This document shows, in pieces, positions 1 to 64,000 of a stretch of 64,000 nucleotides of DNA. The stretch spans positions 13,952,501-14,016,500 of the forward strand of contig OY540822.1 in assembly GCA_961205875.1 (NCBI GenBank). The letters run 5' to 3'. Both the position numbers and the translations under genes were made by a program. The notes beneath the pieces were generated by a model. It had not been told where the DNA came from. It ran no database searches and saw only the letters and a list, made by a program, of their open reading frames with translations. The stretch comes from Sialis fuliginosa (taxonomy: Eukaryota > Arthropoda > Insecta > Megaloptera > Sialidae). Each line of letters starts with the position of its first letter. Positions within the stretch are counted from its first letter, which is position 1.

Positions 1-63
1 TCTACTAAAAAGCTAACTGAAATCCCCTGAAAATGATTGCATTGTCCCCTTGCCGGTAATTAC

Positions 64-2319
64 TTTATCGGCCTGCCGGAGACAATCTATCCTTCGCATT
101 TTCCCCTTCTGGTCTGGGTTCGATAACACACACATGGCCGTTCTCTTCCCCGTTATACTGAGTACAAAGTCTTCTCTACATTCTTGTGTTATGTCTTTCC
201 TTAATTTTCCTAAAAGTCTCGACGCCCATTTCTGTTTTACTTCTGCTTTTTCATTCTGAAATAATATTTTACATTAATATTAAAATTAAGTCAGCATAAT
301 GAAATATATTACCTGTAGTTCGTCTTTGCATTGTCTCTCTTCTTCTAAAGACATTCTCTTTTCATGTTTTTTATAATATTTTCTTTTCGCCGCTTGCAAA
401 TTGAACCACGTGTACGAAAAAGACTTGACGAACGGCAAAAGGGCCTCGATAAACGGATGGAATTCATCCTTGAAAGAACATGGAAGTTATGTTAAAAAAT
501 ATGTAAAAAAGAATCATACTTTGACATTTAAAAGAAAATACGATAAAATATAAAGTATCCTTCAGTATGTTTACCGTATATATTTATTGAGACAGTTATT
601 TATTTAATAGTTAATAATAAAAAATAAAGCGGTTGATCGTTTTGATATTGAAGCAGTAAAGCGAAGCTTGAATATCTGATTGAGTAGATTTGCATAAATG
701 TATGTGTAACACATATGTATGTATATGTAATACACGATGCGTTGCCATTCCTGTAGAATTTTCTTTTTCGTGGTGAAACGGCGGTGTGCATTTTAAACGT
801 GCAGGGGTCATTGCAACTGTGTATCAAAGACGGCCCTCGAATCATAATGATTTGAAAATATCGACAGTTGCATTCTAGATGCACAAAAGTGCATCAAGAT
901 GAACCCCACCTAAAGTGCGTGGTATGTTGTCCGTATCTGTATCTGCGGATATCCGTAGATAATACAATATTTATATTAGTAGAATATTATGTACCGATAA
1001 TGCTAGTGTGTGCACATTGCACATACGAGTATAGTAAACTGGTATCGATCGCGCGACCCTCGATATGGTTTTCAATCATCGCTATCTTGTCTGATTGTGA
1101 GCTGTACGTTCGATACGAATGCACGCTTTTCATTAGACGTTCCTTTTAGGTAAACTCTAATATTAAATGCCTACTTGTATAGTTTAAATATAGACATATG
1201 AAGATAGTGTGATGTTATTTTTAGACTCAAGCTGATGCGAGAGCGAGTGTACAGTGTACGCGCTACCGAAACTGAGAATTATTTTAAAATGCATCATATT
1301 CGTCGAGTTGTTTTATTTGATTTGTTGAGATATTATAAACACAATTACAATATACTGCATACACAAGCTCACCTTTAGCTCGACTAACACAAATATAAAC
1401 ATTTATAAAACATTAAATTAACATGCATGTCATAGAAAATACATAACATCGTAATAAATACAATATAATGACCACCCACCTAACGGCAACGTATTTCGTT
1501 AATTGTTAACAAATCCGATCAATGTAGGGTAGGGGATGCTATATTATATATTTACACATAAGAAACAGTCTAACTGTGTGCAATACAAAAATGCCAATAA
1601 GTAAGATAATTCAAAACATAAACGATCATTCATATAGGTAAACACCAAGAATAAAAAGAAATGATAAAGTAATCAGGTTCAGTGGAAGAGAGAAACAATT
1701 AATTGCAGCAGTTATTTAGAAAATGTGTTTTCCATTTCGATTTCGTATCAAACCCAAATATAGAAATATATAACATAATATGCTAACACCAATGGAAACA
1801 ACAAGAATAAAACTTGCAGACGGTTCCCGTTTAAACAAATGCGTCGCGACGCGTCGCGGTCGGTTTCAACGAGCTAGTGTGGATATGTATTTGTGTACAC
1901 GCGACGTTAGATACATATTACGTTAATTAGTTACAATACAACGCATTTGTTCCAACAGTCCCGTTAAAGTAAAGTAAAGTAAAGAAACTTAAAGTAAAGT
2001 GCCTGCGATACATAGCGACTGACGCTACGGTGTAGGTATTTATATACAAACATCACGCAGCGTCCGTACCAATACCAAATACGAGTGCAAAACAGACAGA
2101 CAGACAGACAGACAGACAGACCGGGATAGGATGACGGTGTCCACAACACTGTATGTTAGTTACATATGTTAATTACATAATAGATATTGTAAACAATCCG
2201 ACGGGTCTTATCGTAGGTAGCCAAGTGAAGATGAGCACCTGTCCAGATGACGGTGTCTGTAAGTACGAAGAAACATCTGGCTCCACCATACAGCTTCTCA
2301 ACGTGTCTGGAATGAACAT
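64..2319 (-). CDS. NfI: Nuclear factor I transcription factor, N-terminal part (gene runs off the left edge)
   Basis: Three minus-strand coding exons are visible: 2239-2319 (27 codons), 313-468 (52 codons) and 64-255 (64 codons), all phase 0 with GT-AG borders. Exons 2 and 3 are unmistakably the start of the NFI DNA-binding/dimerisation (MH1-like) domain: [32 protein letters not shown], then [15 protein letters not shown] and [20 protein letters not shown], ending at ADK where the next exon should continue with the WRLDLV block beyond the window. Family members bind TTGGC palindromes as dimers in the nucleus. The first coding exon is less certain: ATG at 2319 is the first in-frame ATG in a longer open frame, reads [10 protein letters not shown], and ends SSGQ in the right phase to join DEFHPF. 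An internal ATG ten codons later is the alternative start. The first coding intron is 1770 nt. Confidence 0.93.
469..2238 (-). other. First coding intron of NfI, no gene seen
   Basis: This stretch separates NfI coding exons 1 and 2. The small open frames here on either strand have no recognisable protein and no splice-supported continuation. It holds two simple repeats near its right end but no transposon that I can delimit. Confidence 0.7.
1969..2121. repeat. Two microsatellites: AAAGT-type and (GACA)n
   Basis: A short run of TAAAG units lies near 1969-2000, and an uninterrupted GACA tetranucleotide run lies near 2094-2121. Both are inside the first NfI intron, about 120-270 nt from coding exon 1. 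They could be polymorphic; no function is implied. Confidence 0.85.
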
Positions 2320-2720
2320 GCCCTGCAACGTGGTCGACGGTTCCGTTGTGGCGACGTCACGTTCCGTTTCTCCACTCGTCACTTCGGCGGTCGACAAATC
2401 ACAACAAACACAAAAGTCACTTACGTAACAAGCGTACAAAACCGCATTGTACGAGTGAGTAGTCAGTGAGTCCGTCTGTGAGTGTGTGTGTCACCTGCGG
2501 CACATTATTCGCGTGTGTCGGTTGTGTATTCACCGCGTCGCTGTCTTCTCTGCACTGCCGCGGCGTCGACGTCGAGGCGTCGCTCTCGTCTCCTGTTCCC
2601 GTTCCCCACTCTGCCACCGCACCAACGAGCGCACGGTCGATCGCGAATGCGGATGTCAAACGGTGGCCACTCGCGACTCATCATTCGTCCTTATATCCAA
2701 TTCGCAAATAAATACAACCA
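2320..2720 (-). promoter_or_regulatory. GC-richer 5' region of NfI (probable 5' UTR/promoter)
   Basis: The interval upstream of the putative NfI start is much richer in G, C and CpG than the surrounding DNA, especially 2500-2660. The frame upstream of the ATG at 2319 stays open to 2439 without an ATG, consistent with 5' UTR. No TATA box or initiator is clear. The assignment rests only on position and base composition. Confidence 0.4.
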
Positions 2721-2989
2721 ATGTTTACTTTCATCAAAAGATGGCCGTACGTTTTACAGTATGTATTTCAGGAATCTATCCCTTTTCGAAGTCAGTGATA
2801 TTTGTTGCATAATAAAACCCTTTTGTTTTATAAAAAAAATATTAACACAAAATATATAGGTACCTACTTATTTTTTAAATAAAAAAAGAAAAAAAAACTC
2901 TAGGTAAGTGCCTAGAGCGTCAAATAGTAAAAAATGCGAGTTTTTCAATTTATTCAACTATTTTAATTTGATTTGCGCTTATGAAACTA

Positions 2990-3260
2990 ATGTCCGGTAT
3001 TATAAAGGAGCTTGCAAAATTTGCAAACACTCTCAAACGAGATTATGTGACAGTTCTCTTTTTCATTCGTAGTAAGTTGATTTTTCCCGTTTCTACTCAA
3101 GATTAGTAAATACACTTTACATACCTTTGTTTTTACTTCCTATGCATGAACTTATCTGTCATGTCACGAACTCCAATAGAACTGTCATATAAGTTTGATA
3201 CCACATTTGAAAGTGCTTGCTAGCTTGCAAATTTGCGAGCTCCTTTATAATACCGGACAT
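2990..3260. mobile_element. MITE with terminal inverted repeats ATGTCCGGTATTATAAAGG
   Basis: The left end reads ATGTCCGGTATTATAAAGGA and the right end is its reverse complement (CCTTTATAATACCGGACAT). The inner sequence continues the symmetry with GCTTGCAAA/TTTGCAAGC variants. It is about 271 bp with no coding capacity. A diverged copy with the same ends lies at 31016-31349 inside the last NAPRT intron, and a weaker relative near 52350-52572. I could not settle the target-site duplication. Confidence 0.8.
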
Positions 3261-3768
3261 AAATAACACAAACTTTACAATGATTTAAATTCAATTGTGG
3301 GTTTAAATTTGAGCAAAGTTAAGAACCAATTTATACATTGTTTAAATATTATCGAAAAGGTGGCAGCACAAGCACTGGCGCCAACTACGCAGGGGGAGGG
3401 GATTCAAAATTTCATTTTTATATTGTTTTAGCTATATAGAAAATTTTTCCATAGGCTCACAACTTCTGGTAAAACCGAGCCCTAAGCTGGGCTTCAGGAA
3501 TCTAGCCTGAAAAATGTATAAGTGTAAGAAATATAAAAAAAAACCATTTTATTTGAAAATCTTCATTAAATTACAGTTTACAGTAAATAACAATACTAAA
3601 CCAATTTTATAAAATCACACTTACTTTGTTAGTAATTATCATTATTATAAAAGTATAAAAATATATGGTATTATGTTGTTTGACAATTACTTATAAAATT
3701 TTATAAAATTTAATAACAGTAATAAATCGATTATAATTTATAACTATAATCCTTTCAATTACACAAAA

Positions 3769-3878
3769 CAGTGGCGTAACTACAGAATAGCTGGACTGGC
3801 ACAAAGCCAAGGGCCCCGGGCTTAAAGGGTGTACGTTAAAAATTTACCAGGGGTCCTAAATTTGTAGTTACGCCACTA
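3769..3878. mobile_element. 110-bp hAT-like MITE (CAGTGGCGTAACTAC ends)
   Basis: The left end CAGTGGCGTAACTAC is matched by GTAGTTACGCCACTA on the right. The flanking octamers ACACAAAA and ACACAAAC form a near-perfect 8-bp target-site duplication, which is the hAT signature. It is non-coding and lies between NfI and HDAC6. Partial ends of similar CAGTGG elements occur near 10782, 37683, 43812 and 44531. Confidence 0.8.
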
Positions 3879-4171
3879 ACACAAACAGAAACATCTTGAA
3901 CTGAAAACAAATACGTAAAGGAGGGTTTGACTAGCCTGCTTTGTTGGACAACCTTTGAATTATAAACACAAAAGTCTTAAAAATAAATGAAAGGCAATTC
4001 TAATTTCAATAACTAATTACGATTGTAACATTAATTCAGACTTAATAATCATATCTTGTTTATACCGTGTAAAAAACAGGTACCGAGGAATTAACTTAAA
4101 GACTTTTAAGCGTTTTTATAAATTACTATCATAACGATCTTTTAGAATCGATGACTAGATTCAAGACCAAA

Positions 4172-7100
4172 CTAATTATAATAATAAGGCATGTCGCATC
4201 CGAACTTAGCCATATGAGCAGCTGTTTTAACAGCGTACAGGTCTGAGTGGTCTATATAGGCGTTACAAGAGTAACACCACACAGAGAGGTCATCAAATCC
4301 AAGAGCGAGGGAGTGAGAATGATCGTAGCAGTGCTCTTTCACATGTCCGTTTTTGTAGACTGAACAGCCCACCTAAAAACAAACAGTTTACTTTCGCACA
4401 AACGTTAATTGGTATGTTCATGTACCATGAAACATGTCAAGCACATCCAGTTTTCTTTGGTTAACTGGCAAACTTGACAAGGTGCATGGATATCGATACC
4501 GGACTCTGGAACATCTCTGAGATGGTTAAGGTGGGGGCAGTCTCTAATTGGCTCAATGCTATAGCCCTGAAACAGATATTACAAAAATAGTACTTCCTGG
4601 TTGTTACTTAAGTACAAGTATATTGTCAAAAAAATACTTTAAAATAAAGGTATAAGGTAGGACTTACTGCAAACATATCAGATTCTTCATCAGAAGCAGG
4701 TGATTTATACTCAGTCCTTGTCATTAGGTTCGGCCAGTATTTCTTGTGGATTTCAGCCACTTCGGCCAGAGTTTCCCTGGCACTTTTGCAGACTACCTTA
4801 TTTATCTTCAGCGGTGGGAGAGGGTCCCCAAGCAGTGCTTTAACACAAGCGACAGTTGAATACGCCACAGATGTAACATTGTACCCTCCTTCCAAACACA
4901 TGACAATCTTGCCTTGAGCCAATGGCATCAGCATGGCCGTAAGGTGACCAAACATTTCTGGAGTTACTTTACATTTGCCTAGTGGGTCGTTAACAGCTGC
5001 ATCAAAACCAGCTGACACAAGAACAACCTCGGGATTGAACGCATATGCAACTGGTAACACGATTCGATGAAATGCAGACAGGTATTCAATATCACCCATA
5101 CCTGCCTGAAAATGCAAGACATTTAATGTATTGGAAATACAGACACAGTAAATGTATACTCTATCTTGCTTACTTTTTTCCAAGGGACGTTCACATTGTA
5201 GCCTTTCGCATGAGATCCACCTATCTCGGAAGAGTTAGCATCTTTACTTCCAGGGAAGAATTTAGCATCTTCATAGCGGTGGACAGATATATATAAAATT
5301 TGTTCGGTATCTTTAGTTGTGTTCTGAATTCCATTACCATGATGTATGTCGAAATCTATGATCAGTACCCTACAAGAGAATATATTCAATAATCAATGTT
5401 GATCCAATTAAAGCCAGAACAAAATAAATACCGGTTAAGTTTAAATCTTTTGATAGCATAGTGGGCTGCGATTGAAACATTGTTGAAAAAACAGAATCCA
5501 CTCGCACGGTCTCGTTCGGCATGATGGCCTGGTGGACGTACCAGAGCAAATGCCGACCTGGCTTTATCCTTGAGAACCAGCTCAAGGGCCATTAGAACAG
5601 ACCCAACAGCGATATTAGCGGCTTTTACAGTGTATTTCATCATATAAATTGAATCAAACTTCTTGACAATTTCTTCTAAGTCTCCATTATTAAGTAATGT
5701 GATGTAATCAGGATCATGAACAAGCTCTATAACACTGTCTGAAGCCTCGTATCCCTTTTAGAAATAAACATATGAGAACAAATACAACAAAATAATATTT
5801 ATATAGGATGATTATAAAGTAAGCAACATTGATATTATAATCTAAAAGATTGAAATCTCTATCACTCAAAAGAGCTGAGCACTTAATAAATTTGCTATGC
5901 AAGTAAAAAATGTTTGTTTTTTTTTATAATAAATATGACAAATGGTAAATGGTATCAGTTTCTGTTGAAATTATTAAATATACTCACCAGTTTACAGTTA
6001 CAACGATCAAACACCCCAAAATCCTTGAGAAGATCCATGGTTTTTATAATTCTGTTTGGAATTTCATAGTGTGAGAATCCTATATTCTCATGAGCAGTCA
6101 TGCGGTCCTCGTAGATTATTGCTACTCCGGATTCAGTGTTTCTTAATTTTGTTTTTAACTGAAGTTCTTTGAGAGTTGCCTCAATTTGAATTTTCGTTTC
6201 ATCGCTGTGTTTGGTGTAACAATCTCTGGTAGGGTACTTTTTTGTTTCATCACGTTTATAAGGTACATATTTCTCCGTATAGAGATCCTCTGACATTTGA
6301 ATAAAATCAAAGCACCGCCAATATTTGGCATGGTGTCTAATACAGTGGTATATTGTGTCCAAAACACTAAAACATGAGTTTTCAGTATAGATATAACGCA
6401 ATTTTAAATATTTAGCAAGAAGTACCTTTCGCAGGGAGGTGATAGATCTTCAAAAGAAGGTGCTGGTTCGCCTATCAGAGCTCGTATAGTCATAGCTGCA
6501 GATTCAGCCAAAGAAGGTAAACAGTATCCTCCTTCTAGCAGCGCTAAAATTCGTCCTTTAGCAAGTTGCATTAGACACTGAGTCATAATGCCGAAGAAAG
6601 CTGGAGTAATTAGCATTTCCCCCTGTCAAGTTCAATGTTGCGTTATCAGTTTAATAAGGAAATAATTGATTCATTGTTATGTGACAATCAATACTCAAAC
6701 TTTACTTATTTAACATCAAAACAAAGTTACCGATACAGCTTTACATTTAAAATTAAAAACAATTCTAACCTTTTCATCACCAATGGCAGAATCGTAACCC
6801 GCCGAAATTATTATGAGTTCGGGTTGAAACTATCAAGAAAAAAAAATACGTTACTAAAAAATAATAAAATATGCACACCTCTGGACATCCGATGGCAGCA
6901 TCATATCCTGCTGATATGATAACGAGTTCCGGATTGAACTAAGAAAAAGAAATTCAATTATTTTTAGTTATTTAAAAAAAAATATAGTAAAACATCACTA
7001 AATATGGTAAAAGTCCAATACAGGGTGGTTACTCCTGAGGTTTTTCTTGTTATTGTAATTACTCGTGCTATGGACCAATAGTTGCACGACTCTTTACAAG

Positions 7101-8390
7101 TATATAGCAAAAAAAACAGCTAATTACGTTTCGAGTAATTAAATGACCTAATTAGACTTTTAGCCTAAGTAATTCAAAGTTCATACCTCGTACGCAACAG
7201 GAAGCAAGACGTTTAACAGAATCGAAAGATAATCACCATCCTTCATACCAGTCTTATTTAACGGCACATTGAAGTTGTACCCTGCTCCGCTCCCAGCACC
7301 GATATAGTCATAATTTGATTCTTTTAGATTGGGCCAAAATGCCCCATGTTCAAATCTATGAATAGAAAAGTACAGCACTCTGAAATAAAACACAAATCAT
7401 TATCATAATGTAACTTTTCAGTGATGAATATTATTACTTATTGCTCTCATAGAATATTCGCTGTGTTCCTTGTCCATGGTGTACATCCTGATCAAATATT
7501 AAAATTCTATTGAGGCCGTGTACCTCAATAGCTTGAGTAGCTACTATAGCTGCATTGTTATAAAGGCAGTAACCATTGAATTCATCAGGAGATGCGTGAT
7601 GGCCTGGTGGGCGGACCAGAGCCATGCCATTTTGAATCTTGCCGCTCATGAGAGCGTCTAACAGATTTAGACATGAACCAACAGCTGTTGATGCTGCTTG
7701 CCAACTCGCCTGCAATATTAAATCATATAAAACTGATGTTAGTACAAACAGATTAAATCAAATCACTAATATCTACCTCATTCACAAATATAGCATCACA
7801 CCCTGCTGAGAACTCTTCTTGTTCTTCAACTGATAAATTTGCAACAGATTGCAGCAATCCTATTTGTTTTTCATCATGTACAGACTTAATTTCATCAACT
7901 GTTGCTTCTCTTGAAGCTATAATTCTGCACTTTTCAGTCAATTTTAGTTCTAATAACCTGTAATATGATATAATATAATAAAAGAATCAATACTTAAATA
8001 AACATGAGTTTACCGTTCTACAATCGATAAATAACGGTTCGGATTTTCGGGGTATTCATTATCCCACGGACAATAATATAAAACATTGTCTTCATTTATG
8101 GTTAATCCGGTTTTTAATCTTTCAGCTGTTTTGCTATTGGCCATCTGAAAAAACAATTTATACAATTATTATATTCCTGATTGATTCCGTAAGTTGCATC
8201 TTACATTTTCATATGGGTCATGAACAGTGTTAAAATTTTCAACTTGGGATTTTTTGGATGTTTTCTTAATTTCATCCCATTTGACCTGCAAACATATAAA
8301 TAATATCAAATAAACAGGTAAAGGTAAATCATTATTTTGTGTACATACCTGACTTCTAGTTTGCATTTTGCTTTTGGCAATTGAATTCAT
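4172..8390 (-). CDS. HDAC6: Histone deacetylase 6 (two catalytic domains plus ZnF-UBP)
   Basis: I rebuilt 14 constitutive coding exons: 8349-8390, 8205-8285, 8014-8144, 7777-7957, 7438-7709, 7187-7379, 6426-6622, 5988-6366, 5432-5754, 5174-5369, 4668-5105, 4426-4566 and 4172-4372, with either 6879-6938 or 6770-6829 as the remaining exon. Phases close to a protein of about 944 residues, shorter than human HDAC6 (1215). Domain 1 has RPPGHHA (His182/183), DQDVHHG (about 218-224), AGYD (Asp313) and LEGGY (Tyr353). Domain 2 has RPPGHHA (His589/590), DFDIHHG (625-631), AGFD (Asp720) and LEGGY (Tyr760). Both have a full metal-binding and tyrosine set. A UBP zinc finger with paired Cys/His follows from about 832 to the end. 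The family deacetylates tubulin and other cytosolic proteins and binds free ubiquitin C-termini. The start is the first ATG before a short basic leader. Confidence 0.97.
6770..6829 (-). other. HDAC6: HDAC6 alternative exon, version b ([11 protein letters not shown])
   Basis: This is a second 60-nt exon with the same phase, acceptor TTGATAG and donor AAG|GTTAGA. It encodes a homologous 20-residue block ending [12 protein letters not shown], with 14 of 20 residues identical to version a while the two differ at many synonymous sites. It lies only 49 nt downstream of version a, so use of both is unlikely. Inclusion of both would add 20 residues in frame and duplicate the metal-binding loop. Confidence 0.85.
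6879..6938 (-). other. HDAC6: HDAC6 alternative exon, version a ([11 protein letters not shown])
   Basis: Sixty nucleotides, phase 0 in and out, with acceptor TTTTTCTTAG and donor GAG|GTGTGC. It encodes 20 residues ending [12 protein letters not shown], covering the third zinc ligand (Asp) of catalytic domain 1. It joins VLLPVAYE of the previous exon to [10 protein letters not shown] of the next. The residues after the Asp resemble the usual insect HDAC6 sequence as I recall it. Confidence 0.88.
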
Positions 8391-9828
8391 ATAAAGAACT
8401 AAAACGTACTCTTCTATTGAGTTTATAGATGATTAAAAGTACACACAGATACTAAAAGTAAACATAATTATATAAATCATTTAAGATAAGTTTTTTTAAA
8501 CACTTGCAACACACCTGTTTTTAATAATACTTGTCAGTCATCCTACACTTATAAATTTACACCGACGCAAATTATGTATAAAATGTCGATTTCCTTTTTC
8601 ATTTAAAATTTGAAAATGCTTTGACATAAATGTTCTCAATTGCAAGTATACACTAAAATTTCACTTTGTTACTGGAAATATTACTTTAAAAAAATTAAGC
8701 TATAGGTATTTATATAAAACACACAAGCACGTGAAAAATTGACGTATATTATACAAATATTTTTTTATTACTGCATCGATGCGCTTGCGCAATTACAACC
8801 AACTAAATTACTAGAAATGTAGCACGCGTAGACGCGTAGCACGTGTAGAATAAAAATAAATGCAATGTTAAAAAATTATGCGGCGACGCATGGAACTAAC
8901 CACTTTTAAATAATTTTATTCATCTATTAGAGGCAAAAAGAGCAATTTCCTCGGGTCCACATCAAGCGTTATTTTAAGTGCAAAATGGGCAATTATCTTC
9001 TTTATAATTGCAATTTTTTAAATTTATTTTTATTTTTTATTGAGAACATCTATGGGGACGAGATTTTCATTGGTTATGAAAATGTTTTCGGGTAATCCGA
9101 CGTGAGCATAAAGCGATTTTCAAATGTGATTTTAATTAAAAATTATATGAAAAATAATGAATTCAACACTGTACATTAGGCCCTCTTGAAGCTATGTATA
9201 ACAATAACGCGTCACTGATTTAAATAAAAATGATTATAATTTAATGTACTTTGCTTATACATATTATAAAATATTATAAGTATATAGTAATATAACAGTC
9301 ATAAAATCTAGATACTTCGAAGTACCCGGAAGAAATTTTAAAGGCGCCTCGTTAAGTTGATATTTTAATTTTAATAATAGACTATTTTTTTATCAAATGA
9401 CCGACAAATATCCCCGTCATTTAATTAATGTATTACAATAAAATTAATTTATTAAGGATTAAAATTAAAAAATATATTTATAAAATCTCTTGAATGAATT
9501 TCAACTAATAATAGTTCGAAAATTCGTAGTGATTCATAAAAAGATAAAAATAGAATCCGTCCGTAAAGTGAAGTCAATCTAAATACATTGTCATCACTAA
9601 TAAAATCGACTGTAGTCCATGCGGGAGCCTAGCTTACTTAATTTACTAATTGTATTTTAACTTCACTTATTATTAAAGTCATGACTTGGGTAAAGGTGTG
9701 TCATAGTTATTTTTTAAAATCATTTGTGTTTTATTTAAAATAAATAGTTTGCTCAATTTTTATAATAATATTAGTGAGATAAGTTTGATTATAAATTATA
9801 ATAATATACTTGTGAAATTTAAAAAAAA
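8391..9828. other. Divergent intergenic gap between HDAC6 and the SKAP-like gene
   Basis: About 1.4 kb lies between two start codons pointing away from each other, so it should contain both promoters. A GC-richer patch near 8770-8900 carries repeated GTAGCACGYGTAGA words. I see no TATA box, transposon ends or open frame that I can support. Confidence 0.5.
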
Positions 9829-12800
9829 ATGGGAGAAATCAAAGATTTATTGGATATTATGGATTTATTAAATGGTTTGTTTTTTATTGTAATATTTGTA
9901 ATATAAATAGGTACATAATTTTATCATGAAAAATTTATAATTTCGACTGTCATTTGCAATTGAAGGATCGTTTTAAAATTAATCGTATATTGGATTTTTT
10001 TTCTCGCAGAACATTGAATTCTACTTTCAATAATTAGTTTAAATCAGTAAATAAGTTTAAAAAATAAACACAATTGTTTATACAAAGTTTCCTAATTTCT
10101 GAATAAAATGTGAAAATAAATCTTCTCAAATATATTATTATTGTTGCTACAATTTTTTAATCCCTGGGATTGTATTTCAAACGTACATACATTTGTTTGT
10201 TTTTGAATTAAAAAACTGAAATGTATAAAAGTACAATTTTTTTTTTTGAAAGTATGCATTTTTATTCCCGAAAAAATATCAATAATTTTTTTCACTTCCT
10301 GTTCAAATACCGCAAATTAAGATATCTTAAATAAAGGGGAAATACTTAATACAGGGGCGGCTGAATATTCAGGAAAGGCTCCCACAAGGTGGGGGAGGAT
10401 GAACTGACAGTCAATATTTTTTTAGTCGTTATATTAATTATTTATTAGGGCCAAATGTAATAGAAAAATAAAAATAAAAAATAAAGTATTTTTATATAAA
10501 ACATTTTTTATATTAAAGATGATAAAACTGTGCACAATTTTCCGGAGGAGGAACGCTATATAAACTTCCCAATTCCTAGGGGAAATAAAAAATGAAGACC
10601 TCAAAAATTGCATTATTTAAAAATATTTTAAAGAAAGCACAAAACGAATATCTAAAGTACTGATAAATAAATGATTTTTTACATTTTGTTTGGGTACATC
10701 CGGGAAATGAATACATAAAACGATAAAGATTAATTAAATTTGTTATACATGCATTTTATGTATAAACAAAGACAATAATAACAGTGGTGTAACTACGATA
10801 AATTTTGAGGCCCCTCCCGCAAAATAATTTTTGGTGGATTTTCTACCTCCTCCCCTTCACCCCGCAAAACCTAATTATGCTAATTAATAATAAACAACTT
10901 TACGTTTGAACTGCGTAGAATAGAAAATTATATTTTGTACAAAATCATGCTTTTCAAGATATTTATTAAAAAATGAAAAATCACTCAGTTGATGGTAATG
11001 GTAAAAACTATATTAATTAGTTTCGCTGGCACCAACATATATTTCACGTTTTTATGTACTATTTTATTTTTTTTCAGATGTTTGCAAATTCCTTAAGGAT
11101 ATTTTATCTTTCCTGCCTTTGGAAACTCAAACGCAGGCAAAAAAATTAATACAAAAAGCTATGCAACATATAGAAAAAGTTCCAAAATGTAACGAATATA
11201 TTGCAATGGACCAGAAAAATAATAAAGGTAAAAAAAATATTTATTTAAAAAATGAATTCATGAGTGCCCAGCCTTAAAGTACATACCTCACAAAAATATT
11301 GAAAAAATTGAGTTCGTAATTTTAATAACTAAGAACAATAATATATATTTTAACACGTGTGTATCTTTTAGATAAAATAGAAGAAATTAATGAATACATC
11401 GATGTTAATTTAAACCAAAAGCCAGTAAATAATTTTCCGGCCCCTAAAGAACTTGTACCAATAAAAAATAGTCACGATTGTTCAATCGACATTTTCCCAC
11501 ATGAAAATCTATCGTATCAACAACTTATTGGTGCTGCATTAAAGGTATTTATTTTATAGAACTGTTATTATTATCTTATCATACTGTATTATCTTTCCCT
11601 GGAAAACTCCCGGAAAAAAGCTAGATTTTAATGGCAAAAATCAAAATATTTATTGGACTTTGCACTGGTGCAGCCATGGTAAAATTTTTTTTTAATATAT
11701 AAATTTCTGCAATTGAATTAAGATATACTTTATTTATTTTTTATACTTGCTAAAAATAAAACATAACTATTTTTTTAAATAAATTGCGTTACCGCGAAAT
11801 AAAATCCGTGGCGAGGAGGGGGGGGGGGGGGAGGGTATGCAATGTCCTCTTTCTTCCCGCGACAAGTTATGAAAGAATAATTTTAAAATACTTTTATAAA
11901 GATTTGAATTTTGATATTTAAAAAAATATTCTTATTTTTTAATTCTTATAATTTCTACTGTTTTTTACATCAACAAATCAAAATATGTTGTCACTGCAAT
12001 TAGATATATATTATATTATATAATTAAATGTATTATCAGTCACATGATATGAAACACATTTTTACAGTCAAACTTCGTTATGATGATTACTTATAATAAA
12101 TATTTTTACAGACTGGACCCCTTTTAAAAAAAGTGAAGAAATTATTTGTAGAGCAAAATAAAAAACAATATGCTGGTCTTCTAGATCATTGGTTGATACT
12201 TTATAATACTGAAAATGACGTAAAACCTGACTGTTTTTTTCTTCTTACTGAATATAACGCTGAGCCATTTGAGAAATCAGGAAAAGAAACATGTTCTTTC
12301 AAACTTGTATCGAGTATCGAGAAAAAAAAGCAAGTACAGGTAAAATAAAACAAATAAATACCCATTGGATTCATATTTATTTAAATAAATAATTTTAGTT
12401 TACAGCATCATCTTTAATAGATATGGAGCAATGGGTAGAAGCCATAGTACACGCTCATATAAGTCATTTGCAAAAAGATGTAAAAAAACAAACAGACAAT
12501 AAAAAACGGCGTACTCTTCCGAACGTACCATCTGTAGATATAGACGAAGAATATCAAGAGATCTGCGTAGACTTAAAGCTACCGGAAGAAGATATACCGG
12601 AAGAAGATTATCACGAAGTAAACTTACTACCACCGCCTCCATTACTTGAAGAAAAGAGAAAAAATACTGCAAGTAGGGAGTCATTTCCACCACCACCTAC
12701 AGAAGAAGATTATCAAGATATTGGGCCCAATTTACACGATCTTCCACCTCCCCCTATTATCGATGATTTCCCCCCTCCTCTTGATATTGATGACGATGAC

Positions 12801-14354
12801 GAATATCAAGAAGTTGGTCTTATTGTTACCGATGTTAAAATGCCTCCGCCCCTGATAATACCTACAGATGATGGTTCTGATGAAGAGTATCAAGAAATAA
12901 GTGCCCAATCTAGAATAATTGCACCTATATCATATTTACCTAAAGCTCCATCTCCGTTTAGCTATAAAAAGTTACCTCCAATTCCAACTGAAGAATTGGA
13001 CGAAATGTCGGATGATATTTATTCGTTTATAAACCCAGAGGCTGAAGTAATAGAAGAAGAACCGTTATACGATGACATAGAAAAGGTAAAGAGTCAAGTA
13101 AATGAACTGATGAGTAAATCTGTAAGTAACCCACTTCCGGTTGAAGAATTTAAACAGAAAATAGGAAATGCGAAAATAATGAAACTTGCAAACGACGCAA
13201 AGAAGTTTCAATCTAAAGATAATTTTATTCCGCCGTTAGAAAATATATTTGCCAAGCAGTTTAATATAAGCACAGAGAAAATTAATGAAAAAGAGGGTCT
13301 AGAAAATGATGAAGAATTATATGATGATATAAGTAATGTGAAACAACTTATCAACAGTAATTTAAGTGCCGCCAGTATTGTACCTGCGATAATAGAAAAT
13401 GAATGTGAAAAGGAATTGGTTTATGATGATGTGCAAAGTCAAAATATGGAACAAACCGAAGAAATGTATGATGAAGTTAGTGCAAATGTTCAAGTTAATA
13501 AACTTATTAAAGAAGAAGAAGAAGTCTTGTATGATGACACAGCAGAAATATTACAGAAACCAAAAGAGAAAAGGCGATTTGGTTTACAGAGAAATAGTAG
13601 CAAATCAAATGTTCAGAAAACAAATATTAAGCCCCCCATAAGTAATCCGATTTTAGATTCCGCCACAGAGAAAAAATTAGAGGAAAAAACAGGAGGTGCT
13701 GAACATATAATAACGGAAGACTTACTTTATGACGATGTTAAAACGCCCCAAACTACCAAAAATACAGGACCGAAAAAATATCCACCGGAACCGCCGAAAC
13801 AGACGAAAAATAAAAGTTTCTTTTTACGAAAACAAGCGACTAATAAAAAATTACAAGATAACACCGATACGCTTAAATCAAATAAAATAAAAAATAAAAA
13901 AGTCATTCCACAAGAAACAAATACAGAAATAGAAGAAATGTATGACGATATTGACAATGTTTCTTTAAAAAATCAAACGAAGAATAAATCTTTCTTCACG
14001 AGGAATAACGAGAAAAAAAATACAAATAATAAGAAATCTGGAAAATCTAATAACTTAGCAGAAGAAAAAGAAGAAGAATTGCTTTACGATGACGTGCAAA
14101 GCAGTGTACTACAAGAACATATTAGATTGTTAGAAAATCAAAAAATCACCACCGAATCGAAAGAAGTAAAAATTACAACTTTCGCTTTATCGCAACGGCA
14201 AATTAACTCAGCAGGACTCGAATCAAAATACGATACTCATAGAACTGTAAAGCCTACGAGCATAAAACAGAATAGTTACAATTTATCAACTGCTCAAGCG
14301 AGTCAGTGTGAAAAAGTCGAACCCATAGTATTCAGATCATTCAAACCTAAATAA
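9829..14354 (+). CDS. SKAP-like adaptor: N-terminal helix, PH domain, long tyrosine-motif tail
   Basis: Exons 9829-9874, 11078-11227, 11372-11544, 12112-12339 and 12399-14354 join in phase to about 850 residues. The N-terminus (LLDIMDLLNDVCKFLKDILS) resembles the SKAP dimerisation helix. Residues about 124-222 form a PH domain ending FTASSLIDMEQWVEAI, close to the FTAAS...EEWV end of SKAP2. The last exon encodes five YQE/YHE/YQD motifs (Tyr251, 270, 304, 335, 363), one DDIYSF (407) and eight YDD/YDE motifs (423, 507, 541, 556, 577, 643, 714, 762). It also has polyproline runs and two TKNKSFF repeats. Vertebrate SKAP has one YDDV and one YEEL plus a C-terminal SH3, and dimerises and docks Src kinases and FYB/ADAP. 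No SH3 is encoded before the stop. The start is the first ATG of the frame; an upstream non-coding exon is possible. Confidence 0.78.
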
Positions 14355-14355
14355 T

Positions 14356-14361
14356 AAATAA
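14356..14361 (+). terminator. AATAAA directly after the SKAP-like stop codon
   Basis: An AATAAA hexamer follows the stop codon within a few bases, and further copies occur in the hAT element that begins at 14401. Either could direct 3' end formation. Position is the only evidence. Confidence 0.4.
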
Positions 14362-14400
14362 ATCACACAATGTGACTATTTCTGTCAATTCATTTTAAGT

Positions 14401-14830
14401 CAGCGATTCTCAACCTGTGGGGCGTGATAAAACTAAATGAGACGCGCGAGCATATCGAGAAAAAAATTATTAAAAAATGTATTTAATTTATTGAAAGAAA
14501 AGCAATAAAATACATTCTGACATAATAAAAAATAAAATACACGTTTACATTTACACTGATATAATACACTTACAAATAGGATTGTATCAGTACTGCACAA
14601 TGTATTTAATAATTAACTTATCAATATTAAATTAAAAAGAAGATTCACAATTACTAGTGACTCCCTTGGGCCTGTCTAAGTTTTTCGAAAGAAGGTTAGA
14701 ATATTAGAAATTGACACTCTAAGCTCTTTTTCTGTATTTAGCTGAGGTTTTCAGTGAACATTATTGTCTGAGGGGGGGGGGGATGAGAATTGTGATTGGG
14801 TCGCAAATACTGAAAGGTTGAGAAACGCTG
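14401..14830. mobile_element. Non-autonomous hAT element, 430 bp
   Basis: The ends are CAGCGATTCTCAACCT on the left and the matching AGGTTGAGAAACGCTG on the right. Perfect 8-bp duplications TTTTAAGT lie at 14393-14400 and 14831-14838. No transposase is encoded. A second copy in the opposite orientation is at 16861-17959. This copy lies 46 bp after the stop codon of the SKAP-like gene. Confidence 0.93.
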
Positions 14831-14842
14831 TTTTAAGTACAA

Positions 14843-14937
14843 TAATCTCTCCATTTACGCGGAAAAAGGTTGAAAAACACTCCATTTACGCGCTTTTTTT
14901 ATGGAACCAATTAACCGCGTAAATGGAAGGATTACTG
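14843..14937. mobile_element. Short palindromic MITE (TCCATTTACGCGG ends)
   Basis: The inverted ends read ATCTCTCCATTTACGCGG and CCGCGTAAATGGAAGGATTA, with an internal TGGAACCAATTAACCGCG block. Related copies of about 110 bp are at 15657-15766 and 36605-36720. Non-coding. Confidence 0.75.
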
Positions 14938-15303
14938 TATGTTTATTGATATGTGAACAGTCATTTTTGCTTCTGAATAACCCAATTTACTGTGATTTGT
15001 TTGTTAATATAATATAAATAATTATATCTAATTAACCGCCAATATTATGTATATTTTATTACTTTTTAATAAATTTTTTTACTGATATACACCATTATTA
15101 ATTTTTCCTCCATATCAATGAAAACAAACAATAATTTACATAAATGTTTCGAAATATTGATTAGATTGCAAGAAAAGTAAAACAAAAAAATAATTTTGCT
15201 GAATAAATAAAAAAAATTAACTGTCACACAAAAATGCACTGCAGTTGAATTTATATACCTAATTACTAAAAATAATCTGTAGTGAATAAAATGTATTTTG
15301 ATT

Positions 15304-18300
15304 ATGAATATTTTTGCACAAATATTAACAACGCTAACTTTATTTTTGTATTTAATACACGCCTATGAAATAGATTGTAATCACCGTAATATAACCCTAA
15401 TGGAGCACCAATGGAGATTATTTAAGGTAAGTTTATTAATGATTTAAATTTAATTCTATTTTTGAAATAAACACTTATTTTAGCACACGTATAACAAGAC
15501 GTATACTGGTTTAAAAGAAGCTCGAAAAAAACGAGCTTGGATTGAAAATTGTTTTAAAATAAGTAAACATAATATTGAAGCGAAATTAGGTTTGCATACA
15601 TACACTTTAAAAGCAAACCATATCTCAGACATGGTAAGTACATAATAAATACATACAGTAATATCTCCATTTACGCGGTTAATTGGTTCCACGAAAAAAA
15701 CACTTCATTAAGTTTTTCCAAACTTTTTCGTATAGGTGAATCCACGTAAATAGAGGTATTACTTAGTTCTAGATTACAATTGTTAATAATTGAATATGTG
15801 AGACGCTATTATTTGTATATTGAAAAAAAAAATTATTTGATGAAATTTATAGACATCAAGAAGTTATAATAGAGAAATGGTAAAACTTACGAAAAGTCGA
15901 AGGCGAAAATTACTGGTTAACGATATTGTTGGCCGAATTCATCATCAGGATTTACCACATCAGGTAAATTTCCCGCGGCTTCGGTCGCATTTATTTCAAA
16001 ATCAAAACATTTTCATATTTTTTACATATAAGAAAATATATAACAATTGAATTTTTCTTAATTAATACGTGTTTGACATAATTAATCAATATCAATTATG
16101 ATCTAATTTAATTACTTTCTTGTTATTTTTATATTTTTTTATTAAAAAATATCAATTTTTCCTTAATTATTAGACATAAAAACAGAGAAAGTTTTGTAAA
16201 AAATCGGTTTATAAAAATAAAATTATTGGTCACGTTCACAACTGACCAAAAACAATAAACAACGAGCTTTGATTGGTTGATTCATAGAATTTCTGGTGGA
16301 ATGTACCAGAAATTTAAAGAATGTCATTCTGAAGTGAGAAAGAAGTAACCAGAAAGAGATAAAAACTAGTGTTCTGGCAGAAACGCTGAACATGAAGTGA
16401 ACATAAAAGTTCTTTGGTTAGCCTAGTCACTTCCTTACACGTTACACGCTTAAAAAATGACATTCTTTTAATTTCTAGTACATTCCACCAGACATTCCAT
16501 GAATTAACCAATCAAAGCTCGTTGTTCCGTTTTTTGGATCAGTCGTGAATGCTCCCATTATTAACAGATCGACTGGAGAGAAAAGGGATTTATAACGCCA
16601 GCTTACAACCAAAAAGATTGTGGTTCATGTTACGCGTTTAGTGTAGCTAATGTCGTACAAGCCCAATACTTTAAAAAGCATAATAAACTGATACCTCTAA
16701 GCGAACAACAGCTGGTCGACTGTAGCACAAAAATGGGAAACTACGGCTGTGCCGGTGGGTCTTTAAGAAATACGTTACGTTACATAGAAAAAGTCGGAGG
16801 ACTCGAGCCCCAAACAAGTTACCCGTATATCGCCAAGGTAAGTACTAGAGCCCTGTAGAGCAGCGTTTCTCAACCTTTTTTTCATAGCGCCCCCCAACCA
16901 TACAATAATTTTATTAAAACATCCTTCGAAAAACTTTGCTCTGCAACAGTGACGTAGATAGGGGGGGGGGGGGGTCAAGGGGCTCAATCCCCCCCTATGA
17001 GTCTACTTCATAAGAAAACTCAGACATTTTTTTAAACTCTTCTAGTATAAACAAAATCAACTTTTTTTAAAATGCAATAGTTAGTACGAAAAGAGTCTAA
17101 TAGAATTTTATTTTCAGCTTTTTAGTCGGTTTTAAAAGGGCAAATTAATTTTTTTATATTTTTTATTATACATACATGAAATATACTGTATAATAAAGTA
17201 TAGTAATCATGAGATTTTAACGGAATTACACGTATTGAGGGTCCTTGAACAAAAAATATGAGATTAAATACTAATGTAAGTCATATCCCCCACCCCATCG
17301 CAAAAAGCTATCTTCGCCACTGCTCTGCAAGACAGCCCCAAGGGAGTCAAGTCAATTTAATATTGATAAGTTAATTATTAAATACATTGTGCAGTACTGA
17401 TACAATCCTATTTGTAAGTGTATTATATCAGTGTAAGTGTAAACGTGTATTTTATTTTGTATTATGTCAGAAATTGCTTTTCTTTCAGTAAATTAAATAC
17501 ATTTTTTAATAATATTTTTTCTCGATATGCTCGCGCCCTCCATTTAGTTTTATCACGCGCCCCACAGTGGTGTATTTACCGTAAGTGCCGCTCTGGGCAA
17601 AAAAAAAATTGCCGCCCCTCTACCAAGGGAAAATATAATTTATTTTTGATAGAAGTCAGAATTACTATATGAACTGAAAAGTGATAACTGTTTTTATAAG
17701 CGATGTAGAACAAAATATAATGTAAATTAAAAACTGGGGACCTTTTTTCTTTTTCTTTTTTTGGTCACGTCAATTAAAATTCCTAATTTTATTAAATAAA
17801 AGTTTGGATTACGTAATTTAAAACTTGAAGACCTATTTTTTTAAATATTCTGTATTAAACTAAAAGAAACTAAAGAATCTGCCGCCCCTCTCAGTCTACC
17901 GCCCTAGCCCATGGCCCCATGGTAAATACGCCACTGGCTCCACAGGTTGAGAATCGCTGCTGTAGAGAGTTAAAATTCTAATTTCAAAACTAAGCCCGCA
18001 TTTTTTTTGTAGCAATCGAAATGTAAATATAATTCGCATCGTTCTGTAGCTAACATATCTTCTTGGGCAATTTTACCAGCACGAGATGAACATGCTTTGA
18101 AAGTAGCTGTAGCTCAAATTGGACCTTTAGCTGTATCTATCAACGCCAGTCCACACACATTTCAACTATACCAGTAATTATAAAAATATATACTCTTTTA
18201 TGCGGTAGATACGTTTCACAGCAAATCATTTAAAAAAGATATTATTTATATTGTAAAATTAGGGATACGTTCCATAATTTTCTAAAACCAATTTAAATAG

Positions 18301-18840
18301 GCCGAAAATCGCGTAAAAAAAGTTTATGAAAATTCAGGAAAATAAAAATATATAAAAAAATAACTTTATTGAAAAGTTATAATATTTTTTCATCACAAAT
18401 TTTTATCTAATCAATTTTCGGGATACAAAGTAGCCTATGTTCTCCATCAGAATGCAAGCAAAAATTTCATGAAGATCGGTTCAGCGGGTTAACCATTAAA
18501 ATGTAACAGAGAGACACACTTTTGCATTTATTATATTAGTGTAGATGGTATGACCATTTCGCCCCTCGCTGGTTTTAATATTGCGGGGAGTCCCCCCCCC
18601 CTCCTCAAATTTACTGAATTAAATTAAAATTTGTTTTTCAGTTCAGGAGTTTACAGTGATCCTGCTTGTCCTTCGAGCAGCGTCAACCATGCGATGTTAT
18701 TAATAGGGTATACACACGACAGTTGGATTTTGAAAAATTGGTGGGGGGAACACTGGGGTGAAAACGGCTATATGCGTCTAAAGAGGCACAAAAATCAATG
18801 TGGAATAGCGAATTATGCAGCGTATGCAACATTAGATTAA
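15304..18840 (+). CDS. Papain-family cysteine protease (cathepsin L-like), secreted proenzyme
   Basis: Six exons (15304-15426, 15484-15633, 15853-15963, 16568-16837, 18013-18173, 18642-18840) join in phase to 337 residues, normal for cathepsin L. Residues 1-20 are a signal peptide ([13 protein letters not shown]). An I29 propeptide with an ERFNIN-like helix ([19 protein letters not shown]) follows. The mature domain starts near 129 with IDWREKG. The active-site residues are present: oxyanion Gln143, Cys149 in CGSCYAF, His288 in VNHAML and Asn304 in ILKNWWG; GCAGG and the disulfide cysteines are kept. It acts as an endopeptidase in the gut lumen, lysosome or secretions; which one cannot be read from sequence. 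The Trp normally following the catalytic Cys is Tyr, and KNSWG is KNWWG. Introns 2, 3 and 4 carry transposon insertions. Confidence 0.95.
15657..15766. mobile_element. Short palindromic MITE in protease intron 2
   Basis: Starts ACAGTAATATCTCCATTTAC and ends with a diverged inverted version (CACGTAAATAGAGGTATTAC). Same family as 14843-14937 and 36605-36720. It begins about 24 nt after the donor of protease exon 2. Confidence 0.75.
16230..16552. mobile_element. Foldback MITE in protease intron 3
   Basis: The two halves are inverted copies for roughly 100 bp each: AACGAGCTTTGATTGGTTGA on the left matches CCAATCAAAGCTCGTT on the right, and TCTGGTGGAATGTACCAGAA matches the CTAGTACATTCCACCAGA region. 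The element ends about 15 nt before the exon 4 acceptor. Non-coding. Confidence 0.8.
16947..17322. mobile_element. Nested hAT-like MITE, 376 bp, with G/C runs
   Basis: Left end CAGTGACGTAGATA, right end TATCTTCGCCACTG, flanked by perfect 8-bp duplications CTCTGCAA at 16939-16946 and 17323-17330. The middle shares sequence (AACAAAATCAACTTTTTT, then GCTTTTTAGTCGGTTTT) with the palindrome at 53421-53630. Confidence 0.92.
17565..17936. mobile_element. Second nested hAT-like MITE, 372 bp
   Basis: The ends CAGTGGTGTATTTACCGT and ATGGTAAATACGCCACTG are inverted repeats. The flanks GCGCCCCA and GCTCCA look like a decayed duplication. It contains GCCGCCCCTCT repeated near each end. It is inserted in the host hAT at 16861-17959. 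Confidence 0.85.
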
Positions 18841-20361
18841 GATATTTGTATGTTTTATAAAGAAATTAAATTTACTCACTCTAAATTTTCATTTTTTTTT
18901 TCAAATTATTTCTAGCAATTTTCATGTAGTATCTATTATGGAAGGATAAGAAAAATTAGTATTTTTGTTTAAAATATAGTCAAATTAAAAACATATACTG
19001 TGCTTCTGGGCAAAACTACTTTATTGAGATGTAGAAAAATTACATTGCAATTGTGGCAACTTTGTTATTATAGACATAGAGCATGGACTACGCATTCTAA
19101 AACAGTGAGAGAGAAATGTGGTGGTGTTTGGGATATATCTATCTCTTTTTCTAATAAGAATGAAATAGACACTTCTTTTTAAATAAGGACAAGTATATCC
19201 CAAACCATTTTCTATCTCTTTCTTTTGACACGTCTGTTTTCTCTAGGGAAATATGGTCACCCTAAGATAGATAGAAGAGTTAACATGTCTTACACCCAGA
19301 AGCCAAGTAATAGTTGATTGAAATAAAAACCAACACCTGAAAAACAATGATTACGAAAAAGGACAACACAGTTGACGTTATTTTATAATATTATTAATAC
19401 TTAATACAATACAAAGTGTAAAATTTATTAAAAAAGTAGGCATTTACAAGAAAAATCCCCCACTAATGCTGAAAATCACCAAAAAATGAAACAACCCTCA
19501 TTCAAATTGTTACGATTATTTTATTTATATTTCACCGAAAAACTAGCTCAATATAGATATTCAGTGGTGAACCAGCTTAAAGCACTTTTATTTATGTTAA
19601 GAGGATTCCGTCTTACTATATTTGTATTCAAATTGTATCACAAATTCAATACGGCATTCTAAATAGTAAATGGTGACTATTACGTTTTAGAAAAATACTT
19701 TTATTCTAAACTTGACAAAAACATTACACATTTTGATTATGTTTTAGTAGAATAATTTAGAACAAGTTATAATCTATAGAATACAAACATAGTACGATAT
19801 TTTTAACTTTACTTCACTGAGCATACGAATTCTTTATTATTTTATAATAAATCTTCATCGTGTTAAATTTATAGTAGACCATACACTTGAGGGGTTCAAT
19901 AAAAAGCCCAATATGGTAAAGTAAATTACTTTAGTGTCGTTCTACTTTATTATTTATATATACGTAGTGTTTTTGGTATTAAGATATGGATTTATTTATA
20001 TTCTAAACGATACTACTTTAAAAAATAAATATATTAAGTTCAAATAAATAATAAAATATTTAAGATACCTATATCTTATCAATAATAATAAAATAATATA
20101 TGACCATATATTAAATAACTATTTTCAAGTCAGAAATATTCAAAAGAATATTAAAATATTTGTAGTATAAAATAATTATTCAATATACGATATTCTGCAT
20201 TAAAATCTCTTTTAAATCAACCGTTTGCTCAGTGAAAATAATAATAATAATATATTTTGAAACTGTTGCACATATATATTAACGTAAAAATGATTATCCA
20301 AATTGATTAAAATAGAATTCACATTAAGCGATGCACACCTCTGCAATTGTCTTGGCTAAAT
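18841..20361. other. Convergent gap between the protease and CAP genes
   Basis: The two genes end toward each other here, so the 3' UTRs of both must lie in this interval. Near 19291-19309 there is a fragment (TTACACCCAGAAGCCAAG) of the inverted-repeat element at 62245-62377. On the minus strand an AATAAA is available near 19991-19996 for CAP. No other gene is supported. Confidence 0.55.
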
Positions 20362-23300
20362 CTAGCCTTTGTTCTCGATGATAGTAGTTTGCAGGCCTTT
20401 CTCGCTCACTGTGGTCTTATATTGCTCAGGTATTGGATATTCTGTATAATCTCCATCAGACTTCGGTATCATGACGTTCATTTCAGAAGATTTGGAAGAT
20501 ATGATTTCTACGTCCATTGAAGCTTTGCTCAAGTACATCTGACATCCATCAGTTTTGTCAATGGATATTGTTGGTACCTTACCAAGAACCTGAAATATTT
20601 AAATGTTTGGCTACCTTAAGTCTATATAATTAAATACAAATAATAATTTACTGACCTGCATTTGTACTGACTGGCAGTTAATGAATTCTACGGATGCAAC
20701 AAGACTATCAAATACAATTGATGTTTTCTTACAGGAATCCAACACGACTGAATTCAGTTTGCCTTTTACAGTTAGCGTAGAGTCTGTGCATTTGAACATG
20801 TAGATTACATTGTTCATCTCAACAGTGTCAATAAGCAAATTGCGGTTCCCTTTTTGATACTCCTACAATTAGTTAAAGATTGTTAAAAATCATGTTTTTT
20901 ATTAAGAATGTGATTTAGCGTACAATAAGCCATTTCTTGCCATCGCGACTGAACACTGGAGGTTTATCTACAGCGACTGGAGGTTTCACAGATGTTGTTC
21001 CCGCAGAAGTAGGAGTTTTAAATGGAGCTGGACCAGTGCGTAATGTTGGGTTTTTGTGCGTCTGCATATCGTCTGTTACTTTCTTTAAAGCTGTTCATGA
21101 AACAAAAATACATTACAAATGACACCTTGCGGTCAAAAACTACTCCACTTACATTTTGTTATATCCTCGCCTTGATTAATTTGCGCAAACAGTGCAGCTC
21201 GTTCATCATTAGAAGGATCACCAAGTGAAAGGTCATCTAAAGGTAGCATCGGTGGAGGTGGTGGCATACCTCCTGGAGGTGGAGGGGGAGGAGCAGTTCC
21301 TTTACCAGCCCAAATTAGACCGGTAGTATGATGTTGTTTCACAAACTGTTGTAATTCTGTCAGTGTTTGTACCCATGCCTTTACCCATTCTACGTGTGTT
21401 TTATCCTTTTCTTTCCACTCTTTCAATACACGATTTGTATAAAATTGTCCTGCATCATTCATTTCTTTCACGTAAGGAGCAGGAGCAGGGCTCTGTTTAA
21501 AAAATAATTATCAGTCAAGTGTCACATCAGTAATTAAAAAAATAAATTACCACTCCTATCAGGTTTCTTAAAGTTTTTCTAAACAAAGTTTCTACAGTCA
21601 TGATATAAAATATCAGAAAATCTATTTAAACAAATTATTCACAGATTTTTAAGAGAAATGGGCCAAAAGCTCAATTTTCTATGGGAAATATAACAAGTAA
21701 AAAATTTCAGCGATTTTTCCATAGACAAAAGTATCATATTATGTGTTAGTATCTATGGATATGGCGATTTCAGCAGCATGTCTTTTTGAAAATTCGCGTT
21801 AAAATTGGTGTTATGTGCTAATAAAAAATCATGTAAAAGTTAAAAAGTGTGTTACTACATATAAATATCAGTTATTAGTGATAATCATTCGAATATATGG
21901 ATAAATTCGAAGCCTAAAGGTAAATACAAGCAAATATTTAATTTATTGTCATCACCTGATTGTTTGTTTAAAATTTGTTTATAGGTAAACAATAATTATA
22001 TACAGAACCCTCTTATATTAAAATGAACTATTTTTCATTCGATAATTATGATAAGATTTTAAATTAAATTGCTTATTAATAAATTTATAATATTTACCAC
22101 TGTAACCCATCCTAGGGCAGGTATACTTTCACTGATCGCAGATAAATGATTGAAATAAGTTGATGTACGATTCTTTTCTCTTAGTTCTTGTATAGCACTT
22201 ATCTTTTGACTAGTTGGTTGCAAGAGGCTTATTTGTTGCGATTGTTCTGGTGCCTTACTTTGAGCAGCTATCGTTAAGTATTGTAATTGTGCTCTATAAA
22301 AAAAAAACAAAAAAACTGGTAGATCATATCTATCGTAAAAAGAAACAACACAATTAACAAAAAAACTGATATATCCACATTATCTACTATTTACAACACA
22401 ATTTTAAATAATTAATTGTATTCTGTCATTAATTTTCTTATTTTAAAATCAGTTTTTTCGTTCCTTAGTAACTATTTGAGTTACTAAGAGATTTGTTATT
22501 TTTTCAAACATTTCCGTAGTCACATTTGATCTTTAATAATAGGTATATTTTCTGAATTTTTATTTTAAAATATCAATATTTTTCATTATATTAATTGTTA
22601 CTTATTATATTTTAGCCTGACGATGATTCTGTGAATCGAAAGCTTGCGCGATTACTTTTTATAATAAATTTTTGATGTTTAAACAATTAATTTGTTTTTA
22701 TTTATTTATTTACACTTACTGGAAAGCTTCTTGAACAAGCCTTGCATGGTTTGCAACTTCACCGCCTATCTTCCCAGAAAGAGTACTGTAATTTGATAAC
22801 GGCCCATGTATAATATCTTTGAAAGCGTCTACACTCATTTCGATCACAGGTTCTGGTTCGTTTGTATCTGTACTGAATAGTGCTGGTGATAGTTTAGTTA
22901 TTAGAACTGTTGTTTTCTCAAGACGATCTGTTATAGTTTCTAATCGGACTATAAGTGATTCTAACTCGGTTGGAACTAAAATTTTTGATTGGTCAGTTGC
23001 TGAAACAAAATTTAATTATTAATTTTCAAAAAATAAAAATACTGCGTGAAATATAAATTTAATAAAAAAAAGTTTCTGGGCTACTTATCTCTAAGATAAT
23101 AAAGCAGCTAAATTATGTACCATCATTTTTTTGTATAAATAGTTTGTTATATTTTTGATAATGTAAGTTACTAAGTACATTTAATAAACAATAACTACAG
23201 TTAATAAAAAAAATCAAGAAGAATCACGAAATTTTTATTAGATTAATGTATGACATTGTTGCATTTCCTTTGAAATTTTTATAAATATTTAATAAAATTC

Positions 23301-24290
23301 TAGAATGCGTTATCTATGATTATATTTCGTTGCTTAAGTTCTAACAACACGTAAGTCAACTTTTAAAACAGTTTCGGGAGAGACAAAAAACAATTTATTA
23401 ATGTACTATAACTCGAAATATTATAATTTTTTCTTTCAGTTCTTGGTTACTCTAGACGCGTTTCAAATAGTTGACTTACGCGCAAAATTTGAATTTGTAA
23501 ATAAAAAGCGCAATTGATATAAAATATTTAAATCTTCGGTTTTATGACGATAATATACTCAATTACCATCGGCAGTAGGGTTAGCAACAACTACAGGGCC
23601 CATAGGGTTAAAATGTACATGGTATGGTTCTTGAGCTCTAGAACATGTCAAAACTTCAGAAAAAAATCTGTGTCGTCGTAATGCAACTTCATCTTTGCCA
23701 ACAGGAGTTGTAACACCTTCATCTTCATTTTTCCCTCCACCTTTGTCAAGGGTTGCTAAATCATCATCCTCATCTAGAGAAATACCCGCTGTTAATTTAG
23801 GGGCACTTGAAGAACTCCGTTTTGCCGGATGGGGGGTTTTCATGGTTTTTTCTGTTCTAGCAGGTACTTCGATAACTTCATCAGTAAATACTTCATCGTC
23901 ACTGTCAACTTCTATGTTTTGTATTTGTACATTTTCATCGTTATTTTGTGAGGAACTTTCTACCGGTTCGGGTACATTTTCTAGCGCGACTTTTTCGCCC
24001 TCAATATCATTTTTCTCCCCATTTCTAACGGTGTCATCTAACTGGACCGGTTCAGCAGATGCATTATTACAGGTTTCATGCTCTTCTTTCTGTTTGCAGT
24101 CGATAGAATCTTTTCTATTTATATCTTTCAGAGGTATTTCAATTTCTATATCTTTACGTATAACCACAGAAGGTTGTCTTGTAACGTTTATATCCGCATC
24201 TTCTACGGACGGTTTTTTAACAACCTCCTTTGCATTTTTATCAGCTATTTTGTCCTTATTCTTAGATCGACAACAACAATTTTTAAACAT
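20362..24290 (-). CDS. capt: Adenylyl cyclase-associated protein (CAP/capulet), long N-terminal form
   Basis: Seven exons (23567-24290, 22720-22999, 22098-22293, 21153-21492, 20924-21090, 20656-20862, 20362-20589) join in phase to about 713 residues. The core matches CAP1: the N-terminal helix ([16 protein letters not shown], about 254-269), the helical folded domain ending [15 protein letters not shown], then [18 protein letters not shown] and [12 protein letters not shown]. Polyproline (about 468-481), a WH2 segment beginning [18 protein letters not shown], and the C-terminal CARP beta domain (GKKWLIEYQKGN ... [19 protein letters not shown] ... SSEMNV) follow. CAP binds G-actin and cofilin and recycles actin monomers at the cortex. 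Exon 1 encodes 241 residues absent from vertebrate CAP1 (about 475 aa): an acidic, disordered stretch starting [10 protein letters not shown]. An alternative promoter giving a short form is plausible. Confidence 0.96.
22617..22642 (+). other. CTGACGATG...CGAAAG hammerhead-like motif in a CAP intron
   Basis: CTGACGATGATTC is followed by a 4-nt loop and AATCGAAAG, so GATT pairs with AATC between a CUGANGA-like and a GAAA block. The same arrangement occurs at 62290-62322. Hammerhead cores of this type are found in Penelope-like retroelements. One extra T after CUGANGA means a functional ribozyme is doubtful. Confidence 0.35.
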
Positions 24291-27200
24291 TTTTAAATGT
24301 GAAAAATCGTGCAGTAAATGGTTTAATTTATGTACAATATGCCGGTAAAATAATAAAATGTAACTGAGCACCTTAACAATTCATAAAGCGTAAAGAACAA
24401 ATACGTATATCACAATTTGTATTTACAATATCACGATTTAAAATATTAATTGAATATTAACAGTATTAATTAATTTTAAACCTAACTACATATAACAACA
24501 TTGAATTTAGAATCACACTGTGTATTAATATTATTACTATTGAACATTGTTATTGCCGTAGTTTTTTAACAACAAATAATTTATTTCAAGACGTAAATGT
24601 CTTGCCTTTTCGATGTATTACAACAATTCTATTTTACAAATAAAAATAGACAGAATGCGAGGGTGGTCCAGGCATGCGTTTTGCAGAATCCTGGAGAGAA
24701 TCCTGAAGGACACACCCACATATTGGGATAGGTTTGTTTCTTGTGCTGTACCGCTACAGCTCGGAAATGCTCTTTTCTTTTGTTTCACGAATTTTTTAGT
24801 TGAAAAAAAAAAAAAACTTGGCGATTTTTATTGTATCAAAGTTGAATCAAAAATTAAATTTAAATTATGTTTTTAATAAACCAAAACATAAACACATATT
24901 TATTTCCTTATTTTCATTAAGAAAATACGTTTTTTGAGTTATGGGATTACTTTTCTTTTGTTTATAATTGCAATAAATGAATTTTAATATCTATTTTACT
25001 TCATTCATTTTCGATGGTCTTACGTCATAACATGATAACTGCAAAAATTTGATTTCTCAGTAATGTTTTGGTTAGATTATTATATTACCATTTATTTTTA
25101 TTTTATTAAGCAAAAAAATATATTAAGTTGAAATAAAAGTCGAACTTTTATACAACCATGATAATAAATGAATCATATTTTTATTTGAAACTGTTTTTTT
25201 AGGTTTCATTTTTTTCATTTCATTGATTGAAATTCATAATTATCATGGAAAATTACATTTTATTTTAGTAAAAACTTTTAATTTGAATTTGATAGAATCA
25301 TAAAATCACTTTTATTTATTATAACAATCAATTTTAATCGATACAACCCTGTTTAAAGTATAAATCAAATTTCAGCAGTTCAAAAATGATGGTGGCTTCT
25401 ATAATTACATTATTTATATAATATACATATAAATACATACATTACACATTTATAAACATTTTCTTTGGCAACTATCATATTATAATATATCGTACTGGCA
25501 TCTTTACTCAAAATTACTTATCTATAAATTTTGTTAATGTACAATTTACATAGGTACATGTAAATAATTATAAATGTACAATATTACTTAATAATAAGTT
25601 TTTAATATATATGTAACAAAAATGAATATTTTTTTATCTGAAAGTGTTTTATCAACAAAAAGATAAGAGAATCCGATTATAAGTATTATTCATAGTTCAT
25701 AAAAAGAAATGTTTTCTTTTATATATAACTATATTTTATTGAGCCTTTAAAATAATATTACAACCAACCTACTTTTTAAATTTACTTCATAAATGATTAT
25801 GTTACCATAATTTATTTATACAGTTATGTTCATAAAGGAAAAATAATTATTGTAGACGTAAAATATTACGAATGTAATATGTTTAAAATAGAATATTAAT
25901 ATATTAACACTATACTTATGTAATTTTTTAAATATAATCCAAACATATCTATTTTTTATGTTATGATGTCATTTATTACTCATCATATAGGGTTAATTGC
26001 ACAGGTGTGAAATACTACTTATATTATAAAAATCCTTACATACCTTTGTTAAATAAGTCATTATTATTGAATAAATCATTAAAAATAGTTGTAATTTATA
26101 TAAAAATGTAAGCACAGATACATTTTAAGCTATGGTTGACATAATTTTAACCGGTACAATGACATATTGGATTTGTAATTAATTATTGTACTTACATTTG
26201 TTTATGTTTTCTTCTAATATTTATTAAAATTGGTCCATATTTTTTAATCTTCGATATAAAAAATAACATTCAACTAACACTGCCAATTTTAGATATATAC
26301 CTCACTTATGTTGTTTTGTAGAAATTTAGTAACTCCCACCAAGCATAAAATGTTCAGTGAAACTCAAACAATTTATAGAAATGTCCTCTACATTAACCTT
26401 GTAAATATTTTAACAAAATAACACGTAACAGATATCACTAACAGACGCAATACCCGAATCATATATAAATTTACTTATTTTATGGTTTTAAATTGATAAA
26501 TTAACAATTATTATTTAATTTCATTAAACAAAATTTCAACAATTTTTGGTGCACTGGTTAACATATGCATCTGTTGAGTAAATGGATTTAAAATGACGTT
26601 GCAAACAAAGATAGCCATACCCTTTATATATCTGAACGGTATGTCTATTTCATTTAAGTTCGCATTTATATTTGGTGCGCAAGCATGCAGCGGATATGCG
26701 AATGTTACACCGGAAACCATGGCCAAAAAGGTGTACGTTTGAATGGTACATAATAGTATTTGTATTCTTTAATTAAATACATACATTGTTGTATTATGAT
26801 TTTAATTTGATTTTAATGTATTTTTATAAAAACAAAAGTACTTCTGTTTATTTAAAAGAAATACTGTATATTTACAAAATTTTGAATTTTACTTACTGTA
26901 TAACAGGGATGGGTAACTTTTTTATTTGAAGGGCCTAGTAAAGTTTCATCTATTGTTAAAATCAGAAAAAAAAATTACAAAAATAATTTTGAACTTTAAA
27001 AAAATAATAAGCAAAGTTTTTTTAACACTGTAAGTATTGGAAAATTTGTAAAAAATAAATAAAACAATCTTCTAGTTTCATCTTGATGATTTTGACTGAA
27101 ATTACAAAACCTGGAATATTTTCAAATTATAATAATAACAAATAACTTAATTTACATTCATTTAATTCTAACTTGGGCTGGATTTTCCCCACCGCCTCTA

Positions 27201-27383
27201 TTCATTAATATATTTTTGAAAATAGTGATGCATATTAATTGAAAATTTTGAATATAGCTAGTTTTGATTTTGACCAGAGTCTAACATCAATTAAATCGAT
27301 AGTTTTATAAGGAAATAAGGACCATTTTTTACGAAATTGAGTTTTTATTGTTATTGTATAATATTGAATAATGTTTTTGTTCC
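24291..27383. other. AT-rich gap upstream of CAP, no firm gene
   Basis: This should hold the CAP promoter. A slightly GC-richer patch at 24650-24780 has an open frame with no recognisable product and could be an upstream non-coding exon or a transposon remnant. The rest is AT-rich sequence without ends I can define, apart from the open frame at 26511-26747. Confidence 0.5.
26511..26747 (-). pseudogene. Unrecognised hydrophobic open frame, possible orphan exon
   Basis: About 78 codons read open to a TAA at 26511. The frame contains AMVSGVTFAYPLHACAPNI, then EIDIPFRYIKGMAIFVCNVI and a helical end, and its composition looks more protein-like than neighbouring chance frames. There is a plausible transmembrane stretch. 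I do not recognise the family. Chemoreceptor or transporter fragments are possible but unsupported. No partner exon was found on this strand within the gap. Confidence 0.25.
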
Positions 27384-28469
27384 CAGTGGCGAGGCGTGAA
27401 ATTTTTAATAAGGGAAGCATATTTTGTCAATTCTCCCCCTCCTATTAACAAAAAAAACTAGTTATGAAACACCTTAAGTTCACTTTTACTTTTTTAAGAA
27501 ATTCGTATATATTTATATAGTAACTAAATGATTCTACGTCTTATTTTCTTGTTTTTTAGACGATATTTGTATGACGAGTTGAAGTTCACTGCAGGAAATT
27601 TCACTAAAAAATTTAGAATTTTTGATTTCGTTAAAAGTATGTTTATTGTATAGAAAATGACGTGAAAAGTTGTTTGTTTCAAACCGCAGGTCTGTATCTC
27701 AAACCGTTCTCGAGATATAGCCTCTCAAAGTTTCAGTTTTTTCAAATTTTTGGAGAAAAAAGGTCATAACTTTTGAACGCGTGGACGGAATTGATTTTAG
27801 TTGACGGATTTGAAATCAGCGTGTCAAAATCTATATAATGACATGTATAATACTTTAAAATCCGACAAAAAAATTTTGGTCAAAAATCGACATTTTTTTA
27901 AGGTATACCCCTTTGAATTTTTTCGATTTTTCGCGAAATTTTTTTTTCCGAGTTTTAAGGTATTATACATGTCATTATATAGATTTTGACACGCTGATTC
28001 CAAATCCGTCAACTAAAATCAATTCCGACCACACGTTCAAAAGTTATGTCCTTTTTTCTCCAAAAATTTGAAAAAACTAAAACTTTGAGAGGCTATATCT
28101 CGAGAACGGTTTGAGATACAGACCTGCGGTTTGAAACAAACAACTTTTCACGTCATTTTCTATACAATAAACATACTTTTAACGAAATCAAAAATTCTAA
28201 ATTTTTTAGTGAAATTTCCTGCAGTGAACTTCAACTCGTCATACAAATATCGTCTTAAAAACAAGAAAATAAGACGTAGAGGTATTATAGTTTTATAATT
28301 GAGCGTGTAAATTAATATTTTTGGTTAAAATGTTTGGGTTGCGCATAAAGATGAATATTCTAATAATATTTTTAAATTATTTATTAACTGAAAACACAGA
28401 TTTGTATTAATTTATCCATAAAGTAAGGGAAGCACTGCTTCCCCTGCTTCCACGGACGTTTCGCGACTG
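27384..28469. mobile_element. hAT-like element (CAGTGGCGAGGCGT ends) containing a 746-bp palindrome
   Basis: The left end is CAGTGGCGAGGCGTGAAATT and the right end ACGTTTCGCGACTG. The flanks TTTGTTCC and TTTGTTGC are a near-perfect 8-bp duplication. The interior holds the foldback at 27534-28279. A short form lacking the palindrome is at 29311-29534 and another palindrome-bearing copy starts at 50297. Confidence 0.88.
27534..28279. repeat. 746-bp near-perfect palindrome (foldback)
   Basis: The left arm begins CTACGTCTTATTTTCTTG and the right arm ends CAAGAAAATAAGACGTAG, with near-identity through the arms to a centre near 27907. As expected for a palindrome, nearly the same 62-residue frame reads on both strands. 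A transcript through it would fold into a hairpin of about 370 bp. Confidence 0.93.
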
Positions 28470-29310
28470 TTTGTTGCCATATCTAAAAAAACAAAACAAA
28501 ATGGCAACAATTTAGTACGAGGAAATACTGTGCATTTACTTGGCAGATGTTTTTTTTTTTAAATATTAATATTTACATGCGATGGTTTGTAATTAGGGTC
28601 TTTCAAGAAAGATACACAATTTTAAAACAAATAAAACAAAAAAATATATTTTCTCTTTGAATGTAAGTATACTATAACAATTATGTAACAAACAATACAG
28701 ATTTGAAACTAATTCATTATTATGAAAGCTTGTAACATTCACAAAAATGCCACTTTTGTGAATAATCATCTTATATCAAGTAATATTTATTTATTTATAT
28801 ATATACAAATAAATTTGGGTAAAATGGTAATAATAAAGTATTAACTTCATCTTATAAGTCATTACTTAGGTTAAGTAATAAATAATATAATAAATTCTTA
28901 AAATAAATACTAATAAACATTCTAGGAACGTATGTAAACATTTAAAAATATATATGTATTTAATTATGTATTAATATATTTAACATATCACTAAACGTGT
29001 AATTTTAGTAGGTTTTTTCTTTACTCCAAGATGTAAGGAAAAATATAAAATAATTACTGGAAGAGTCTTCATTTGTATTTTAGTTAATGCAAGAAAAACT
29101 AAAATTACAAGATTAGTTGTATATGTAGTATAATCTGTTGATTTATCATATAATAGAACAAATGGTAAAAAGTGCACTTAAATTCAACATTTATAGCTGT
29201 AGAAAACTATCAACAATATTATATTATCTGTATAATAAAATAATTTGTTATTTATTTATGGAATGTTTGGGGTAAATTTACTCAAGGTGAATATAAAGAA
29301 AGGAATATAT

Positions 29311-29534
29311 CAGTGGCGAGGCGTGAAATTTTTAATAAGGGAAGCATATTTTGTCAAAATGTTTGATACAAATAACCGTTTATCGAATCCTTCCTCTCCT
29401 ATTAAAAAAAAAGTTATGAAACACCGTAAGTATAAACTTAATAATTTCGCATAAAGATGAATATTCCAATAATATTTTTAAATTATTTATTAATTGAAAA
29501 TACAGTTTTGTATTAATTGGACGCTTCGCCACTG
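29311..29534. mobile_element. Short hAT-like element, 224 bp (CAGTGGCGAGGCGT family)
   Basis: Ends CAGTGGCGAGGCGT and ACGCTTCGCCACTG, with perfect 8-bp duplications GAATATAT at 29303-29310 and 29535-29542. Its two terminal parts match the outer parts of 27384-28469. Confidence 0.95.
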
Positions 29535-30784
29535 GAATATATTTACGAGGAAATGTTGGGTTACATAGTATAAAATTTTATTTTAGTATAGTAACATACA
29601 GGCTAGATTTTACCCGCGTTTACGTTCGCGTGTATTTCAAAATGGTGAATGCACAATAAAAATCACACTAAGATCGGTTTAGTAATAAGTATGAATAGCG
29701 TGAAAGTCTTATCAAAATCGGTTCAGTTTACTCCTTTCTTTTTATTCGCCCATTACATTGCAATAAATTGATTTCTTCTAGCAGAATAAGTATTTAGTTA
29801 TTAATTTTTGATTGCGTGTTTCTCTACAGCCAAATGTGTTTTTGTTTTGATTTTTAACCCTGGAATACTACACCAAAACCTTTCTTATGCATTTACCATT
29901 TAATTGCTGGATAATTCTTCTAATATTCCAGGTAAAAAAGGGCGACATAAATTCTTAATTAATATCGCTATTTCCATTCGATAAAAGTATTTAATTATTA
30001 AATGATTTACACATATTATATTTTAAAATTGTGAATATACTTTATATAAAAGTGTCAAGTCTATTTTGATGTTTTGTACTCTTTATTATTTGCTTTAAAT
30101 ATTTGATATTATGAGATATTTGATATTATGCCGACCTTTTATATAAATTTTACTCAAATTAATCTACCTTAAAATCTAAATATTAGTAAAATGAAACAGA
30201 AAAAAATTAAAAAATTACTGTAATATTATTTGTGCCTTTCTTTTTTTTTCTTTTAATAATTATTGCAAAGACAGTAATATAATAATCTATGACAAGGTGA
30301 AAGCATTTTATTTTTTAAGTGTAGCATCACATTTATATGTGACTAGAAAGAACATAATCAAAAATAACATTGTTTATTTGTCTTTTAAAACTCTTTAAGA
30401 TAAGTACTTAAAAATATAAGACCAATTTGATAATTTATATTATATTGCTTAACATTTTTACTGCTATGTAACGTGCATTATACTTTTAATTGTACTACGC
30501 ACTAACATTTGGTCAAATGTATCCAAGATAAAAACTATTACATTATTAGACTTTTGTGATTACAACTTTACCTATTAAAAAAGAAAAATACAAAAAATTA
30601 AAACAGACAACCATTATAAAAGGTACAGGATTGTACGATTTAAGAATGTCGATTTCTAAGTACTTTTTTTTTCTTCATCAACCCATCTGATTAAATTCGT
30701 TCCGCTATTCTAACAGATCAAATATTTAGCCGACCGAGATCAGAAAACAATTTAACCATTTCCGTTGTACAGTACCGGAGCAGT

Positions 30785-33700
30785 TCAAGATAGTTCCCCA
30801 ATAGGAGCATTTTCCAACCATAGATCGTGGAGGAAATTGTACAAGCAATCACTCACGGCAACCTGTCATAACGTAATTTCAAGTTTATTATTTCATTCAC
30901 AATATAAAGTACTGGCACTAGTCTTCTCTCCAACTCATGTTACTAATAAAACAAATACCGCTTTACTAAATCAATTTAATTACCAAAGTCTTTTTATGTT
31001 TTTTCTCCAGCACTTATGCCCGGTATTATAAAGGACCTAACAAAATTTGTTAGCTAGCAATTACATTCAAATGGGGTATTAATACTGTACTAGTATCTAT
31101 GGATTAGTTATGAAATTTAGAGCAGTGACACTTCAACTAATTGTAACACAGTTGGCATCTTTGACCGTACAAAATAATTTTCATAACATCACCACTGTTT
31201 TAATACCGTTTGTATTTACCTTCAACGCGTGCGCGAAACTTGTCAAAGTCATCAACAAACTCCAAAAGAACTGTCATATAAGTTTGATATCTCAGTTGAA
31301 AGTGTTTGTTAGCTAACAAATTTGTTAGGTCCTTTATGATACCGGACATTAGTGATGGACACTTGCTAATGATAAGTACTACGACACAAAAGTTATCGTA
31401 AAATTTTGAAACAATATAAAGCAGATGCTATGTTAATATAATTACAGGGGTCAAAACTGGTCAATATGTAAAATCAGTAAACGTCAGTTTTTTGTAACTC
31501 GGTCAGTTAAAACAGTTTTTTGAAAAAATGGTCAGTTTTGTCAGTTTTTTTGGTTTGGCACTCAAAGTTTTCACATCGGAGCCCTATTTATCGTGAAGAA
31601 ACTCACTATTTGACTTCAAAACGACATAATTACCGTGTAACCGGAAAAACGTTATTTTTTGCCGGAACAGAACCGAAATAAAAATATCGGTTTTTACGGT
31701 TCAGTACATGTTAAAATACGCGCGTTAACATGATCTTATTTCCCACTTCAATTGTCGTTCGGACTATCATAAAAGTACCATAAAATGTTCTAAATTATGG
31801 TAGAAATTTTTTTTTTAATACAAATAATATTTTTTAAATTAATCACTCGGAGCTGAACCGAAAACCGGAAAAATCGTTATTTTTTTCGGAACGCAAACCG
31901 AAACGAAAAAAATAACGGTTCGAAGCCCTGAAAAATATATTCAAATTATAATTAATGTTCTATTTTGTCTACTTATTTGTATTGTTTATTACCAAATTAT
32001 AAAAGTATTTTTTTAATACATAACATCTACATTTTTTAACTCGGTTCATATAGTCAGTAAAAGTCAGTATTTTTAGATTTCTGTGTCAGTAAAATCAGTA
32101 TTTTTGAACACTGAACTTGTTTCGACCCCTGTAATTATTTGGTCGATTAGTATCTGTAGATTATGATTCAGTAATGGCAGTAGTAATCAAATATCAACAA
32201 ATATTTATAATTTAGTCCAACACTGGTGTCAGTACCTTATGACTCATACAACCTATGTTCTCTGTAATGCCCTATATTGTTTAAGCCAAAAACTTTCAAT
32301 TATCAAATTTAATGTATGTTTAAATAATAAATAATGTTGTGAAATTTTGATAAGAAGATCTGGAATATAAATAATTTTTCAGCGACCTCTATTTTATTTG
32401 TTTCGACTTTGAAATAAAAAAATAAAAGAAAGCACAGATTACTTTTAATTTGATTTTCGTTTATCTGTTGTCACGAAAAATATGTTTAAGCTTTTTGCAG
32501 ATAATAATTGATAATTTTAAACAAAAAAAAGTAAATAGAATTAATTTAAAACCTAAGGTAAGATAGTTAAAATTTATTAACAGGATATTATGATAAACCA
32601 TAATTTTTCGTAAACACATTTAAAAATCTGCCATAGGAGCCACGGACTTTCTTATACGTAATACTGACAGTGAACAGTGCACGTTATTTTTATTTTATTA
32701 AAACATATTACTGACATAGTATTATTCTCTACTACATGTACCAAATGAATTTTCTAACGTAATTTTTGAAATAAGAAAAATGTTTTAGATAAAAACTGTC
32801 GAGTATGTTATTATCTATAATTTATTTTTTTTCCAAAATTTATGATTTAGCCAGGAATAATTTTTTAAAATAATTAATTAGAATCACATACACTGTTCAC
32901 TTTCAGTAATACGTATAAGAAAGTAGTTCCATGACACTCATGGTAGATATTTCTTCTCTGTTATGGACCATTTGAAATGTAATTAAAATTTTTTTCTTCA
33001 AAAATTTGATTTTTTGAAAAAAATGAATAGAACATACATTTTTAATCTGTAATTCGCACGATTTCAAAAATAATTAAAAATTAAAAAAATGATATCAGTA
33101 AACATCGGTTTCCAGCTGAAAGATCGTTTTCAAAAATAGGTTTTCTTCCCAGACAAAACTGAATCTTAAATATAAAATTACAGACAGACCGACACACAGA
33201 CATCATGGCGAAGATAGTCAGAATGGATTCAGGGAAGGTTTAAATGTATTTCTATCAAAAGCATTCATTCATATATATATGTACATAGGTATAAGAAAGT
33301 AAAAATAGTTAATTATTCAGTTTGGAAATTCTAAAATCAATGTTAGTATGTTAATTGAAAAAATATGTGTATCTTTACCTTATACGGCGTAGGGTTAAGA
33401 TTCCTCTTAATATCCGTACGCAGAGTTCTAAGAGATGCAGAAACCTTTTGCCTTACTTCTGTCAAAGTAGGCAAAGGCTCTACAATCCTTCCACTTTCCC
33501 AATAAAGCTTGTGCAGTTTCTCAACCTTTGTTGGAATAACGTATGCCCTTTTGGACTCTTCAAAAGGGTGTCTGCACAAGACCCTCTGTCCTACTTCTGG
33601 TGGAGGTTCTACAGATCGCTGAAGAAGGTCGATTAATGCATGACCACTTGTCCCATATAGCCTGTAAGCATCTTTACGTCCGGGCATGGTTACTTTGTCC

Positions 33701-36700
33701 ACATCTTGGCTTAGCTTTATTCTAGGTTGGTGGTTGATTTCTACCATTTTGTAAACACAACCTAAAGCTGGCTGACGTTCACATGTGACTAAATGAGTTC
33801 CTAAAAGGTTAATTTATGTATGAGTACATATTTAATCGACATAAATTTATAATTAGGGAATTCGATTTTCAGGTTTAACGATTTTTTTTCGTTTAAAGTT
33901 TTTTAATTGACTGTAACTCGGTCAATTTTCTGAATTTTAACTTAATTTATAATTTTTCACAGTGGTTTAGTATGAGGATAGTTTCGTTAAAAAATCTAAA
34001 AACCGAAAAACCAATATCCTAATGATAAGATACCGATTCCAAAACAGTCAATGTCGTGGCCTTGTTCGTTCAGACTCAATATGGTATCTTCATTGATATC
34101 ATTCGATGCCATAATCGTAAGATGTTTGAACCAAGGTAGGTCGTAAGTATCAGCAATCTGTGTAAAATACTGTCTCGCCACATTCGAAAGATACGCCAAA
34201 TCGCCGCTGTCAATCCTTATTCCTAATGCATGATAGCCCAAATCGTTCAAAGCCATTGATACTGCACAAAAGTTGACAAGGCCACTTCTGTTAACACAGA
34301 ATATTTTGTATTAATATACAGTAAGACGAGTAGTTATTGACCATCAAAATGTATTTTGTTTTTTATTTCATGCAGCAAAAATTAATTTACTTTTTTAGGT
34401 ACTTATTAGATGGAATATTTATAAAAAGAAGCAGTAATTAATTGGTATTTAACTGTCAGAAAATACTTGTAAAAGGGTCAATAACTACCTCAAATACCTT
34501 ACTTACAATTGATTTTTGTAAGTTTGTATTATATGAATTAATCAAACATTGATTTTCTAAATAAAGCGTTACAAATGAAACTAATTAATAATGAATTTAG
34601 CATGATGTGTCAAAGTGAAGCGTTAGTATAAATTAAGCTTTTATGCTGAAACATGCATGGTAATGAAAAAAATATACTCAGTTTTGCGTTTAATAAAAAA
34701 ATAATTAATTTCTACCAGAGATTCGAACCGTAACAAATGGTTAGTAAAAAATTCAGGCGGTTTCAGTTCGAATCCCTGATTTCTACTTTTCTCATAATGC
34801 AATTGGTGTTTGAAAATAATATATAAATAAAATATAATTAAATAAATAAATAGTAACTAAAAAAAGTTTAAAAAATTAATTAAATAATTTTTTTGTGCAT
34901 TTTTTTGTGAAAAAAGTGTGACAATTTTATTACTTATTTATTAATCAGAGAACAGTAAATATTGTTAGGCAAAGTTGAGAAACTTTTGTAAATTCATGTA
35001 GCCTGAATCCTACCTTTATGAAAAATTCCTTCAATAGAATAGAATGAATCAGTATTTTCTAACTCTGTTTTAAACAAAAACATAAACATAAAATAATTCT
35101 GGCGTTTCGAAAGGCACATTTATTATTACTGAAGACAACAACAAAAAAAAAGATTCAAACGATACAAATACATTTTAGCAATGATATAGATGAGTTAATC
35201 TTACAATTCCCAGCTATTTAATGTTAATGCACATAACATGACGGAGATTTTTCATTCTTTTCTTTTTGTTTCAAAAAATATGTGCAACACCGACTCGAAT
35301 AAAATAAAACAACTTAAAAATGTCGTCTACCATGGAACCACCAACCACTCTTATTCAAATGGAATTTTCATTTCCTATTCCATTTGATTTTAACATTCAC
35401 TCAAAGTTTCAATACTAAAATAAAAAAAAAAATAAAACATAATTAAACTAACACATATTTTTATTGGCAAAACCATGTAACCCAGACCCCGCTTTACGTA
35501 TTTTCAATTAACATCAATTCCGAAGTTGTATCGTTAAACAAAAATTTTAAAACTTCATAAAATTTTGTTGCTACAAAGAAGTTTATTCTGCAACCTAAAA
35601 TATGAACTTTACGAAAAAATATTTCTTAGATTGTTTGCATGCTAAAACCCAAAATGATGATTTTAGTATTTTTTATGAATTTACTATCCAGAAGGCATTT
35701 TTTTAAGTTTTGTATTTGCAGTAACAAATAGTACTATCTAATTTTTTAAAATGAATTTAAAACATTTTTTATTATACGATTTATTTTCGTCGAGATATAC
35801 AAGTTAGTTTGTGTGTTAAAAATTTGAGAACCCCTGCTATAGTGTAATAAGTAATAAATTATTATCCAATTAACTTTTGTTAGAAACATTTTTCTGTGAA
35901 GTTAATATTTTAGACTGTAAAATCTATGTTTCTTATATTTCTCCACCTAGATAAAAATAGAACTAATAAACTAATTTTATATAAATATAAATATTTGTCT
36001 CCAAAGGTTAAAATTCTTTTTGCGTCGCGTTTTCAAAGAACGTATTACCGACACAAAGCGATGTCTGAGTATACCAATACATATAACATACTGCTATATT
36101 CTGTACAAGATAGAACATCTTGTTCAATAATTAAAAAAAATATTTGCTGTAATAGCGATGTTAAGACATTATTTTTTTATAAAAATTGATAATATAGAAA
36201 AACCCTAGCATGCAAATTGTTTAAAAAAAAAAGTATTCGTAATTTATAAATAATACAGTAAATTTTCTTTCGCATATATCCATTTAACAAATGACTCATT
36301 CCAAAATTTTAGAAATACCAGATGGATAAGTAATAACATATTATTTTTTTTTGCGACATAGTACTCCGGAATTACCAAACATATAATTTTTAAATTCCCA
36401 AATGTGTTATTTGCTATACATACTAATTAATTACAGACATATTAATCAAAGTAATTAGGAACAATTACAATATTAAAATCGATCGAAAAATAGATAGTTT
36501 GTTATTAATATACTTTTTAACACGTCTTCCCTTATTTATTTTTATAACTGAAAATAGAAGAATTGTTAAAGAAAAGAATACAGTAGGGTCGCAGTTATAA
36601 AGAACAGTAATCCTCTCATTTACGCGGTTAATTGGTTCCATGAAAACGGTGCGTAAAATAAAAGTATTTCCATTTTCTTTTCCACACTTTTTCATCCGCG

Positions 36701-39700
36701 TAAGTGGAGATATTACTGTAATGATACCAACCTCATATATTTCGAGTACAAATATTATAAATATAAATTATTAATAAGACGGGAGTCAATTTACCGCGAC
36801 TCCACTGTATTCGGTAATTTGTTCGTGTATAGAAGAAAATCTAGTCAGTTTTAAAAAATAGTAACACACAAGCTTGCTTAAAATAACTCATAACAAAGAT
36901 ATTTATAATTGAATCAATATCATTTACCATGAAAATAAAATAGAATAATAAATAATGTAGTTTATGTATGTACATACATAAGGTAAATGCACCAGTTATG
37001 GCCGCTATAAGAGCAAGTTTTCGTAATTCTTATGAACTCATGTTACTAATAAAACAAGTTTATAGTTTATTTTGTTCATATTTTTTTCTCCAGTAATGGC
37101 AAAGGTAAATCTAGTAATGAGCACGAAGTAATGGATACTTACTAATGATAAGTACTACGATACAAAAGATATATAAAAGAAAGAATGATCAAATTTGAAA
37201 CAATGTAAAGCAGTTGCTATGATAATATAATAATTAATAAATATATTATACTAATAATTAGTTTAAATATCCACCATTTTGACACCTTTGATTGTCATCA
37301 AATCACGCTGTAAGATAGTTAAATGTATATAGATTAATATTCAAAAATTATAGTAATCAAATATTTCTAATTCAGTACATTTAATTAAAAATTTGCCATT
37401 ACTGGGGTCCTTGCCAAGACTGGTGCCACTACCTTAGCTAATTGTAAGACTATACCATAGGTGTCGAATTCGAATATTTATATGATTCATACATAAATTT
37501 TTTCCTATCAATAATATTTTGTTTTGCTGCATACCAAAGTTATCATAATTATATTTATAAACAATATTGTTCAAATAACTTCCAGTTATAATTTATTTTT
37601 CATAGCAACTGTGATTGTGATTCAATAATAAATTTTTATGAGTTGTTTTAGTAACCTAATATGTTATATATTTTATAAGTTTAACAGTGGCGCGTAACAC
37701 AGAAAGTACAGGGGGAAGAGGTATTTTTATAGTTTTGAAGTACTGTGCCGTAAAAGAAAAAGTGGTTTTTATTCATCCACTTGGTATATTAATTTATTCC
37801 ATCTAGAATCTAGAGTTGTTAATCTAAAAATATGCGTCCCCATTGAAAATTTAATATTTTTAATAAAAAAATGGAGTTACATGGTAAATGAAATGGGAAA
37901 TTTTTTAGAATTCCATTCAAAATATGATGTATAATAATTAATTTAACTAATAGTTAAAATATACCATTTACAACACAGTTAAAATTTTAGTCAAACATCA
38001 ATTTAAATTCTGAAGAAAACCAAGATATATATATATCATAAGAATTAGGACCTATGTTTTTATAAAGGGGGGGGGGGACACAATTTCGTTTATTTTATTT
38101 ATTTTCATGTCATATACATATTAAATATCCCATATAGTAAACTAAAATTATACATACGAGGGGATTTTATTCATTATAAATTTTTACACCCAATTAAGTT
38201 TTTTTTATAGCACTTTTGAATTTGTGATTATCGATATTAAAAAGAGGTTAAAATCAATTTAAAAAAATAACACAAATTAACAAAATACGAGAAAATAATG
38301 TATGTATAATATTATATAACATAATAAATAAATAAATAATTAAATAACACTGGTTTGCATGGTTTTGATGGTTTTATTTTAAATGATTCAGGGGAATTTT
38401 TAAACATTTTGTTTGTAGAAATCAAATTTTCCAAACAAAACTGTCACGTTTCTGAAAAAAATAAATATATTTGAACGGAATATTACAATTTGATTCAAAT
38501 ATGTTACGAATTATTAAAAAAAACTTTGATTAAAAATTAGAAAAAGTTTGGTAAATATCTTTTTTAAAAATGGGGAGATTCTCAATGCGACAATAGTATT
38601 TTTTATGTATTTTCTGGGCATAATTCGCATATAAATTTTATTCAAAGATACGTTACTCAAAAAGGAAAAATTAAAAATACTTTTTAAATTTATTTTGTTT
38701 AGTTTTAGGGTTAATAGAGGTGTAAATTTATAATATCAGAAACGTGATAGATAAATTCTATTTGAATATCTCATCAAGCCATATACATACCAGTATAATC
38801 GAAAAAAAATTGAGATAAAATAAAAATTTGTGTGAGAATGTAACCTCTGAGGTTAGGTTACCTCCGGTAAAGGTCCACCGTTTTGCCGTTCAGAGTGGTT
38901 GATGGTTTGGTGACAGGTGTGCCGATCATGTTCTCTGTGCATTGCATGCGACAGGAATACCTCTTAACATCGTACGTGTCGACTAGCGCCATGAAGCCAT
39001 CTGGAAACGCCAACGCGAACGAGATAAGAGCGGCAAGTTCGCCGTCACTGGCCTCGGTGCCGAGTACGTGGAACATCGGCGCGAGTGTCTTGCGCCACTC
39101 TGTCGCCGAATGCAGCAGATCCTGTTCGGGACCTCCGCACTTCGGAACTAAGTGAGTACTTTGCAACTCCACCACCCCAGTGAAAGATGTTATATACGCG
39201 TGAGCGTGGGTTCCCTTCACGGGAATGTTGAACAGTTTACCGGCTAGAACATTGCTTGTACCGTCGAAACCACCTAAATTGGATACATTATATCAGTGGT
39301 CTTCAAACTCTGTTCTGCGGTACCTCTCTTTACTTTACTTTCTTACTTACGCGTGAATATCTCGTTGAAAATTTTTAAGAAATGTTTAAACGAACATATC
39401 TTTAAAAATATTCGATCTATGAATTGAGCACTTCGGATCTTTTTTGTAAGAAATTTAATTCTCTATGATATGCTGCTGTAAGAAATTAAAATAAATATAT
39501 TTTTCAACAAGATATTCACGCATACGTAAAAAAGTAATACCGCATCCGCGAGTCAAAATAAAAATTCGAAAAAAAATATAAAGCACACACACTAGTTGAC
39601 TAAAAATATAAAGATACATTTAGTTATAAGGTACTGGCACCAGTTATGGCCGCTATAAGAGCACAGTTTACTGTTTTTGTAAAGTAACTCTATTTAATCA

Positions 39701-42700
39701 ATTTAATTAGCAAAATCCGCAAATATAGTTTTTTTTTAATTATTCAGTAATGGATAAAGTAAAACCAGTAACATTCGACATACATACGACACAAAAGATA
39801 TAAAAGAAAGAATCGTTAAATTTGAAACAATACAAAGCAGTTGCTATGATAATATAATAATTAATAAATAAATTATACTAATAATTAATTTAAATGTCCA
39901 CCATTTTGACACCAATTGTCCGATTGTCATCAAATCACGCTGTAAGACAGTTAAATATATATAGGTTAATATTCAGAAATTTAATTGAAAAATCGCCATT
40001 ATTTGGGTCATATCCAAGACTGGTGCCAGTACCTTATTTTCAAAATTAATGCATTTAATTGTCTCTACATAAAGAACTTTAATTTAAGAAATATTTTTTT
40101 AAGGGTGGGAAGGGGTTCGCCGTGAGTCGGCAAAGTTTGAAGACCACTGCATTATATCAACCAGGGGACGGGAAAACATATGTAGGAAACATACATTATG
40201 TAGAATCAGCGTCAGATTTACTATTAGTTAAAAATGCTACAGCCTAAAAGCTAAAAGTTTAATTGTTTTTTTAAAGTAAGAAACGTCAAATAAAAAAAAT
40301 ACTGGAATTTCGTACGTGGTGTTCATAATTCTAATCATTGTGAAATAAGAACCTATCCTAACATATCAAAAATGCCGGCAGGTTCAATGTTCTTTATTGT
40401 TGAAAAAATAAATAGTTTATTACATTCTCTAGATTAGTCAGAACTGTATTGGAATTTATAAAAGAAAAAATAAACATCAGGTATGATAACATCGACTCAA
40501 AGTTCATATAAAGAAAATATTTATAAAAAAATAAACAAACAAATAAAAACAATGTTAATTTAAGTAAATTTTACTATCACCGAATAAAAAACTCTCGACG
40601 TATTATTTTTAGATAAAACAATGTAATTTGTATATATATTCTAGACAAAATACATTGTTTAAATAACGATAATAAAAAAAAACGTACATTGAAAATAATA
40701 AATAACATGTCAAACAAAATAAATATTTTTGCTTGATGGTTTGACAACAACAAAAAATTGTAATTGCTGAAAATATATGTATATGTATATATAACATCGA
40801 ATTCAAATCAATCACATATGTACTATATACATATATGTAAGGTTAGGTCATGGCATTGAACAGAAAAGATAATATTTCTTTTTTAACCACATGCACCGCA
40901 ATTTGGGGAGGTAGCCGTACCTGGTACCAACTAGTGATTGTTCAATAACGTTTGTAATAACTTAGTTGGTGCTAACAAATCCGCATAGAGGTGAAACTTA
41001 CCCCTTAATGTGATCTATATATACCCCCTATAATAAATATTGATTTATTTTGACTAAAAACTGAAAATAAAGTGTTTGCTTTGGAAACTTTTAGCAAATG
41101 TAGAGAGGGGGGGAGGTTATGTTAGTTAATTTGTAAAGGTGGTGTAAGATTTATTTATATTTTACAGGTGTTGATGTATTAACTAAACTATTAATTTATT
41201 GAAAATATGTTCCCAACCTAAAATTCTGAATTCTGGCCATAATGTTTGTTTAACCTGCCCTGAGAGGCCCAGAGGCAACCTCACAATCCTGTCTTGTGTC
41301 CCCGTACTTAGTTAATAAGAAAACAAAAAGTAGGTGAAGGGAAAAGCGAAAAAAAAAACAAGTAAAAAAAAGAATCAAAAAAAAGAGTCCTGGAAGGCCA
41401 AAAAAAACAAACTTTTAATAAAATGAAAATTAAAAGGAAATCCATCCGTTTTCGATCCTTTTTTGAGTCGGGGAAGGTGAAAATGAATATTTCTATCAAA
41501 ATCTCGAATTTGAAAAAATACTTTGTAAGAATAGTAATTCAACTTTTTGGTTCTCACTATAACAATTATATTTTCAGAAATTCATGTTATAAAGCAACCT
41601 ATTTGATGGAAACTAAGTTTAATAATTATTATTATATTACAAAAGAGGGTATGCTTTTATCGCATGCTAGACATAATTGTCTTAAATTTCAGTTTATTTA
41701 AATAGCTATGCGACAATAATATTTATATTATTTACATGGATATGTACATATATATGAACCTGACTCACACAAAGTATGTACAGGATGAATAAAAAATAAC
41801 GTACATTGATTCTATAGCAAAAAATATTAACTTGATGAAATGATAAAAAAATTTTACCCTGAGGAATAATATTTTATCCAAAATTAATAATTGTTTATTT
41901 TGGTTTTACATATAAACAGATTTTTATAGTATCAGTTATTTATTATTTTTATCTAAAACAAGATTTTTTTGAGATGCAACAAAATCTATTTTTATTTTAT
42001 GCCAATTTTTATAGATAAAAAAACACGGATTTTTAAATCCACAGTAACAATTACAAAAACTCGATACGTGCTTTGACTTCTCTAGAAGTTTTCATCAGGA
42101 GCTTAATAATAGCCGACATTATCTTACTGTACTTAAAGTTTACATATTTAATTTTTAAGTGATTTAAAAACCTCAGTTTTTCCGTTTTATAGTTTTAGCT
42201 TTGGATCAAAAGTTAATTGTCCCAAAATTTCAGACTCATAGATCAAACCTGTGGACGGCGCAAACCTTTTGATTAACATGGGAAAAATTACTTTATTTTA
42301 ATTTCTTACAGCAGCATATCATAGAGAATTAAATTTCTTACAAAAGATCCCATGTTAAATTCATAGATCGAATATTTTTAAAGATATGTTCGTTTAAACA
42401 TTATAATAAAAAGTAAAATCCAATTTTTATGATAATTTTTAAACAAACATTTCTTAAAATTTATTGGATTTATGAATTGAGCACATAGTTCTCTACAAAA
42501 TATTCCCTTAAGAAATTTTCAAAAAAACGAGATATTCACGCGTAAGTAAAAAAATAATTTTTCCCATGTTAATCAAATGGGAAAAAGACTCGGTTTGATC
42601 TGAGTCTAAAATTTTGGGACAGTTGCTAAAACATAGGCCTGCGGGATCGAAAAAAAAATAAAATTAAATAAAACACCCTAATATAAATACACAAAACTAA

Positions 42701-45700
42701 TGGTTAAAAAAAAACCTCCACGACCTAAAACCAATTATCCTAGTATTTTAAATAAGTATAAAAGTTTACATAATACTTTTATAATAATATTGACTAAAGA
42801 ATTCAAAGAATATAGGAGATATTTCGAAGAACAGGTTTACCGATAAAAGATTATTGGTTTTTATTTCAAATACAAAATTATCGTATTATGATAAAAAGAA
42901 AAGAAATACTTAAACGTTTTTTTATACACGCACAACTTCAAAGGAAAATAAGTCAATGGTTTTATTTATGTATGATATATCTCATGTATTTATGTAAAAA
43001 TATAGATAATGACGTTGTGTATTATAGAATGTAGAAAGTTAAACTTTTATCTGAAAAAAATTTGCATTGATTATTTTTTTGTTTTAATTAAATTCATGCG
43101 ATTAAAATCTTTATTTTTTTTATTTCAAAGAAATATATTTCATTATCTAATTCGCATTTGTTATTTATTAATTAATAAAAAATGGTTTCTATTAAGTTCA
43201 TAGTTTATACCATTTTTTTTTAATTGCATGATTTGATTTTTTTTAAATAAATTTAATTTTTATGCAACCCTGGTGCAAGTTGTACAGGTGAATAAAAAAT
43301 AATGAAATCATTCTTTAATTACGTCATTTTTTTAACACTACGATATTTTTAGATGAACGCAAAAAAATAACAAAAAATATCGATGACATATTTCTATATA
43401 ATTTTTTGTTGTAAAATTAATATTTTAAACTTTAGAATCAATTTTTATAATTTTTTTATAAATTTACAATAATATAAAATGAATTAAAATGGGGGAGGTC
43501 TGTAAAATCTTATTTTAAAATAGGTTAATTAAAGAAACAGTTTCTGCTGTTAAAAATACTTTTTTTGATAAAGTATTCGTGTGAATTTATTTTTCTTCTG
43601 TTGTATACGTGATTTTTCCTCAACTGAAGGAAAAAAACAACTAAAAATCATGTAGGTTTTCTCTTGCAGACGAACTTTAAATTGCGTTAGTAAAAAAAAT
43701 AAGAAACCTTACGTTGGGAATTGCCAAAATTTTATGAACCCTTACAATGGGGGGTTGGGCGTTCTCTATATAAGGATCCTGTTATTATTATGTCAAAGCT
43801 TTCGCTCAAAAACAGTGGCGGGGTATATATATAAATATTATTTTAATTTTATTTATGTTATATTCATTTTAACGTCACAGAACGTAAATTTTAAATAAAA
43901 TATATGTCACGATTGGGTTAAATTTTATTTAAAAATACGTCAATATTTGATGGTACATAAAGTAATAAAAATTAATAAAATGTTATCTAGATGCGAAATG
44001 ACTGCTTCACAATAAATATTATTTAATTTTCAAGGATATGTATTATAGTTATATAGATTTTATAATATTATAATAATTACGCATTTCAAGTAAGATAATT
44101 ATTTTATCTTTATTTATTATCATTTATGCAAATTAACAAATATGTATTATTATAATTATACAGTGTCGGCATTCAGCATTTTGGCGCCCATAGCATTTTT
44201 CACATATATAATATTTAAATAAAGAAAATAAAATATATACCTATATAGATATCTAATTTTAATTTTACGTTTATGTTTAAAAAAAACATATTTTCCAATG
44301 CTTTTTGTTACCTGAATTTAGAAAAAATTGTGTATCTATATTTCAATCAAATATTGTATTAGTATTATTTTTTATGCATCTATAAATATGAAACGATTTT
44401 AGACATCCCTCGAAAATTAACTGATTTATGTAATTAATATTGCATAATAATATATAACTTGTTTCATAAGTAACTGTCATGCGCAGAAATAAAAACTAGG
44501 GGAATTACCTTACTCTATATTACTTAAGACAGTGGCGTACTTACACACAGATATTATTTTTTTCAATGATTTGGTATAATTTATTTTGAAATTTTAACAA
44601 TATTAAGTAAGATGATTATTTTTTATATAAAATTTTTTATATATTTTCAGTATTTTCGCGGCTTTTTCTTGCTTTTTGATAATATTGTAATTATATTAAG
44701 TACATTAATATATATTTATAATTTTTTACGTTTTTTACATACGAATTTTGGGTAAATTTAAATAATTTAAAATGACTTACCAATATATGCATATTTTGAA
44801 GCTGAAAGCCCTCCATCAGGTCCTTGGGCCCTTCTCAACCCAAATTCGAGTAGCTGAAGATTTTTCCCAGCAGCCATTCTGTATCTAGCTGCATTTGTTG
44901 CCATTAAACTAGAGAGTTATAATAAACACATTAAAAAAAGTTAATTTATATAAAAATATAAAAAAAATAGTTACCTTGCATAATTGACTAAAGTTAATAA
45001 AGTTGTTTCCAGCAATTGAACAACAATTAAAGGTCCTTCTACTCGCAACAATGGGATCCTAGAATAATTTATAAAATGTAGTATATATGTACCTACATAT
45101 GAAATTAAATGGTATGGCAAAAATTATGATAAAAACGTACTTAGAAAAATTTATACGCTTTTTTATTTTTAAAATGTTTTTTTTTATTACTTACCTAGGA
45201 AAAACCACGGATCCTTCTTCAATTGCATATAAAGTGACTTGATCTGTTGTAATACTTTTTAAAAATTCAAAGAATTCTGGTTCTATAGTTGGGGGTAGAG
45301 TTTCTTTCAGGTAGCGTATATCTGAATGAAATAAATAATATTTAATGAAGTAATTGACATTTTGTATTGATATTTTTTTAAATTACCACTGTCAGAATAA
45401 TGAAAATCTTCTAACAGCCTGAGGCATTCTTCCAGCCCGGCAAATATTGTAAACTCCCCTTGAAAAGGGTTTTTACGAAAAAATAAATCGAAAACTGCTT
45501 CATCTTTCATTTTTCCAGATTTCCAATATGCATATGCCATAGTAATTTGATAGAGATCTGAAATAATTGAAAAAATATGTACATGTAATATTTTGAATTT
45601 TTTTTTCATTTCAAAAATAGCATCATTTGAACGCAACCCTTAGGTTATGTCAAACAATATATAAAATGCGTAAAGAAGGATAGCCTACCTGTAAGTAATG

Positions 45701-45803
45701 GTTGCACAATGCCATTGTGTCTAGCTATCCTTCTTTCTTGTTCGTTGTTGAACACCGGCCTATAACAGTTGATACTATTTTGTTCTTTGACCTCTGAAGC
45801 CAT
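30785..45803 (-). CDS. NAPRT: Nicotinate phosphoribosyltransferase
   Basis: Nine exons (45689-45803, 45387-45557, 45195-45321, 44975-45058, 44781-44908, 38961-39273, 34034-34287, 33379-33800, 30785-30862) join in phase to about 563 residues, close to human NAPRT (538). Diagnostic blocks in order: [86 protein letters not shown] (His233 at the catalytic His position), [42 protein letters not shown] and a final [20 protein letters not shown] ending GELS. The enzyme makes nicotinate mononucleotide from nicotinate and PRPP, the first step of the Preiss-Handler NAD pathway, in the cytosol. Introns 5 and 6 are 5.5 and 4.7 kb and intron 8 is 2.5 kb, all swollen by transposons. The tiny last exon is recognised by its conserved C-terminus. 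Confidence 0.96.
31016..31349. mobile_element. MITE, CCGGTATTATAAAGG family, second copy
   Basis: Ends ATGCCCGGTATTATAAAGGA and CCTTTATGATACCGGACAT, with internal TTTGTTAGCTAGC/GTTAGCTAACAAA symmetry. It is nested in the element at 30904-32241. Confidence 0.82.
31445..32131. mobile_element. Nested element with CAGGGGTCAAAAC / GTTTCGACCCCTG ends
   Basis: The terminal inverted repeats are about 15 bp, with TAATTA on both flanks. The inside is rich in repeated GGTCAGTTTT/AGTCAGTAAAA words and contains a subregion (31640-31930) of repeated ACCGGAAAAA...CGTTATTTTTT units that may itself be an insertion. Confidence 0.7.
32628..32945. mobile_element. Palindromic MITE (GACTTTCTTATACGTAATAC ends)
   Basis: The left part (GACTTTCTTATACGTAATAC, then GACAGTGAACAGTG) is mirrored by CACTGTTCACTTTCAGTAAT followed by ACGTATAAGAAAGT. 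A half copy is at about 49698-49762 and a shorter remnant near 57270. It lies in NAPRT intron 8. Confidence 0.75.
34715..34795. repeat. Paired tRNA B-box-like words
   Basis: GATTCGAACCG is followed about 40 nt later by GTTCGAATCCCTG in the opposite sense, as though two tRNA T-arm halves face each other. No complete tRNA cloverleaf is present. A SINE or tRNA fragment is the likely source. It lies in NAPRT intron 6. Confidence 0.3.
36605..36720. mobile_element. Short palindromic MITE in NAPRT intron 6
   Basis: Begins AACAGTAATCCTCTCATTTA and ends CGTAAGTGGAGATATTACTG, with the CGCGGTTAATTGGTTCCA block inside. Third copy of the 14843-14937 family. Confidence 0.75.
36979..37437. mobile_element. 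Mariner-like MITE copy in NAPRT intron 6
   Basis: Ends TAAGGTAAATGCACCAG and CTGGTGCCACTACCTTA. The internal landmarks TGGCCGCTATAAGAGC and TCATCAAATCACGCTGTAAG are shared with 39627-40036. The TA at each end fits a TA target duplication. Confidence 0.8.
39294..40149. mobile_element. hAT element, 856 bp, ending next to NAPRT exon 6
   Basis: Ends CAGTGGTCTTCAAACTCTG and CAAAGTTTGAAGACCACTG, with perfect 8-bp duplications CATTATAT at 39286-39293 and 40150-40157. It contains a nested mariner-like MITE (39627-40036). Its left end is 21 nt from the first base of NAPRT exon 6 (39273), inside the branch-point zone on the minus strand. An internal part (39335-39540) recurs, inverted, within 42270-42580. 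Confidence 0.93.
39627..40036. mobile_element. Mariner-like MITE, best-preserved copy (410 bp)
   Basis: The 17-bp ends TAAGGTACTGGCACCAG and CTGGTGCCAGTACCTTA are perfect inverted repeats. It is nested in the hAT element 39294-40149, so it is the younger of the two. Confidence 0.9.
42268..42585. mobile_element. Inverted-repeat element in NAPRT intron 5
   Basis: TTTTGATTAACATGGGAAAA near 42268 is mirrored by TTTTCCCATGTTAATCAAAT near 42560. The interior contains the sequence shared in inverse orientation with 39335-39540 (TATGTTCGTTTAAACATT, ATGAATTGAGCAC). Non-coding. Confidence 0.65.
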
Positions 45804-48064
45804 TCTTAAATCACTTTCACCACAATTTTTTACTTGATGATGTTAAATAAAAAAATCAGCATTACGTTTAAACCGGAAAAATATTTTGTACCCCTATCAT
45901 AAGTTAAATTGAAATCAAATAAGTACCGATGTACTAGAAACCATTACTGTAACTAGTGACGGTACAGCGGAACAAGGGAATCAGAACTGAATGTTGAATA
46001 CGTCCAATGTAAAGCGACTCAACATTTATCTGACGAACGGAAACCACTGTTAAACAAAGTCACACATACTCATATAACGTTATCTCGTATAGCGCTCTCC
46101 CCGTTCCACTCAGCACATTCCTAGCTTACTGGTATATCTATCATTAAAAAGCATACTACCGGTTGGTTATACGATTCTATTCTATGGTATCTCATATGAC
46201 GCACTTGCATACACATCTCTTTTCGACATTATCGATTTCTTTTCAAAGGGTCATATTTTGAAGGACAAATAACGTTAATGACATAATATTTAACAAATTT
46301 TTGCAATAAAGTCAAAACAAAAACATTTATAATGGTGACAATATTATTTTATTATTACTACAATTAAAATGACGATCCCCGAAGTAAAAAAACGATTTAA
46401 TTCAAATAGCCAGTAACTAAAAATTGATTTACTTAAATGTTTATTACTTTAAAATATGTTTAATTAAAGTAAGTTATTTTGCAATGCCTTACATCGAATC
46501 AACATGACACACATTTAAAATAATGTCATATTTAAAAATTATCATACAATAAAACTAACTTGATTATTATATACATATTATGAAAAAGAAATGTCGACAT
46601 GAAAATATAATTTTTAAACACCGCGCCAATATGGTTATTCTCTATCTTTTCTACACTCATGTTTAAATAAAGACAATCATAAACCCACACTATGCTCTAT
46701 CTCTTTTTTTTGTCAAGACTCGATTTTCGAAGATGCTTAAGTTTGGATAGTATGAAGAAAAATTAATTATACTAATAATAAGTTTAAATGTCCACCATTT
46801 TGACACCTATTGACCGATGGTCATCAAATCACGCTGTAAGTTCAGTACATTTAATTTAAAAATAGCCATTACTGGGGTTATATCCAAGACCTTATAATTG
46901 TCATAGATTTAAATTATCTAAAAACTTTATGATTGCTATCTTCATAAAAAAATATCGTACAGTACGAACCTGGATTTTAATAACGATATTTTATTTAGAT
47001 TTAGACTGTTTATTTACATACCATATTGACAGTTTAATTATTCTATTGACGGCTACATATATTTATAATACGTTATTGTCTATCTTTTATTTGTTATCAG
47101 CTTAAAATAAATTAAATATATACGATTTGATTAATATATTATAACACGTCTATAAGATTTATATTGTAATTTAACTGATATAGTAGGACAATAATATACA
47201 TTATGTAATATTAACGTGGGAGTATTGCTGAATATGTAAAAAAAAAATAATGATGAGAATACAATGTCTTATTCAAAGATGCACGGGAGCGTCTATTAAT
47301 TACAAATTAGGATGTTTTTTAAAATTTAATTTCGACCCTCCCCCCTGTAAGGGTTCATAAAATTTTGTTGACTCTCCTCCCTTTAAATTATGTGCATCGA
47401 AGAAAGGGTAAAGAAAACTTTGATGAAATTATAAACTTAGCAAGAAATAAAACCAAAAAGTTAACTTGTGATTTTTTTTTGTTGAAATATTGTTTTAATA
47501 TTGACTGCTGGTCAATAAATATTAGAATAATAATTATTATCATATATAAGAATACATAAATGTTTATTGAAATTTATTGTTTGTTTTTTGATAACTATAA
47601 AATTAAAATCTTTATTATCCTCGAAACATATGTTGATTTATGAATAATAATTCCAATGTTCATATTTACAATTAGTGGGCCACCCACGGAGGTAGAAGGA
47701 GAAGTCAAATCCCCCCTCCCCCTTAACAATCAAGAATGAAAATTATACATAAGCAAAAAACCCATAAGGAAATGAAAACAGCGCGTAAAAAACACGTAAA
47801 TGGACCAATAGAAATGGCTCCATTACGTTTGTTTTTTCACAACTTTTTCCAAACTAAAAAAATACCTCTCGTTCAAAAGTTACGACCATTTTTCTCCAAA
47901 ATTTTGAAAAAAATAAAAACTAACGTTTAAGATATGGATCTATAGTCTATTTTAATTTTTCACGTAATTTTTTTTAACGAAATCTAAAATTCTAAATTTG
48001 GGGGAAATATATATTGCATCAAATGGTTTGTTATAGAAATATTAATATAAAAATAATAGTCGGG
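45804..48064. other. NAPRT upstream region and AT-rich gap
   Basis: The first 300 nt or so upstream of the NAPRT start are somewhat GC-richer and probably hold its promoter. A partial mariner-like MITE (GTCCACCATTTTGACACC ... ATCACGCTGTAAG) lies at about 46740-46895. No gene is seen. Confidence 0.5.
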
Positions 48065-48386
48065 GAGGTGAGCGACAAAAATTGCAACTACTTTATAAAG
48101 GCTGTTTTTTTGATATTACGTCACATTTGTCGTGTAGATATACAACCTGCCGTCAGTCAGCTAGTTTCGTTAGCATTTGGCGCAGGGGCGGCTTTATTTT
48201 TGCGTCAGCAGCGCGTAAACTCGTTAAGTTAAACGCGCAACATTTTTACAAAAATAAAGCCGCCCCTGCGCCAAACGCTAACGAAACTAGCTGACTGACG
48301 GCAGGCTGTATCTCTACACCACAAATTTGACGTAATATAAAAAAATCAGCCTTTATAAAGTAGTTGCAATTTTTGTCGCTCACCTC
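48065..48386. repeat. 322-bp palindrome with a GC-rich core
   Basis: GAGGTGAGCGACAAAAATTG at the left is mirrored by CAATTTTTGTCGCTCACCTC at the right. The arms run through GCCGTCAGTCAGCTAGTTTC and GGCGCAGGGGCGGCTTTATT to a loop near 48225. It is a foldback element or an inverted pair; no target duplication was resolved. Confidence 0.9.
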
Positions 48387-48986
48387 TTGGACTATAAGAA
48401 AATAAGAGGAAAATCATAACTTACTATATAAACAATAATGTTAATTATTTTTTATTGAAGTCACATTTTCAAATATCAAAATCACGCATGCTCACGAACC
48501 AGATTTGTTGCTTTCTGGTCATATCCGGGCCTGCAATTTAAACATCTGTAAAACACAAATTTTTTTTACAAATAGTTTTTTGAGTGCTTGAATATAATTT
48601 TTAATCTTTTTTTAAACATTTCATTTAAAATAATGCACGTTCTAAACAAAAAGGCTCTTATGATATTTGAGTTATTTGTTTTATTGCATCGACCCTGAAA
48701 TAATAATTATATTGTTCATTAAATATTAATTTATAAAATATGTATGTTTCTATGTAAACAGGTATGTCATAGAAAATTCATACAAGGAGATATTAGATCA
48801 TGGCCCCCAGACTGGAATTATTGGCGGATTCTTTAAGATTTTATTCAAAATTTGAATTCGTTGATACAATCAATGACTAAAAAAAAGAAGTCCTGTCAGT
48901 AGCCCCCCCCCCCCTCCTTTGTGGGGGTTCTGTATTAGATACTTGCATTGATTTAAAAAAACAATCATTTATTTTTATGTATAATA

Positions 48987-49130
48987 CTAGCGCTATCTAG
49001 TGACTGTAATTCGAATTTCAGTCATTTTCAGAACCACATTTCATGAATTGCTTAGTGGCGCCATCTATAAGGATAATTTAAATTTTCGTTAATTACTAGA
49101 TATAGAAATTGGTGGCACCATCTAGTGACA
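48987..49130. promoter_or_regulatory. Cluster of three CTCF-like motifs
   Basis: Three words resembling the CTCF core (CCACTAGATGGCGC in either sense) lie at 48987-49004 (CTAGCGCTATCTAGTGAC), 49054-49070 (GTGGCGCCATCTATA) and 49111-49130 (GGTGGCACCATCTAGTGACA), about 57-67 bp apart and all in the same orientation. A fourth partial match (ATAGATGGCGTATGC) is at 49554-49568 in the other sense. Motif resemblance is the only evidence. Confidence 0.45.
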
Positions 49131-50296
49131 ATAGTGTGATGATGCATTTTTATTTTTGTAATAGAAATTCTCCTCGACTACTATATTTTTTTAATACGTA
49201 TCTGACTTTTATTATCATTACTTTAAACAGTAATTTTTTTGTTCTTTTTACAAAATTAATTACAAAGACGGTAGATACAATGACGATTTCTTTAATGAAT
49301 AAAGAGGGGAGACGGGGCAATGGGGACCTTTATGATATTCACATTATCACACTTTATGTAAAAAAAATTATAACTGATACAATTATTATTTTTTTTAAAT
49401 TGGCATTTGTAAATGGAGTGTTAGGGGTAAAGGGGGCTTACCCATAATGTTTTTAACCTATGTTCAATAAATAAAATTCAAATAAAGCATTGACTTAATC
49501 CAGAAAACTAATGAATGTAACTATATCGATTTTCCCTGTTGCTTTGATTTCTCATAGATGGCGTATGCTTCCAATGAAAATTAACTTTTCCCGCAGAGCT
49601 GTTTATTAATTTCATTTACTTAAATTTTAAAACTGTTAATATTTATTTTAGTTGAGTACGTAAAAATTAAGAGATCAAAATATTTCTTTAAAAAATATCT
49701 GCCATGGGAGCCATGGGACTTCCTTTTACGTAATCTTGACAGTGAACAGTGTACGTGTTTCCAATTTTATTAAAAAATATTATACAGGATGATTTACAAC
49801 TAGTGTAAAAAAATTCAACAGTAGATCGAGATGTAATTTTAAGCAAAAAACTTTATGTGAACCTACGTCCGGAAATTCTTCCTGAGGGAGCTACAGTCTT
49901 TTATCCAAAATTAGTGTATTATTTGATACTGGAAATCGATAACATTTATTAATACTAAACCCTGTATCAAATTTCATAACTATAGCATAATGCGTTCTCT
50001 AGATCAGTGCTTCTTAAACTTTTTGATGTCGCGGCACCACTGCAACTCAAATTGATAACCCACGGCCCCCCTATTTTTTTTTTTTTGGAACCTAAGTTGA
50101 TTAAAAAAATTTATTTGTTTAATGTTCACTCCTGTACAACTGTAGTGCTATCTAGCCGTAAAAAAAGTATTAAGAATTCTCGCTAACAGTTTAAAATTTT
50201 TGATTAAAATAAAAAAAACAGTTGTAAAAATGTAATCATTTTAACATTTCAGCATTTTAACAAAATTTCATATTTTAAGCAAGTATGTACATACAT

Positions 50297-51329
50297 CAGT
50301 GGCGAGACGTGAAATTTTTAATAAGGGAAGCATATTTTGTCAATCCTCCCCCTCCTATTAACAAAAAAAACTAGTTATGAAACACTTTAAGTTCAAGCTT
50401 TTACTTTTTTAAATAAATTCTTATATATTTATATAGTAATTAAATGATTCTACGTCTTATTCTCTTGTATTTTAGTCGATAATTGTATGACGAGTTGAAG
50501 ATCATTGCAGGAAATTTCACTAAAAAATTTAGAATTTTTGATTTCGTTAAAAGTATGTTTATTGTATAGAAAATGACGTGAAAAGTTGTTTGTTTCAAAC
50601 CGCAGGTCTGTATCTCATACCGTTCTCGAGATATAGCTTCTCAAAGTTTCAGTTTTTTCAAATTTTTGGAGAAAAAAGGCCATAACTTTTGAACGCGTGG
50701 TCGGAATTGATTTTAGTTGACGGATTTGAAATCAGCGTGTCAAAATCTATATAATGACATGTATAATACTTCAAAATCCGACAAAAAAAATTTCGTCAAA
50801 AATCGACATTTTTTTAAGGTATACCCCTTTGAATTTTTTCGATTTTTCGCGAATTTTTTTTTTTCGAGTTTTAAGGTATTATACATGTTACTATATAGAT
50901 TTTGACACGCTGATTCCAAATCCGTCAACTAAAATCAATTCCGACCACTCGTTCAAAAGTTATGGCCTTTTTTCTCCAAAAATTTGAAAAAACTGAAACT
51001 TTGAGAGGCTATATCTCGAGAACGGTTTGAGATACAGACCTCCGGTTTGAAACAAACAACTTTTCACGCCATTTTCTATACTATAAACATACTTTTAACG
51101 AAATCAAAAATTCAAAATTTTTTAGTGATATTTCCTGCAGTGAACTTCAACTCGTCATACAAATATCGACTAAAAAACAAGAAAATAAGACGTAGAGGTA
51201 TTATAGTTTTATAATTGAGCGTGTAAATTAATATTAAATGCTATTTTTGGTTAAAATGTTTGAGTTGCGCATAAAAATGAATATTCTAATAATATTTTTA
51301 AATTATTTATTAACTGAAAACACATATTT
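50297..51329. mobile_element. Third copy of the CAGTGGCGAG hAT-like element, right end replaced
   Basis: Starts CAGTGGCGAGACGTGAAATT and carries a 746-bp palindrome (50450-51195) nearly identical to that at 27534-28279. The expected right terminus is missing; the sequence breaks into a different GC-rich hairpin at 51330. Confidence 0.85.
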
Positions 51330-51394
51330 GGGGGTGCGGGTCTTGAATTTTTCGGATCACAATCGTGACCCGAAAATTCAAGACCCGCACCCCC
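51330..51394. repeat. 65-bp GC-rich hairpin
   Basis: GGGGGTGCGGGTCTTGAATT is mirrored by AATTCAAGACCCGCACCCCC around a short loop. It stands out against about 70 % AT flanks and sits exactly where the 50297 element loses its right end. Confidence 0.85.
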
Positions 51395-51609
51395 ATATAC
51401 CCTAAATTCAACGCAAATGAACACAAAATATAATAAATTAAGAAAAACAGGGCAATTATGAATTATTTGAAATATAAAATATAAATAAATAATAGACATA
51501 AACTGCGGATTAAAAAATAAATACAAAATAATAAAAATCCATATCTGAATCCGAATACGTATCCGAAACCATATCCAAATCTGAAAATAAATAATACGTA
51601 TCTAAAAAT

Positions 51610-52320
51610 CGATAATCTAAAAAAACAAATTATGAATTATTCACTTTAAATGCTTATAAGAAAGCCAAATTGGTTTAAATACTACATAAACTATAAAAAT
51701 ACTTTTGTTTAAAACCTTATTTCCCATTATTGACTATTATTTCAGAATTTTAACCAAAAAAATAATATTTGTGTTGATAATACGAAAAAAAATTATTCTG
51801 AATTCATCTGTCAGATATAAAAACAAAAGAAGTATTTTATTGTTATAAATGACATAAATTAAAATATTTAGAACATATGTGGAACATACAAATGTAATGA
51901 AAATAACAATATTAGTACTTCATATGCTTACATATATGAAAAAATATGTAATAAAAACAAATCATTACATTTCAGTACTACGCCATTTTTTTTTAATTTT
52001 ATATTTTTCAGTAATAAATATTTTTTTCTCACAATTTAGTTCTGTATGCGTATAATTTTTTTATGAAACTTGTTGCTAAATATTTAAGTGACGTGTTGTG
52101 AAAATTTCAGCTTTTTCTCGATGAGAACCATATGTTTTATTGGACTTTAACCGTACATACACATGTTAATTTATAAAAATAATAACTTCGAAACTATGTT
52201 GTAAAACCTTTTGAAATTTTGTGTGGGTACTTAATATTTATAAAGGAGTAACTTCTCCAAATTTCAACTATTTCTCGTTGAAATTAGATACCTGCCATAC
52301 ATCCTTGGTCAAATAAAAAA
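51610..52320. repeat. About 700-bp dispersed repeat, inverted copy at 63055-63750
   Basis: The block shares landmark words with 63055-63750 on the opposite strand: ACATATGTGGAACATACAAA, TACTACGCCATTTTTTT, CACAATTTAGTTCTGTATG and AATTAGATACCTGCCATACA. The 63-kb copy is part of a longer element with its own terminal repeats. Confidence 0.8.
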
Positions 52321-52733
52321 TAAGAAATTTGAATCTTTACAATATATATGCCCGGTATTATCAATCAATTTAAAACTCCTTTAACCTAAATTTTGTTTAT
52401 TACAAACGTGATTTAAATGAATATTAAGGCTCTCAATGAAAAATGTTGTAAAAACATAGTGTAGAAAATTAAAAACTCGTTTGATTAAATATATTACGCT
52501 TGGTTCTGTTATATAATATAATAATGTGACAGTTAGTTAAAGGAGAATTTAGTTAAACTTGATAATACTAGGAAAATAATGAAAACAATAGATTTTCAAC
52601 ATTATCGATATTTTTTAATTAGCCATACATCCTTGGTCAAATAAAAAAAAAGAAATTTGAATCTTTACAATATATACCTAGGAAAATAAAGAAAACAATA
52701 GATTTTCAACATTATCGATATTTTTTAATTAGC
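52294..52733. repeat. Short direct duplications around a CCGGTATTATC MITE remnant
   Basis: GCCATACATCCTTGGTCAAA occurs at about 52294 and 52622, and AAAACAATAGATTTTCAACA at about 52580 and 52690. The two words form a partial tandem of about 110 bp. Between the first pair lies a block bounded by CCCGGTATTATCAATCAATT and AACTTGATAATACTAGG, a possible relative of the 2990-3260 MITE. Confidence 0.65.
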
Positions 52734-53420
52734 GTCAATCTATTGTCAGGTAATAATGGCAGCCTGAAGTAATTACAGCTTGACCATACAAACTGATATG
52801 AGCAACATGTCTACTAATTTTGCACTGCATGAACACATACAATATGAACAGTATAGCTGGAATATGTCCATTGCACGCTTCAGTGTCTGCATATCCTGCA
52901 TACAATGGGTATAGTGGGTAGTGGGTAGTTGGTAGTCCGCAGTACATACCTGTGCACCGAGTATGTATTAGTATAGGTAATGCCATTGTAGAGATATTAA
53001 ACCGTGGTTTTAAATATTGATCCTTGTGGTAGGTACTATGTATCACATTATTCTAAACCTTCTTTAATACATGCATGTTCATAATCCTGCAAGACTAAGC
53101 TAATGTATGGTAGGGAAGAATTTAATGTACTATTTAACTGTCGTAATTTTTAAATTTATTATTATTAATTAACCCTTTACATGTTGTATAAGAGGTTTTC
53201 TCGATTTACTAAATTTACAATGCCGCATAATTTAAGTATGACATTTTGCTTCCTTACAATATCGAAGATACGAGAAGCTTTGTGATCGTTTTAAAATGAG
53301 ACAAAAAAATTGATCTTTCTTTTGTTTCAGGTCTGTCTGTCTGTCCTTGTCACACGCATAACTAGTTGCGTAGTAATAGAGCCAGAAAAAAATACGTATA
53401 CATATAAAATAAACTTTTTT

Positions 53421-53630
53421 TAAAACCGACTAAAAAGCTGAAAATAAAATTCAGTTAGACTCTTTTCGTACTAAATATTGCATTTAAAAAAAAGTTGATT
53501 TTGTTCATACTAGAAGAGTTTTTAAAAATGTCTCTTCTAGTATGAACAAAATCAACTTTTTTTTTAAATGCAATATTTAGTACGAAAAGAGTCTAACTGA
53601 ATTTTATTTCCAGCTTTTTAGTCGGTTTTT
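53421..53630. repeat. 210-bp palindrome
   Basis: AAAACCGACTAAAAAGCTG at the left is mirrored by CAGCTTTTTAGTCGGTTTT at the right, with arms including AGACTCTTTTCGTACTAAAT. A single arm of the same sequence is inside the nested MITE at 16947-17322. Confidence 0.9.
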
Positions 53631-54311
53631 AAAAGGCAAATTGTTTTTAAAAAAAGTTTTTTTTATATTTTTATTTTTGAGTTTTTACTTATACATATAT
53701 AAAGAAAAAATTCAGAATAGTTCATGTAAATATACCTACTTGTTCTGTCCTGAATCTTTACCAACAAATAACCATTTTTTGGCTTGAGGACGTTCTCATT
53801 TAAAAATCATCAAAATCGTGTGTAAGGGGGAGGCGCGACATCCCAAAATATTTATTTTTTCAAGATATCTCAAGAACAACACATGTGACGTGAAAATTTT
53901 ATAGAATATTTTTTGAAATAACAACTGAAATAAAAATAAATAATGATATTTTTACAATTTATAAAAAAAAATATTTTTTCACTTCACTTTATTTGGTACT
54001 TGGAAAATTAAAAAAATCCTTAGGTATGTAGCCCACTTCTTTCTTTACAAAACAATTTTTTGTTGCGTTACAGTTCGTTAATACTTTATTATATGGAATT
54101 AATATTAGCGAGAAAAATAAAATTTCATTGTTTATATCATTTCCTAGAAATATTTTTTGATGCCACCGCTTGTGGGTTTAATGTAAAAAATCATTTTAAT
54201 AAATTTCCAAGAAAAGAACAAATCAGAAGAAATTTCGAAGAGGTACAAAATCAGCATAAGATAATAGTCGGCAGAAATTTATTTAAATATTACAAAATTG
54301 TATTTTCCTTC

Positions 54312-54420
54312 TATTCCGAAGGTCTTGGGTTCGAATCCCTATCCCGGCGTTGTTTAGTACATAAACGACCTTATATTTTGCCTGGCCTGAGCCTCGTATT
54401 GCCTTCGAAAAGCCCATGAT
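54312..54420 (+). repeat. Possible tRNA-derived SINE fragment
   Basis: GGGTTCGAATCCCTATCCC matches a tRNA T-arm/B box, but no A box or full cloverleaf is recognisable upstream. A degenerate SINE is the simplest reading; confidence is low. Confidence 0.3.
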
Positions 54421-54633
54421 CGCGTGTATAGTATACCGGGTGTTCAAAAAAAACGTTACGTTTAATTTTTATTTCGAAAATTAAGCTGTTTACAAAAAAT
54501 CTTTTCAGACATAAATTATTTAAAATAAAATAAATATTGCGTCTTAATTTTCGAAATAAAAATTCATATCTTATTATTTTGAACATAAAGTCTCGGATCC
54601 AGAAATGTTTATTATTTTTTCTTAAGACAAAAC

Positions 54634-55070
54634 TAAGGTATTAGCACCAGTCTTGGATCATATCCCAGTGTTGAATACTTTTTTAATTCAATGTACTAAA
54701 TTAATAATATTTGTTGATATTTGATTATTACCATTACTGAATCATAATCTATTGACACTTAACTGTAAAATAGTTTAATTTGATGACAACCGGCCAATGG
54801 TTGTCAGAATGGTGGACATTTAAACTAATTATTATATTTGTTTCAAATTTTACGATTCTTTATTTTATAACTTTTGTATTATTAGCAAGTGTTCATGACT
54901 GGGTGCCCATTATTGGTTTTACTTTATCCTTTGGAGAAAAAACATAAACATAATAAAAGTCTATAAATAAAAAAAAAACTATATTTGCGTAATTGATTTA
55001 ATAAAAAACTACTTATTTTGTAAGTAACGTGAGTTCATGAGAGTTACAAAAAAGAAGGCCATCATTACCC
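54634..55070. mobile_element. Mariner-like MITE copy, inverted, one end decayed
   Basis: Begins TAAGGTATTAGCACCAGTCT and contains the reverse complements of the family landmarks (GGTGGACATTTAAACTAATT, GAGTTCATGAGAG). The distal end fades near GAAGGCCATCATTACC. Confidence 0.7.
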
Positions 55071-55799
55071 AAAAAAGTATACTTAGCTGTTAAAGCGTCC
55101 AATACGAATTCATGTTTTGATTTTTACTCGTATATAATCGAGATCTATAATTTGAGACCAAAATAAGCTGCTCTGATTTTAAATTTACGCTAGCGCACAA
55201 AATTGACCTCTGCGTGTTACGTTATCAAGTTTCTGAAATGCCCACCCAGTATCTGGAGTAAAACATTAGACGTTATTTACGTCAAAAATAAGGAAGCATT
55301 ATTTAAATTAATTTTGAGGTATTTTTCTTTTTTTGCCTGTAATAATAGCCACGAGTAGAGATCTTGCTACCAACAATCAGTACAGAAGTCTGTTGTATTG
55401 TATTTATCAAAGAACGGTGTTTAGTCCCACTCAATCCAGGAATTGTATTGTACGTTGAAATACAGATGTATACAATACATAATATAGGTATAAACAGGAA
55501 TATTGATTTTGGTAATATAATATTTTCTAACCCAGTTATCAATCTGAATTCATATAACAAGTATCAAGGCCAATAATTAATTATGCTTTTAACGGGCAGT
55601 AGTGGATGTACGTATAGTATTAAAATTGAAATTCTTTCCAGTCCAATTATTTGTATGAATGCATATCACATGTATTGAGTTTGAGCTTTTACATTTAATG
55701 GAAAGAGGATAATACAAAAAAATGCGCCGATGCGATTGTTTGCTGCAGTGTTGAATCAAGTAGGATTTACAGGATAAAATATATTAATGCACTTTTTTT

Positions 55800-57690
55800 T
55801 TAAATTAAAAAACTGTCCGATGAAAGCGTCACTCGAGGGTTAATAATATTTACATTTATTACCTGACGAAATGTAAACTTCAAAAATTGACATCAGTAAA
55901 CATCCGTGTCCGGTTTAGTGATGATTTTCAAAAATAGAAGGTGCACATCTAGAGTATAAAATAACCTTAAGTTTGAAATTTCATATCTGTAAGTCTTACC
56001 GTTTTGGCTGTAGAGCGTTCACAGACACACACACATACACACAGACGTCATTGAGATAATGGTCGTACGTGATTCAGGGACCGTCAAGACATGTAATTCC
56101 GTTAAAATCTCGAGTTCGAATTTTTTCATGATCACTATACTTTATTTCTACAGTACATTTCATGTATGTATAAAAAAGTAAAAATATACAAAAAATGAAT
56201 ACTAACATTTTCTTCAATTTTGTTTTTAATTCGCTCTGTATCAAAAATATTTGGTTATAAGATCGTTTTCAAAAATATGAATTTTAATCCTAAATATAAA
56301 ATTTCATCCTTCTATTATTTGTCGCTTTCGAGTTACAGCGATTACAGACTGACAGACAGACACACAATAGTCAGAATGGATATCGGTTTTATAATATTTA
56401 CTAATTTATACAATATTTATTTCATACAGTAAAAATAAAAAATACGGTTCTGTAACAACTTCACCTATGAACTTGAAACGCAATTTGTAATTAAATATAT
56501 GCATGTTATTTAATTGAATTTGAATGGCATAGTTTCAATAATAAATGAAATATGTATATTGTTTGTTTTAAGCCGTATGAACTAAATAAAAGACAAAAGA
56601 ATGTAAAATTTTAGTATTATTTACTACTGAACCGATTTTAATAGGACTCTCATTGTTGTTTCACGACAGGTCCATTTTTTAATAAAAATATGTAAAATTT
56701 AGAGTAACCATTCGCGTGGGAATTCATAGATTTTATTGCGGTCTATAAAATAAATCGGGCTAATTCGTACCAGAGCTTGTTATGAAAAAATTCCATGTTA
56801 ATATGTATATGTTACGAACTATGTAACTACGTACATATGTATATTATTGCGATCAGAAGTAATATCCGCACGTAACTTCCGTAATTGAAAAATAAGTTGA
56901 ATATCTACGGAAATAGGCATTGATTGCATATAACCATAGTCTGCATAGATGTAGTTATATTATATGTACATACATACATGATTGTTAATTGAACTTCATT
57001 AGTTATATTATGTAACAATTGATTAAGTTCAAATTACAAATAATAAATTATGGACTAAAAATACAGAGCTGGTAGATCCAGCCAAAGTCCCAAAACACTC
57101 CCAATATTATATTATTGATAATTATTTTTAAATCGAACTTGATGTAAAAAATATATTAAGAAAAAATTAAAAAATTGTCACTCGAGGGTTAATAATATTT
57201 ACATTTATTACTTGACGAAATGTAAATTAAAATTATTGTTTTTTAAACGAATTATCTTCATTTAAAAAAGCTGTCATGGGATTTCCTTATGAAAAAAAAT
57301 ATACAAAAAATAAATACTAACATTCTTTTAAATTTTGTTTTTAATTCGCTTTGTATCAAAAATATTTGGTTATAAGATCGTTTTTAAAAAGTATGAATTT
57401 TAATCCTAAATATAAAATTTCACCCTTCTATTATTTGTCGCTTTCGAGTTACAGGAATGGATATCGGCTTAATAATATTTACTAATTATATATAATATTT
57501 ATTTCATATAAATGGGCGTATAAAACAGTAAAAAAAAAAAAATACGGGTCTGTAACAACCTCACCTGTGAACTTGAAACGTAATTTTTAATTAAATATAA
57601 TGCATATTAATAAATGTTATTTAATTGAATTTAAATTGAATAGTTTTAATAATAATTGAAATACCTATATTGTTTGTTTTAATATTCTAT
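55800..57690. repeat. Repeat block with internal partial duplication
   Basis: CACTCGAGGGTTAATAATAT and following sequence at about 55838 recur at about 57180. The 56187-56560 segment (TATTTGGTTATAAGATCG, TTATTTGTCGCTTTCGAGTT) recurs at about 57298-57680. The segment 56610-57130 also recurs at 60340-61465. No coding potential is recognisable. Confidence 0.75.
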
Positions 57691-58074
57691 TTAATTGATA
57701 TTTTTTCAAAAATAAAAATAAAAATTGCCCTACTTTAAACCGTTATTTGGATTTTTTTTTTTTTTTTACAATATTATAAAAAATTTCAGCTAATATTTTG
57801 AGATATATTTTTTTTAAATAAAAAAAAAAAATGGTAAGTCATATCTCGAAGACAATTTTTAGGTTATGAAATTTTTATAATCATATTTCGTATATATATC
57901 TAATTTTATGACGATCAAAACATTTAAAAAAAATACTACATATAAGAAAGTAAAAAATTGTGATGCATATTCTAAATTAAGCTCAAAAATCAATAAATAC
58001 GAAATATTTCTCTCACAAATTTTGATACTAGTTTTAAATAGGTACTTCCAAAATTTGTTTTTTTTGATGATAAG

Positions 58075-58365
58075 TAGAGATTGGAAAAATAGTTTTTCAA
58101 CTATTGCGTAAAAATGCATTTATTGTAATTTTTATTGCATATCTCCACCGTTCTCAGAAAACTGGTTTGATTGAACACAATTTGAAATCAACTATTTGCA
58201 ACAACCTTTACAACTATTTTAGAACTATTTGTGACACGTTTTACTGCTTCGTTTGCTCTAATTATTATTAAATCATAAAAAAAACTATTTACCAACTATT
58301 TTCCGGAAAAAAAATCAACTAGTAACTATGTCATTGAAAATAACAAACTATTTTTCCAATCTCTA
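58075..58365. mobile_element. hAT-like MITE with TAGAGATTGGAAAAATAG ends
   Basis: TAGAGATTGGAAAAATAGTT and its inverse AACTATTTTTCCAATCTCTA (with small differences) bound a 291-bp non-coding block full of AACTATTT words. The target duplication is unclear. Confidence 0.75.
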
Positions 58366-60339
58366 GTGAAAAAACATTCTACCTTTCCTGATATTGAAAA
58401 ATATTTACAATAAAGTTAAAATAATCGATTTGCACTCAAGGTCAATTGTTGTTTATTTCCCGGGAAAATTAATTGGATCTCCATAGATAAATTCTGTATG
58501 AAGCGAGTAAAAATTAAAAAATCCGTTTTTATGTATTAAAACGTATACTCCACCTGTGAACTTGAAACGTCATTTTTAATTAAATCTGATGCATATTAAT
58601 ACATACGATTTAATTGAAAAATCAAATGATGAATTCTCGACAGAATAGTTTTCACAATAATTAAATTACATTGTTTTTTTAATGATCTATTTTTTTTTAT
58701 ACTGTTCATATTTTTGAGATATAACCTTAAACCTATAGTTTTACAAAATTTAAGATAACACAGTTTAGCGTGTTATGGTATATTTTTTTATCAATTAAAA
58801 AATTACCGAATTCGACATGCAAATTTAAAAAATCTCCACAAAATTAAAACCAACTAAATTAATTAAAAAAACTAAAATTTTATCAGGCAATTTCTCGAAA
58901 GCAATTAATTTTCTATAAAATAAAAATTGCTTTATTTTTGAAAAAATATATGATTATTTTTTCTCGAGTTAATATAATGCCAAAATGAAAATCTTTAAGT
59001 AATTAATTAATCTTCTGGGAATAATTATAAATCGATATAAATTTTTTCCTATATACAAAATCATTATTTTAAAGAAAATATTATTTTTTCTACAAATTTG
59101 AAATACACGCGAACGAAGCCGCGTAAAAATTATAATATAATAATTAAATTATATAACTCCCCCCCACCCCCCACCCTAAAAAAAAATAATATATATTATG
59201 AAGTTTAGGGGTATAATTATAAAAGACATTTTAGTAATTTATCTACCACAACCACAAATGCAGAACTATAATTATTCAATAGAATTATTGCTAGAATAAC
59301 AGTCATCTAGAAGCGTAGACCACATATTTGCATACATAAATAGAATCTCATGTAGGTGCTGGTAAATTCAGTGAATACAGTTGATTACACACTAATAAGA
59401 TTGGCATTAGCTAGCTCTTGATTTTGACCTAGATAAACGTATGCTCGCATGTTTTACACCTCCAGGCAAACGCTACAACGTTTAGAAGTTCTAGGTCAAG
59501 CTCAGGGGGGTGGATTCCACCCATTTTGCTATATAGACGTATATTTCTACACATACCAACCTAATGGACATCATATGTACCAGTGCATAATATACTGTAT
59601 GCATGTGCACATTCCAACATTAATATGTTAGTAACTCGAATACCTTCTATACAATACATATACGTATATGAAAAGTCACTCATGTTAAACAGTCACGGAT
59701 TCAGTTATATATTTTATTTATTTAATAATAACAACTCAATTGTTTAAACGTTAGAATTTAAATAATTTTGTTGTTATTATTATTTTATTTAACGTCACTA
59801 CTATTATATTTTTTACGCGGATTTGAAATAAATTGTTGGGTATCAATCAAGGAATTTTTTTACACGTAAAAATTTTGTTATTATTAAAATCTTCGTTTAA
59901 CAAGATTTCACAAACGGTGCTGAGTTGTATTTTCAGATAGTGACGATAATTCTAATAAAAAAATATTGTGAATTTAAAATAGACTTATTTTATTTTATGT
60001 TTTTTAGGCATTCTTTTTTATGCGATTGTCGAATTATTTTAATTGATTGATTAAGTTTTAGTATCCTTAGTTTTACAATTCAATATCTTTGTAGTGGAAC
60101 GTATCTACCGCGTAAAAAGAGACCCTACTGTATTTATTATAATTTAAGTAAACGTTACAATGTTATCTACTCTGCTCACCCCAGGACATATTCGAATCTA
60201 TTAATATTATAATCTAGCTGATTGTTAAATGTACAATGTTATACACTAATGTATAAACCCAAAAAAATTTTAGTTATAAATGCAATTTCATTAACAAAAA
60301 TACTTTTTGGTGGAAGAGACAAAAAGATATTACATTTTG

Positions 60340-61465
60340 ACATTATTTATGTTAACTACTGAGCCGATTTTGATAGGACTCTCATTGTTTTACGACAGGT
60401 CCATTTTTTAATAAAAATATGTAAAATTTAGAGTAACCATTCGCGTGGGAATTCATAGATTTTATTGCAGTCTATAAAATAAATCGGGCTAATTCGTACC
60501 AGAGCTTGTTAACGTAGTTCCAGCGTGGTATAGTATAATCAGACAATTTACTATAGATAAAAATTTAGAAGCCTCGGCACACAGACATTCACACATACAA
60601 TTACATATGGTTAGTTTCAGTGATCTGGCAACGTTGCTCTGAGTGTTTATGTATTTTTGTTTATGGTCTCAGTATGTACAAATAGTATCGCGTTTTTATT
60701 CTACACTATTTCAGAGAGCGTTGCGCACAGCGTTGCCAGATCACTATAATCTGTTGAGTGAACAGGTTGGAAATGGATCGAAAATTAATTTTTTTAATTA
60801 TTACATCTTGATAATAAAACGGCGAGGTGCTATTTTTATTTTTTTAACTTATTCGAAAATCATTTCTCAACACTCTCCTAGTTTTTTTTCCAATTCTGTC
60901 GAGTGAATTTTTTAATATAATAAAAAATAGTTGGAGAGACCGGACATTTTACATGCTTTAAATGGGACATGACCCTCAAAATCGCGAACTTTGTCTTTAA
61001 ATATCTCGCGATCTAAACGGCCAAAAATTATGAAATTTTAGGAATTCATAAATAAAGTTGTTATAAACCCGAGAAAAAAAATTCGGCCAAATCTGTCGAA
61101 AAGTGATTTCATGCTGGAACTACCTTAAGAAAAAAATATGTATATGTATGTTACGAACTATGTAGCTACGTACATATATTATTGCGATCAGAAGTAATAT
61201 CCGCACATAACTTCCGTAATTGAAAAATAAGTTGAATATCTACGGAAATAGGCATTGATTGCATATAATATAGTCTGCATCGACGTAGTTATATTATATG
61301 TACATACATGATTGTTAATTGAACTTCATTAGTTTTGTTATGTAACAATTCATTAAGTTCAAATTACAAATAATAAATTATAGGCTAAAAATAGAGAGCT
61401 GGTAGATCCAGCCAAAGTCCCAGAACACTCCGAATATTATATTATTGATAATTATTTTAAATTGA
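60340..61465. repeat. Second copy of the 56610-57130 repeat, split by an insertion
   Basis: The sequence from TAGGACTCTCATTG through AATCGGGCTAATTCGTACCA, and from ATGTTACGAACTATGT through GATCCAGCCAAAGTCCC, matches 56610-57130. The interruption is the TTAA-flanked element at 60513-61124. Confidence 0.85.
60513..61124. mobile_element. piggyBac-like MITE (TTAA duplication), 612 bp
   Basis: Ends CGTAGTTCCAGC and GCTGGAACTACC are inverted repeats and lie directly inside TTAA at 60509-60512 and 61125-61128, as expected for piggyBac-type insertion. It contains a smaller inverted-repeat unit at about 60618-60746 (CAGTGATCTGGCAACG ... CGTTGCCAGATCACT). The empty site is essentially preserved in the other repeat copy near 56790. 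Confidence 0.85.
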
Positions 61466-61630
61466 ATTTGATATATATTTTTCAATAAAGGTCAAACATT
61501 TTTTTTTAATAAACTTGATTTTATTCTTTCCATAGAAACTATCTGTCGTTCTAATTGCAAATTCCTAACATATTTTACTTCTTTAATAGTTATGCAGTTG
61601 TTATTAACTGGATACCGGGTTATTCAAATG

Positions 61631-61947
61631 CAGTGGCGTCAAAAGTTGTAGGGAATTTCCACTACCATCTTATATGTTAAACAAATAAAGCCTATTTAAC
61701 TCTTTTTTGTTATTTAAAGCTTCCAGGGGATAAAATATGTAAAAAATACAATGAAGGGATTGATAATCATCCAATTTATTTTAAAAAAATGGAGACTATT
61801 GATTTTTTTCTGTCGTTAAAAGTTTACAGGGGGTGACACCCACTTAATGTGTAAAAAATTAAAACCTAATGACTTATTTTTTTGTGGGAGGGGGGTTGAA
61901 ACTTACTATTTCCCCCTCGTGTGTCGCCCTCCTTAGCGACGCCACTG
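61631..61947. mobile_element. hAT-like MITE, 317 bp (CAGTGGCGTC ends)
   Basis: CAGTGGCGTC at the left and GCGACGCCACTG at the right are inverted repeats. The flanks TTCAAATG and TTCATTCA agree only in part. Non-coding. Confidence 0.7.
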
Positions 61948-62244
61948 TTCATTCATATGTTCGCTTTTGATCTGTTAGAGAAAATTAATATTCTATTTTT
62001 TATTACGTATATACGTAATATCCAACCATATTTTTTATACAGGGTGTGACATACAACATTGTTACTTTAAATTGATATGAAAAATATATAATAGTCAAAT
62101 ATGGTTTTGAGGTTTTTAAAAAGTGGACATCTGATAAAAACCCAAAAAAAATATTTGGAGTAATCACAACAAAGTTACTTTATCTACAAGCGAGAATATC
62201 ATTACTTTTTATACAAGTCTTGAGGCTTCCGCAGTAATCTTGAT

Positions 62245-62377
62245 ATGGATCTTGGCTTCTGGGTGTAAAAGTGCACTTTTAGAAGAGCCCTGAAGATGTC
62301 CACTGCAATGTGTGACGAAACGTTGGCCGATAACACGACCAAACCGATGCGGCTTACACCCAGAAGCCAAGATCCAT
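62245..62377. repeat. Inverted-repeat unit enclosing a hammerhead-like motif
   Basis: ATGGATCTTGGCTTCTGGGT at the left is mirrored by ACCCAGAAGCCAAGATCCAT at the right (24-bp arms). Inside, CTGAAGATGTC ... GTGTGACGAAACGTTGG (62290-62322) resembles the CTGANGATG...CGAAACG word typical of Penelope-like element termini. A fragment of the arm is at 19291-19309. Confidence 0.6.
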
Positions 62378-62984
62378 CATTACTTTTTGTTTAGAATAAT
62401 TTTTAATTAATTCAAACCTAAATAATGCAAATAATTAGTGCCGTAAATTTTAATAAAAATATTTTTTGCCGTAGATTTATGTATGTACTTTACTTTTTAT
62501 TCAACCTGTATAAAACTAGAGAGATTGATACATTAATATAATAATGTCAATATGTACATAAGTAGAACTTCCAGCTCTTAATATAAATAAATATCTAGTT
62601 ACATTTTATAAATCATGTTGGTCTTATTTAATTTAAAATCTCATATATACAATACATAGATATAAATATAAAGACAAGTAAATAATGTGTGGAATGATAT
62701 TTTATATTGTTTTTCTACAGCTACGTAAACAATTTATATTAAAAATAACTCTTCTTGAACATTAGCAAATATATAAAAGTCGACAGAAATGTAGAAATTA
62801 AACATGTAAATTTTATTACAATTTCAACTCAACATGATATCATAAAAAATAAAAATAAATCAATATATTACCTACATGTGATGTATTTACAATTGAACTT
62901 GACTATTATAACAACGATTTAACGTAATCTCTATTACCGCATCATTTTAATTGGATTCTATTACCTACTTACTGATAATGTTAT

Positions 62985-63969
62985 ACAGGTGAGTCATATC
63001 AAGTGGAACAAACTTGAACATACCTCTAATGATTTTGCATAAAATTAGTTTTTTAAGGATGTATGGCAGGTATCTAATTTCAACGAGAAATAGTTGACAT
63101 TTGGAGAGGTTACTCCTTTATAAATTTTAAGTACCCACACAAAATTTCAAAAGGTTTTACAACATAGTTTCGAAGTTATTATTTTTATAAATTAACATGG
63201 GCTCTTACGGCAGAATGGTGTATTTACGGTTCTAGCATCGAGAAAAATCTGAAATTTTCACAACACGTCACTTACATATTTAGCAACAAGTTTCATAAAA
63301 AAACTATACACATACAGAACTAAATTGTGAGAAAAAAAATTATTATTGGTGAAAAATATTAAAAAAATGGCGTAGTACTGAAATGTAATGATTTGTTTTT
63401 ATTACATATTTTTTCATATATGTAAGCATATGAAGTACTAATATTGTTATTTTCATTACATTTGTATGTTCCACATATGTTCTAAATAGTGTTATTTAAA
63501 AATATTTTAATTTATGTCATTTATAACAATAAAATACTTCTTTTGTTTTTATATCTGACAGATGAATTCAAATATTTTTGGCTAAAATTCTAAAATAACA
63601 GTAAATAATGGGAAATAAGGTTTTAAACAAAAGTATTTTTATAGTTTATGTAGTATTTAAACCAATTTGACTTTCTTATAAGCATTTAAAGTGAATAGTT
63701 CATAATTTGATATTATAGATTTACATTATTTTTGACTCAGACTGTACGTGCCATACATCCTTAATATCCGGAGAACCCATTTTGATATAGTAATAAAATT
63801 AATAGTGTCAACTAATGATTATTTAAATCATTTTTTATTGAGTTTGGTACTTACAACAATAGATTCTCCAGATATTAAATAAAAATTATTTTTGGGGGTC
63901 TGTAGCTCCCTCACGGGCACATGTTTTGATTTTTTTGATCAAAAGTTCCACTTGATATGACTCACCCTA
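62985..63969. mobile_element. About 980-bp element with GTGAGTCATATCAAGTGGAA ends
   Basis: GTGAGTCATATCAAGTGGAA at 62990 is mirrored by TTCCACTTGATATGACTCAC near 63965, with TATA-like flanks. The interior includes the repeat shared with 51610-52320. No transposase frame is recognisable. Confidence 0.8.
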
Positions 63970-64000
63970 TATTATTTCAGTTACAACGTCAGTAATCTAC

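Follow-up and report, generated by a model that had tools for sequence, protein, structure and literature searches.

Putative alternative exons that would reverse the charge of the gatekeeper residue in catalytic domain 1 of HDAC6 from Sialis fuliginosa

The HDAC6 gene of the megalopteran insect Sialis fuliginosa carries two intact and constrained-looking exons, here called A and B, each of which keeps the reading frame and ends in a codon that places its own charged residue, Glu or Lys, in the gatekeeper column of the first catalytic domain (CD1); this much is established in the sequence. Probably, A and B are old alternative exons of which one is normally included, and the swap between them would reverse the charge of the gatekeeper and, by analogy with the characterized class IIb enzymes, the substrate preference of CD1. 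The gene lies in a stretch of 64,000 nucleotides, referred to here as the window (assembly GCA_961205875.1, contig OY540822.1, positions 13,952,501 to 14,016,500 of the forward strand); the coordinates of its features are collected in Table 1.

Table 1. Features of the HDAC6 gene and other exons of the window; position 1 is the first letter of the window.
Feature	Position	Strand	Remarks
HDAC6 coding span	4172..8390	(-)	all joins GT-AG, in frame
HDAC6 exons 1-6	8390-8349, 8285-8205, 8144-8014, 7957-7777, 7709-7438, 7379-7187	(-)	
Intron upstream of A	6939..7186	(-)	248 nt
Putative alternative exon A	6879..6938	(-)	residues 301-320; zinc-ligand Asp313; gatekeeper Glu320; PEG motif with next exon
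Intron between A and B	6830..6878	(-)	49 nt
Putative alternative exon B	6770..6829	(-)	residues 301-320; zinc-ligand Asp313; gatekeeper Lys320; EKG motif with next exon
Intron downstream of B	6623..6769	(-)	147 nt
Shared downstream exon	6426..6622	(-)	starts with GEM; holds the catalytic Tyr of LEGGY (Tyr353)
HDAC6 exons after A or B	6622-6426, 6366-5988, 5754-5432, 5369-5174, 5105-4668, 4566-4426, 4372-4172	(-)	
CD2 block equivalent to A/B	4980..5039	(-)	gatekeeper Leu; within a single constitutive exon
Papain-family protease exon	16565-16858	(+)	
Cyclase-associated protein exon (CAP_N)	21133-21507	(-)	
Nicotinate phosphoribosyltransferase exon (NAPRTase_C)	33343-33813	(-)	

The gene is complete in the window and has 14 coding exons with either A or B. 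The joins from 7187 to either exon, and from either exon to 6622, keep the frame, and the spliced translations of isoforms A and B are both of 944 residues without internal stops. In the isoform-B protein two stretches matching PF00850 (Hist_deacetyl) and one PF02148 (zf-UBP, residues 861-922) were detected; among PDB entries, CD1 is matched best by chains of vertebrate HDAC6 and next by HDAC10, and no family match was obtained for the CD1 region in NCBIfam. The alignment revealed that the catalytic columns are kept in CD1 as well as in the second catalytic domain (CD2), i.e., the tandem His, the Asp/His/Asp zinc ligands and the catalytic Tyr, and that the aromatic positions of CD1 are present (Tyr72, Tyr192 and Trp251). 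With a zf-UBP behind its two class II deacetylase domains, and with the catalytic residues intact, the gene is, on sequence grounds, an HDAC6. Elsewhere in the window (12399-14354, forward strand) there is an open frame of 651 residues that has no Pfam match and is rich in runs of proline and in YDD/YDDV repeats; it has the look of a large signalling-adaptor exon.

A first-pass annotation of this DNA had described A and B as exons of 60 nt in phase 0 with good splice sites and with 14 of 20 residues identical; all of these features, together with the coordinates, were reproduced, and each exon is preceded by AG and followed by GT. It had also placed the zinc-ligand Asp in both exons, as is indeed the case for Asp313, which occupies the column of D267, a zinc ligand of zebrafish HDAC10. 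The exchange was framed there as one of the surroundings of this ligand; a change near the active site stands, but a sharper description is that the last codon of each exon encodes the gatekeeper. According to the alignment this codon corresponds to residue 320, which is Glu in A and Lys in B. Joined to the shared next exon, A reads CPE/GEM, giving a PEG motif, and B reads DEK/GEM. CD1 of the fly HDAC6 probably reads GCPEGEM, of the Glu type. The column of residue 320 is that of E274 of zebrafish HDAC10 and K353 of human HDAC6, and the remaining catalytic residues fall in the columns where they were expected. Through the block, which aligns without gaps, this column shows Lys in CD1 of human and zebrafish HDAC6, whose CD2s both have Leu here, as does the CD2 encoded in the window.

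The gatekeeper has been described as a hot spot for substrate specificity: Lys confers on CD1 a preference for C-terminal acetyl-lysine, and Glu confers on HDAC10 one for N8-acetylspermidine (PMC5454378). In the same report, the E274L change of HDAC10 lowered polyamine activity 20-fold and raised lysine deacetylase activity approximately 100-fold, and the gatekeeper was regarded as necessary but not sufficient. This position has also been named PEG in HDAC10 and PKG in HDAC6 CD1 (PMC11532494). The two charged gatekeeper types reported for class IIb enzymes in PMC5454378 are thus precisely those that A and B provide.

The residue at this column was also inspected in more distant relatives and in the other deacetylases of the same genome. 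The relatives were 80 loci on genome contigs, the best 80 of 587 confirmed, whose record titles are bacterial except for one that is archaeal. Among these best 80 of 587, the motif is absent from 7, including the sole archaeal record, and in none of the 73 motif-bearing bacterial relatives is the gatekeeper charged (Leu in 62, Met in 5, Ile in 3, Ala in 2 and Val in 1). In the genome of S. fuliginosa (392 Mb in 20 contigs), a family search gave 14 matches, which correspond to HDAC1-, 3-, 4-, 6- and 11-like loci, names that rest on motif reading. A charged gatekeeper was found in none of the five other HDAC domains of this genome; it is Leu in the HDAC1-like, HDAC3-like and HDAC11-like loci and in CD2 of HDAC6, and also in the HDAC4-like locus, where it follows a two-residue insertion. 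When this genome was queried with the zebrafish HDAC10 domain, from which the L1 loop had been left out, 17 matches were obtained, which fall in the HDAC6 gene and in the HDAC3-, HDAC4- and HDAC1-like loci; a separate HDAC10 locus was not found with this query in an assembly that may be incomplete. Among viral contigs, no relative was detected with the single CD1 protein as the query; with an alignment as the query, 18 contigs (L106-L123, IMG/VR) were seen to encode class II deacetylase relatives of 24-37% identity, which is too low for an insect HDAC6. The genome is also rich in TTAGG repeats, as fits an arthropod: a 30-base pattern gave 2,420 overlapping matches in the forward and 3,473 in the reverse direction, with arrays near the end of contig C1 and, among the first 100 places, short runs internal to it. 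A search for Chorion_1 gave no match, although its controls gave none either.

Outside the block encoded by A or B, CD1 is 43.6% identical to zebrafish HDAC10, 42.2% to CD1 of zebrafish HDAC6 and 41.7% to CD1 of human HDAC6, and is therefore about equally distant from HDAC10 and from the vertebrate HDAC6 CD1s. Within the block, B is further than A from the HDAC10 and CD2 blocks, and equal to A in its likeness to HDAC6 CD1. Trp251 is also Trp in HDAC10 and in vertebrate CD1, and Tyr72 and Tyr192 occupy the positions of F105 and Y225, which provide the steric bulk of human CD1 (PMC5454378). The Sialis gene resembles vertebrate HDAC6 in the order CD1-CD2-zf-UBP, in the identity of approximately 42% outside the block and in the Lys gatekeeper of isoform B; however, the human and zebrafish chains that were aligned have one version of the block, whereas the Sialis gene has a second one, with Glu. 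The Lys gatekeeper of HDAC6 CD1 is accordingly found in isoform B and not in isoform A. The Glu gatekeeper (E272/E274) and PEG motif of HDAC10 are found at the same column in isoform A and not in isoform B. In contrast with HDAC10, the Sialis CD1 lacks the PxCE 3-10 helix, since its L1 loop has the length of that of HDAC6 CD1 and the alignment with zebrafish HDAC10 starts at query residue 20; furthermore, the gene to which it belongs is an HDAC6, whose CD2 looks active and which encodes a zf-UBP. To our knowledge, HDAC10 has no zf-UBP. Its second domain has been reported to be a noncatalytic pseudo-deacetylase (PMC5454378). The missing helix, the active-looking CD2 and the presence of the zf-UBP argue that the gene does not belong to HDAC10. 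Although outside HDAC10, isoform A may work like it. Given that zebrafish HDAC10 without the PxCE helix handled both substrate classes (PMC5454378), isoform A is predicted to be mixed or cation-preferring, and not a strict polyamine deacetylase.

The explanation that we favour is that one HDAC6 exon was duplicated long ago, and that its copies A and B would be used alternatively, normally with one of them included. The swap would keep Asp313 and the rest of CD1, and would replace the gatekeeper. Isoform A would then prefer acetylated substrates that are cationic, for instance acetylpolyamines or acetyl-lysines in basic contexts, by analogy with Glu274 of zebrafish HDAC10; isoform B would favour anionic substrates, for example C-terminal acetyl-lysine, by analogy with Lys330/353 of vertebrate HDAC6 CD1. 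From the features described here, it may be expected that both exons are used, usually singly, and that the charge swap alters substrate choice. The domain affected is CD1 alone: as had been anticipated in the first-pass annotation, the altered part is the rim of its active site, and CD2 and the zf-UBP are identical in both isoforms.

Given that A and B differ in six residues, of which the gatekeeper is one, effects beyond its charge are possible. The exons could be truly exclusive and the swap could tune or damp CD1 activity, or affect contacts with proteins or the binding of inhibitors, while most of the catalysis falls to CD2; we hold this to be rather unlikely. The absence of the HDAC10-specific helix would agree with such a role, as would the report that N8-acetylspermidine was undetected in a Drosophila model of polyamine disease (PMC9310527), a result that argues against a large role of this substrate or else fits its efficient removal. 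On the other hand, the CD1 catalytic residues that were checked are intact, and the two gatekeepers match both charged types of class IIb enzymes (PMC5454378), a charge seen in none of the 73 bacterial relatives from the best 80 of 587. It is also doubtful, and would go further than the charge reversal that we favour, that a single gene covers two vertebrate enzymes, with isoform A as an acetylpolyamine deacetylase of the HDAC10 type, isoform B as a peptide deacetylase of the HDAC6 type, and the substrate class set by splicing through one reversal of charge. Human and zebrafish HDAC6 act on an acetyl-lysine peptide >100-fold better than on N8-acetylspermidine (PMC5454378); as a counterpoint to this poor polyamine activity, the CD1 gatekeeper of the vertebrate enzymes is Lys.

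Another aspect of the pair is how joint inclusion would be avoided. The first-pass annotation proposed that the short intron between A and B could sterically prevent it. The length of this intron holds, and is the shortest of 14 in the gene; however, the steric argument carries little weight, given that an intron of 53 nt elsewhere in the gene must be removed in both isoforms, and no notable RNA structure was found. Mutually exclusive exons of human genes have been surveyed with a distance of <50 nt from the donor to the branch point as the steric criterion (PMC5740500). The best branch-point-like site in the A-B intron, TAGTAAC, is located 28 nt from the donor (approximate weights of our own), and, judged by the branch points that we picked, the majority of the other short introns in the HDAC6 gene would fail this human yardstick too. 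The RNA fold of the A/B region is unremarkable (z = -1.17; an equally good fold was obtained for 11 of 100 shuffles), and gave no signal of an exclusion device. Between 6600 and 7220 there are eleven pairs of inverted repeats of 9-17 nt, mostly A/T-rich, a count given without a chance expectation. With both exons included the protein would have 964 residues, and with both skipped 924; the frame is kept in either case, so that nonsense-mediated decay would not enforce exclusion. Likewise, the donor scores of A (9.1) and B (7.1; AAG/GTTAGA), calculated with approximate weights of our own, are inside the range of the other introns of the gene (0.4-11.6), and hence nothing forbids joint inclusion. 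That the exons are not exclusive, with B (or A) as a cassette exon and a protein of 964 residues in which the block is repeated, is nevertheless improbable: the preserved frame and an intron merely 4 nt shorter than a constitutive one would allow it, but a second SAGYD block ahead of the L6 loop should disrupt the fold, and A and B both appear constrained for the same role.

We take A and B to be probable mutually exclusive exons. They are adjacent, homologous, of equal length and in the same phase, and both have splice sites. In being tandem, of equal length, in the same phase and near a functional site, they resemble the homologous mutually exclusive exons of Dscam, Mhc, 14-3-3zeta and MRP1, a class of exons described in general terms in PMC7954323 and PMC6071210; unlike these, the exon swapped in Sialis includes a zinc ligand, and its last codon is precisely that of a residue known to determine substrate-charge preference.

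The age of the duplication can be judged from the comparison of both exons. They share 40 of 60 bases; 12 of the 20 differences are at third positions, and 10 of the 14 residues common to A and B are encoded by different codons, so the duplication appears old and both copies look constrained. In agreement with this, dN is 0.23 and dS is saturated. When 20 changes were placed at random on A, at least 14 shared residues without a stop were obtained with P = 2e-4, and under a harsher null, in which A is constrained and B drifts, this was reached by 117 of 36,425 pairs simulated at this distance (P = 0.003; mean of 9.5 shared residues); both nulls assume base composition and transition bias, and 20 codons are few, so that these P values are rough. 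The old duplication under purifying selection proposed in the first-pass annotation is hence supported by the codon differences, by dN and dS and by the simulations. In both strands of the window, the motif [SA]AG[YF]D occurs only in three places, i.e., A, B and the CD2 block. A and B are best read, from their sequences, as old homologous copies of one HDAC6 exon, both looking constrained, and exon B is unlikely to be a dead copy. It is very improbable that B is a duplicate in decay that is seldom, if ever, included: its donor is weaker than that of A, and it shows less likeness than A to the blocks of HDAC10 and CD2, although equal for HDAC6 CD1, but it has no stop, its phase and splice sites are intact, and it keeps its 14 residues at a saturated synonymous distance, well above the average of the drifting pairs.

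Among the titles and abstract openings listed, there is no report of mutually exclusive exons in HDAC6 or another HDAC, nor of a Glu gatekeeper in HDAC6 CD1. Isoforms of this kind may already be present in automated annotations of genomes. HDAC is absent from the main text of two papers on mutually exclusive exons (PMC7954323 and PMC5740500); PMC3923563 does not contain HDAC or deacetylase, and PMC1949830 does not contain HDAC6, HDAC10 or mutually exclusive. Homologous alternative exons as such are known; in this pair the exchanged residue lends itself unusually well to interpretation.

If splicing makes both charged gatekeepers available from one gene, this would amount to a switch experiment made by nature, and would bear on the role of CD1 of HDAC6. 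It would also point to an enzyme that may act on acetylpolyamines in an insect in which no HDAC10 locus was detected.
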